From positions 1 through 45,041 of the forward strand of contig SLCC01000002.1 of the NCBI GenBank assembly GCA_007126035.1: a stretch of 45,041 bases of DNA, read 5' to 3'. A program made the position numbers and the translations under genes. Shown piece by piece: positions 1 to 45,041 of the stretch (position 1 is the first letter of the stretch; every line of letters begins with the position of its first letter). The notes under the pieces were generated by a model that saw only the letters and a program-made list of their open reading frames with translations, had not been told where the DNA came from and did no database searches. This DNA comes from Gemmatimonadota bacterium (lineage in GTDB: Bacteria; Gemmatimonadota; Gemmatimonadetes; Longimicrobiales; RSA9).

Positions 1-166
1 CTAGTGGACCGATTCCGAAGTTCGGTGAGCACCGAGAGCGTGGATGCGCGCCTCCGGCAAGGCGCGCCGACGCAGGCATAGCAACGCTATTCCGAGGAGG
101 CGTAACGCCGCAGGGGGCGCGTAGGCGCGTTCGAATGCCATCGGAACTTCGGATTCGGTCCACTAG
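1..166. repeat. Imperfect palindromic element with 23-bp terminal inverted repeats (MITE/REP-like)
   Basis: Bases 1-23 and 144-166 are reverse complements of each other with one mismatch in 23, and both ends finish in CTAG. The interior is also partly self-complementary. GC-rich arms (about 45-60 and 105-125) flank a central small hairpin with stem ATAGC/GCTAT around positions 78-92. No open reading frame of note lies inside. The shape fits a non-autonomous MITE or a large REP-type palindrome. CTAG at both ends could be a 4-bp target duplication of the YTAR type used by IS5-like elements, but CTAG is itself a palindrome, so this is weak. The element begins at the first base of the window, so it could extend further upstream. 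Confidence 0.7.
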
Positions 167-240
167 TTGGCGGGCTCGCCTTCGGCTCGCAGGTGGGCGC
201 CCCTGGCGGGGCGCAGGAGGGCTGACTATTCGTGTAGCGT

Positions 241-264
241 AAGGGGGCCGCTCCCTTGTTTCTT
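241..264 (+). terminator. Possible rho-independent terminator
   Basis: A 7-bp stem (241-247 pairing with 251-257, including one G-T pair) with a 3-base loop is followed by a T-rich run, GTTTCTT, at 258-264. It would end a plus-strand transcript entering from upstream of the window, before the trehalose/glucan operon. A second GC-only hairpin without T-tract lies just upstream (197-203 with 208-214). Judged by eye only. Confidence 0.4.
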
Positions 265-366
265 ACCCGTACCCACTCCGTTTCCTACGACCTCTGCGGG
301 CGCTCCGGTGTCACGCCGTTGGAAGCTTGCGGCCGCCCCGGGGCATGAGCATAGCCGGATCGGCCG

Positions 367-401
367 AGTGCCCAGCTTCCAGTTCGAAGTTCGAATCTCC
401 G
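367..401. repeat. Five-unit degenerate heptad array (array A)
   Basis: Thirty-five bases read as five 7-base units starting at 367, 374, 381, 388 and 395. The two central units are identical (AGTTCGA) and the outer ones are diverged. It lies in the untranslated 290-base stretch between the palindromic element and the trehalose synthase start. Apart from this array and the hairpins at 197-214 and 241-264, I see nothing recognisable in 167-456. Four other arrays with the same 5 x 7 geometry occur in the window. Confidence 0.55.
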
Positions 402-456
402 GCCCGCTCGTTGCGTCGCCTCGGCGGCCTGAGCGTTACTTTGAACAACGATCTCT

Positions 457-3400
457 ATGCCCCGAACTCGTAAGCAGCCGAAGAAGCTGTCGGAGAAGTC
501 GTCGGCCCTTCCTGACGACCCGCTCTGGTACAAGGATGCCATCATCTACGAGCTGCATGTGCGTGCCTTCCTCGATTCGAACGATGATGGGGTGGGTGAT
601 TTCCAGGGCTTGACGCGGAAGCTTGACTATCTGGAGGACCTGGGTGTGACGGCCATCTGGCTGCTGCCGTTCTATCCGTCTCCCTGGTTCGACGACGGTT
701 ACGACATCGCGCACTACACGGAAGTGCACCCTGCGTACGGCTCGGTCTCGGATTTCCGCCGGTTCCTGCGGGAGGCCCATGCCCGTGGCATCCGTGTGAT
801 CACGGAGCTGGTGATCAACCACACCTCCGACCAGCATCCGTGGTTCCAGCGGGCGCGGCGTGCGCCGCGGGGGAGCTCGCACCGGGACTACTACGTCTGG
901 AGCGACGACCCGGAGAAGTACAGGGACGCGCGGGTCATCTTCCAGGACTTCGAGGCGAGCAACTGGAGCTGGGACCCCATCGCGCAGCAGTACTACTGGC
1001 ACCGCTTCTACCACAAGCAGCCGGACCTGAACTTCGACCACCCGCCGGTGCACCGCGCGGTCATGCGGGCCATGGACTTCTGGTGGAAGATGGGGGTGGA
1101 CGGGATGCGGCTGGACGCCATCCCGTACCTGTACGAGCGGGAGGGCACCAACTGTGAGAATCTGCCCGAGAGCCATGCCTTCCTCAAGGAGCTCCGGTCC
1201 CATATCGACGAGCGCTACACCAACCGGATGCTCCTGGCGGAGGCGAACCAGTGGCCGGAGGACGCCGTCAAGTACTTCGGCAATGGCGACGAGTGCCACA
1301 TGAACTTCCACTTCCCCATCATGCCCCGACTCTTCATGTCGGTGCAGATGGAGGACCGCTTCCCGATCCTGGACATCCTGGAGCAGACGCCGGAGATCCC
1401 GGACAGCTGCCAGTGGGCCATCTTCCTGCGCAACCATGACGAGCTGACGTTGGAGATGGTGACGGACGAGGAGCGGGACTACATGTACCGGGTCTACGCC
1501 AACGACCCGCAGATGCGTGTGAACCTGGGGATCCGCCGTCGCCTGGCGCCGCTCCTGGGCAACAGTCGTCGCAAGATCGAGCTGTTGAACGGACTGCTCA
1601 TGTCCCTGCCGGGCACGCCCGTCCTCTATTATGGCGATGAGATCGGGATGGGCGACAACGTCTACCTGGGTGACCGGGACGGCGTGCGTACGCCCATGCA
1701 GTGGAGCGGGGACCGGAACGCGGGGTTCAGCCGGGCCAACCCCCAGAAGCTGTACCTGCCGGTGATCACCGACCCCGAATACCACTTCGAGGCGGTGAAC
1801 GTGGAGGCTCAGCAGAGCAATCCCACCTCGCTGCTCTGGTGGATGAAGCGGCTGATCGCCCTGCGCAAGCGGTTCAAGGCCTTCAGCCGCGGGATCATCC
1901 ACTTCATCCAGCCCGAGAACCGGAAGGTGCTGGTCTTCATCCGGGAGTACCAGGGCGAGCATGTGCTGGTGGTGGCGAACCTCTCCCGGTTCACCCAGGC
2001 CGCGGAGCTGGACCTGAGCGAGTACGAGGGCCGGGTCCCCGTGGAGCTCTTCGGCCACACGGAGTTCCCGAGGATCGGGGAGCTGCCCTACTTCCTGACC
2101 CTGGCGCCCCATACCTTCTACTGGTTCCAGCTGACGCCCGAGCGCTCCGGCGAGCAGCCGGGGGTGGAGTTGGGGAAGCGGCCCGAATGGCCGAACCTGA
2201 CGCCTGCCGGCCGGGACTGGACCAGTCTGCTGGTGGGCGACGACCGGCCGCTCCTGGATGACATCCTGCCCGACTACCTCCGGCCGCGGCGCTGGTTCGG
2301 CGGCAAGGCCCGCCGGATACGGGCGGCTCACGTGATAGATGCCATCGACGCCACCACCGACGAGATCCAGGCCTACGTGGCCATCATCCGGGTAGAGTAC
2401 GTGGACGGTGACCCGGAGCGCTACGTTCTGCCCCTGGCGCTGGCGGAGGGAGATCGCGTCAGGCGTCTGGCCAAGGAGCACCCCCACGCCGTCGTCGCCC
2501 GGACCGCCACGCCGAGGGGCGCCATCCTGTATGACGCCGTGGTCGAGCCCGCCTTCGCCAACGAGTTGCTCCGGGTGATGGCGACCCGGCGTAAGCTCCG
2601 TGGCGACCCGGGCGAAGTGACCGGCTCGTTGACCGGGGAGTTCCGGGAGCGGCGCCGGGAGGAGGGCGCGCGGCTCGACCCGCACCTGGTCCGGGTGGAG
2701 CAGAGCAATACGTCCATCATGTTCGGGAACGAGCTCTTCTTCAAGCTGTTCCGGAAGCTGGACGAAGGGCTGAACCCGGACCTGGAGATCGCCCGGCAGC
2801 TGGGCCGGAAGGGCTTCGCCCACACGCCGGACGTGACGGGCGAGCTGCACTACCGGGTCGGTGACGTGTCGTCGACCCTGGGCGTCCTGAAACGCTACGT
2901 GCCAAACGAGGGCGACGCCTGGTCCTACACGCTGGACGCCCTGGGCGGCTTCTTCGAGACGGTGATCACCCAGCGGCCCATCAGCCAGGAGCTCCGGCTG
3001 GACGTGGACGGCCTCCTGGAGCGCCCTCGCCACGAGGCGCCGGAGCTGGCCCACGAGCTGCTCGGCGCGTACATGGAGTCCGCCCGCCTGTTGGGCGTCC
3101 GTACCGCCGAGATGCACGCCGCCCTGGCCGCCGGCACGGATCGGCGGGAGTTCGCACCCGAGCCGTTCAGCGCCCTCTACCAGCGCTCCCTCTACCAGTC
3201 CATGCGTAACCTGAGCGGGCGGGTCTTCCAGGCCCTGGAGCAGCGGATGACCGCCATCCCCGATGTCGCCCGCGACCCGGCGGCGGCGATGCTCGAGCAG
3301 CGGGGCCAGATCCTGGACCGGATGCGCGCTGTTGTGGGGGAGAAGATGGAGGCCCAGCGGATCCGGACCCACGGCGACTATCACCTGGGCCAGGTCCTCT

Positions 3401-3834
3401 TCACGGGCCGGGACTTCGTCATCATCGACTTCGAGGGCGAGCCGGCCCGACCGCTGACGGAGCGACGCCTCAAGAGGTCGCCTTTGTCGGACGTGGCGGG
3501 GATGCTCCGCTCGTTCAGCTACGCCGCCTACACCGGCCTCATGGACCAGGAGGCCCGGGGGCTGGCCCGGGCCGACGAGCTGGAGGAGCTGGACCGCTGG
3601 GCCCGGTTCTGGGCCGCCTGGGCCAGCTCCGCCTTCCTCCAGGCCTACCGGGAGGAGGCGGACCAGGCCGCCCAGCGATTCCTGCCCTCCAGGGAGGACC
3701 AGTTCCGGGTCCTCCTGGAAGCGCACCTCCTGGAGAAGGCGGTATATGAGCTGGGCTACGAGCTGAACAACAGGCCGGACTGGATAGCGGTGCCCCTCCG
3801 GGGGCTGGCCCAGCTCCTGGACATGAAGGTCTGA
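457..3834 (+). CDS. treS: Trehalose synthase-maltokinase fusion (TreS-Mak)
   Basis: This 1125-residue bifunctional protein should interconvert maltose and trehalose (N-terminal GH13 domain, about 20-560) and phosphorylate maltose to maltose 1-phosphate (C-terminal maltokinase, about 600-1120). The GH13 catalytic triad is visible as D220 (RLDAIPY), E262 (LLAEANQW) and D328 (RNHDE). The kinase part has the RRWFGGKAR start typical of Mak, the catalytic HGDYHLGQ loop (D974) and the metal-binding DFEGE (D991). Such fusions are well known and usually feed the GlgE alpha-glucan pathway, but no glgE is in the window. The ATG at 457 has no clear Shine-Dalgarno sequence. The stop overlaps the malQ start by one base (TGATG), so the two are probably translationally coupled. 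Confidence 0.95.
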   Translation: MPRTRKQPKKLSEKSSALPDDPLWYKDAIIYELHVRAFLDSNDDGVGDFQGLTRKLDYLEDLGVTAIWLLPFYPSPWFDDGYDIAHYTEVHPAYGSVSDFRRFLREAHARGIRVITELVINHTSDQHPWFQRARRAPRGSSHRDYYVWSDDPEKYRDARVIFQDFEASNWSWDPIAQQYYWHRFYHKQPDLNFDHPPVHRAVMRAMDFWWKMGVDGMRLDAIPYLYEREGTNCENLPESHAFLKELRSHIDERYTNRMLLAEANQWPEDAVKYFGNGDECHMNFHFPIMPRLFMSVQMEDRFPILDILEQTPEIPDSCQWAIFLRNHDELTLEMVTDEERDYMYRVYANDPQMRVNLGIRRRLAPLLGNSRRKIELLNGLLMSLPGTPVLYYGDEIGMGDNVYLGDRDGVRTPMQWSGDRNAGFSRANPQKLYLPVITDPEYHFEAVNVEAQQSNPTSLLWWMKRLIALRKRFKAFSRGIIHFIQPENRKVLVFIREYQGEHVLVVANLSRFTQAAELDLSEYEGRVPVELFGHTEFPRIGELPYFLTLAPHTFYWFQLTPERSGEQPGVELGKRPEWPNLTPAGRDWTSLLVGDDRPLLDDILPDYLRPRRWFGGKARRIRAAHVIDAIDATTDEIQAYVAIIRVEYVDGDPERYVLPLALAEGDRVRRLAKEHPHAVVARTATPRGAILYDAVVEPAFANELLRVMATRRKLRGDPGEVTGSLTGEFRERRREEGARLDPHLVRVEQSNTSIMFGNELFFKLFRKLDEGLNPDLEIARQLGRKGFAHTPDVTGELHYRVGDVSSTLGVLKRYVPNEGDAWSYTLDALGGFFETVITQRPISQELRLDVDGLLERPRHEAPELAHELLGAYMESARLLGVRTAEMHAALAAGTDRREFAPEPFSALYQRSLYQSMRNLSGRVFQALEQRMTAIPDVARDPAAAMLEQRGQILDRMRAVVGEKMEAQRIRTHGDYHLGQVLFTGRDFVIIDFEGEPARPLTERRLKRSPLSDVAGMLRSFSYAAYTGLMDQEARGLARADELEELDRWARFWAAWASSAFLQAYREEADQAAQRFLPSREDQFRVLLEAHLLEKAVYELGYELNNRPDWIAVPLRGLAQLLDMKV

Positions 3835-5978
3835 TGGCGGCGCCACCGGGACTCCACCGCCTGGCTCGCCTGCACGGCGTCCAGACCGCCTACGCTGACC
3901 ACGAGGGCCGGCGGATGAGCGCCTCACCGGAGGCACTCATTGGCGTCCTCCAGGCGCTCCGGGTGCCCGTCGGGGACGCGGCCCGGATCCCGGGCCTCCT
4001 GGCCCTGCGGGAGCGGGAGCTGTGGGAGCGGATCCTGGAGCCGGTGGTGGTGGCCTGGCAGGGCCGGCGAGATGACTCGCCGGGCAGCTTCACCATCCGG
4101 ATCCCGGCTCGCCGTCGTGATGACAGGATCCTGGGCGCCATCACGTTGGAGGACGGCGGCCTCCTGCGCCTGCCTCTTTCACCCGCCGACCTGGTGCTGG
4201 TGGAGGCCGGCGAGGTCGGCGGGGAGGAGTACGTGGCGCTGCGGGCGCCCCTGCCCGCGGGGCTGCCCCTGGGCTACCACGACCTGGACCTGTCGGTGGG
4301 CGACGGCCGGCGCCAGCTCCGAGCGGCGGCCCTGCTCATATGCGCGCCCATGAAGGCATCGCCCTGGGAGTCGGCGGTGGGCCGCCGGGGCTGGGGGCTC
4401 TTCGCCCCGCTCCACGCCCTCTGGGAGGACCCGGGCGGCGAGTCCCCGGCCGTGGGCGAGGGCCTGGGTGAGGGTCCGGGCGGCGAGGGAGTGACCGGTG
4501 CCGCCGCGCCGGGGCTCCGCCTCCTGGACCGGCTGGCGGAGTACGTGGCGGACCATGGCGGCACGGTGATCGGCACGCTCCCGCTCATGGCCGCCTACCT
4601 GGACCGGCCCTACGACCCCAGCCCCTACTCCCCGGTGAGCAGGCTGTTCTGGAACGAGCTGTACCTGGAGCCGCCCGCAGGGCCCGCACCCACCAGCGTC
4701 GTCCGCCCCTACGCCGATGGGCTGTTCGACCCCAGGAGCGCCATGGCGGCCAAGAAGCCCGTCCTCGAGGCGGGAGCCCGGGCCTTCTTCTCCGACCCGG
4801 ACCGGGAGCCGGACGAACTGGCTTCGTTCCGGGAGAGGAACCCGTATGCCGACGACTACGCCCGCTTCCGCGCCCTCGTCGCCCGCCTGGGGTCTTGGAC
4901 GGATTGGCCGGACCGGCTCCGGGGACGGGACGTGCGCCCGGACGACTACGACCGGGACGTCGCCCGCTACCATCTCTACGTCCAGTGGCTCGCTGAGCGG
5001 GAGCTGACCGCCGTGAAGGAGCGGGCGGAGTCCCGGGATGTGGGCCTCTACCTGGACCTGCCCCTTGGGGTGCATCCGGCAGGCTACGATGTCTGGCGGG
5101 AGCGGGAGCTGTTCGCCGTCACCGCGTCCGCCGGCGCGCCGCCCGACCCGTTGGCGGCCATGGGCCAGGACTGGGGCTTCCCGCCGCTCCACCCGGAAGC
5201 CTGCAGGTTCGTGCGGCACCGCTACTTCATCGCGTGTATCCGCAACCACCTGCGCTTCGCCCGGGTACTCCGTATCGACCACGTGATGCAGCTCCACCGC
5301 ATGTACTGGGTCGTGGGACCGGACGCACGCCAGGGCGTCTACGTGCGTTACCCCGCCGAGGAGCTGTATGCCATCCTCTGCCTCGAGTCCCGCCGCTTCG
5401 GGTCCGTCATCGTGGGCGAGGACCTGGGCACCGTGCCCCGGGTGGTGCGCCGGGACATGCGCCGCCATGGCTTCCCCGGCATGTACGTGCTCCAGTTCGA
5501 GCTGGAGGACACGGACGACGGCAGCGCCCTGCTGCCGCGTCCCGTGCCGTCCGGCGCCCTGGCGTCCATCGGGACCCACGACACTCCCACGTTCGCCGGC
5601 TGGTGGACCGGCCGCGACGCCGAGATCAGGAACGAGCTCGGCCAGATGGACGACGAGGACGCGGCAACGGAGATCGCCGGACGCGCCGAGCTGGGGCGGA
5701 AGCTGGCAGCGGGGCTCGATATCGACCACGGCGCCGCGGAGGCTGGCGGAACGGTGCACCGGGAGCTGATGCGTCACATGGGTCGCTCCGACGCCGGTCT
5801 GGTCCTGGCCACCATGGAGGACCTCTGGCTCGAGCCCGAGCCGCAGAACGTGCCAGGGAGCCTCAGGGAAGAGAACTGGCGCCGGCCAGCCCGCCGGCCC
5901 ATCCAGGCGCTGGGCCAGCCGGCTGTCGCCGCCCAGCTCGAGGAGCTCAACCGATCCAGAGAAGCCAATCATGTCTGA
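3834..5978 (+). CDS. malQ: 4-alpha-glucanotransferase (amylomaltase, GH77)
   Basis: Transfers alpha-1,4-glucan segments between malto-oligosaccharides in the cytoplasm (disproportionation). The 714 residues match the longer bacterial MalQ type with an N-terminal extension before the GH77 barrel. Catalytic residues are recognisable: nucleophile D482 in LRIDHVMQ, acid/base E529 in VGEDLGTVP, and D583 in GTHDTPT. A Gly/Glu-rich stretch around residues 200-225 looks like a flexible insertion. The start overlaps the treS stop by one base and the end overlaps glgB by eight bases, so it is the middle gene of a tight three-gene operon for alpha-glucan remodelling. Confidence 0.93.
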   Translation: MAAPPGLHRLARLHGVQTAYADHEGRRMSASPEALIGVLQALRVPVGDAARIPGLLALRERELWERILEPVVVAWQGRRDDSPGSFTIRIPARRRDDRILGAITLEDGGLLRLPLSPADLVLVEAGEVGGEEYVALRAPLPAGLPLGYHDLDLSVGDGRRQLRAAALLICAPMKASPWESAVGRRGWGLFAPLHALWEDPGGESPAVGEGLGEGPGGEGVTGAAAPGLRLLDRLAEYVADHGGTVIGTLPLMAAYLDRPYDPSPYSPVSRLFWNELYLEPPAGPAPTSVVRPYADGLFDPRSAMAAKKPVLEAGARAFFSDPDREPDELASFRERNPYADDYARFRALVARLGSWTDWPDRLRGRDVRPDDYDRDVARYHLYVQWLAERELTAVKERAESRDVGLYLDLPLGVHPAGYDVWRERELFAVTASAGAPPDPLAAMGQDWGFPPLHPEACRFVRHRYFIACIRNHLRFARVLRIDHVMQLHRMYWVVGPDARQGVYVRYPAEELYAILCLESRRFGSVIVGEDLGTVPRVVRRDMRRHGFPGMYVLQFELEDTDDGSALLPRPVPSGALASIGTHDTPTFAGWWTGRDAEIRNELGQMDDEDAATEIAGRAELGRKLAAGLDIDHGAAEAGGTVHRELMRHMGRSDAGLVLATMEDLWLEPEPQNVPGSLREENWRRPARRPIQALGQPAVAAQLEELNRSREANHV

Positions 5979-7857
5979 GAACGTTGGAACCACCGATTAC
6001 GATCGCTACCTCTTCAACGAGGGCAGCCACCACGCAGTCCACCGCCTCCTGGGCGCCCACGTCGAGAGGGGCGGCACCCGCTTCACCGTGTGGGCGCCGT
6101 CCGCCCGGGCCGTCAGCGTGATCGGTGAGTTCAACGGCTGGGACCGGAATGCGTCACCGCTGCATTCGCAGGGCCAGTCGGGGATATGGTCGGGGTTCGT
6201 GGAGGGAGCCGACAAAGGAGACGTCTACAAGTACTTCGTCCAGGGGCCCCGCGGGTACCAGGTCGAGAAGGCGGATCCGGTGGGCTTCATGCACGAGACG
6301 CCGCCGCGCACCGGGTCGGTCATATGGGACCTGCACTATGACTGGAGCGACGGCGAGTGGATGAGCCGCCGCGGCCCGCGCAGCTCCCACGACGCGCCCA
6401 TCTCCATCTACGAGGTGCACCTGGGCTCGTGGATGAGGCCACCCGACCGGGAGTTCCACAACTACCGCGAGCTGGCACCGCACCTGGTGGAGCACGTCAC
6501 CAGGTGCGGCTTCACCCACGTGGAGTTCCTGCCCGTCATGGAGCATCCGTTCTTCGGGTCCTGGGGCTACCAGACCACCGGCCACTTCGCCCCCACCTCC
6601 AGGTTCGGCACGCCCCAGGACTTCATGTACCTGATCGATCAGCTCCACCAGGCCGGGATCGGCGTGATCCTGGACTGGGTGCCAAGCCACTTCCCCACCG
6701 ACGAGCACGGGCTGGCGTACTTCGATGGCACCCACCTCTTCGAGCACTCCGACCCGCGCCAGGGCTATCACCCGGACTGGAAGTCCAGCATCTTCAACTA
6801 CGGCAGGGACGAGGTGCGGAGCTTCCTGATCAGCAGCGCCCTCTTCTGGCTCGACGTCTACCACGTGGACGGCCTGCGCGTCGACGCTGTCGCCTCCATG
6901 CTCTACCTGGACTACTCCCGTGAGGCCGGCGGCTGGATCCCCAACGTCCATGGTGGCAGGGAGAACCTGGAGGCCATCGACTTCCTGCGCCGGATGAACG
7001 AGGCCATCTACCAGGCGCACCCCGACGTCCAGACCTTCGCCGAGGAGTCCACCGCCTGGCCCATGGTCTCACGACCCACCAGCATGGGCGGCCTGGGCTT
7101 CGGCTTCAAGTGGGACATGGGCTGGATGCACGACACCCTCAAGTACCTGGCCCGCGATCCGGTCCACCGCCAACACCACCACAACGAGATCACCTTCCGC
7201 GGCGTCTACATGTTCACCGAGAACTACACCCTGCCCCTGTCACACGACGAGGTGGTCCACGGCAAGGCATCCCTGCTCCACAAGATGCCCGGCGACGACT
7301 GGCAGCAACGAGCCAACCTCCGGCTCCTCCTGGCATACATGTTCGGACAGCCCGGCAAGAAGCTGCTCTTCATGGGCGGCGAGTTCGGACAGCGCAGCGA
7401 ATGGGCCCACGAGCACCAACTGGAATGGGACCTCCTCCAGTACCCCGAACATCAGGGTATCAGGGACCTGACCAGCGCCCTGAACGGACTCTATCGGGCG
7501 CGGCCCGCGCTCCACGCCAAGGATACCATGCCCGAGGGCTACGAGTGGGTGATCGGAGACGACCACCAGAACAGCGTGCTGGCCTTCCTCCGCCGCGGGA
7601 ACAGGCGTGAAGACGTCGTGCTCTGCGTATACAACCTCACCCCCGAACCCCGACACGACTACCGCGTCGGCGTCGAGCCGGAAGGCGCATGGAACGTGCT
7701 CCTGGACAGCGACGCCGTGGAATTCGGCGGCAGCGGCCTCCGCGGCGGTTCCACCACCATCGAGACCGAACCCGAACCCGCACACGGGCGCCCGTGGTCC
7801 CTCAGCCTGGACCTGCCGCCCCTGGGCGCCCTCTTCCTTGCCCCGGAGAGCGGCTGA
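5971..7857 (+). CDS. glgB: 1,4-alpha-glucan branching enzyme
   Basis: Makes alpha-1,6 branch points in glycogen or maltosyl-derived glucan. The 628 residues are normal for GlgB of the GH13_9 type. A CBM48-like N-terminal domain (about 25-115, with FTVWAPSARAV) comes first, then the catalytic barrel with D305 (GLRVDAVASM), E358 (TFAEESTAWP) and D426 (LSHDEVVHGK), then a beta-sandwich C-terminus. It overlaps the malQ end by eight bases, and AGAGAA shortly upstream is a modest ribosome site. Together with TreS-Mak and MalQ it would build and trim branched alpha-glucan. Confidence 0.96.
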   Translation: MSENVGTTDYDRYLFNEGSHHAVHRLLGAHVERGGTRFTVWAPSARAVSVIGEFNGWDRNASPLHSQGQSGIWSGFVEGADKGDVYKYFVQGPRGYQVEKADPVGFMHETPPRTGSVIWDLHYDWSDGEWMSRRGPRSSHDAPISIYEVHLGSWMRPPDREFHNYRELAPHLVEHVTRCGFTHVEFLPVMEHPFFGSWGYQTTGHFAPTSRFGTPQDFMYLIDQLHQAGIGVILDWVPSHFPTDEHGLAYFDGTHLFEHSDPRQGYHPDWKSSIFNYGRDEVRSFLISSALFWLDVYHVDGLRVDAVASMLYLDYSREAGGWIPNVHGGRENLEAIDFLRRMNEAIYQAHPDVQTFAEESTAWPMVSRPTSMGGLGFGFKWDMGWMHDTLKYLARDPVHRQHHHNEITFRGVYMFTENYTLPLSHDEVVHGKASLLHKMPGDDWQQRANLRLLLAYMFGQPGKKLLFMGGEFGQRSEWAHEHQLEWDLLQYPEHQGIRDLTSALNGLYRARPALHAKDTMPEGYEWVIGDDHQNSVLAFLRRGNRREDVVLCVYNLTPEPRHDYRVGVEPEGAWNVLLDSDAVEFGGSGLRGGSTTIETEPEPAHGRPWSLSLDLPPLGALFLAPESG

Positions 7858-7865
7858 CTAGAAAT

Positions 7866-7900
7866 GGGAGTTGGGAGCTGGGAGCTGGGAATTGGGGGTT
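7866..7900. repeat. Five-unit heptad array (array B)
   Basis: Five head-to-tail 7-base units begin at 7866, 7873, 7880, 7887 and 7894. The consensus is GGGAGCT; units 2 and 3 are identical, and units 1, 4 and 5 differ at one or two positions. It starts nine bases after the glgB stop codon. Confidence 0.75.
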
Positions 7901-8208
7901 CTTCTCGGAACCAGGAGTTGCTGACCGGCATGCGACCGGCTGAGACGGGTTCGGGCAGGAAGAGGCGGGGTCCCGTGGCAGGGGCAGGGGTAACACCCCC
8001 ACCGGCAATGGTGCATGGCCTTCCGAACCCCTGCCCCCGCCACCCCGACCCGGTCGTTCCGCGCCCGGGTTCCACTGCTCCCGATATGCTCGGTCACGAC
8101 CTTCACCGACACCGATCGGCACAGGGGTCCTTCGACGACTGCCGATACGCGAGCGCGTCAGGCTCGACCGGCATCCTCGGCCGCCGCAGGGGTGGTGAGG
8201 TAGGGCGG

Positions 8209-8243
8209 TTCGGAGTTCGGAACTCGGAGTTCGGAGTTCAAAG
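8209..8243. repeat. Five-unit heptad array (array C)
   Basis: Five 7-base units begin at 8209, 8216, 8223, 8230 and 8237, consensus TTCGGAG. Units 1 and 4 match the consensus, units 2 and 3 differ at one base and unit 5 at two. It ends 32 bases before the GH57 start codon. Confidence 0.75.
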
Positions 8244-8275
8244 CTCGCACTATCCACTGATCAACTGAAACGACG

Positions 8276-10732
8276 ATGCCAGAACGCCAGCGCTATATCT
8301 GTATCCATGGCCATTTCTACCAGCCGCCGCGCGAGAATCCCTGGCTCGAGGCCATCGAGCGCCAGGACTCGGCCTACCCGTACCACGACTGGAACGAGCG
8401 GATATCGGCGGAATGCTACGCGCCCAACGCCGTCTCCAGGATCCTGGACGGGAAGGGCCGGATCCATGAGCTGGACAACAACTACGAGCGGATCAGCTTC
8501 AACTTCGGCCCCACGCTCCTGCAGTGGCTCGAGGACCACGACCCTGTCACCTACCAGGCAGTGTTGGACGCGGACGCCCGGAGCATCGAGCGCTTCGGCG
8601 GCCATGGCTCCGCCCTGGCCCAGGTCTACAACCACATGATAATGCCGTTGGCCAGCGGCCGTGATCAGCGGACGCAGGCTATCTGGGGGATCCGGGATTT
8701 CGAGCACCGGTTCGGCCGGCGGCCCGACGGCATGTGGCTGGCGGAGACGGCGGCCGACGTGGCGTCGCTGGAGGCTCTGGCCGAGAGGGGCATAACGTTC
8801 ACGATCCTGGCGCCGAACCAGGCTGGTCGGATCCGGCCGCTGGACGGGGCGGGTGGCACGGAGGACGACGGCTGGCGGGACGTCTCGGGGAGCCGCGTGG
8901 ATCCTACGCGCGCCTACCTCTGCCGGCTGCCCAGCGGCCGGCAGATCGTGTTGTTCTTCTACGACGGCCCCATCTCCCGCGCGGTGGCCTTCGAGGGCCT
9001 GCTCCGGAGCGGGGACCGGTTCGCCGCCCGGCTGGCGGACATGTTCGACGAGCGGCGCACCTGGCCGCAGCTCGGCCACATCGCCACGGATGGCGAGACG
9101 TACGGCCACCATCACCGTCACGGCGACATGGCGCTGGCCCGGGCGCTCCGTGTGATCGAAGGTCGCAAAGACATCCGGCTCACCAATTATGGCGAGTTCC
9201 TCGAGCTACACCCGCCCACGCACGAGGTGGAGATAATCGAGGCCACGTCGTGGAGCTGTGCCCACGGCGTGGAGCGCTGGCGTTCGAGCTGCGGGTGCAA
9301 CACGGGTGGCCGTGGGGAGTGGAACCAGAAATGGCGAGGCCCGCTGCGGGAGTCGCTGGACTGGCTGGCGGAGGAGCTGGCCCCCAGGTACGAGGAGGCG
9401 GCCAGTGAGTACCTGGAGGACCCCTGGGCTGCGCGCGACGACTACATCGACGTGATCCTGGACCGGGAGCCGGCGATGATCTCCGCCTTCCTGGACAAGC
9501 ATGCCCGGAGGGAGCTGGACCACAACGAGCAGATCCGGTTGACCCGGCTCCTGGAGATGCAGCGGCAGGCCATGCTCATGTACACCAGTTGCGGCTGGTT
9601 CTTCGATGAGCTGTCGGGCATCGAGACGGTCCAAGTCCTCCAGTACGCGGGTCGGGCGATACAGTTGGCGGACGAAGCGCTGGGCAGGGACCTGGAGCCG
9701 GGCTTCCTCACCAGGCTGCAGGAGGCGAGGTCCAACATCCCGGAGATGGGCGATGGCCGCTCCGTCTACAACCGGATGGCCCGTGCGGCCCGGCTCGATC
9801 TCACCGAGGTGGGCGCCCACTTCGCCATCTCGTCCCTGTTCACCGAGCCGTCGGAGCAGACGCGGGAATACTGCTACGACATAGACGTGGCGGACGCCAT
9901 CGTGCGGGTGGCCGGCCGGGCCAGGCTGGCCACGGGCCTGATCACGGTCGCCTCACGTGTCACCAAGGAGGACGTGCTGCTGTCCTACGGCGTGCTGCAC
10001 CTGGGCGATCACACCATCCATGCCGGGGTCAGACCCTTCATCGACGCTGACGCCTTCGACACGATGCGGCAGGAGCTGACCGTGCCCTTCGAGGTGGCGG
10101 ACTTCACCGAGACGATACGGTCCCTTGACCGGCACTTCCGCAACGCGACCTACAACCTCCGGTCCCTGTTCCAGGACCAGCGGCGGCAGGTCCTGGATCA
10201 GATCATCGAGTCCACGCTGCGGGACGCGGAGAACGTCTATCGCCAGATCTACGAGCGGAACGCGCCCCTCATGCACTTCCTCCACGACCTGTCCATACCC
10301 ATGCCGGTGGCACTCTCCCTGGCCGGTGAGTACGTAATCAACACCAGCCTGATCCGGGAGGTCTCCGATCCCGACATGGACCTGGAACAGGTGCGCTCCC
10401 TCATGGAGGAGGCCAGGCGAAGGGAGGTCATGCTCGACGCCGGCGGGCTCGGCTTCGCCTTCCAGCGGAGCCTCGAGGCCATCGCCGCGGCGGTGTACGA
10501 GGACCCGGACGACCTGGCCCTCCTCAGGAGATTGGAGGATGCGGCGGGGTTGGCGGCGGCGGCCCCCTTCGAGGTGAATTTCTGGAACCTCCAGAACGCC
10601 TTCTACGACCTGCGGCGGGACCACTCGGGCACGGTCCGGGCCCGGGCCGCCGCCGGCGATGGTCGGGCCCAGTCGTGGCTCGAGGTATTCCGGTCACTGG
10701 CGGGCATAGTGGGCGTGGCCGTGGATCACTGA
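8276..10732 (+). CDS. GH57 family glycoside hydrolase with DUF3536 C-terminus
   Basis: An 818-residue cytoplasmic glycosidase of the GH57 type that probably acts on alpha-glucans. The N-terminus carries the family motif HGHFYQPPRENPW. The likely nucleophile is E157 in MWLAETA and the acid/base is D272 in TDGETYGHHH. The C-terminal half (about 420-800) resembles the DUF3536 domain that commonly follows this GH57 subgroup. No signal peptide is visible. Position after the TreS-Mak/MalQ/GlgB operon supports a role in glycogen or maltodextrin turnover, but exact specificity (amylase, branching or debranching) cannot be read from sequence. There is no clear ribosome site before ATG 8276. The end overlaps the convergent mscS end by seven bases. 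Confidence 0.88.
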   Translation: MPERQRYICIHGHFYQPPRENPWLEAIERQDSAYPYHDWNERISAECYAPNAVSRILDGKGRIHELDNNYERISFNFGPTLLQWLEDHDPVTYQAVLDADARSIERFGGHGSALAQVYNHMIMPLASGRDQRTQAIWGIRDFEHRFGRRPDGMWLAETAADVASLEALAERGITFTILAPNQAGRIRPLDGAGGTEDDGWRDVSGSRVDPTRAYLCRLPSGRQIVLFFYDGPISRAVAFEGLLRSGDRFAARLADMFDERRTWPQLGHIATDGETYGHHHRHGDMALARALRVIEGRKDIRLTNYGEFLELHPPTHEVEIIEATSWSCAHGVERWRSSCGCNTGGRGEWNQKWRGPLRESLDWLAEELAPRYEEAASEYLEDPWAARDDYIDVILDREPAMISAFLDKHARRELDHNEQIRLTRLLEMQRQAMLMYTSCGWFFDELSGIETVQVLQYAGRAIQLADEALGRDLEPGFLTRLQEARSNIPEMGDGRSVYNRMARAARLDLTEVGAHFAISSLFTEPSEQTREYCYDIDVADAIVRVAGRARLATGLITVASRVTKEDVLLSYGVLHLGDHTIHAGVRPFIDADAFDTMRQELTVPFEVADFTETIRSLDRHFRNATYNLRSLFQDQRRQVLDQIIESTLRDAENVYRQIYERNAPLMHFLHDLSIPMPVALSLAGEYVINTSLIREVSDPDMDLEQVRSLMEEARRREVMLDAGGLGFAFQRSLEAIAAAVYEDPDDLALLRRLEDAAGLAAAAPFEVNFWNLQNAFYDLRRDHSGTVRARAAAGDGRAQSWLEVFRSLAGIVGVAVDH

Positions 10733-11589
10733 TCTCCGGACCGAACCCGGTCCTGGGGGCCGGAGACCCGGTAGCTGACGACCACCATCCAGTCGGCGAA
10801 CTGGGCCTCGCGGGCCTTCATGAAGGCCAAGACGCGTTGGCGGAAGACGGTCTCCACCACCGCCTGCTGTCCTGGCCAGACCAGGAGCAGCAGGCGCACG
10901 TAGCGCCAGCCGCCTGGGCCCGCGGTGCGGACGCCCAGCACCTCCGGCTCCGCCAGGATCGCCGCGTGCTGCGCCCGCAGCCCCGCCGCCAGCCTGCTCA
11001 GCTCGCGGGCCAGACCTTCCCCGTCCTCGGTCTCCGGGACCTGCACGTCCACGTATGCCCGGACCACGCCACGGCGGAACCTGCCCACCACGGCAATGTT
11101 CCGGTTCGGGATGAAGATGGTCTGCCCGAGGAAGTTGGACAGCGTGGTGAACCGGAGCCCGATCCTGTCGACGCGGCCCACCTGTCCCGAGACCTCCACC
11201 GTGTCGCCTATGTCCAGCGCATCCGTGAAGATCATGGTCAACCCGATCACCACGTCCTGGACCAGGCCCTGTGAGCCGAAGCCGACGGCCAGTCCCACTA
11301 CGGTGGCGGTGGCGAAGTAGGCGGTCAGGTTGACTTCGAACTGGTGCAGGGCGAACCCGACCGCGACGAACCAGACGGCGAAGGTGGCGGTGCTGACCAG
11401 CAGCCCCACCACCGTGGCGATCTTGGGGTGGCGGCGGCTGGCGGCAGCCGCCCGGTCGCCGTGCGCCGCCGGGGCCAGCAGCCTGTCCGTCAGAGCCTTC
11501 ACCCCTCGGACCAGCAGGTGGGCCGCCAGCGCCACGGCGACGATGGTGCCCAGCCGCACCAGCAGCCCGGCCTCCGAGCCGACATCCAC
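10726..11589 (-). CDS. mscS: MscS-type small-conductance mechanosensitive channel
   Basis: A 287-residue membrane channel that should open on hypo-osmotic shock. Hydrophobic helices lie at about 8-28, 58-80 and 85-110. The third is the Gly/Ala-rich pore helix (AVGFGSQGLVQDVVIG). It is followed by the beta domain with IGDTVEVSGQVGRV and the IPNRNI segment characteristic of MscS, then an alpha/beta C-terminal domain. The start is GTG at 11589, overlapping the upstream gene's stop (TAGTG), so it is probably the last gene of a three-gene minus-strand operon. The link between an osmotic valve and two secreted proteases is unexplained. Confidence 0.92.
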   Translation of the reverse strand: MDVGSEAGLLVRLGTIVAVALAAHLLVRGVKALTDRLLAPAAHGDRAAAASRRHPKIATVVGLLVSTATFAVWFVAVGFALHQFEVNLTAYFATATVVGLAVGFGSQGLVQDVVIGLTMIFTDALDIGDTVEVSGQVGRVDRIGLRFTTLSNFLGQTIFIPNRNIAVVGRFRRGVVRAYVDVQVPETEDGEGLARELSRLAAGLRAQHAAILAEPEVLGVRTAGPGGWRYVRLLLLVWPGQQAVVETVFRQRVLAFMKAREAQFADWMVVVSYRVSGPQDRVRSGDQ

Positions 11590-13601
11590 TATTCGATCCT
11601 CACTATGGCCACCCCCAGGTTGCCCGGCGCCACGTCCCCCCCTGCGCTCAGGAGCTGCAGGAGTTGGCCGCCTTCCGCCGGGCTCCCGATCTCGAAGAAG
11701 GCGGCCGTCCCGCCGCGGACGCTGGCGCCCGTCGTCTCGAAGTCACCCGGGCCTAGGGACGACGTCGCCAGGGGCCAGGGTACAGGGTAGGAATGGGCCA
11801 GGCCGGTACCCTGATGGTCCTCGTGCAGGCCAGCCATGATGTCCCGGGTGTTCCAACTCGGGATCTGGAGCTCCGGTCTGGTGGCCAGCCCCCCGGGATG
11901 GCCGTCCACCGCTAGCGCCAGACTGAAGTCGGCCAGCAGCTCGGCATACGCCCGCCCGGCGCGCGCCACCAGGTTCGACACGCCCGTGAGCTGGGGCTCA
12001 TGGACCAGGGCCCTGCTGAACGCAGCCTCCGATCGGCCGCTCTGGTCCAGCGCCCAGCGCACCAGCAGCCAGCCGCTCCCGTAGAAGGTGAAGTCCCCCG
12101 AGTTGGCCTGACCGATGGGCGTCCGGTCGCCCACGTTACGGTAGTACTGGTACACGGCCCCGAAGTGCTTGTACATCATGCTGGGCACGGCGTCACAGGT
12201 GGGGTGGGCGCTGCCGACCCGCCGCTCGCACCAGATGCTTTCCGCATAGGACACGTTGTCGCCCTGGCCGTAGCCCATGAGCGCCCGGGCATAGAACTCC
12301 TCCGACAGCCGGGCCGTCGCCTCCTCGAGCCACAGCGCCTCGAAGACCGGAGAGCCGCCGGACTCGGCGGCCAGCCTCATACGGGTGGCGTACGAGATGA
12401 TGTGCTTCACCTCGTGGATGATGGTCGATCGCGTCCGCCACGCCCATGTGTCGACGGTATGGCCGTCGTAGCCGCTGCCTGCCTCAGTGGGCACCCGGCC
12501 GTAGAAGATCGCCGCCTGGTTGCTGGCGGCGCACGAGTCCGTGGGGTACAGGTCACCGGAGAAGACAAAGCCCGCCACACCGAGGCGGAAGTCGTTGACC
12601 TGCTCCGAGAACAACATGTTCACCCGCCCCGGGTTGTCGAGCCACGGGTCGTACGCCAGCGGGTCGCCAAACTTCTCCAGCAGGATCGGGTGCATGACCT
12701 CCTCGTACTCCCGCCCCACTTCCTCCCACCTGCCGTCCATCTGCCCCGCCAGCGGTGCCGCCTGGTCCTCCCAGATCAGGGCCGTCTGCCCGGAATAGAC
12801 CAGGCGCGCGGTGACCGGGAAGGGATCGGTACAGTACGAGCCGGAGTCCACGTCCGGGACGTTGAACTCACGGGTCGCTCCCAGGGCCAGGGGCGCCAGC
12901 GAGAGGGCCGGGCCCGCCGACGGCCGACGAGGTGTGACCCGGGGCGCCAGCTCACGGGCGATGCGCACGTTCTGCTCAAGGATCCGGGCGTGGCCCAGCG
13001 CTTCCCGGTCAGGCCCCCGCTCCGGCGCTAATGCCCCCAGCATCGGGCCCGGCTCGACCCGGTGGAGACGCGGGGCGACGGCGGCGTCCGCGGCCACCGG
13101 AGAGGTGCCCCGCAGCATGAACGAGGTGCGGCTGCCCGGCGCCTGGGAGGTGTTGAAGACGCTGACCAGGTAGGCGCCACCGTCGGTCAGCTCGTTGCAC
13201 CCTGCGGCGGCGGCGTCGAACCAGATGGATTCGCCCACCGCCAGGCTCCGCTGGGCCGCCGCCGTGAAGGGGTGCTCCACGACCGCTTCCCGGCCGCCCA
13301 CCACCACCACCACCGGCTGACCCGACTGTCCGGCGCAGGGCAGCGAGCCTGCCGGCGGCACGACCGCCCGGATCCGGGTGGCCGAGGCCGCCACGACCTG
13401 GGCGGCCAGGCCAGCCACCGTAACCTCGTTCCCGGCAGCCCTCGCGGAGAAATTGGCGCCGTCGATGGTTGCCGTGTCACCCGGGGTCAGGACGGCAGGC
13501 GAGACGGAGGTGATGGCAGGTGGGCCCGCCGACGGACCGGTCAGACCGTCACAGGCAGTGGCGGCGACCAGGATCCCTGCGACGACGAACCCACGGCGCA
13601 T
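11589..13601 (-). CDS. IPT/TIG-domain lipoprotein with HEXXH metalloprotease domain (M30-like)
   Basis: A 670-residue exported protein. A short signal ends in the lipobox-like ATAC at residues 13-16, so it is probably a lipoprotein. An IPT/TIG immunoglobulin-like domain follows (about 30-110, starting PAITSVSPAVLTPGD). The central part has a zinc-protease signature H396-E-V-K-H400 with a downstream ALWLEEATA segment supplying the likely third ligand. This arrangement resembles the M30 (hyicolysin) peptidases. The assignment to M30 rather than another gluzincin family is inference. ATG 13601 is preceded by a strong GAGGAGGAG ribosome site. It lies 17 bases after the M14 gene stop and overlaps mscS by one base. 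Confidence 0.75.
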   Translation of the reverse strand: MRRGFVVAGILVAATACDGLTGPSAGPPAITSVSPAVLTPGDTATIDGANFSARAAGNEVTVAGLAAQVVAASATRIRAVVPPAGSLPCAGQSGQPVVVVVGGREAVVEHPFTAAAQRSLAVGESIWFDAAAAGCNELTDGGAYLVSVFNTSQAPGSRTSFMLRGTSPVAADAAVAPRLHRVEPGPMLGALAPERGPDREALGHARILEQNVRIARELAPRVTPRRPSAGPALSLAPLALGATREFNVPDVDSGSYCTDPFPVTARLVYSGQTALIWEDQAAPLAGQMDGRWEEVGREYEEVMHPILLEKFGDPLAYDPWLDNPGRVNMLFSEQVNDFRLGVAGFVFSGDLYPTDSCAASNQAAIFYGRVPTEAGSGYDGHTVDTWAWRTRSTIIHEVKHIISYATRMRLAAESGGSPVFEALWLEEATARLSEEFYARALMGYGQGDNVSYAESIWCERRVGSAHPTCDAVPSMMYKHFGAVYQYYRNVGDRTPIGQANSGDFTFYGSGWLLVRWALDQSGRSEAAFSRALVHEPQLTGVSNLVARAGRAYAELLADFSLALAVDGHPGGLATRPELQIPSWNTRDIMAGLHEDHQGTGLAHSYPVPWPLATSSLGPGDFETTGASVRGGTAAFFEIGSPAEGGQLLQLLSAGGDVAPGNLGVAIVRIE

Positions 13602-13620
13602 GCTCCTCCTCGATCACTGC

Positions 13621-16227
13621 CTACATGGTCGGACCCAGGAACACCGCGTTGGCGAACAACGGCAGCAGACCTCGCCACATGCCCCGGAAGTTGGGGTCGG
13701 CGGCGAACCCGATCACGCGACCGGAACCCACCCGCTCCGTCCACAGCCAGGGAGCGCCCGCCAGCCGCTCCGGCACCTCCGGCCACATGTAGCCCGCCAG
13801 ACGGAGACGGTCCTCCGGTGCGATGCGCAACACCACCTCGCCGGGCCGGACGTCGGACGGCGCCTCATAGACCGTGCTGCCGAAGAGCGGAACAGGAATC
13901 TCGCTCTGCCTGATCCCCGCCAGCAGCGGCGACGGCACGTCCGCTTCCACCCTCAGGATCGCCCCGGGCACCGATGCCGGCAACGGCGGGCCAGGCTCGC
14001 CGTCCGCCCGCTCCGTAGCGCGCCAGGTGCCGAGGCGGCCGAAACCATCGTTCGACGCCAGCCAGCCGGTGGAAGAGTCCAGGGTAATCAGGGTCCCACC
14101 ATCGCGGACCCAACTCCGCAGCGCCGCCACGCCCGCTTCGCCCAGCTCCGACCCGATACGGAAGCCCGACGGCAGCACCACCACGTCGAACTCGTCCAGC
14201 ACCCGGGCCAGCGTACCGAGTTGGACCCGCGTCACCGGGTAGCCGAGCAGCTCGTCGAAGGTGTGCCAGGCAGTGCCGAAGGACGTGCTCCCGATACCGT
14301 CGCCACCCACCAGGGCCACCCGGGAATTGGGGATCGCGCGCACGCTGTTGCTGCCCAGGTCGGGACCCGACTCGGACAGGGCGCCATGAACGGCGTGGAC
14401 CCGGGCGCCAGTCTCAGCAGTACGCTCCCTCACCACATCGTGGACCGTCTCCTCGTTCCGGTTCACCACCACCACGAAGGCGCCGCGCGGGAAATCAACG
14501 CCCTGGATCCGGAAAGGATGCTGGGCGTGCCGTACCCGGACGTCGTCCGCCATGACGGCTGACAGGAGACGCAGCGAAGCCTCGTCACCAGGCTCGAACA
14601 GGTAGGCGAACCGGGCACGCTCCGGGAGCTGGGTCACCGCCGCGCCCCCGGCCCCGCCCTCGACCGACTCCACCGGCCCCACCGATTGGCCGGTCCACCA
14701 GGCGTCAAGACGGAAGAGGTACGGCATGGCCCAGGCGGTCATGTCCAGGAAACGGTTCCGCTCACCGGTCTCCCGCCGCTCCAGCTCCTCGGCGATGAAC
14801 TCCGGTTCGAACTCGGCTTCCGGCTCCAGCAGCGCGCGGGCCAGCACGCCCTGCGGCTGCGACAGGTCCACCACGAAGGTGCCCGGCTCGAGCCGGACCC
14901 GGCCCGCCTGGTCCTCGCCGTAGGCGGTGCCCCGGATCTCCGTGGCACCTGTCAGACGACCGACCTCGATACCATGCCTGCGCAGGACCTCCACCAGCGC
15001 CACCGCACGACCGTCACCGTCGTCGGCGAACGCCACCGTCCGGAGCGACGACCGGGCGTTGTCCCGCACCGCCGCCTGACGGAAGGCCAGGTAGTCGGCC
15101 ACCCGCTCCGTCCTGTGCATGGCGGCGGTGCGCAGCGTGGCCAGGCTGGCGATGTAATGGCCGCGAGTCGCCTCCCGCAGAGTGAGCACCGTGCCATCGT
15201 CGCGGCGGATGGCGCCGCCCCGGCTCGAGGCCTGCTCGTACGTCATCCCGATGGCACCGCTCATGATCGGCCACGACGGGCCGTAGCCGGGGAAGAACTC
15301 GTCGAAGACCTCGCGGGTGAAGAAGCCCAGGCCCTCGGCGCTGAACGCCTCCGCGTTGCCCTGGGAGAAACGGTCCCACCCCTTGAAGATCAGCGGGTGG
15401 ACGTTCCTGTTCACCGGCGGCATGGGCGGCGCGAAGAAGAACGTGGTGCTCGGACCCATCTCGTGCAGGTCGGCGGCTACGTGGGGGTACCACGTGGTGA
15501 ACACCTCCATCCGCGCCCGCGTCTCCGGGTGCGCGTGCACGATCCAGTCACGGTTCAGGTCGAACAGGTAATGATTCGACCGCGCACCCTGCCAGATCTG
15601 GGCGTGCTGCATCGAGGCCGGGTTCGGATCCTCGAACCGACCACGGCCCCAGCTGGCCTGGTTAACATGACGGGCATGGCCATCAGGGTTCTGGATCGGG
15701 TCGATCAGCACGACCACGCTGTCCAACACCGTCCGGACCTCGGGAGCGCCGCTCGCCGCCAGCTCGTACAGGGTCGCGAGCGCCGCCTCCACCCCACCCG
15801 CCTCGTTGCCGTGCACCGTGTAGCCGAGCCAGACCACCGTGGGATTCGTGGACACCAGCCGCTCCAGCTCACCCGCCGACGCGCCACGGGGGTCCGCCAG
15901 TCGCGCGTTGCCACGCCGGATCTCCTCCAGCCGCGCCTGGTTCGCCTCGCTCGTCACCGCGAGCAGCACGAGCTCCCGCCCCTCGTGGGACAGACCGATA
16001 GTGTCCATCACAACCCGCGGACTCGAACGGGCCACCGCCTCAGCGTACCGCACGATCAGGTGATGCGGAGTGAACCGCTCGCCCAGCTCGTAGCCCAGCA
16101 CCGACGCCGGCCTCGGGACCGACCGGTCCCACGGTCCACCCTCGGCAAGCCCGTGCTGCGACCAGGCCGCACCAGGAACCAGCAACAGCACCGCCAACGG
16201 TGCCCACAACAGTGTTCTGCGCCTCAC
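13621..16227 (-). CDS. Secreted M14 family zinc carboxypeptidase
   Basis: An 868-residue exported metallopeptidase. The signal peptide (about 1-23) is RRRTLLWAPLAVLLL followed by an AWSQ cleavage region. The M14 zinc site is H139 and E142 in VHGNE plus H255 in ADLHEMG, with E331 in MTYEQAS as the probable catalytic glutamate. The long C-terminal region (about 480-868) has a glutamine-amidotransferase-like look around GGTLITLDSSTG, common in large bacterial M14 proteins. I chose GTG 16227 because GAGG lies six bases upstream and it gives a clean signal sequence; an upstream TTG at 16245 is possible. It is the first gene of the protease-protease-MscS operon. The likely role is peptide scavenging in the periplasm or outside. 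Confidence 0.88.
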   Translation of the reverse strand: MRRRTLLWAPLAVLLLVPGAAWSQHGLAEGGPWDRSVPRPASVLGYELGERFTPHHLIVRYAEAVARSSPRVVMDTIGLSHEGRELVLLAVTSEANQARLEEIRRGNARLADPRGASAGELERLVSTNPTVVWLGYTVHGNEAGGVEAALATLYELAASGAPEVRTVLDSVVVLIDPIQNPDGHARHVNQASWGRGRFEDPNPASMQHAQIWQGARSNHYLFDLNRDWIVHAHPETRARMEVFTTWYPHVAADLHEMGPSTTFFFAPPMPPVNRNVHPLIFKGWDRFSQGNAEAFSAEGLGFFTREVFDEFFPGYGPSWPIMSGAIGMTYEQASSRGGAIRRDDGTVLTLREATRGHYIASLATLRTAAMHRTERVADYLAFRQAAVRDNARSSLRTVAFADDGDGRAVALVEVLRRHGIEVGRLTGATEIRGTAYGEDQAGRVRLEPGTFVVDLSQPQGVLARALLEPEAEFEPEFIAEELERRETGERNRFLDMTAWAMPYLFRLDAWWTGQSVGPVESVEGGAGGAAVTQLPERARFAYLFEPGDEASLRLLSAVMADDVRVRHAQHPFRIQGVDFPRGAFVVVVNRNEETVHDVVRERTAETGARVHAVHGALSESGPDLGSNSVRAIPNSRVALVGGDGIGSTSFGTAWHTFDELLGYPVTRVQLGTLARVLDEFDVVVLPSGFRIGSELGEAGVAALRSWVRDGGTLITLDSSTGWLASNDGFGRLGTWRATERADGEPGPPLPASVPGAILRVEADVPSPLLAGIRQSEIPVPLFGSTVYEAPSDVRPGEVVLRIAPEDRLRLAGYMWPEVPERLAGAPWLWTERVGSGRVIGFAADPNFRGMWRGLLPLFANAVFLGPTM

Positions 16228-16310
16228 GATCAGCCTCGATCTCAATCGTTATCGGTTCGGTGACAGAACCTCAAAGCTAACGGCGACGCGGCTGTCGGCG
16301 CTACGAGGGC

Positions 16311-16345
16311 GAATCTCGAGCCGCGAGCCGCGAGTCTCGAACGTC
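16311..16345. repeat. Five-unit heptad array (array D)
   Basis: Five 7-base units begin at 16311, 16318, 16325, 16332 and 16339. The two central units are identical (GAGCCGC) and all five start with GA. It sits between the divergent M14 and cold-shock genes, about 85 bases upstream of the M14 start. Confidence 0.7.
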
Positions 16346-16514
16346 GCCAGAACCCGGAGCCGCACCAGCTCCCGGGCCAGCGAAGAGTCTCCCCATTTCT
16401 TCACGCGGCCGGAGGACCCCCCAATCCATTTCCACGTATCCGCTACCTGTTGCGGTTGAGCAGGTTATGACAAACCAGCGACTGTTTCTGGGAAAAACCC
16501 TGCGGGCCAGGAGG

Positions 16515-16543
16515 TTGACGAGCGCGCATGGCGCTTCTAACGT
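16515..16543 (+). promoter_or_regulatory. Candidate sigma70-type promoter for cspA-infA
   Basis: TTGACG (16515-16520) and TAACGT (16538-16543) are separated by 17 bases. The -10 match is only moderate. If used, it gives a leader of roughly 135 bases before the cold-shock gene, as expected for cold-shock mRNAs. The rest of 16346-16514 shows no recognisable feature. Confidence 0.4.
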
Positions 16544-16588
16544 GTCGCCGAACACAGCGATGTCAGGGCAGGCAGGTACCAGCGAACG

Positions 16589-16625
16589 GAAGCGACCTGG
16601 GGTGCGCGTTGCCCGAGGTCGCTTC
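16589..16625 (+). promoter_or_regulatory. Structured 5' leader hairpin of the cold-shock gene
   Basis: A perfect 10-bp stem (16589-16598 pairing with 16616-16625) encloses a 17-base loop. Pairing can extend outward with a small bulge between CGAAC (16584-16588 area) and GTTCG (16627-16631). It lies in the presumed untranslated leader, 60 bases before the start codon, and has no T-tract. A leader structure that changes with temperature is known for cspA mRNAs; applying that here is inference. Confidence 0.55.
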
Positions 16626-16684
16626 GTGTTCGGGACAGTAGTGCGAATATTGCCGTATACACAGATAGACGGAGCAGTGATGAC

Positions 16685-16897
16685 ATGCGGACGCAGGGAA
16701 CGGTCAAATGGTTCAATGACGCCAAAGGCTTCGGATTCATCCAGGCTGATGGAACCAGCCGGGACTGTTTCGTGCACCACTCGTCCATCCAGGGCGATGG
16801 CTTCAAGAGCCTTGCCGAGGGAGAGCGAGTGGAGTTCGACATGATACAGGGCCAGAAGGGTCCCGCAGCGGAAAACGTGCTGCGGCTGGGAGTCTGA
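16685..16897 (+). CDS. cspA: Cold-shock protein (CspA family)
   Basis: A 70-residue single OB-fold (cold-shock domain) protein that binds single-stranded RNA and DNA and acts as an RNA chaperone. It shows [15 protein letters not shown] (RNP1) and CFVHHS (RNP2, with Cys where Val or Leu is usual). The length is normal. GGAG at 16671-16674 lies ten bases before ATG. A long structured leader precedes it, and infA follows after 38 bases, so the two may be cotranscribed. Confidence 0.95.
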
Positions 16898-16935
16898 CGA
16901 CCAGCCTCCGATCCGGGACCAGGAACCGAGGAGAT

Positions 16936-17154
16936 ATGGCGAAACAGGAAGGGATCGAGATGGAAGGCGTCGTCACCGACGTCCTCCCCGACCGGATGTA
17001 TCGTGTGCGGCTCGAAAACGGGCATGAGGTCCTGGCATACGCCGCAGGCAAGATGTCGAAGTTCAAGATCCGCGTGCTCACCGGGGATCGGGTGACTCTC
17101 GTCCTGTCGCCATACGACCTCACTCGCGGTCGGATCGTTTACCGCCACAAGTAG
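16936..17154 (+). CDS. infA: Translation initiation factor IF-1
   Basis: A 72-residue S1/OB-fold protein that occupies the ribosomal A site during initiation. The whole chain matches IF-1: [20 protein letters not shown], then an AYAAGKM loop and [15 protein letters not shown] at the end. A good AGGAG ribosome site is five bases before ATG 16936. It is not next to ribosomal protein genes here; pairing with a cold-shock gene makes sense because IF-1 also rises on cold shock in Escherichia coli. Confidence 0.97.
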
Positions 17155-17167
17155 CCGGCGGGAAGCA

Positions 17168-17202
17168 TCGAGGCTCGAGGCCCGGAGTTCGGTGTTCGAG
17201 GT
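17168..17202. repeat. Five-unit heptad array (array E)
   Basis: Five 7-base units begin at 17168, 17175, 17182, 17189 and 17196. Units 1 and 2 are identical (TCGAGGC), unit 5 differs by one base and units 3 and 4 are more diverged. It starts 13 bases after the infA stop codon. Confidence 0.65.
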
Positions 17203-17313
17203 CCTTGTAGGGTCATCACCATCTGTTTCCCAGCATCTGTCCTGATATGCCTGCCAAGCGGTGGGGTATCGCCTGACGCTCCTGCCCCCTGGTTTTCCCA
17301 CACAAAGTCCCGC

Positions 17314-17341
17314 TTGACCCCGACAGTCTGACGCGTACGAG
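17314..17341 (+). promoter_or_regulatory. Candidate promoter of the kor-rnf gene train
   Basis: TTGACC (17314-17319) and TACGAG (17336-17341) are separated by 16 bases, about 40 bases before the korA start. The same TTGACC plus TACG pattern occurs before thiC (43160-43188). The -10 match is partial. Confidence 0.4.
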
Positions 17342-17379
17342 AGCGCCAGATTGGGGCGTCGATCCTACTGACTCCTCAG

Positions 17380-19341
17380 ATGAGGTCGCTGATGGCCACG
17401 GTAACGGTGAAGGACACCGGGACGAAGGCGCGGAAGCCACCCAGGCTCATCGAGACGCGTGAGCATACGGTGGAGATCGTGTCCGACCCGGGTGAGGGCG
17501 CGCAGAAGTGCGGCCAGATCTTCGGTGCAGTTGCGGCGAAGATGGGCAATGGCGCGTGGACGGTGGAGCTGATTCCTGCCGAGATCCAGCCGCCGCCACG
17601 GATTCCTGCGGGTGCGAGCGGTAACCGGATCCGGATCGGATCGGGCCCTGTAACGAACTGGGGCGACCACGCGAACGTGGTGGTGGCCTTCAACGAGCAG
17701 GTCCTGCTGAACCGGCATCGGGTTGACGGCCTGGCGGAAGACGCGGTGGTGCTCCTCGAGAACATGTGGAAGGAGCATCCGGACGAGACGATCCGCAAGC
17801 AGTGGGTCGCGGCGATGAAGGAGATCTCGTCGAAGCGGTACCGTGTGATCGAGGTGCCCATGGACGAGCTCTGCCGGACGGTGGTGGAGGATCCGCGCAA
17901 GGGCAAGAACATGTTCGTGCTGGGCGTCCTGTCGTGGATCTACCAGCGTGACATGGATCTGGTCCGTGACCAGATCGGCTTCGCCTTCCGGACCAAGTCC
18001 GAGGAGATCTACGAGAAGAACGTCGCCCTGCTCGAGCTGGGCTACGGCTGGGCGGAGGAGAACCTGGACTTCCAGGTCCTGATTGCGCCCGAGGCGCCGG
18101 ACGTGCCCATGGTGGTGATGAACGGGAACCAGGCGGTGGCGCTGGGCGCGGCGGCGGCTGGTTTCGAGATGACGGCCATGTACCCCATCACGCCGGCCAC
18201 TTCCGCCTCCTTCCTGCTGGGCGAGATGTTCCAGGACTTCGGCGGCATTCTGCACCAGGCGGAGGACGAGATCGCCGCGGTGGGCGTGGCGGTCGGCGCT
18301 TCGTACGCGGGCAAGACGGCGCTGACCATCACCTCCGGACCGGGGCTGGCTCTGAAGACGGAGTTCCTGGGGCTGGCGGCCATGACCGAGGTGCCGCTGG
18401 TGGTGGTGGACGTGCAGCGGGGCGGCCCGGCCACGGGTTTGCCGACGAAGGTGGAGCAGAGCGATCTGCTGGCCTCGCTGTTCGGTCAGCCGGGCGACGC
18501 GCCCCACGTGGTGATGGCGGCGGCAACCATCGAGGACTGTTTCCACTCCATGGTCACCGCTCGCCGGATCGCCGAGACGTTCCGGATGCTGGTGATCGTG
18601 CTGACGGACGCGAACCTGGCCACGGGCGTGCAGCCGTTCCCCCGTCCCGACCCGCAGCTGAGCTGGATCGCGCCGCCCATCGACCAGTCCCCGGTGCCGC
18701 CGGACGTGCGGCCGTACGACTGGGATCCCAAGACGGGCCTGAGTCGGCGCTTCATCCCCGGCCAGCCTGGCGGCATGCACACGGTGACGGGGCTCCAGCA
18801 TGACGAGAACAGCAAGGTGGCCTACTCGTCGGACGTGGTGCAGCGCAGTTCCACCATGCGTAGCCGCAAGCTGGCGGTCCTACAGCAGGCCCTGACGCCG
18901 CCGGAGGTGCATGGCGACGACGAGGGCGACCTGCTGGTGGTGGGCTGGGGCAGCACCAAGGGCGCCATCGAGGAGGCGGTTGACCGGACCCGCGAGGAAG
19001 GGCTGTCCGTCTCGTCGCTCCACCTCCGCTTCCTCTCGCCCCTCGAGCCGGGGCTGAAGGAGATCTTCAGCCGGTTCAAGCGGGTGATGACAGTGGAGAT
19101 CAACTACAGCGACGACCTGGGTGATCCGTACATCACGGAGGAGAACCGTCGCTATGGCCAGCTGGCCTGGCTGCTCCGGGCCCATACCCTGGTGGACGTC
19201 GACTGCTGGACCCGCGTCCTGGGCGAGCCGCTCCGGCCGGGCAGCATCCATGACGCCATCGTGGGCCGACTGGTCCGCGACGGCAAGATCGGCAGCGCCC
19301 CGCGCCGAGGTAAGAAGCAGGGGAAGGGAGGTGCCGCATGA
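17380..19341 (+). CDS. korA: 2-oxoacid:ferredoxin oxidoreductase, alpha subunit (gamma-alpha fusion)
   Basis: With KorB it should oxidise a 2-oxoacid, most likely 2-oxoglutarate, to the acyl-CoA while reducing ferredoxin. The 653 residues comprise an N-terminal gamma domain (about 30-230), then the pyrimidine-binding alpha domain with MYPITPATSAS and the HQAEDEIAAVGVAVGASYAG segment, and a C-terminal domain that starts near the DLLVVGWGSTKGAIEEAV stretch (about 515). This is the KorA architecture of aerobic and microaerophilic bacteria. ATG 17380 and ATG 17392 are both possible; neither has a clear ribosome site. The end overlaps korB by four bases (ATGA). Confidence 0.93.
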   Translation: MRSLMATVTVKDTGTKARKPPRLIETREHTVEIVSDPGEGAQKCGQIFGAVAAKMGNGAWTVELIPAEIQPPPRIPAGASGNRIRIGSGPVTNWGDHANVVVAFNEQVLLNRHRVDGLAEDAVVLLENMWKEHPDETIRKQWVAAMKEISSKRYRVIEVPMDELCRTVVEDPRKGKNMFVLGVLSWIYQRDMDLVRDQIGFAFRTKSEEIYEKNVALLELGYGWAEENLDFQVLIAPEAPDVPMVVMNGNQAVALGAAAAGFEMTAMYPITPATSASFLLGEMFQDFGGILHQAEDEIAAVGVAVGASYAGKTALTITSGPGLALKTEFLGLAAMTEVPLVVVDVQRGGPATGLPTKVEQSDLLASLFGQPGDAPHVVMAAATIEDCFHSMVTARRIAETFRMLVIVLTDANLATGVQPFPRPDPQLSWIAPPIDQSPVPPDVRPYDWDPKTGLSRRFIPGQPGGMHTVTGLQHDENSKVAYSSDVVQRSSTMRSRKLAVLQQALTPPEVHGDDEGDLLVVGWGSTKGAIEEAVDRTREEGLSVSSLHLRFLSPLEPGLKEIFSRFKRVMTVEINYSDDLGDPYITEENRRYGQLAWLLRAHTLVDVDCWTRVLGEPLRPGSIHDAIVGRLVRDGKIGSAPRRGKKQGKGGAA

Positions 19342-20291
19342 TCGCGACCTGTTCGCTGCTCCAGGCAAGCCTCGGCGGCGATGAGCGGGTGTTCTCCATG
19401 CAGGACTACGAGGGCGCCCAGGCCCGCTGGTGCTCCGGCTGCGGGGACCACGCGGTCCTCACCGCTGCCCAGCGGCTCCTGGCCGAGGAGCAGTTGAAGC
19501 CGGAGACCACCGTCTTCGTGTCGGGCATCGGCTGCTCGAGCCGGTTCCCCCACTACATGCGGACATACGGCTTCCACGGGCTCCACGGCCGGGCGCTGCC
19601 CGTAGCTACCGGGATCAAGCTCCACCGCCCCGACCTGGACGTGTTCGTGACCATGGGCGACGGCGACTGCACCTCCATCGGTGCCGCCCACTGGATCCAC
19701 GCCATCCGCTACAACATGGACATGGTGGTGGTGATGCTGGACAACGGCATCTACGGGCTGACGAAGAACCAGACGTCGCCCACCACGCCGGAGGGCTACC
19801 CCAGCTACACCCAGCCGCACGGTAGCTTCCTGCCGCCCATGAACCCCTTGCAGGCCACCCTGGGCGTGACCAACGCGTCGTTCGTGGCCCAGACGGCCGA
19901 GTGGGTACCGCAGCACCTGTTCGCCACGCTCCAGGCCGCCAACCGGCACAAGGGCTTCTCCTTTGTACGGATCCTCCAGCGGTGCCCCGAGTACACGCCG
20001 GACCTGTTCCAACTGGCGGTGAAGAAGCCGGACAAGCTGATGCTGATCGAGCATGAGGACGGGGTGCTGGTTCCCGATCTCCACGAGATCTACAAGAACC
20101 GGCGGAGCCATGACCCGCGGGACATCGAGATCGGCCGCCGTCTGGCTGAACAGAACGAGCCCATCCCGCTGGGCGTGCTGTTCCGCGACGAGTCACGGCC
20201 TCGCTACGAGGAGACCCGGCGGGTCCGGAAGTTCTCCGCCGAGGACAAGGTGAAGCGCCTGAACGAGGAGCTTGATACGTATGCCGTTTGA
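19338..20291 (+). CDS. korB: 2-oxoacid:ferredoxin oxidoreductase, beta subunit
   Basis: Thiamine-diphosphate and [4Fe-4S] subunit of the KorAB complex. Cluster cysteines are visible in RWCSGCGDH, GIGCSSRFPHY and LQRCPEY. The thiamine-diphosphate motif runs from MGDGDCTSIG to LDNGIYGLTKNQTSPTTP. At 317 residues it is normal length with about 20 extra residues at the N-terminus. ATG 19338 overlaps the korA stop (ATGA) and has GGGAGG just upstream. The typical KorB pairing with a gamma-alpha KorA supports 2-oxoglutarate as substrate, though pyruvate cannot be excluded. Confidence 0.94.
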   Translation: MIATCSLLQASLGGDERVFSMQDYEGAQARWCSGCGDHAVLTAAQRLLAEEQLKPETTVFVSGIGCSSRFPHYMRTYGFHGLHGRALPVATGIKLHRPDLDVFVTMGDGDCTSIGAAHWIHAIRYNMDMVVVMLDNGIYGLTKNQTSPTTPEGYPSYTQPHGSFLPPMNPLQATLGVTNASFVAQTAEWVPQHLFATLQAANRHKGFSFVRILQRCPEYTPDLFQLAVKKPDKLMLIEHEDGVLVPDLHEIYKNRRSHDPRDIEIGRRLAEQNEPIPLGVLFRDESRPRYEETRRVRKFSAEDKVKRLNEELDTYAV

Positions 20292-21267
20292 CGAGCTGAA
20301 GCGGCGCGCCCTCGCGGCCCTCGGGCCGCGGCGAGAGGTCTATCATTCCGCGGTGGCCACCGCGGTGGACGAAGTGCGTTCGCTGCTGGAGACACAGAAA
20401 CCCCGTCGCAACGGGAAGGGCGAGCGCATCGCCGCCGAGCTGGGCCAGTTCGCCGCTGGCCGGATCGACGTGGAACGTTTCGCGTCGGTCCTGGAGGACC
20501 AGGAGGTCCTGGCTCCGGACGTAGTGGAGCAGATCCAGGCGGCGCTGGACACGTTGTCCGAAGTGGCATCCGGCGGCGACGCCCTCTACACGACGAAGCT
20601 GGCTCCGGGCACGGACCTCCGGAACGGTGTTCGGGAGGCACTGGCCCAAACGGGCCGGGTCTTCGGTGCTGGCCGGGCCGTGGAGGCCCTGCGCGCTGGC
20701 GGTCGCCCCGCCGACTACACTGCCGGGTTCGCGCCCGAGCGCTGGAACCGGGTGGAGCGCGCCATCGCGCCACCGTTGGTGGTGGAGCTGGAAGGTGCGG
20801 ACCTCCGGCCCGCCGGGCTGGCCGACTATCTGGAGGGTCGTCAGGCCATCGTGCTACTGGTCCGGAAGCCGGCGCCCCCGGCGGCCATGGCCCGGCTCAT
20901 CGTGCCGGGTGTGCTGGTGGCGCAGGGGCCCACGGCCGACAGCCTGGACGTACTCCAGGGCTGGGACGGCCCGGCCGTCGTGGCGGTGGTACCGGAGACG
21001 GTGACCGCCTTCACCTACCAGCCCGAGGATAGTGGCGTCGGCACGCTCACCGTCGAGTCATTGCTGGAGGGCGAGATCAAGCCCATAGGCCCCCTGACCG
21101 TGGCCCGGCAGAACTCTGAGATCGAGTTGCTCCGGATGCTGAACGCCGTGGCGGCCGGGCGAGTGGCGACGGCTGCGGCCGGCCCGTCCCAGGAATCCGA
21201 TCCTGCGGACATGCTGGCCGCCTGGCTCCTCCGCCAGGCCACCATCCCGGAGCCCGGGGAGGACTGA
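20281..21267 (+). CDS. Unknown cysteine-free protein between korB and rnfB
   Basis: I do not recognise this 328-residue protein. It has no cysteine, no signal peptide and no membrane helix, so it is unlikely to be an Fe-S protein or a membrane part of Rnf. The first half (about 1-110) is charged and probably helical. The second half (about 150-270) has alternating beta-like segments such as AIVLLVRKP, LIVPGVLVAQG and PAVVAVVPETV, suggesting an alpha/beta fold. The C-terminus is Ala-rich. ATG 20281 has GAGGAG ten bases upstream and overlaps the korB end by 11 bases; the TTG at 20272 is less likely. The rnfB GTG follows the stop directly, so it is fixed within the operon. A role as assembly or scaffold factor is only a guess from position. 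Confidence 0.8.
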   Translation: MPFDELKRRALAALGPRREVYHSAVATAVDEVRSLLETQKPRRNGKGERIAAELGQFAAGRIDVERFASVLEDQEVLAPDVVEQIQAALDTLSEVASGGDALYTTKLAPGTDLRNGVREALAQTGRVFGAGRAVEALRAGGRPADYTAGFAPERWNRVERAIAPPLVVELEGADLRPAGLADYLEGRQAIVLLVRKPAPPAAMARLIVPGVLVAQGPTADSLDVLQGWDGPAVVAVVPETVTAFTYQPEDSGVGTLTVESLLEGEIKPIGPLTVARQNSEIELLRMLNAVAAGRVATAAAGPSQESDPADMLAAWLLRQATIPEPGED

Positions 21268-22110
21268 GTGGACATGGGTCCGATTCTGAGCTCGGCCGCC
21301 GTCCTCGGCGGTGTGGGGTTGACGTTCGGGGTGCTCATCGCCCTGGCGACCAAGACCATGAAGGTCTGGGAGGACCCGCGCATCGATGACGTGGAAGGCA
21401 TGCTGCCGGGCTCGAACTGCGGGGCCTGCGGCGAGGCCGGTTGCCGGGCCTTCGCCGAGTCGGTGATCATGGGCCAGGCCACCCCGGCCCAGTGCACCGT
21501 CATGGGTGAGGCCGACCGGGAGGACGTGGCCGACTACCTGGGCGTGGACGCGGGCGCTGCCGACAAGCGCGTGGCCCGCCTGCTCTGTGCCGGTGGCAGC
21601 GACGTGGCGTTGCAGCGCGCCGACTATTACGGCATCGAGAGCTGCTTCGCCGCCGTCACGGTGGGCGGGGGCGGGAAGGCCTGTGGCTGGGGCTGTGTGG
21701 GTCTCGGCGACTGTGCCGTGGCCTGCGACTTCGAGGCCATCGTGATGAACGAGGTCGGGCTCCCGGTGGTGCTGCCCGCGGAGTGCACCGCGTGCGGTGA
21801 CTGCGTGGATGCGTGTCCGCTGGATCTGTTCACGATCCTGCCCATGGACGCACACCTGATAGTGCAGTGCAGGAACCTGCTGGAAGGCGACGCAGCGGAG
21901 GATGTATGCGCCGTCGCCTGCACCGCGTGCGGTCGCTGCGCGGTCGACGCACCCGCCGGGCTGATCGAGATGCAGGAAGGCCTGGCCGTAGTGGATTACT
22001 CGAAGATCGAGTTGGAAAACAAGGATGCCATCGCCCGCTGTCCTACAGGGGCGATCGCTTGGGTCGAAGGCTCACAGTTCCGTGAGCCCAAAGTCGCAGG
22101 GAGTGTGTGA
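21268..22110 (+). CDS. rnfB: Rnf electron transport complex, ferredoxin-type subunit RnfB
   Basis: Peripheral multi-[4Fe-4S] subunit that receives electrons from ferredoxin. A single N-terminal membrane helix (about 5-27) is followed by the RnfB-specific cluster domain beginning C51 in SNCGACGEAGC. Further cysteine groups are KACGWGCVGLGDC, ECTACGDCVDACP, and CTACGRCAVDAP with a later RCPTGAI. In the third group the usual CP is replaced by AP, so that cluster may borrow the later cysteine. About 280 residues resembles the longer RnfB of acetogens and Bacteroidetes-like complexes. GTG 21268 directly follows the preceding stop; ATG 21274 fits the GGGAGGA ribosome site better. It overlaps the next gene by one base. 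Confidence 0.92.
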   Translation: MDMGPILSSAAVLGGVGLTFGVLIALATKTMKVWEDPRIDDVEGMLPGSNCGACGEAGCRAFAESVIMGQATPAQCTVMGEADREDVADYLGVDAGAADKRVARLLCAGGSDVALQRADYYGIESCFAAVTVGGGGKACGWGCVGLGDCAVACDFEAIVMNEVGLPVVLPAECTACGDCVDACPLDLFTILPMDAHLIVQCRNLLEGDAAEDVCAVACTACGRCAVDAPAGLIEMQEGLAVVDYSKIELENKDAIARCPTGAIAWVEGSQFREPKVAGSV

Positions 22111-25100
22111 TGAGAAACCCGTTTGCCAAGAAGGACCAGCCGAAGAGCGAGCCGCGTTTCCCGGGGCAGCCGCAGGCAATCGATGGCAGTGAAGCTGTCA
22201 TCTGGATGGAAGTCGCCGCAAGCGAGGCTGCGGGTGCGTACCCGATCACTCCGTCGACCCAGATGGGCGAAGGGTGGGCCCTCGCCCAGGCGCACGGCAT
22301 GACCAACGTGAACGGCCGCCGGCTGCTCTTCTTCGAGCCGGAGGGCGAGCACGCCGCCGCGGGCGTCACCGCCGGGATGAGCATGGTGGGCCTCAGGGCC
22401 ACCAACTTCTCCAGCGGCCAGGGCATCGCGTACATGCACGAGAGCCTCTATGCCGCCGTCGGCAAGCGGCTCACCTACGTGCTCAACATCGCCGCCCGGG
22501 CCATGACCAAGCACGCGCTGAACGTGCACGCCGGCCACGATGACTACCACTGCATCGACGACACCGGCTTCGTCCAGTTCTTCGCCAAGGACGTCCAGAG
22601 CACGGCGGACCTGAACCTGATCGCCCACAAGGTGGCGGAGCTCTCGCTGAACCCGGCGGCGCTGGCGCAGGACGGCTTCCTGACGAGCCACGTCATCGAG
22701 AACATCATGATGCCCGAGCGGGAGCTGGTGAAGGAGTACCTGGGCGACCCGTCCGACATCATCGAGTCACCGACGCCGGCCCAGCGGCTGGTGTTCGGCG
22801 AGGAGCGCCGTCGCATCCCCGAGCTCTTCGACCTGGACTATCCCGCCATGCTGGGCACGGTCCAGAACCAGGACAGCTACGCCCAGGGCGTGGCGGCGCA
22901 GCGGCCCTTCTACTTCGACCACGTCCAGGCCCTCACGGACCAGGCCATGGCCGAGTACGGCGAGCTCACCGGCCGGCACTACGACCGGGCCATGGGCTAC
23001 AAGCTCGAGGACGCCGACTACGTCCTGCTGGGCCAGGGCTCCGTGATCGGCAACGCCGAGACGGTGGCCGACTACATGCGCGAGGAGATGGGGCTCAAGG
23101 TGGGCGTGCTGGACATGGTCATGTTCCGGCCCTTCCCGTCGGACCTGATCGCCGGCATGCTGGCCGGCAAGAAGGCGGTGACGGTCCTGGAGCGGACCGA
23201 CCAGCCCCTGGCCGTGGACGCGCCCATGCTGCGTGAGATCCGCGCCGCCATGGCCAAGGCCGTGGAGAACGGCCGCGCCGCCAGCAACGGCAGGACCGCC
23301 CGCGAGAACGGACGCGTGCCCCACCCCGGCATCCCGGCCATCTCCGCCGACCAGGTGCCCGACTTCTTCAGCGGTGGCTTCGGCTTCGGTAGCCGTGACC
23401 TCCAGCCCGGCGACCTGGTCGCCGCGGCCAAGAACATGACGGACGACGGCAAGCAGCGCCGTCAGTTCTATCTGGGCATCGACTTCGTCCGCAAGAAGAC
23501 CAGGCTGCCCAAGCTCGAGGTCTGGCAGGAACAGCTCGTGGAGTCCTATCCGCACCTCAAGGACCTGGCCCTCGAGCCGGAGCCCGGGCTGAACCTTCTG
23601 CCCGACGGGACCATCGCCATCCGGATCCACTCGGTGGGTGGCTGGGGCGCCATCACCATGGGCAAGAACGTCTCGCTCACGGCCTTCGAGTTGGCGGGGC
23701 TCAGCATCAAGGCGAACCCCAAGTACGGCTCCGAGAAGAAGGGCCAGCCCACCACGTTCTACGCCACGCTGTCGAAGGAGCCGGTGAAGATCAACGCCGA
23801 GCTCAAGAACGTGGACGTGGTGCTGTCCCCGGACACGAACGTCTTCCGCCACTCGAACCCCTTGGCGGGGATGAGCCGGGGCGGCGTCTTCGTGATCCAG
23901 AGCGACATGAAGCCCGAGGTCCTGTGGCGGCAGTTCCCGGAGGAGGCCAAGGCCTTCATCAGGGCCAACGACATCAAGGTCTACGCACTGGACGGCTTCA
24001 AGATCGCGGCCGAGGAGGCCAGCGACCCGGAGCTCCGCTACCGGATGCAGGGTGCCGCCTTCATGGGCGCCTTCTTCAACGTCTCGCCCCTGGCACAGCG
24101 AGAGGGCCTGAACGAGTCCACCCTCTTCGCCGGGATCCGCGACCAGATGCAGCGGAAGTTCGGCAAGCTGGGTGAGCGGGTGGTGGAGGACAACGTCCGC
24201 GTCATCCGCCGGGGCTACGACGAGCTGGTCGAGGTGGCCGGCGCCGAGGCCGACTCCGCCGACGGCTCGGCGACGCTGCCCGTGGCCCAGGTGCCGGACA
24301 TGATGAACGTGCCCGAGGCCCACGTGGGCGTCGGCAACCCGGGCCGCTTCTTCGAACAGGTCTGCTCGGTCTACAAGGCCGGCGAGGAGCCGATCGCCGA
24401 TCCGTTCGCCGCCATCAGCGCCATGCCGGCGGCCAGCAGCGTGATCCGGGACATGACCGACATCCGGTTCGAGGTCCCTGACTTCATCGCCGAGAAGTGC
24501 ACCGGTTGCGCCCAGTGCTGGGTCCAGTGCCCCGACTCGGCGATCCCCGGGCTGGTCAACAGTATCGAGGACATCCTGGAGACGGCCATGGCGGCGGCCC
24601 GCAACGGCCGGTCCCTGGAGCGGCTGGGCCAGGTCAGCAGGCACCTGGTCAAGGAGACCCACAAGGTGGTGGACGGTGTGCCGTTCTCCACCTTCGGCGA
24701 GGCGTTCAAGTCCGCCTACAAGAACATTACCGGCAAGCTGAACTGGGAGCCGGAGCGGCGGAAGGAGCTGGACGACGACTTCGCCGCCGTCTACTCGATC
24801 CTGGCCGAGTTCCCCCTGGCCAAGACCCAGCCGTTCTGGGACCTGCCGGAGGGCAAGGAGAAGGGGAGCGGCGGACTGCTCTCCATCACGGTGAACCCCG
24901 AGGCGTGCAAAGGCTGCAACGTCTGCGTGGACGTCTGTGCCGACGGCGCCCTGGTCACCATCAAGCAGGACGAGGACGTGGTGGACCGGCTGCGTCGCAA
25001 CTGGTCGTTCTGGAAGAAGCTGCCCGACACGGACAGCCGCTTCATCAACATCCGTGACATGGACGAAGGGATCGGCGTCCTCTCGAGCCTGTTGCTCAAG

Positions 25101-27218
25101 AAGGACAACTACCTGTCCATGGTGGGCGGCGACGGCTCGTGCATGGGCTGCGGCGAGAAGACCACGGTGCACCTGTTCACCGCCACGGTCGAGGCGCTCA
25201 TGCAGCCCCGCGTCGCCCGGTTCATCGAGCGGATCGGCGATCTGATGGCCGGTCTGGACAAGAAGGCCCGTGAGCTGCTGGCCGCCGATGCCGACATCGA
25301 CGTCATGGCCATGACAGAGAACGGCGCGGTGGACGTGCCGGTGAGCGAGGATAAGCGTGCCGAGCTGACCCGGATCGTCTCGACGCTCAAGGCGCTGAAG
25401 GACCTGAAGTGGCGCTACGAGGAGGGTCCGAGCGGTCGCGGCCGGGCCGCCATGGGCATCACGAACAGCACGGGCTGCTCCAGCGTGTGGGGGAGCACCT
25501 ATCCCTTCAACCCGTACCCGTTCCCGTGGGTGAACCACCTGTTCCAGGACGCGCCCTCGGTGGCCATCGGGATCTTCGAGGGCCACGTGCGGAAGATGGG
25601 CGACGCGTTCATCGACGTCCGTCGCGCCGAGAAGCTCCTGGACGGCAGCTACGACGAGGCCAAGGACGAGGCGTTCTTCACCGCCTTCGACTGGAAGCAG
25701 TTCACCGACGAGGAGTTCCACCTGGTCCCGCCCATCACGGCGATCGGTGGCGACGGCGCCATGCTGGACATCGGGTTCCAGAACCTCTCCCGCCTGCTGG
25801 CCAGCGGGAAGCCGATAAGGGTGGTCATGCTCGACACCCAGGTCTACTCGAACACGGGCGGCCAGGCCAGCACCGGCACCTTCACGGGCCAGTCGGCTGA
25901 CATGTCGCCCCACGGCAAGGCCATGCCCGGCAAGTCCGAGGAGCGGAAGGAGCTGGCCTACATCGCAATCGCTCACCGCGGCGCCTACGTCCACCAGACG
26001 TCACAGGCCTCGCCCAGCCACCTGATCGAGGGCGTGATCAAGGGGCTCAACACCCGGCGCCCGTCGGTATTCAGCATCTACACGCCGTGCCCGGTGGAGC
26101 ACGGGCTGCCGGACGAGTGGGCGCCCACCAGCGCGCGGTTGGCGCTGGAGAGCAGGGCGTTCCCCTTCGTCACATACGACCCGGACGGCGGCGATACGCT
26201 GGCGGACTGCATGAGCCTGGACGGCAACCCCAGCATCGACGACGCCTGGCCCACGTACGAGCTGAAGTACATGGACGCCGCCGGCGCCGAGAAGACCATG
26301 GAGCTGCCCATGACCATCGCGGACTGGGCCGCTACCGAGACGCGCTTCGCCAAGCAGTTCAAGGAGGTCCCGGAGGACCAGTGGAACGAGGACATGGTCC
26401 CCTTCCACGAGTACCTGATGCTGTCGGCGGAGGACCGGGAGGGTAAGGTGCCCTTCATCCACACGCTGGACCGGGAGAAGCGACTCCAGCGCACGCGGGT
26501 CTCGCAGTCCATCGTCAAGCTGGCCGAGGAGCGGCTCCTCTACTGGAACCAGCTCCGGGAGCTGGCCGGTCACCGCGTGCCCGAGTGGGTCCGTGACGGT
26601 ATCGCCGGGGAGATGGAGGAAGAACTCGAGGCCAAGGTGGCCCAGGCCCGCAAGGAGTTCGAGGCCAAGCTCCAAGAGCTCAAGGTCACCTACCCGCGGA
26701 TCATCGCCAGGCGGTTGGCCGAAGGGCTGGTCCGTTCCGGTAAGGCCGGACGCACCGTGGCCGAGCTGCTGGAGACGGCCGAGTCGACACCGAACCTCGA
26801 GCCTATCGGCGCCGACGTCGGTGGGCTCCCAACAGCCACGGCCCCGGCACCCGCCGCAGAGGCGGCGCCGGCGGCCGAGGCGGGGAACGGTGGCGGCGTG
26901 GCCGTGGCTCCCGCCAAGACCGAGGTGGCGGCCCCAGCGCCCGCCGAGGACGAAGAGGACGACGAGCTGGGGCTCGAGCCGTACATCGAGACCGCGCGTT
27001 GCACCACGTGCGATGACTGCATCCGCATCAACAACCGATTGTTCAAGTACAACGACAAGAAGCAGGCGGTCATAGCCGACCTGAAGGCTGGCACCTTCGC
27101 CGAGCTGGTGCGCGCCGCGGAGAAGTGCCCCGTGGGGATCATCCACCCCGGGACACCGATCAACAAGAAGGAGAAGGACCTGGAGAAGTGGATGAAGCGG
27201 GCTGAGCCCTTCAACTGA
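22110..27218 (+). CDS. nifJ: Giant NifJ-type pyruvate (2-oxoacid):ferredoxin oxidoreductase with extra C-terminal ferredoxin domain
   Basis: A 1702-residue single-chain oxidoreductase, about 500 residues longer than usual NifJ/PFOR. Domain I starts with AGAYPITPSTQMGE near residue 42. Two ferredoxin-like clusters lie at C797 (KCTGCAQCWVQC) and C933 (CKGCNVCVDVC). The proximal cluster appears as C1011 and C1014 (SCMGCGEKT), C1123 (NSTGCSSVWGS) and C1327 (YTPCPVEHG). The thiamine-diphosphate motif is GGDGAMLD (D1215) and VYSNTGGQ. Between C1014 and C1123 there are 108 residues, against 24 in the Desulfovibrio africanus enzyme, so an insertion of about 84 residues is present. After the normal end comes a helical segment (about 1460-1560), an Ala/Pro-rich linker (about 1570-1620) and a ferredoxin-like module (CTTCDDC at 1631, CPVG at 1673). 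ATG 22110 overlaps the rnfB stop (TGATG) with GGGAG upstream. Confidence 0.9.
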   Translation: MRNPFAKKDQPKSEPRFPGQPQAIDGSEAVIWMEVAASEAAGAYPITPSTQMGEGWALAQAHGMTNVNGRRLLFFEPEGEHAAAGVTAGMSMVGLRATNFSSGQGIAYMHESLYAAVGKRLTYVLNIAARAMTKHALNVHAGHDDYHCIDDTGFVQFFAKDVQSTADLNLIAHKVAELSLNPAALAQDGFLTSHVIENIMMPERELVKEYLGDPSDIIESPTPAQRLVFGEERRRIPELFDLDYPAMLGTVQNQDSYAQGVAAQRPFYFDHVQALTDQAMAEYGELTGRHYDRAMGYKLEDADYVLLGQGSVIGNAETVADYMREEMGLKVGVLDMVMFRPFPSDLIAGMLAGKKAVTVLERTDQPLAVDAPMLREIRAAMAKAVENGRAASNGRTARENGRVPHPGIPAISADQVPDFFSGGFGFGSRDLQPGDLVAAAKNMTDDGKQRRQFYLGIDFVRKKTRLPKLEVWQEQLVESYPHLKDLALEPEPGLNLLPDGTIAIRIHSVGGWGAITMGKNVSLTAFELAGLSIKANPKYGSEKKGQPTTFYATLSKEPVKINAELKNVDVVLSPDTNVFRHSNPLAGMSRGGVFVIQSDMKPEVLWRQFPEEAKAFIRANDIKVYALDGFKIAAEEASDPELRYRMQGAAFMGAFFNVSPLAQREGLNESTLFAGIRDQMQRKFGKLGERVVEDNVRVIRRGYDELVEVAGAEADSADGSATLPVAQVPDMMNVPEAHVGVGNPGRFFEQVCSVYKAGEEPIADPFAAISAMPAASSVIRDMTDIRFEVPDFIAEKCTGCAQCWVQCPDSAIPGLVNSIEDILETAMAAARNGRSLERLGQVSRHLVKETHKVVDGVPFSTFGEAFKSAYKNITGKLNWEPERRKELDDDFAAVYSILAEFPLAKTQPFWDLPEGKEKGSGGLLSITVNPEACKGCNVCVDVCADGALVTIKQDEDVVDRLRRNWSFWKKLPDTDSRFINIRDMDEGIGVLSSLLLKKDNYLSMVGGDGSCMGCGEKTTVHLFTATVEALMQPRVARFIERIGDLMAGLDKKARELLAADADIDVMAMTENGAVDVPVSEDKRAELTRIVSTLKALKDLKWRYEEGPSGRGRAAMGITNSTGCSSVWGSTYPFNPYPFPWVNHLFQDAPSVAIGIFEGHVRKMGDAFIDVRRAEKLLDGSYDEAKDEAFFTAFDWKQFTDEEFHLVPPITAIGGDGAMLDIGFQNLSRLLASGKPIRVVMLDTQVYSNTGGQASTGTFTGQSADMSPHGKAMPGKSEERKELAYIAIAHRGAYVHQTSQASPSHLIEGVIKGLNTRRPSVFSIYTPCPVEHGLPDEWAPTSARLALESRAFPFVTYDPDGGDTLADCMSLDGNPSIDDAWPTYELKYMDAAGAEKTMELPMTIADWAATETRFAKQFKEVPEDQWNEDMVPFHEYLMLSAEDREGKVPFIHTLDREKRLQRTRVSQSIVKLAEERLLYWNQLRELAGHRVPEWVRDGIAGEMEEELEAKVAQARKEFEAKLQELKVTYPRIIARRLAEGLVRSGKAGRTVAELLETAESTPNLEPIGADVGGLPTATAPAPAAEAAPAAEAGNGGGVAVAPAKTEVAAPAPAEDEEDDELGLEPYIETARCTTCDDCIRINNRLFKYNDKKQAVIADLKAGTFAELVRAAEKCPVGIIHPGTPINKKEKDLEKWMKRAEPFN

Positions 27219-27300
27219 GCACGCTCGCGCCACGCGCTCGCTTCCGGGCGGGCGCTGGCGCGCCCTCTTCCAACTTCGCTGTGTACGGGCAGGAGATGTG

Positions 27301-28794
27301 ATGGCGACACGGACTGACAGACGGGCACCGAAACGCGGCCTCGCCGGCCTGGGCGAGCTGCTCTTCGGGCCGTCGTTCCGCCACGGAGTGCACCCGCCGG
27401 AGGCGAAGGGGCTGACCGAGGCCCTGCCGATCCGGAGGATGCCGTTCCCCGAGGAGATAGTGCTGCCCCTGCGGCAGCATACGGGCGCACCCTCCAGGGT
27501 GATCGCCTCGGTGGACGACAGGGTCGAGCGCGGTGACGTCCTGGGCGTTGCCGACGGCTACGTCTCGGTGCCCGTCCACGCTTCCGCCTCCGGTGTGATC
27601 AAGGACATCGGCTGGTGGCCCCACCCATCGGGGACCATGGATACGGCGGTGCGGATCCAGGTGGACCGCTTCGCGCCCCAGCTCACCCGGCCGCGCATCG
27701 TGCCGGAGTGGAGAGGCCTCACCCCGGACCAGGTCCGCAAGGCTGTCCAAAACGCCGGTGTGGTAGGCCTCGGGGGCGCGGCCTTCCCCACCCACGTCAA
27801 GCTGAACCCGCCCAAGGAAACGGCCATCGAGGTGTTGCTCATCAACGGCGCCGAATGCGAGCCGTACCTGACCAGCGACCACCGGGTCATGGTCGAGTAC
27901 CCGGAGCGGGTGCATTTCGGGATCCGGGTCATGATGCAGTGCCTGGGCGTAGACCGGGCCGTCATAGGAGTGGAGAACAACAAGCCCGACGCCATCGCCA
28001 GGTTGCGGGAGACGATCCCCGAGGACCTGGACATCGAGGTCATCGGCCTGACGGTCAAGTATCCCCAGGGCGCCGAGAAGATGCTGATCAAGGCGGTGAC
28101 CGGGCGGGAGGTGCCGTCTGGCAAGCTGCCCATGCACGTGGGCGCCGTGGTCCAGAACGTGGGCTCGATTGCCGCCATCGCGGAGGTCTTCGAGACGGGC
28201 TATCCCCTCATCGAGCGGATCGTCACCGTCACGGGCCCTGGCGTCCGCAAGCCGCAGAACCTGATCGTCCCCGTGGGCACGAAGACCCGTGACGTCCTCG
28301 ACTTCTGCGGCGGCCTCACGCCCGACGCCACGGAGGTCATCTTCGGTGGGCCCATGATGGGGGTGCCCCAGCCCGACCTCGACGTGCCGGTCATGAAGGG
28401 CACGTCCGGGATCGTGGTCCTCACGGAGAAGGAATCGGCCCGGCCCCAGGCCCTGGCGTGTATCTCGTGCGCTCGGTGCCTGGCTGCCTGTCCCATGTTC
28501 CTGAACCCGTCGCGCCTGGGCCAGATGGCGCAGCTCGGCCTGTTCGAGCGGATGGCGGAGGAGTACCATCTGGAAGACTGCATGCTCTGCGGGTCCTGCT
28601 CCTACGTCTGTCCGTCCAACATCCCCCTGGCCCAGATGTTCGCACTGGGCAAGGCGGGGCTGCGCCGGGCGCAGCAGCGGGCGAGGGAGGAGCAGGCGGA
28701 GAAGGAGCGGCTGGAGAAGGAGGCGGCGGCCCGAGACCAGGCCGAGCGTGAGGCGGCGCAGGAGCCGGCGAGGAAGGAGAGAGAGGTCGCATGA
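27301..28794 (+). CDS. rnfC: Rnf complex subunit RnfC (NADH-binding)
   Basis: Peripheral subunit carrying the NADH and FMN site and two [4Fe-4S] clusters; it passes electrons to NAD+. Motifs are GLGGAAFPTHVKL (about 155), INGAECEPYL (about 181), and the cluster motifs CISCARCLAACP (C387) and CMLCGSCSYVCP (C427). The C-terminal 50 residues are a charged Arg/Glu/Ala coil. ATG 27301 has AGGAG five bases upstream; a GTG at 27298 is less well spaced. The 82-base gap after nifJ is the longest inside the rnfB-rnfA stretch and shows no clear promoter. The end overlaps rnfD by four bases. Confidence 0.95.
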   Translation: MATRTDRRAPKRGLAGLGELLFGPSFRHGVHPPEAKGLTEALPIRRMPFPEEIVLPLRQHTGAPSRVIASVDDRVERGDVLGVADGYVSVPVHASASGVIKDIGWWPHPSGTMDTAVRIQVDRFAPQLTRPRIVPEWRGLTPDQVRKAVQNAGVVGLGGAAFPTHVKLNPPKETAIEVLLINGAECEPYLTSDHRVMVEYPERVHFGIRVMMQCLGVDRAVIGVENNKPDAIARLRETIPEDLDIEVIGLTVKYPQGAEKMLIKAVTGREVPSGKLPMHVGAVVQNVGSIAAIAEVFETGYPLIERIVTVTGPGVRKPQNLIVPVGTKTRDVLDFCGGLTPDATEVIFGGPMMGVPQPDLDVPVMKGTSGIVVLTEKESARPQALACISCARCLAACPMFLNPSRLGQMAQLGLFERMAEEYHLEDCMLCGSCSYVCPSNIPLAQMFALGKAGLRRAQQRAREEQAEKERLEKEAAARDQAEREAAQEPARKEREVA

Positions 28795-29858
28795 GGCCGT
28801 GGCGCGGGACGGGTTGGGAGGATCGCTCCGGCGGGGAAGGCACCATGGAGGAGCCTCGGCTCCGACTCATGGCGGCGCCCCACCTGCACGCCCAGGACTC
28901 CACCGCCCGGATCATGTGGTCCGTGGTGGCCACCCTGGTGCCGGTGGTGCTCGCCGCTGTCTGGTTCTTCGGCGCCGGCGTGCTCCTGGTCATCGGGGCC
29001 GCAATGCTCGGCGCCATGCTGGTCGAGCGACTGCTGGGACCCGGCGGCGCCATACGCGACGGCTCGGCGGCCATCACCGGGCTCCTGCTCGGGCTGACGC
29101 TGCCGCCCGGCTTCCCGCTCTGGATGGCGTTCATCGGCGGCGCCTTCGGCATCGGGTTCGGCAAGCTCATCTTCGGTGGACTGGGCCAGAACATCTTCAA
29201 CCCGGCACTCCTGGGCCGGGCTTTCCTCCAGGCGGCATTCCCCACCGCCATCACCACCTGGCCCGCCGTACGGCCCGGTGAGGTGCTGACGTTCCAGGGC
29301 GACCTGCTCGCGGCGCCGCTCATGACGCCCGCCGAGGTGGACGTGGTCACGCAGGCCACGCCGCTCGGCCTCTGGAAGTTCGAGGGCGAGGTCACCGGGC
29401 TCTGGGACCTCTTTGTGGGTGCCACCGGCGGGTCGCTGGGCGAGACATCCGCTATCCTGATCCTGCTGGGCGGCGCCTACCTCGTGGCCCGCAACTACAT
29501 GAACTGGCGGATCCCGGTCGGGATATTCGCCACCGTGGGACTGCTCTCGATCCTTTTCGGACTGTTCGATCCCACATTCCCGGGGCCGCTGTTCATGATC
29601 TTCTCCGGCGGCCTCGTGCTGGGCGCCGTCTACATGGCCACGGACATGGTCACGTCACCCATCACCAACGGCGGCGCGTGGATATTCGCCTTCGGGATCG
29701 GGTTCCTCGTGGTCCTGATCCGTGGCTGGGGCGGGCTGCCCGAGGGCGTTATGTACGCGATCCTCATCATGAACGCGCTGGTGCCGTTCATCGAGCGGAT
29801 CACTCAGCCCCGGGTCTTCGGTAAGGAGCGCGGAGTGAAGAAGGCGGAGGCGGCATGA
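28791..29858 (+). CDS. rnfD: Rnf complex membrane subunit RnfD
   Basis: Integral membrane subunit with covalent FMN. It has about ten hydrophobic helices, starting near residue 43 (IMWSVVATLVPVVLAAVWFF). The FMN-attachment threonine is T190 in VVTQATPLG, close to the position known in RnfD/NqrB relatives. The conserved QNIFNPALLGRAFL segment lies near 136. ATG 28791 gives an ATGA overlap with rnfC; an internal ATG at 28845 would match the usual RnfD N-terminus, so the true start is uncertain. Confidence 0.94.
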   Translation: MRPWRGTGWEDRSGGEGTMEEPRLRLMAAPHLHAQDSTARIMWSVVATLVPVVLAAVWFFGAGVLLVIGAAMLGAMLVERLLGPGGAIRDGSAAITGLLLGLTLPPGFPLWMAFIGGAFGIGFGKLIFGGLGQNIFNPALLGRAFLQAAFPTAITTWPAVRPGEVLTFQGDLLAAPLMTPAEVDVVTQATPLGLWKFEGEVTGLWDLFVGATGGSLGETSAILILLGGAYLVARNYMNWRIPVGIFATVGLLSILFGLFDPTFPGPLFMIFSGGLVLGAVYMATDMVTSPITNGGAWIFAFGIGFLVVLIRGWGGLPEGVMYAILIMNALVPFIERITQPRVFGKERGVKKAEAA

Positions 29859-30622
29859 CCGACGAGCGCAAGGACCTGCCAGTCTCGCCCGAGCAGGCGA
29901 GCACAGGGGAGGGAGGAGGGCCCGACACCGGGCCAGCCTCCGAGACCGATGCCAGACCCCAGCCCGACGCGGGGGAAGTACCCTCCTGGAAGCTGATCGG
30001 GACCCTGGCCTTCGCCGGGGCCCTGGCCGGCATACTCATCGTAGGAGTCTTCAGCTGGGCCGAGCCCCAGATCCTGGAGCACCGGGCCCGCGTGATATCC
30101 GAGGCCGTGGACGAGGTCCTGGCCGGACCGGACCAGGTACAGCGGCTGTTCGTCCTCCCCGACGGGCTGGTCCACGAAGCGCCACCTGGCATGGATACAG
30201 CCCGGGCCGAGAAGGTCTACATGGGGCTCCGTGACGGAGCGCCCGCGGGCTTCGGGATCATCGGCGAGAAGCCGGGCTTCATGGACATCATCCAGATCAT
30301 CTTCGGCTACGACCCGGTCAGCAGAGAGGTCTCGGGGATGCGGGTGCTGGAGAGCAAGGAGACGCCGGGCCTGGGCGACAAGATCTTCAGGGACCTGCGC
30401 TTCGTGCGCGGGTTCGAGGGTGTCCTGGCACCGATCCGGCCCGTACCCGAGGGCGGCCACACCGGCGCGCCCAACGAGGCCGAGCTGATCACCGGCGCGA
30501 CCATCTCCGCCCGGGTGGTCGTCGAGATCATCAACGAGCGGGCGGCCCAGCTCCACGATCGACTCGAGACCTTTGTCGCCACTGGCCTGTGGGACGGTGC
30601 GGGAGAGGGGGGTGCACAATGA
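29855..30622 (+). CDS. rnfG: Rnf complex subunit RnfG (covalent FMN)
   Basis: A 255-residue membrane-anchored periplasmic flavoprotein. A long Pro/Gly/acidic N-terminal tail (1-43) precedes one membrane helix (about 46-66). The FMN_bind domain ends in ELITGATISARV, where T216 should carry the FMN. The KETPGLGDKI segment is typical of RnfG. The extended cytoplasmic tail is longer than in many RnfG proteins. It overlaps rnfD (ATGA) and rnfE (ATGA). Confidence 0.94.
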   Translation: MTDERKDLPVSPEQASTGEGGGPDTGPASETDARPQPDAGEVPSWKLIGTLAFAGALAGILIVGVFSWAEPQILEHRARVISEAVDEVLAGPDQVQRLFVLPDGLVHEAPPGMDTARAEKVYMGLRDGAPAGFGIIGEKPGFMDIIQIIFGYDPVSREVSGMRVLESKETPGLGDKIFRDLRFVRGFEGVLAPIRPVPEGGHTGAPNEAELITGATISARVVVEIINERAAQLHDRLETFVATGLWDGAGEGGAQ

Positions 30623-31314
30623 GCCCGAGGCAGACCACGCCCACCCAGGACCTGATGCGGGGCGTCTGGAAGGAGAACCCGGTCCTGATCCAGATGCTGG
30701 GGCTCTGTCCCGCACTGGCCGTGACCAACACGGTGATGAACGCCATCGCCATGTCCGCGGCCACCACGTTCGTGCTCCTGGGCAGCAGCCTCCTCATCTC
30801 GCTGCTCAAGAACCACATACCGAAAGAGGTCCGGATCTCCGCCTATATCCTCATCATCGCCACGTTCGTGACGGTGGTGGACTTCTCGTTGAACGCGCTG
30901 GCACCCCTGGTCCACAAGGAGCTGGGCGCGTTCATCGCCCTGATCGTGTGTAACTGCATGATCCTGGCACGGCAGGAGGCGTTCGCGTCCAAACAGCGGG
31001 TCGGCCGCTCGTTGCTGGATGCGGTGGGCACCAGCGCCGGCTTCACCATCGCCCTCCTCATGATGGGCATTTCCCGCGAGGTGCTGGGCAACGGCACGTT
31101 CCTGGGCGTCAACGTCATGGGGCCCCACTTCGAGCCGTGGATCATCATGATCCTGCCGCCCGGCGCCTACTTCGCCATCGGGTTCATTCTCCTGGGCGTC
31201 GGCTACTGGCAGGAACGGAAGCAGCCGCCAACCAAGCGTCCGCGTGATTGGCCGCACGGGGTGAGATCGTCGACCGGGCCCGCGGATTCGCGGCGGGAAA
31301 GGCAGGTGGCATGA
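30619..31314 (+). CDS. rnfE: Rnf complex membrane subunit RnfE
   Basis: A 231-residue six-helix membrane subunit. C30 in QMLGLCPALAVTN and C113 in IVCNCMILAR correspond to the cysteines that, with two from RnfA, hold the iron centre at the RnfA/RnfE interface in characterised complexes. ATG 30619 overlaps the rnfG stop (ATGA), which decides the start over an in-frame upstream codon at 30589. The C-terminal tail is Arg-rich. Confidence 0.94.
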   Translation: MSPRQTTPTQDLMRGVWKENPVLIQMLGLCPALAVTNTVMNAIAMSAATTFVLLGSSLLISLLKNHIPKEVRISAYILIIATFVTVVDFSLNALAPLVHKELGAFIALIVCNCMILARQEAFASKQRVGRSLLDAVGTSAGFTIALLMMGISREVLGNGTFLGVNVMGPHFEPWIIMILPPGAYFAIGFILLGVGYWQERKQPPTKRPRDWPHGVRSSTGPADSRRERQVA

Positions 31315-31889
31315 TGGGAGACCTCCTCTTCATCTTCGTCTCGGCGCTGGTGATCAACAACTTCACCCTGGCGCTGTTCCTGGGGCTCTGCCCCTTCATG
31401 GGCGTGTCGGCGCGGGTGGCCACGGCGGTGAGGCTGGGCATGGCCAACATCTTCATCATGCTCATCACCGCCCTGTGCGCCTGGTTCCTCAACACCTACA
31501 TCCTGGAGAACATGCCGTATCTCCGGCTGATCTCCTTCATCGTCATCATCGCCTCGCTGGTGCAGATCACCGAGGTCACGATCAAGAAGATCAGCCCCAA
31601 GCTGTTCCGGGAGCTGGGGATCTTCCTGCCCCTGATCACCACCAACTGCGCGATCCTGGGCCTGGCAATCTTCCAGACGAACCGGGGCTACGACTTCGCC
31701 CAGGGAATGGTCTTCGCCCTGGGCGCGGGGCTCGGCGTCACCCTGGCCCTGGTCCTCATGGCCTCCATCCGTGAGAGACTCCAGTTCTCCTCGGTACCCT
31801 CCCTGGCCAAGGGGGTAGGTATGGTGATGATCCTCGCCGGTAGCCTGTCGCTGGCGTTCATGGGCTTCGCGGGACTGTTCTCGGCATGA
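31311..31889 (+). CDS. rnfA: Rnf complex membrane subunit RnfA
   Basis: A 192-residue six-helix membrane subunit, normal length. C27 in LFLGLCPFMGVS and C113 in LITTNCAILGLA are the expected iron-centre ligands that pair with those of RnfE. ATG 31311 overlaps the rnfE stop (ATGA), which rules out the longer frame starting at 31248. It also overlaps the next small gene by four bases. Confidence 0.95.
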   Translation: MMGDLLFIFVSALVINNFTLALFLGLCPFMGVSARVATAVRLGMANIFIMLITALCAWFLNTYILENMPYLRLISFIVIIASLVQITEVTIKKISPKLFRELGIFLPLITTNCAILGLAIFQTNRGYDFAQGMVFALGAGLGVTLALVLMASIRERLQFSSVPSLAKGVGMVMILAGSLSLAFMGFAGLFSA

Positions 31890-32029
31890 CCACGGTACTG
31901 GGGATCATGGCCTTCGCGGTGCTCTTCGCCGCCTTCGCGTTCATGGGGCCGGTACTGCTCAGGAAGATGCTCTGCGGTGGCGGTGGCTGCGGCTCGTGCC
32001 GCGCCGGCTCGTGCAAATACACGGAGTAG
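31886..32029 (+). CDS. 47-residue membrane peptide with Cys/Gly-rich tail (NqrM-like candidate)
   Basis: A small gene between rnfA and apbE. One hydrophobic helix (about 5-24) is followed by basic LLRK and a cysteine-rich tail: CGGGGCGSCRAGSC, four cysteines in 14 residues. ATG 31886 overlaps the rnfA stop in the same ATGA manner as the preceding rnf genes, which supports real translation. Known analogues of this shape are NqrM, a small Cys-containing membrane protein needed to mature the iron centre of Na+-NQR and encoded beside apbE, and FeoB-associated Cys-rich peptides. I infer delivery of iron to the RnfA/RnfE centre; homology to NqrM cannot be shown at this length. Confidence 0.8.
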   Translation: MTTVLGIMAFAVLFAAFAFMGPVLLRKMLCGGGGCGSCRAGSCKYTE

Positions 32030-32037
32030 GGAATACG

Positions 32038-33030
32038 ATGAATCAGCGTGACGATCACCGGCGGCCCTCGCGCCGCGAGTTCCTGGCCCTCGGCCTCGGC
32101 GCCTTCGTGGTGGCCGCCACGCCGGGGGTGATCCGGCCAAAGCGGCAGCTGGTTCGCCGCTCGGTACCGCTCATGGGCACCATCGCCGAAGTGGGCGTGG
32201 TCCACCGGGACCAGCGCTACGCACAGGGCGCAATCGACGCGGCCATCGCCGAGCTACGCTCAGTCGAGAGCACCATGACCCGCTTCCGCGACGACTCGGA
32301 CGTGGGACGCGCGAACCTGCAAGCCGCCCGCGGCCCAGTGGCCCTGGGCAGCGCTACCGCAGGAGTCCTGGCCGTCAGCCTGGCCTGGGCCGAGCGGAGC
32401 GACGGCGCCTTCGACCCCACCATCGGTGGCGCGGTCAGGCTGTGGGATGTGGCCAATCGCCACGCCCCGCCGAGTGACACGGACGTGCGCCGCCTGGCGG
32501 ACCGGGGGCTCTATCGGTCCCTCGAACTGGGCCGGCACAACGGCCAGGACGTGGTCCTCTTCCACGAACCGGAGATCGCCCTGGACCTGGGCGGCATCGC
32601 CAAGGGCTACGGCGTCGACCGCGCCGTCGCCGTCCTGCGGGAATGGGGCGTCACCGACGCCCTCGTCAACCTGGGCGGCGACCTCTACGCCATGGGCCGC
32701 TCCGCAACAGACGACGAGTGGGATGTGGGCGTCCGGGACCCGGATGACCCCAACGCTCTGGCCGCCCGCTTCAGCATCAGCGACCACGCCGTCGCCACTT
32801 CCGGTGATTACCACCAGTACTTCGAGCACGGCGGACAGCGCTACCACCACCTCCTGGACCCGAGCACGGGCGCGCCACGACGCGCTCGGGTACGGAGCTT
32901 GACAGTCACCGCGGACGCTTGCATGTCCGCCGACGCCGCCGCCACAGCAGCCTTCGGACGGGAGATGGCCGCTGCGCAGCGGCTCGTCGCACGGGTCGAT
33001 CCCCGCGCGACCGTGGTACACATTGGCTAG
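32038..33030 (+). CDS. apbE: FAD:protein FMN transferase ApbE, Tat-exported
   Basis: Transfers FMN from FAD to threonine of target proteins, here most likely RnfG and RnfD. The 330-residue protein starts with a twin-arginine signal (RRPSRREFLALGLGAFVV, about 9-26), so it should act on the outer face of the membrane. ApbE signatures include the RRSVPLMGTIAEV start, SVESTMTRFRDDSDVGRAN, and LDLGGIAKGYGVDRAV with NLGGDLYAMG. ATG 32038 follows an AGGGAA ribosome site eight bases after the peptide gene. Encoding ApbE beside its Rnf substrates is common; Tat export rather than a lipoprotein signal is less usual in Gram-negative ApbE. Confidence 0.93.
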   Translation: MNQRDDHRRPSRREFLALGLGAFVVAATPGVIRPKRQLVRRSVPLMGTIAEVGVVHRDQRYAQGAIDAAIAELRSVESTMTRFRDDSDVGRANLQAARGPVALGSATAGVLAVSLAWAERSDGAFDPTIGGAVRLWDVANRHAPPSDTDVRRLADRGLYRSLELGRHNGQDVVLFHEPEIALDLGGIAKGYGVDRAVAVLREWGVTDALVNLGGDLYAMGRSATDDEWDVGVRDPDDPNALAARFSISDHAVATSGDYHQYFEHGGQRYHHLLDPSTGAPRRARVRSLTVTADACMSADAAATAAFGREMAAAQRLVARVDPRATVVHIG

Positions 33031-33044
33031 GACGGAGGAGACGT

Positions 33045-33278
33045 ATGAGTACCCACCTCGCCTATTGCTCAGCCTGTGACCGGGAGGTCAAGGTGAAGCT
33101 CGCGCCCGGCTACGAGCCGGAGCCGGGTAAGCCCATTCCGCCCGAGGCCCTGGTCTGCCTGGATATGGGCGAGGTGTGTACCGGGGCCTTGTGCCCCCTG
33201 TTCGGCGTGCCGCCCGAGCAGCTCGAGGAGAACCTGAAGCGGACCGGCCTGGACCAGGAAGATCGGGACCGGCCGTGA
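33045..33278 (+). CDS. 77-residue cysteine-rich protein, paralogue of next gene
   Basis: A small soluble protein of unknown function. Cysteines fall in a YCSACDREVKV motif near the N-terminus and in VCLDMGEVCTGALC about 35 residues later, followed by PLFGVP. Five cysteines suggest a zinc ribbon or a metal-binding module. The core matches the first half of the following gene product, so the two are a tandem duplication. The GGAGGAG ribosome site four bases before ATG is very strong. It lies 14 bases after apbE and is probably cotranscribed with the rnf train. Confidence 0.8.
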   Translation: MSTHLAYCSACDREVKVKLAPGYEPEPGKPIPPEALVCLDMGEVCTGALCPLFGVPPEQLEENLKRTGLDQEDRDRP

Positions 33279-33345
33279 GGTAAATGGGGTAATATCAGGC
33301 AGTTATGCGGTGGCGGTGGTATCAAACCTGGCCCGGGAGGCCCTG

Positions 33346-33747
33346 ATGGAGTTTCGGTCGATGTACTGCCCGAAGTGTAAGCATGACGTGAAGGTGACAT
33401 TGACGCCCGCACCGCTTCACGTCGGTCACGCCAACGTGGATGAGGGGGCCGAGGTGGTATGCCTCGATTATGGACCCCAGTGTACGGGCAGCCTGTGCTC
33501 GGTTTTTGGTCTGCCCCGTGTGGTGATGGGTGTGCGGCTTGCCCGTAGCGGTCTGCGCCCGGAGCGGCTGGAGCGGGTGCAGGCTGTTTGCGACGGTTGC
33601 CATCGTGTCGGCTTCCTCGAGATCGTGGACGATACCCACGCCCACTGTACCGATTGTGGCACCATCAACACCTGGACGTTGATCCGTCTGGATGGCGAGG
33701 AGTGGGTGGCCGTGACCGGTCAGCGGGCGATAGCCGAGCTGTCCTGA
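33346..33747 (+). CDS. 133-residue cysteine-rich protein with added zinc ribbon
   Basis: Residues 1-60 repeat the preceding gene product: MYCPKCKHDVKV, then VCLDYGPQCTGSLC and VFGLP. The shared pattern is CX2C, about 35 residues, then VCLDxGxxCTGxLCxxFGxP. A second CX2C pair module follows (VCDGCHRVGF and HCTDCGTINTW, about 85-110), which looks like a classical zinc ribbon. GGGAGG lies five bases before ATG 33346; an upstream GTG at 33310 is less likely. The end is only three bases from the convergent hydrolase gene. Function unknown; position at the end of the rnf train suggests a link to redox metabolism. Confidence 0.78.
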   Translation: MEFRSMYCPKCKHDVKVTLTPAPLHVGHANVDEGAEVVCLDYGPQCTGSLCSVFGLPRVVMGVRLARSGLRPERLERVQAVCDGCHRVGFLEIVDDTHAHCTDCGTINTWTLIRLDGEEWVAVTGQRAIAELS

Positions 33748-33750
33748 CCC

Positions 33751-34458
33751 CTATTCGGGCCCGCGGTTGCCAGGTTCCGCGGGCCGTGTTGCTCCTGCCA
33801 TCCATCGGGCCACCACCTCGCCCAGTTCCTGCAGCACTTCCGTGTCGTTCCTCCCTGAGCGTTTTGGTACTTTGAATGAATGGTCCCCGCCGTGGACCAC
33901 GTGGAGTGTAGCACGTTTCCCCAGGCTGTGGATCACGGGGCGGAGCAGGTCCAGGTCCGACAGCGCGTCCCGGGTCCCCTGGAGGAAGAGCAAGGGTACG
34001 GGCACCTGGTCCAGGTGGCGGGCCCGATCGGTCCCCGGCTGGTTGGCAGGGTGAAGCGGGAAGCCCAGGAAGACCAGGCCCTGGAGCGGCCCCGGGTCTT
34101 CGCCGGCCACGGCGTGTGAGGTCATCCGTCCGCCGAAGGATTTACCGCCCGCGAACAGGTCCAGGTCGCCCGCGTACTGGCGCGCGGCGTCCAGGGCCGC
34201 TCTTACGGCTGCAATGGCCACGGGCATGGTGTCCGGTATTTTCCATCCGGCGTCCATGTAGGGGAACTGGTAGCGCAGCGTGGCGACGTCGTGTCTGGCC
34301 AGCTCGGTGGCCACCCGCTCCATGAAGAGGTGCCTCATGCCGGCGCTGGCGCCGTGGCCCAACACGAGGATCGAGCGTGCATCGGCCGGCCGGCACAGGA
34401 GGCCCGGGCTGGTGGTTCCGTCGTGGCGGCGGATCTGTATTTCGTGTTCCTGTGGCAT
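33751..34458 (-). CDS. Alpha/beta hydrolase (KANL3/Tex30-like, dienelactone-hydrolase-type)
   Basis: A 235-residue cytoplasmic hydrolase of unknown substrate. The nucleophile elbow is GGKSFGGRM. An oxyanion-loop segment LVLGHGASAGMRH precedes it, the acid is likely in LQGTRDALSD, and the histidine is in HGGDHSF. This set matches the small KANL3/Tex30-like alpha/beta hydrolases found in many bacteria. The frame stays open upstream to 34527, but that would overlap the divergent regulator start, so ATG 34458 (protein starting MPQEHEIQ) is more likely. Confidence 0.82.
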   Translation of the reverse strand: MPQEHEIQIRRHDGTTSPGLLCRPADARSILVLGHGASAGMRHLFMERVATELARHDVATLRYQFPYMDAGWKIPDTMPVAIAAVRAALDAARQYAGDLDLFAGGKSFGGRMTSHAVAGEDPGPLQGLVFLGFPLHPANQPGTDRARHLDQVPVPLLFLQGTRDALSDLDLLRPVIHSLGKRATLHVVHGGDHSFKVPKRSGRNDTEVLQELGEVVARWMAGATRPAEPGNRGPE

Positions 34459-34525
34459 CTCGATTCCGTGCGGTCCCGGTCCCTGATTTGACGGTGACGC
34501 GGGTGGGAGGATATATAGAGCGGGC

Positions 34526-35362
34526 ATGACCGGCTACACCACACGCGACATCCAGAAGCTTCTCGGCCTCAGCCCCCGCCGGGTCCGGCAGTATGCCAGG
34601 TCAGGTGTACTCGATCCCGGCCGTGGTCCCGGGCACCGTTACGTCTTCGGGTTCCGCGACCTGGTGCTCCTGCGGACGGCCCGGGCGCTCATGGACGCCC
34701 GGGTCCCTCATCCCCGGATCCTGCGGTCCCTGCGCCGGCTGCGTGATCAGCTTCCCGCTGACCGGTCCATCACGGAGGTGCGGATCGTGGCGGAAGGTGA
34801 TGAGGTGGTGGTATACGACGGTGCTCAGTCCTGGGCCCCGGCGTCCGGTCAGCTCCGACTGGGCTTCCACGTATCCGACCTGGCGGAGCAGGTCGAGCCG
34901 CTGGCGGAGCGGGCGGTGGCCGGAGCGGCCGGAGAGGCCCGATCGGTGACCCACTGGCTGGACCTGGGCTTCGGCCTGGAGGTGCACGCTCCCGACCAGG
35001 CCCGTCGTGCGTACCGGAAGGTGTTGGAGCTGGAACCGACGCATGTGGAAGCGTTGGCGAACCTGGGCCGACTGCTGTACGAGCAGGGCGACACCGAGGG
35101 CGCCATCGTGCACTACCGCCGGGCTCTGGAAGCCGCGGACGGCAAGCACGCCGTCGTCGCTTTCAACCTGGGGCTGGCGTTGGAGGACATGGACAGGAAC
35201 CAGGCCGCATCCGACGCCTATCGCGCCGCCATCATGGCCGATCCAGGATTCGCGGACGCCCACTACAACCTGGCCCGTGTGCACGAGCGCCTGGGTGACC
35301 GGGTCTCGGCGCTGCGCTGTCTGAAGAGCTACCGTGAGCTGACGCGGCAGCAACACTCGTGA
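34526..35362 (+). CDS. MerR-type DNA-binding domain fused to TPR repeats
   Basis: A 278-residue regulator. The N-terminal 75 residues are a MerR-like winged helix (YTTRDIQKLLGLSPRRVRQY then RYVFGFRDLVLLRTARAL). A linker (about 80-150) follows, and then four TPR units from about residue 150 (RAYRKVLELEPTHVEALANL and similar). Usual MerR proteins carry a short coiled coil and ligand domain instead; TPR repeats suggest protein partners rather than a small ligand. ATG 34526 follows a GGGAGG site. It is divergent from the hydrolase and convergent with the DtxR-type gene, ending six bases from it. Confidence 0.85.
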   Translation: MTGYTTRDIQKLLGLSPRRVRQYARSGVLDPGRGPGHRYVFGFRDLVLLRTARALMDARVPHPRILRSLRRLRDQLPADRSITEVRIVAEGDEVVVYDGAQSWAPASGQLRLGFHVSDLAEQVEPLAERAVAGAAGEARSVTHWLDLGFGLEVHAPDQARRAYRKVLELEPTHVEALANLGRLLYEQGDTEGAIVHYRRALEAADGKHAVVAFNLGLALEDMDRNQAASDAYRAAIMADPGFADAHYNLARVHERLGDRVSALRCLKSYRELTRQQHS

Positions 35363-35368
35363 CGGCGC

Positions 35369-36025
35369 TCAGGCACCAGGCTCCACGGACAGCCTGGCCG
35401 CCAACTCCAGGCCCACCATCTGCTCCCGGTCCTCCACCAGCACACGCATGGGTCCACGAAAGGGTGTCCGCTCCAACACCTGGAGCCGGACGCCGGGGAT
35501 GAGGTTGAGCCGGGCCAGGTAACGGAGCGCTTCCGGGTCCTCGTCGCTGACGCGGCGCAGCACGCCTCGATCTCCCTCGTTCAGGTCCGCCAGCCTGGGC
35601 AGGTCCGGGGGCCGGAACTGGCCGCCCGAGCTGGGTATGGGGTGGCCGTGCGGGTCGGTCTCGGGATTCCCCAGCACGCCTGCCATGCGATCGATGAGCA
35701 GGTCCGAGGCGGCGTGCTCCAGGCGCTCCGCCTCCTCGTGGACCTGGTCCCAGGTGTAGCCCAGAACTTCCACCAGGAACAACTCGATTACCCGGTGGCG
35801 ACGGATCATCCGGAGCGCCTCCTCTCGCCCTCGCTCCGTGAGGGTGGCGCCCTGGTATAGCTCGTGCTCGATGAGCCCGTGCTGGGCCAGCCGCTTGAGC
35901 ATGCCCGTCACCGAAGCCGGCGATATGCCCAGTCGCTCCGCGATGGCCGACGTGCCCACCGGCGTCTCGCCATCGGAGAGCTGGTAGATCGTCTTCAGGT
36001 AGTCCTCGATCGCGGGGGTAGGCAT
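35369..36025 (-). CDS. DtxR-family metal-dependent transcriptional regulator
   Basis: A 218-residue iron- or manganese-responsive repressor. The winged helix (about 1-65) contains TSAIAERLGISPASVTGMLK. The metal-binding and dimerisation domain (about 66-140) contains HRVIELFLVEVLGYTWDQVHEEAERLEHA. A FeoA/SH3-like C-terminal domain (about 145-215) completes the long DtxR type. Whether it senses Fe or Mn cannot be read. No metal transporter gene is adjacent. I see no clear operator palindrome in the 123-base gap to the divergent stress-protein gene (36026-36148). Confidence 0.92.
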   Translation of the reverse strand: MPTPAIEDYLKTIYQLSDGETPVGTSAIAERLGISPASVTGMLKRLAQHGLIEHELYQGATLTERGREEALRMIRRHRVIELFLVEVLGYTWDQVHEEAERLEHAASDLLIDRMAGVLGNPETDPHGHPIPSSGGQFRPPDLPRLADLNEGDRGVLRRVSDEDPEALRYLARLNLIPGVRLQVLERTPFRGPMRVLVEDREQMVGLELAARLSVEPGA

Positions 36026-36148
36026 GTCTGGAGGCTATGACAGGAGTCGCCACCGCGCAACTGTGACACATGACGGACTGGACGGGAGCGCTCGCGGGTC
36101 GGAAATTGGGATGGATAGGTCAACCAACGGCGCAGGGAGAGAGGTTTT

Positions 36149-37072
36149 ATGTTCGACCGCGTTATCGTGCCCGTGGATGAGGGTGTAGACGTCCAGCTCC
36201 TCGAACGCCCCCGCCTCCTGGCGCGAGCGCTCAATTGCGAGCTCACCCTGGTCCATGTCCACCAGCCCCGGGAGGCGCCGGGCGAGTTGGAGGGCCTGCC
36301 CCAGTACCGCTATCAGCATGTCCTGGAGACCTGGGACAGCCGGGACGCCGACCGGGAGGCCCGGGAAGCGGAATGGCTGGCCGACCTTGCGGACACCGTG
36401 GCCAGCATGGACCCGGAGTTGGGCGTCACCAGCCGCGTGGTGCACGCGCCTCTGTCACGTTGCGTCCATCGGGAGGACGAGAAGATCCTGGCAGTGTCCC
36501 CGGCCGCCGACCCCCGTACCGGCGAGCTGGACCCCACGGCCCGGGAGATCATCCGCACCTGCGGTGTCCCGGTCCTGCTGTTCCGGCCGGAGATGCACCT
36601 GCTCCCGATCCGTCGGGTGCTGGTGACGCTGGACGGATCCCGCTTCTCCGAGGAGGCGCTGGTGCCCGCCATCGAGCTGGCCCGTGCCACGGGCGCACGG
36701 CTGACCCTCCTCGAGGTGGTCACGCGCCACAGCGGACTGGTCCGCCTGGTCTACCCGGCGGAGCGGTCGGCAGAATCGGCGGAAGCCAACCTGAGGGAGA
36801 TCGCGGAACGGATGCCTCCCGAGCTGGGGCCAGTGGACGTGAAGGTGGTGGAGCACCCCAGCGCCACCGGCGGGATCCTACAGGAGACGCGCCGGGACCA
36901 GGTCGACCTGGTGGTCATGGCTACCCACGGTCGGGGCGGGCTGCGACGGCTGCTCCTGGGCAGCGTGGCCGAGAGCGTGGTCCATGCGGCCCCCGTGCCC
37001 GTGGTCGTCTACCGGCCCCAGGGCGTGGGGTCCCAGGCCGGCGACGCCGGCATGGCAGGGTCGAAGGCCTGA
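36149..37072 (+). CDS. Two-domain universal stress protein (UspA family)
   Basis: A 307-residue tandem UspA protein. The second domain (about 150-295) has the ATP-binding signature THGRGGLRRLLLGSVAESV. The first domain (1-148) keeps the VIVPVDEG start and the final VPVLLFRP strand but has lost the glycine-rich nucleotide loop, so it is probably degenerate or structural. GAGAGAGG lies about five bases before ATG 36149. The gene is divergent from the DtxR-type regulator. Confidence 0.9.
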   Translation: MFDRVIVPVDEGVDVQLLERPRLLARALNCELTLVHVHQPREAPGELEGLPQYRYQHVLETWDSRDADREAREAEWLADLADTVASMDPELGVTSRVVHAPLSRCVHREDEKILAVSPAADPRTGELDPTAREIIRTCGVPVLLFRPEMHLLPIRRVLVTLDGSRFSEEALVPAIELARATGARLTLLEVVTRHSGLVRLVYPAERSAESAEANLREIAERMPPELGPVDVKVVEHPSATGGILQETRRDQVDLVVMATHGRGGLRRLLLGSVAESVVHAAPVPVVVYRPQGVGSQAGDAGMAGSKA

Positions 37073-37082
37073 AGCAGGCGGA

Positions 37083-38879
37083 TCAGCGCTGGGCCAGTCG
37101 CGCGGTGGGCGCCTCGACGCCGATCGCGTCGGCTATCTTCCTGAACCGGGGCTCCTGGCGGAGCTCGTCGAACAGGGGGTGGACCAGGAACAGGGGCAGC
37201 ATCGGATCGTCCTGGCTCTGCTGCGTCGATTCCAGGATCTCCAGCGTCGTGTCCCGATCGCCCAGCGCCGAGTGGAAGAGCGCCAACTGCACGCTGGGCA
37301 GCTGGTCCCGGGCACCAGCGAGCGCCGCCAGGGCACCGGACCGGAGCGACGGGTCGCGCCGTGCCCGGATGACCTCGAGCACTATGGCGGCCTTGTCAGG
37401 GTACGCCGAGAACGCGGCACGCTCGGCCTGGTCGAAGCAGCCGGCGGCGAGGCACAGGAGAACCACTGACTCGTGCCCGAGCGTGAACCCCGGATGGCGC
37501 TCCACCAGGTCGGTGAAAGCGGTCAGTGCGCCGTCATAGTCCCGCTCCACCACCAGCAGGTACGCCTTGATGTATTGGGCGGCCACCGAGAGCGGGTCCA
37601 GCTCCAGTGCCCGACCGATCTCTTCCCGGGCCTCCGCCAGCCGCCCCATGATCAGGAGGGCCTCGGCGTACCAGTGATGTCCGGTGGCGTAGTTGGGACG
37701 GGACTCCAGGGCCCGCCGATAGGCCACCTCCGCACCCACCAGGTTCCACTCCAGGTAGAGGGCGATATGGCCGATGGCCGCGTGGGCCTCGGCCAGGTGC
37801 GCGTTCAGGGCCAGCGCACGGGCCGCCGCCGCGTAGCCCGCTTCCAGGGCCTGGTCCGCCGGAATGTCGTGGTAGAGGGGCAGCACTGCATATGTGAGGG
37901 CCAGTCCCGCATGGGCCAGATCGTACTCCGGGTCCTGGGCCAGAGCCTCGAGGAAATAGTCACGGGCCCTGAGCAGGTCCTCCCGGGTCCGACCGTGCCA
38001 GCGGGCCAGGCCCAGCAGGTACGCGTCGTGGGCCCGCAGGTTCGTGGTCCCTGCCGTCTGCTGCTCCGCCGGGCCCAGATGCAGGCTCAGCGCGTCCACG
38101 ATGGCACCGGAGATCTCGTCCTGGACCACGAATAAGTCGTCCATGGTCCGGTCGTAGCGGCCAGACCAGACCTGGAACCCCGAGGCCACGTCCACCAGCT
38201 CGACGATCACCCTCAGCTGATCGCCGTCCCGCCGGACGCTGCCATCGACCACCGCGTCCACCTTCAGCTGCCGCCCGATGTCCGCCAGCGTCGCCTCCGC
38301 CTCCTTCAACTGGAACGACGATGTCCTCGCCGCCACCCTGATCTCCCCGATCCGGCTGAGGCGGCTGATCAGCTCGTCCGCCATACCGTCGGCGAAGTGC
38401 TGCTTGTCACCGTCCGGGCTCAGGTCGGTGAAGGGCATGACCGCCAGCGACTGGATCGCCTCGGGCCGCACCCGTTCCGCCGGCACGATCACCGAGTAGG
38501 CGCCGAAGGCCACCAGTGCGAAGATCATCCCGGCGCCGAACACACCTGCCAGTAGCGCGGGGCGTGCCTGGACCACCACGCGGGGCGCCGGGGCCTCGTC
38601 TTCTTTCTCCTCCTCGTCGTCCTGTACCAGCACCGGCAGCTTGGGCGTGAGGACAAGGCCCTGGGGGGTGATGTCGAACAGCCACGCCAGCATCACTACC
38701 ACCGGGAACCCGGCGTACGCCGCTATCACCACCGCCATGGGCACCCAGTCGGGGAAGCCGAGCATCGGGAAGGTCTCCAGGACGATCTCGACGAAGACCC
38801 AACCCAGGATTATGTAGGCGCCCGCCACCTGCCAGACCCGGCGCCTGCTGAGCTCGTGCAAGAAGCCGCCCCGTTTCAT
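37083..38879 (-). CDS. Membrane protein with TolB-like domain and TPR repeats
   Basis: A 598-residue protein of the kind often annotated as adenylate-cyclase-like TPR protein, but with no cyclase domain. Three hydrophobic segments lie at about 17-35, 46-68 and 108-130. Then comes a FlgO/TolB-N-like domain (about 145-270, starting SLAVMPFTDLSPDGDKQHF and containing DAVVDGSVRRDGDQLRV), and TPR repeats to the C-terminus. The usual N-terminal cyclase or winged-helix sensor is absent. A GAGGAGAG site precedes ATG 38879. The role is probably signalling or protein scaffolding; substrate unknown. Confidence 0.82.
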   Translation of the reverse strand: MKRGGFLHELSRRRVWQVAGAYIILGWVFVEIVLETFPMLGFPDWVPMAVVIAAYAGFPVVVMLAWLFDITPQGLVLTPKLPVLVQDDEEEKEDEAPAPRVVVQARPALLAGVFGAGMIFALVAFGAYSVIVPAERVRPEAIQSLAVMPFTDLSPDGDKQHFADGMADELISRLSRIGEIRVAARTSSFQLKEAEATLADIGRQLKVDAVVDGSVRRDGDQLRVIVELVDVASGFQVWSGRYDRTMDDLFVVQDEISGAIVDALSLHLGPAEQQTAGTTNLRAHDAYLLGLARWHGRTREDLLRARDYFLEALAQDPEYDLAHAGLALTYAVLPLYHDIPADQALEAGYAAAARALALNAHLAEAHAAIGHIALYLEWNLVGAEVAYRRALESRPNYATGHHWYAEALLIMGRLAEAREEIGRALELDPLSVAAQYIKAYLLVVERDYDGALTAFTDLVERHPGFTLGHESVVLLCLAAGCFDQAERAAFSAYPDKAAIVLEVIRARRDPSLRSGALAALAGARDQLPSVQLALFHSALGDRDTTLEILESTQQSQDDPMLPLFLVHPLFDELRQEPRFRKIADAIGVEAPTARLAQR

Positions 38880-39001
38880 CTCTCCTCTGGTTTCGGTGGA
38901 CGCCGCGGCGAACCCTGATGGATTGGACGGGACATTCGAGCGAAAGGTTTCATCTGACCCAACATACTACAACCAATGACCATTCCGGAACACTGTTTGC
39001 C

Positions 39002-39033
39002 CTTGAGATGAATCCAGCTTGAGATGGATCCAG
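39002..39033. repeat. Two-copy 16-bp tandem direct repeat upstream of recQ
   Basis: CTTGAGATGAATCCAG (39002-39017) is followed at once by CTTGAGATGGATCCAG (39018-39033), 15 of 16 identical. It lies 33 bases before the recQ start in the 187-base divergent gap (38880-39066). It could be a tandem operator or a slippage product. Nothing else in this gap is recognisable. Confidence 0.7.
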
Positions 39034-39066
39034 CCACGGGTCCCGGCAAAGACAGGAGAGCAGGGC

Positions 39067-40518
39067 ATGGAAGTGGGATCGGCTCCGGCCGACGGCGAGC
39101 TCCGTAGCGTTCTCCGGGAGCGCTTCGGCCATTCAGCCTTCCGGCCGGGGCAGGAGGAGGTGATCAGGGCCGTGCTGGCCGGTCGTGATGGCCTGGCGGT
39201 GCTGCCTACGGGTGCGGGCAAGTCCCTGATGTACCAGTTGCCGGCGGTGGTCCAGGACGGAATCACCGTGGTGATATCACCGCTGATCGCCCTGATGAAG
39301 GACCAGACGGACAAGCTGGAGCGGGCGGGGGTGAACGCTCTCACCATCAACTCGGGTCTCACCGGCACGGAGAAGCGTGCGGCAGAGGCCGCGGTGGCCG
39401 CTGGCCGCGGTGAGATCCTCTACGTCACCCCGGAGCGGTTTCGGGACAGGGGTTTCTTCGACTCCCTGCTGGACCGGCAGATCAGTCTTTTGGTAGTGGA
39501 CGAGGCCCACTGTATCTCCGAGTGGGGACACGACTTCCGGCCCGACTACATGATGCTCGGATCCATAGCCCAGCGTCTGGACCGGCCGCCGATCCTGGCC
39601 CTCACCGCCACGGCCACGCCGGATGTGCAGGAGGACATCATCGCCCAGCTGAGGCTGAGGGATCCGCTGCGGCTGGTCTTCGACCTGATCCGGCCCAACC
39701 TGCACCTGGCAGTGGCCAGGACCGTGAACGAGGACGCAAAGCGGGAGGCCCTCGAGCGGCTGCTGGACGACGCCGAGGGTACTGGCATCGTATACTTCGC
39801 TACCGTCGCGGATGCGGAGAAGCTGTTCGACGAGCTTTCGGAGCGGTACGACCTGGCGCTGTACCACGGCCAGCGGACCGCCCGGCAGCGTCGGGAGGCC
39901 AAGGAGGCCTTCATGGAGGATCGGGTCAGCGCTATCCTGGCCACCAACGCCTTCGGCCTGGGCATCGACAAGCCCGACATCAGGTTCGTCATCCATTATC
40001 AAGTGCCAGGCTCGTTGGAGGCGTACTACCAGGAGGTGGGCCGGGCTGGACGAGACGGCCTTCCCGCCCTCTGCACGGTCCTCTTCCGCGAGGAGGACCG
40101 CCGGATCCAGAGCTACTTCCTGGGCGGCAAGTACCCGTCGCTGGAGGAAGCCGCCCAGGTGGCACGCGTCGTCAATGCCCTGGCAGACGGCGGGCCACGG
40201 CCGCTGGAAGAGATTGCCGAGGCGGCGGACGCCCCGGTCCGGAAGACCCGGATCGTGCTCACGCTGCTGAAACGTGGTGGCGCCGTCCGCGAGCACCGGG
40301 GCGGTGGCTGGGAGAGACTGGTGGAAGACGTCTCCCGCACCGACCTGGAGTCGGAGCTACTGGACTACGAGGCCCGGCGGGAGGCCGACCGCGTCAAGCT
40401 CCGGCGCATGATCGCGTACTGCCGGACCGCCCGCTGCCGGACCCGGTTCATCCTCGAGTACTTCGGCCAGCGGCCCGACCCCGACTACCAGTGCGGCCAC
40501 TGCGATGCCGACGCCTGA
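39067..40518 (+). CDS. recQ: RecQ-type ATP-dependent DNA helicase
   Basis: A 3'-5' DNA helicase for recombination and replication repair, 483 residues. It has FRPGQEEVI (motif 0), LPTGAGKSLMYQLP (Walker A), VVDEAHCISEWGHDF (DEAH box), ALTATATPDV (motif III) and QEVGRAGRDG (motif VI). The zinc-binding region ends the protein: CRTARCRTRFILEYFG and CGHCDADA. There is no HRDC domain, so it is a short RecQ. ATG 39067 gives MEVGSAPADG and has a GGAGAG-type site upstream; an earlier in-frame start at 39019 would add 16 residues. The last 71 bases overlap the convergent permease gene. Confidence 0.93.
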   Translation: MEVGSAPADGELRSVLRERFGHSAFRPGQEEVIRAVLAGRDGLAVLPTGAGKSLMYQLPAVVQDGITVVISPLIALMKDQTDKLERAGVNALTINSGLTGTEKRAAEAAVAAGRGEILYVTPERFRDRGFFDSLLDRQISLLVVDEAHCISEWGHDFRPDYMMLGSIAQRLDRPPILALTATATPDVQEDIIAQLRLRDPLRLVFDLIRPNLHLAVARTVNEDAKREALERLLDDAEGTGIVYFATVADAEKLFDELSERYDLALYHGQRTARQRREAKEAFMEDRVSAILATNAFGLGIDKPDIRFVIHYQVPGSLEAYYQEVGRAGRDGLPALCTVLFREEDRRIQSYFLGGKYPSLEEAAQVARVVNALADGGPRPLEEIAEAADAPVRKTRIVLTLLKRGGAVREHRGGGWERLVEDVSRTDLESELLDYEARREADRVKLRRMIAYCRTARCRTRFILEYFGQRPDPDYQCGHCDADA

Positions 40519-41212
40519 AGTCGCCGGCCCAGGTGAGCAGCAGGAATGAGCCCAGCCCCACCGACAGGACCAGCGCCCCCCGGGCCCCGACCTGGATCCA
40601 GGCGCTCGGGTCGTGACGGTCGCCTCCGATCGCCAGGATGCCCATCATTGTCCTGGTCCCCAGCAGGCCGCTCAGGATCACGGCCAGGGCGAAGTAGCCC
40701 AGGACCGGGATGAGCAGGGGCGTCCTCATGCCCGATACCGACTCGACCAGGAGGACGAACGGGAGCAGGACCGCCATCCAGAGGCCGTACGACCACGCGA
40801 GCCAGGCGGCCGCCGCCGCATCGCCGGCCGAGCAGATCAGGGCCAGCGCGAAGAGGAGTGCCGTTATCAGGCCCCAGTTCCCGACCAGCGCCAGCGCCAC
40901 CCCGGCGGCGTGCTCGAGTGGCTGGACGAAGTTGTGGCGGAGGTAGGTGAGCAGTCCTGTCTCACGTTGCTGGGCCAGCCCGGAGCGGAGGCAGAAGAGG
41001 GCGGCGGTCAGATAGCCGAAGTAGAGGAAGTCCGACTCCAGGGACCAGGCCCCGCTGCTCCGCCAGGAGCTCACCAGGCTGAACCCGGCGATTAGCACGA
41101 AGGCTACCATGCCGCCCCGCCACATCGCCGAGCGCAGGTTCGAGCGCAGAGCGAAGCCAGCCAGCGCCAGGACTCTGCTCGTGTCAGTGTCGGTTCTCGC
41201 GATCGCCTTCAT
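40448..41212 (-). CDS. ABC exporter permease (CcmB-like size and topology)
   Basis: A 254-residue membrane protein with about six hydrophobic helices (about 33-50, 61-78, 98-123, 134-155, 164-185, 211-230). The segment LAQQRETGLLTYLRHNFVQP lies between helices 2 and 3, as in small ABC-2/CcmB-type permeases. The 25-residue Arg/Ser/Gly-rich tail falls inside the recQ overlap and may be a run-on past an ancestral stop. ATG 41212 overlaps the ATPase stop (ATGA); a GTG at 41221 is the alternative. Substrate unknown; the upstream secreted peptide is the obvious candidate. Confidence 0.75.
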   Translation of the reverse strand: MKAIARTDTDTSRVLALAGFALRSNLRSAMWRGGMVAFVLIAGFSLVSSWRSSGAWSLESDFLYFGYLTAALFCLRSGLAQQRETGLLTYLRHNFVQPLEHAAGVALALVGNWGLITALLFALALICSAGDAAAAAWLAWSYGLWMAVLLPFVLLVESVSGMRTPLLIPVLGYFALAVILSGLLGTRTMMGILAIGGDRHDPSAWIQVGARGALVLSVGLGSFLLLTWAGDFRRRHRSGRTGSRGRAAGRSTRG

Positions 41213-41820
41213 CGTAGGCACGCCCTTTCGCCGGTCAGCGGCTCGGCCACCCCGCCCTCGAGTCTGAGCCCACCGTCACGTTCCGCTCTCCTGGTCGCCT
41301 GGTTCGTCGCCACCACCACCACCCGGGTGCGGGCGCGTTCTTCCAGGATCTCCGCCAAGGCCGCCTTCGCGTCAGGCGACAGGTGCTCGAAGGGCTCGTC
41401 CAGTAGCAGCGGGCCGGGGCGCCGGAGCAGCGAGTCCAGCAGCAGTCGCTTCCGCTCACCGGTGGACAGCCGACCCGTCCGCCGGTCCGGACCCGCGCCC
41501 GGCCACAGGCTGGTGCGGCCGCCGTCACAGCGTCCGGGCAGCACTCGGAGTGTGAGCCGCTCCCAGTCGCCCACCGTTGCCGACGGCGGAATCGCCATCT
41601 CCGACTGGAAGTAGAGGAAGGGCTCCTCCGGCGTCGAGGTCCACGTCACCGTACCCGCTCCGGGCGTGTCCAGACCGGCCATGACCCGGAGCAGGCTGGT
41701 CTTGCCCGCGCCGTTCGGCCCCACCACCCAGAAGATGCTGCCCGCCCTCACCTCCAGGTTCAGCGCCTCGACCACGGTGTTCGGTCCACGTCTCACCAGC
41801 ACGTCTCTCAGCGTCAGCAT
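41209..41820 (-). CDS. ABC transporter ATP-binding protein (small, CcmA-like)
   Basis: A compact 203-residue ATPase. It shows Walker A GPNGAGKTSLLR (about 34-45), signature LSTGERKRLLLDSLL, Walker B LLLDEPFEHLS and the switch region VVVATNQ. The size matches CcmA-type export ATPases, but no cytochrome c maturation genes are nearby. It lies six bases after the lipoprotein gene and overlaps the permease by four bases, so all are one operon. Confidence 0.92.
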   Translation of the reverse strand: MLTLRDVLVRRGPNTVVEALNLEVRAGSIFWVVGPNGAGKTSLLRVMAGLDTPGAGTVTWTSTPEEPFLYFQSEMAIPPSATVGDWERLTLRVLPGRCDGGRTSLWPGAGPDRRTGRLSTGERKRLLLDSLLRRPGPLLLDEPFEHLSPDAKAALAEILEERARTRVVVVATNQATRRAERDGGLRLEGGVAEPLTGERACLR

Positions 41821-41826
41821 AGCAGT

Positions 41827-42834
41827 TCAATCCCGGGGGAGGGGACACGCGAAGAACCGGTCCTGGTCGTCCACCACCATGGCCACGCCTCCCCCCGGCA
41901 GGTATGCCATGGCCACGGCGAACACGTCGATGGTGAAGGCGCTCAGCAATCGGAGATCCTCGTCCAATCGGAGGATCGCTCGCTCCGGACGGTCGTTTCG
42001 GATTCGGCCCGACCGGGTGAGAAGGTAGACCTGGGAGCGGCCCCGATCGATTGACATGGCCGCGGCGGGCAGCAGCATCAGCAGTCGCTCGTCCCGGGTC
42101 ACCTGCATGCTCGGGACGAAATCCAGGCCAGCCAGGGTGGCGTCCGGGGTCGGCACCTCGAGCGGTACCACCTCGCCGTTCACCCCCACTCTGAAGCCCC
42201 GGGGGGAAAGGAACTGGTGCACCACGATGCCTTCGTCGGTTTCGAGCGCATCAACCAGCGTCGAGTTGCCGAGCGACGCGATTATCGGGTCCTCGTAGTG
42301 CCTGGGCGATACGAGGATCTCGTGGGTCTGCTCACCGTCGAACCGGAACACCAGGTTCGCCGGCACGCCCCCCACCGGCATGGCCGATACCAGCACGTCA
42401 CCCGAAGACTGTGCCGCCAGCGCATGGGGGACGAAGGGCAACTGGGTGCTTCGCACGAGCTCGCCGGACCGGGAGTAGACGATCAGCTTGAGCCCGGTCC
42501 GCTCCGCCACCATCACCGCCGTGTCACCCAGCACCACCGCATCCACCGGCTCGTTCAGGGCGCCCGGCCCCATGGAAGGAGCCTCCAGCTCCCACAGCAC
42601 CCCCAGCCTCGCATCCAGCTCGACCAGCCGGCGACCGGGCCCGTCCAGGACCAGCACCGTGGAGTCCGAGGCCGGCCGCAGCCCCGTCACGGCCAGTTGC
42701 TCGCCGGCATCCAGGAAGCGGCACTCAACGGGGGCAGCCCGCTCCAGGAAATCACGTATTACTAAGTACTCTTCCGCAGTTGTTCCCCCGCACGCCGTGG
42801 CGATGACCAGGAGAAGAAGGGTCGACTTGCGCAT
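41827..42834 (-). CDS. Propeller-like lipoprotein (6-bladed beta-propeller type)
   Basis: A 335-residue exported protein. The signal RKSTLLLLVIATACGG has a plausible lipobox ending at C15. The rest is rich in short beta repeats such as TVLVLDGPGRRLVELDARLG and AVMVAERTGLKLIVYSRSGE, spaced about 45-50 residues, which fits a six-bladed beta-propeller of the kind frequent in Bacteroidetes and Gemmatimonadota lipoproteins. No catalytic residues are recognised. It lies between the peptide gene (23 bases upstream) and the ABC ATPase gene. It may bind the exported peptide or a surface ligand. Confidence 0.7.
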   Translation of the reverse strand: MRKSTLLLLVIATACGGTTAEEYLVIRDFLERAAPVECRFLDAGEQLAVTGLRPASDSTVLVLDGPGRRLVELDARLGVLWELEAPSMGPGALNEPVDAVVLGDTAVMVAERTGLKLIVYSRSGELVRSTQLPFVPHALAAQSSGDVLVSAMPVGGVPANLVFRFDGEQTHEILVSPRHYEDPIIASLGNSTLVDALETDEGIVVHQFLSPRGFRVGVNGEVVPLEVPTPDATLAGLDFVPSMQVTRDERLLMLLPAAAMSIDRGRSQVYLLTRSGRIRNDRPERAILRLDEDLRLLSAFTIDVFAVAMAYLPGGGVAMVVDDQDRFFACPLPRD

Positions 42835-42857
42835 GGCAGTTGCTCCTGTGGTTCAGA

Positions 42858-43064
42858 TCAGGCGGCGATTACTGATGCCGCCAGACACCCTGCGTACCTG
42901 GCTCCGCACTCCAGATCGGCCAGCACCTGGTACAAACCCTCCAGGTCGTACGAGTCGTTCAGGCACTGCATGTACTGCCGCGTGCATTCGGCCGCGGCGA
43001 CCGGTTGCGGCGCGAACGCCGCCGCTCCCACTACGATGGCCAGCAATGGAATCAGCTTTCTCAT
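42858..43064 (-). CDS. Secreted 68-residue peptide with twin CX6C motifs
   Basis: A small precursor with a clear signal peptide (about 1-25, RKLIPLLAIVVGAAAF then a PVAAA cleavage region). The mature part is about 43 residues with exactly four cysteines in two matching motifs, CTRQYMQC and CGARYAGC. Both have a tyrosine at the fifth position and are about 20 residues apart. Two CX6C helices would form a disulfide-locked hairpin. ATG 43064 has an excellent GGGAGGA ribosome site; a frame extending to 43157 adds a non-signal N-terminus and is rejected. It heads an operon with a propeller lipoprotein and an ABC exporter. Function unknown; a signalling or antimicrobial peptide is possible. Confidence 0.75.
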   Translation of the reverse strand: MRKLIPLLAIVVGAAAFAPQPVAAAECTRQYMQCLNDSYDLEGLYQVLADLECGARYAGCLAASVIAA

Positions 43065-43159
43065 GATGTCCTCCCTGGGTTCACGTTGGGCGCAGCCGAC
43101 CCTTCGCGACCCAGGGTTCACCAGTATAAGGGGCACATCCATGGCAGGTTGGGACACGC

Positions 43160-43188
43160 TTGACCTCGCGGCTGCTGCACGGTACGCT
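43160..43188 (+). promoter_or_regulatory. Promoter of thiC
   Basis: TTGACC (43160-43165) and TACGCT (43183-43188) with exact 17-base spacing. A start about seven bases downstream falls at 43195, right where the TPP riboswitch begins, which strengthens the call. Confidence 0.6.
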
Positions 43189-43194
43189 TCAATG

Positions 43195-45041
<1,847 letters not shown>

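Follow-up and report, generated by a model that had tools for sequence, protein, structure and literature searches.

A long PFOR-type protein encoded within rnf operons of Gemmatimonadota carries a ferredoxin-I-like tail that may feed Rnf directly

Rnf is thought to draw its electrons from the soluble ferredoxin pool. PFORs that carry their own acceptor are already known in eukaryotes: the pyruvate:NADP+ oxidoreductase of Euglena and Cryptosporidium is a PFOR to whose C terminus an electron-accepting module is fused, in that case one of the flavodoxin/P450-reductase type that leads to NADPH. NifJ/PFOR itself is represented by the enzymes of Desulfovibrio africanus (1b0p/7plm), Moorella (6cin) and E. 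coli (YdbK). The partner of PFOR in D. africanus, ferredoxin I (1dax, 1fxr), has a single-cluster fold with the motif CX2CX2CXnCP and binds its PFOR transiently and with low affinity (PMC10052474). Rnf is known from Acetobacterium woodii and Clostridium, and structural work on the A. woodii complex has described ferredoxin as binding to RnfB (PMC11889175).

We analysed a window of 45,041 nucleotides from a Gemmatimonadota bacterium (contig SLCC01000002.1 of assembly GCA_007126035.1). As in A. woodii and Clostridium, all six Rnf subunits (A, B, C, D, E and G) are encoded, here in one operon on the plus strand. In contrast to those systems, a PFOR gene and a degenerate PFOR-beta gene are interleaved in it. 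The PFOR-type gene (22110-27218) lies between rnfB and rnfC, and its start ATG overlaps the rnfB stop (TGATG). Translation gives one protein of 1702 residues plus stop, the length reported in a preliminary description of this DNA; we refer to the product as NifJL. The operon runs, all on the plus strand, from KorA, a 2-oxoacid:acceptor oxidoreductase alpha subunit (17380-19341; TIGR03710, 519 bits, above cut-off), through a KorB-type beta subunit (19338-20291; TIGR02177, 235 bits, below the cut-off of 262), the orphan subunit U20272 (20281-21267) and RnfB (21268-22110; TIGR01944, 79 bits, above cut-off) to NifJL. It continues with RnfC (27301-28794; TIGR01945, 513 bits), RnfD (28791-29858; TIGR01946, 309 bits), RnfG (29855-30622; TIGR01947), RnfE (30589-31314; TIGR01948, 216 bits, just above cut-off) and RnfA (31248-31889; TIGR01943); the starts of RnfE and RnfA likely lie further in. 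RnfG and RnfA match their families below the strict cut-offs (70 bits versus 102 and 221 bits versus 229, respectively). The last gene (31996-33030) encodes an ApbE-like FMN transferase, homologous to a locus gene named ApbE by NCBIfam and conserved in position, whose product probably flavinylates Rnf subunits. The order KorA-KorB-U-RnfB-NifJL-RnfC-D-G-E-A-ApbE is near-invariant in Gemmatimonadota, and RnfB-NifJL-RnfCDGEA is seen again in other phyla, where KorAB does not adjoin. A NifJL-type enzyme inside rnf genes is a feature of Gemmatimonadota and of some other soil-type phyla.

NifJL has the domain order of PFOR and aligns to solved PFORs. POR_N, PFOR_II, POR (gamma), TPP_enzyme_C and internal Fer4 motifs are all found in the one chain above Pfam cut-offs, and the AlphaFold model of residues 765-1702 matches 6ciq/1b0p. 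TPP-site residues (GDG and N) and alpha-domain residues (T, E and R) are invariant in homologues with and without the C-terminal tail described below, apart from one T that is unreadable (X). Across 62 aligned sequences of both kinds, the 12 cysteines that make up three [4Fe-4S] ligand sets are invariant, including those of internal ferredoxin motif 1 (C797/C800/C803/C807, 24498-24530; 62/62) and motif 2 (C933/C936/C939/C943, 24906-24938). NifJL thus resembles NifJ/PFOR in domain order, TPP site and its three cluster-binding sites. However, it adds two insertions, a long C-terminal helix, a linker and a fused ferredoxin, and it falls far below the cut-off of the NifJ equivalog (TIGR02176, 380 bits versus 911). 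Judged from sequence, NifJL is a PFOR-type enzyme and not a standard NifJ, and given this score pyruvate is only its putative substrate. Many Gemmatimonadota encode full-length relatives (57-68% identity), and NifJL is hence no assembly or frameshift artefact. The family was matched in 66 of 298 Gemmatimonadota genomes, a few of these matches being of the tail-less type. E1-type 2-oxoacid dehydrogenases are also encoded in the genome of the window, so the NifJL route is probably an alternative branch.

The first insertion, A (residues ~819-916, 24564-24857), which the preliminary description had overlooked, separates the two internal ferredoxin motifs. The gap between C807 and C933 is 125 residues versus 45 in E. 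coli YdbK, about 80 extra, and the model shows a helical bundle with pLDDT mostly above 90. Insertion B (residues 1015-1122, 25152-25475) lies between the second and third cysteines of the proximal cluster and is modelled as two long helices (~1014-1104). The spacing of 108 residues between C1014 and C1123 noted earlier was confirmed, against 24 in YdbK. The same account had treated this insertion, along with the tail, as an adaptation to Rnf. We rejected this idea: both insertions recur at similar size and place in tail-less homologues (~34% identity) without adjacent rnf, found in Gemmatimonadota and in samples from the phyla of Bryobacterales (Acidobacteriota) and Verrucomicrobiales MAGs. 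A third group of homologues, of ~1195 residues, has neither insertion. By this distribution the insertions mark a long-PFOR family and are older than the Rnf link; perhaps they are structural.

Beyond the TPP domain, the AlphaFold model continues with a long helix (residues 1492-1543, 26583-26738), an Ala/Pro-rich acidic linker (residues 1563-1617, 26796-26960) that is predicted to be disordered (pLDDT < 50), and a tail that folds (residues 1624-1702, 26979-27215; block pLDDT 80-92). Pfam Fer4_13 and Fer4_15 both match residues 1625-1679 above their gathering scores (26.5 and 26.6 bits). Pfam, composition and modelling therefore bear out the helix, Ala/Pro linker and C-terminal ferredoxin module of the preliminary description. 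With C1631/C1634/C1637/C1673 the tail is of the CX2CX2CXnCP single-cluster type and is predicted to hold one [4Fe-4S] cluster. Among solved structures it is closest to D. africanus ferredoxin I (1dax, E-value 2.9e-9), whose fold it shares. Unlike that protein, the tail is fused to the enzyme, is near-neutral instead of strongly acidic, and carries an extra conserved C-terminal helix beyond the ferredoxin core. Across 150 Gemmatimonadota genomes, strong matches to the tail came only from the NifJL family; the others were weak (E-value 4e-9 or worse). We also considered charge complementarity between the tail and RnfB, which in the window are slightly basic and very acidic, respectively, and dropped it, as RnfB charge varies widely in the family. 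RsxB of E. coli is likewise acidic, and an apparent control of charge +27 (L146) proved to be an ORF running out of frame past rnfB.

The distribution of the tail follows that of rnf. The four tail cysteines are invariant in all 40 distinct tailed proteins. The corresponding genes sit next to rnf genes in 37 of the 40 cases, and rnfC is present in every one of the 40 genomes. Of 20 tail-less copies, not one has rnf beside it, and rnfC scored above cut-off in three of the 20 tail-less genomes: G657, which has a tailed copy within an rnf operon besides the tail-less one, and G343 and G555, where tail-less copies occur together with a divergent RnfC-like protein. In the class of the window, the NifJL family is present in every genome with rnfC. 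The genomes of this class that have the family and gave no rnfC match are tail-less (G039, G055, G079, G135, G219 and G270) or have the gene at a contig edge (G131 and G211; in G131 a partial rnfC follows it). Six genomes of the same phylum, outside this class, have rnfC and lack the NifJL family. A Fisher test on the association of tail and rnf gives a P-value of ~1e-12, a figure that overstates the case, as it reflects about two evolutionary events and not independent evidence. Indeed, a tree computed with tail and insertion columns excluded requires one tail gain and one tail loss. The loss is L071 in G039, which groups with a tailed protein as its sister (support 99) and shows no tail remnant; no rnfC was found in this single-contig genome, and no further independent losses were found in its genus.

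These associations suggest that the tail is Rnf-specific and may wire the enzyme to the pump, in keeping with the tethered electron carrier for Rnf proposed earlier, to which they lend genomic support. As to the accompanying question whether the long form always sits inside rnf operons, most tailed copies do, and tail-less long forms lie elsewhere. The insertion occurs far from rnf, one half of what that account had named as refuting it, whereas the tail cysteines are conserved throughout. The tail might instead be an ordinary fused ferredoxin that raises the local acceptor concentration and serves cytosolic acceptors or free ferredoxin, with the rnf link reflecting operon heritage. D. africanus ferredoxin I is a general carrier, and three tailed copies, all from Acidobacteriota (L116-L118), lie away from rnf. 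However, rnfC is still present elsewhere in those three genomes, the tail was lost in a clade member without rnfC, and no tailed family member was found in a genome without rnf among the 40. We therefore regard this explanation as unlikely.

A split version of the enzyme bears on what the tail does. The second rnf cluster of the Acidobacteriota genome G500 (L165) has the order KorA, KorB, a 755-residue protein, RnfB, a 1049-residue protein and RnfCDGEA. The 755-residue protein consists of a degenerate beta domain and the tail; the 1049-residue protein contains both internal ferredoxin motifs. In this split PFOR the TPP and proximal-cluster ligands are gone, and the eight internal ferredoxin cysteines and four tail cysteines are kept. 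Hence, the tail is retained even without PFOR catalysis. The scaffold seems to have been kept for electron transfer, and KorAB could supply the catalysis, a reading drawn from this one locus. KorAB also adjoins the tailed gene in Gemmatimonadota, and the tail might accordingly serve mainly to collect electrons from the upstream-encoded KorAB, which lacks an adjacent ferredoxin subunit. We consider this improbable: most tailed copies from Acidobacteriota or from the phylum to which G301 belongs have no adjoining KorAB, yet keep both rnf and the tail. Least probable is a structural or oxygen-protection cap, the role supposed for the C-terminal domain in D. africanus PFOR. The C-terminal position of the tail would fit such a cap, and a published study concerns carboxy-terminal deletions and the stability of D. 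africanus PFOR (cited in PMC8887894). Against it speak the fold signature of ferredoxin I, the four invariant cysteines, the long disordered linker and the retention of the tail on the degenerate L165 scaffold.

The product of the gene upstream of rnfB, U20272, matched no Pfam or NCBIfam model. Its profile matches the degenerate PFOR-derived protein of L165 (HMM E-value 9e-9), and hhalign pairs it with the beta domain of NifJL (domain VI; E-value 7e-5, probability 62), with nothing comparable for the rest of NifJL. The AlphaFold model has a pLDDT of 89, and its ten best VIA rows are all beta domains of PFOR or oxalate oxidoreductase; the best Z-score, 7.8, is middling (below 8), and a Foldseek search with the model gave no significant match. 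No TPP or cluster ligands are present in U20272. By these sequence and model comparisons we assign U20272 as a degenerate, cofactor-free, non-catalytic relative of the PFOR beta domain, an assignment based on three lines taken together (HMM, hhalign and VIA), since Foldseek is not significant and the Z-score is middling. Among 296 Gemmatimonadota genomes, 56 contain the gene, and each of these 56 also encodes the long enzyme.

Overall, we suggest, with somewhat better than even confidence, that NifJL is a catalytically active 2-oxoacid oxidoreductase of the PFOR type, with a covalently attached acceptor that feeds Rnf, most likely at RnfB. Its TPP site would oxidize a 2-oxoacid, probably pyruvate or a related compound; electrons would cross the enzyme's three [4Fe-4S] clusters and reach the ferredoxin-I-like domain fused to it; and this domain, swinging on its disordered linker of ~55 residues, would hand them to Rnf without a diffusible ferredoxin. 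Rnf would then reduce NAD+ and pump ions. RnfB is a likelier dock than RnfC because it is the described ferredoxin site in A. woodii (PMC11889175). U20272 and KorAB are probably part of the same assembly. Cluster loading, docking partner, electron route, direction and substrate are all features we infer from sequence. A more far-reaching version, which we put forward tentatively and hold with distinctly less confidence, is a membrane-bound, 2-oxoacid-oxidizing Rnf supercomplex. In it KorAB would sit on Rnf together with the tailed PFOR and degenerate PFOR-beta scaffolds, and they would pass electrons through the tethered ferredoxin to RnfB, so that Rnf in these phyla would need no diffusible ferredoxin pool.

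A ferredoxin-I-like tail on a PFOR in an rnf operon, accompanied by degenerate PFOR paralogues, was not described in the literature searched, including a 2025 Rnf review. The flavodoxin/P450-reductase module of the eukaryotic enzymes yields NADPH, whereas NifJL carries a ferredoxin linked to rnf genes. The family offers a clean genetic series for electron entry into RnfB: tail present, tail lost, and catalysis lost with the tail kept. If true, a donor of this kind, tethered and dedicated, would turn Rnf into a respiratory enzyme fed directly by substrate, and it would suggest how bacteria that possibly live with oxygen can use low-potential chemistry while leaving free reduced ferredoxin unexposed.

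PFORs of about 1195 residues at three loci (L125, L126 and L127) group with the long PFOR family and carry neither of its two insertions (between the internal ferredoxin motifs and between the second and third proximal-cluster cysteines) nor the C-terminal ferredoxin tail. In genomes labelled Verrucomicrobia (loci L043, L044 and L046), the tail-less PFOR appears as two ORFs of about 700 and 540 residues; at L046 only the first is visible before the contig ends. Two genomes, in which the long PFOR occurs solely in tail-less form, encode divergent RnfC-like proteins of 390 residues accompanied by RnfD-like genes (L166 and L167).

The second rnf operon of one Acidobacteriota genome (L165, 2137-8375) contains KorAB and a degenerate PFOR in two parts that flank RnfB; its ferredoxin tail is intact. 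In genome G458, which has a tailed PFOR gene at a separate locus, a degenerate PFOR-beta-like gene (L163, 6307-7692; 462 residues) lies directly upstream of rnfC and downstream of NrfC/NrfD-like genes, and no RnfB was detected near it. In a second rnf cluster of G284, arranged in tandem (L146), RnfB adjoins RnfC without an intervening PFOR, and a long ORF runs out of frame beyond the rnfB end, which may reflect a frameshift from sequencing or assembly.

Within the window, the orphan protein encoded at 20281-21267, whose operon position is conserved in Gemmatimonadota, is a cofactor-free relative of the PFOR beta-domain.
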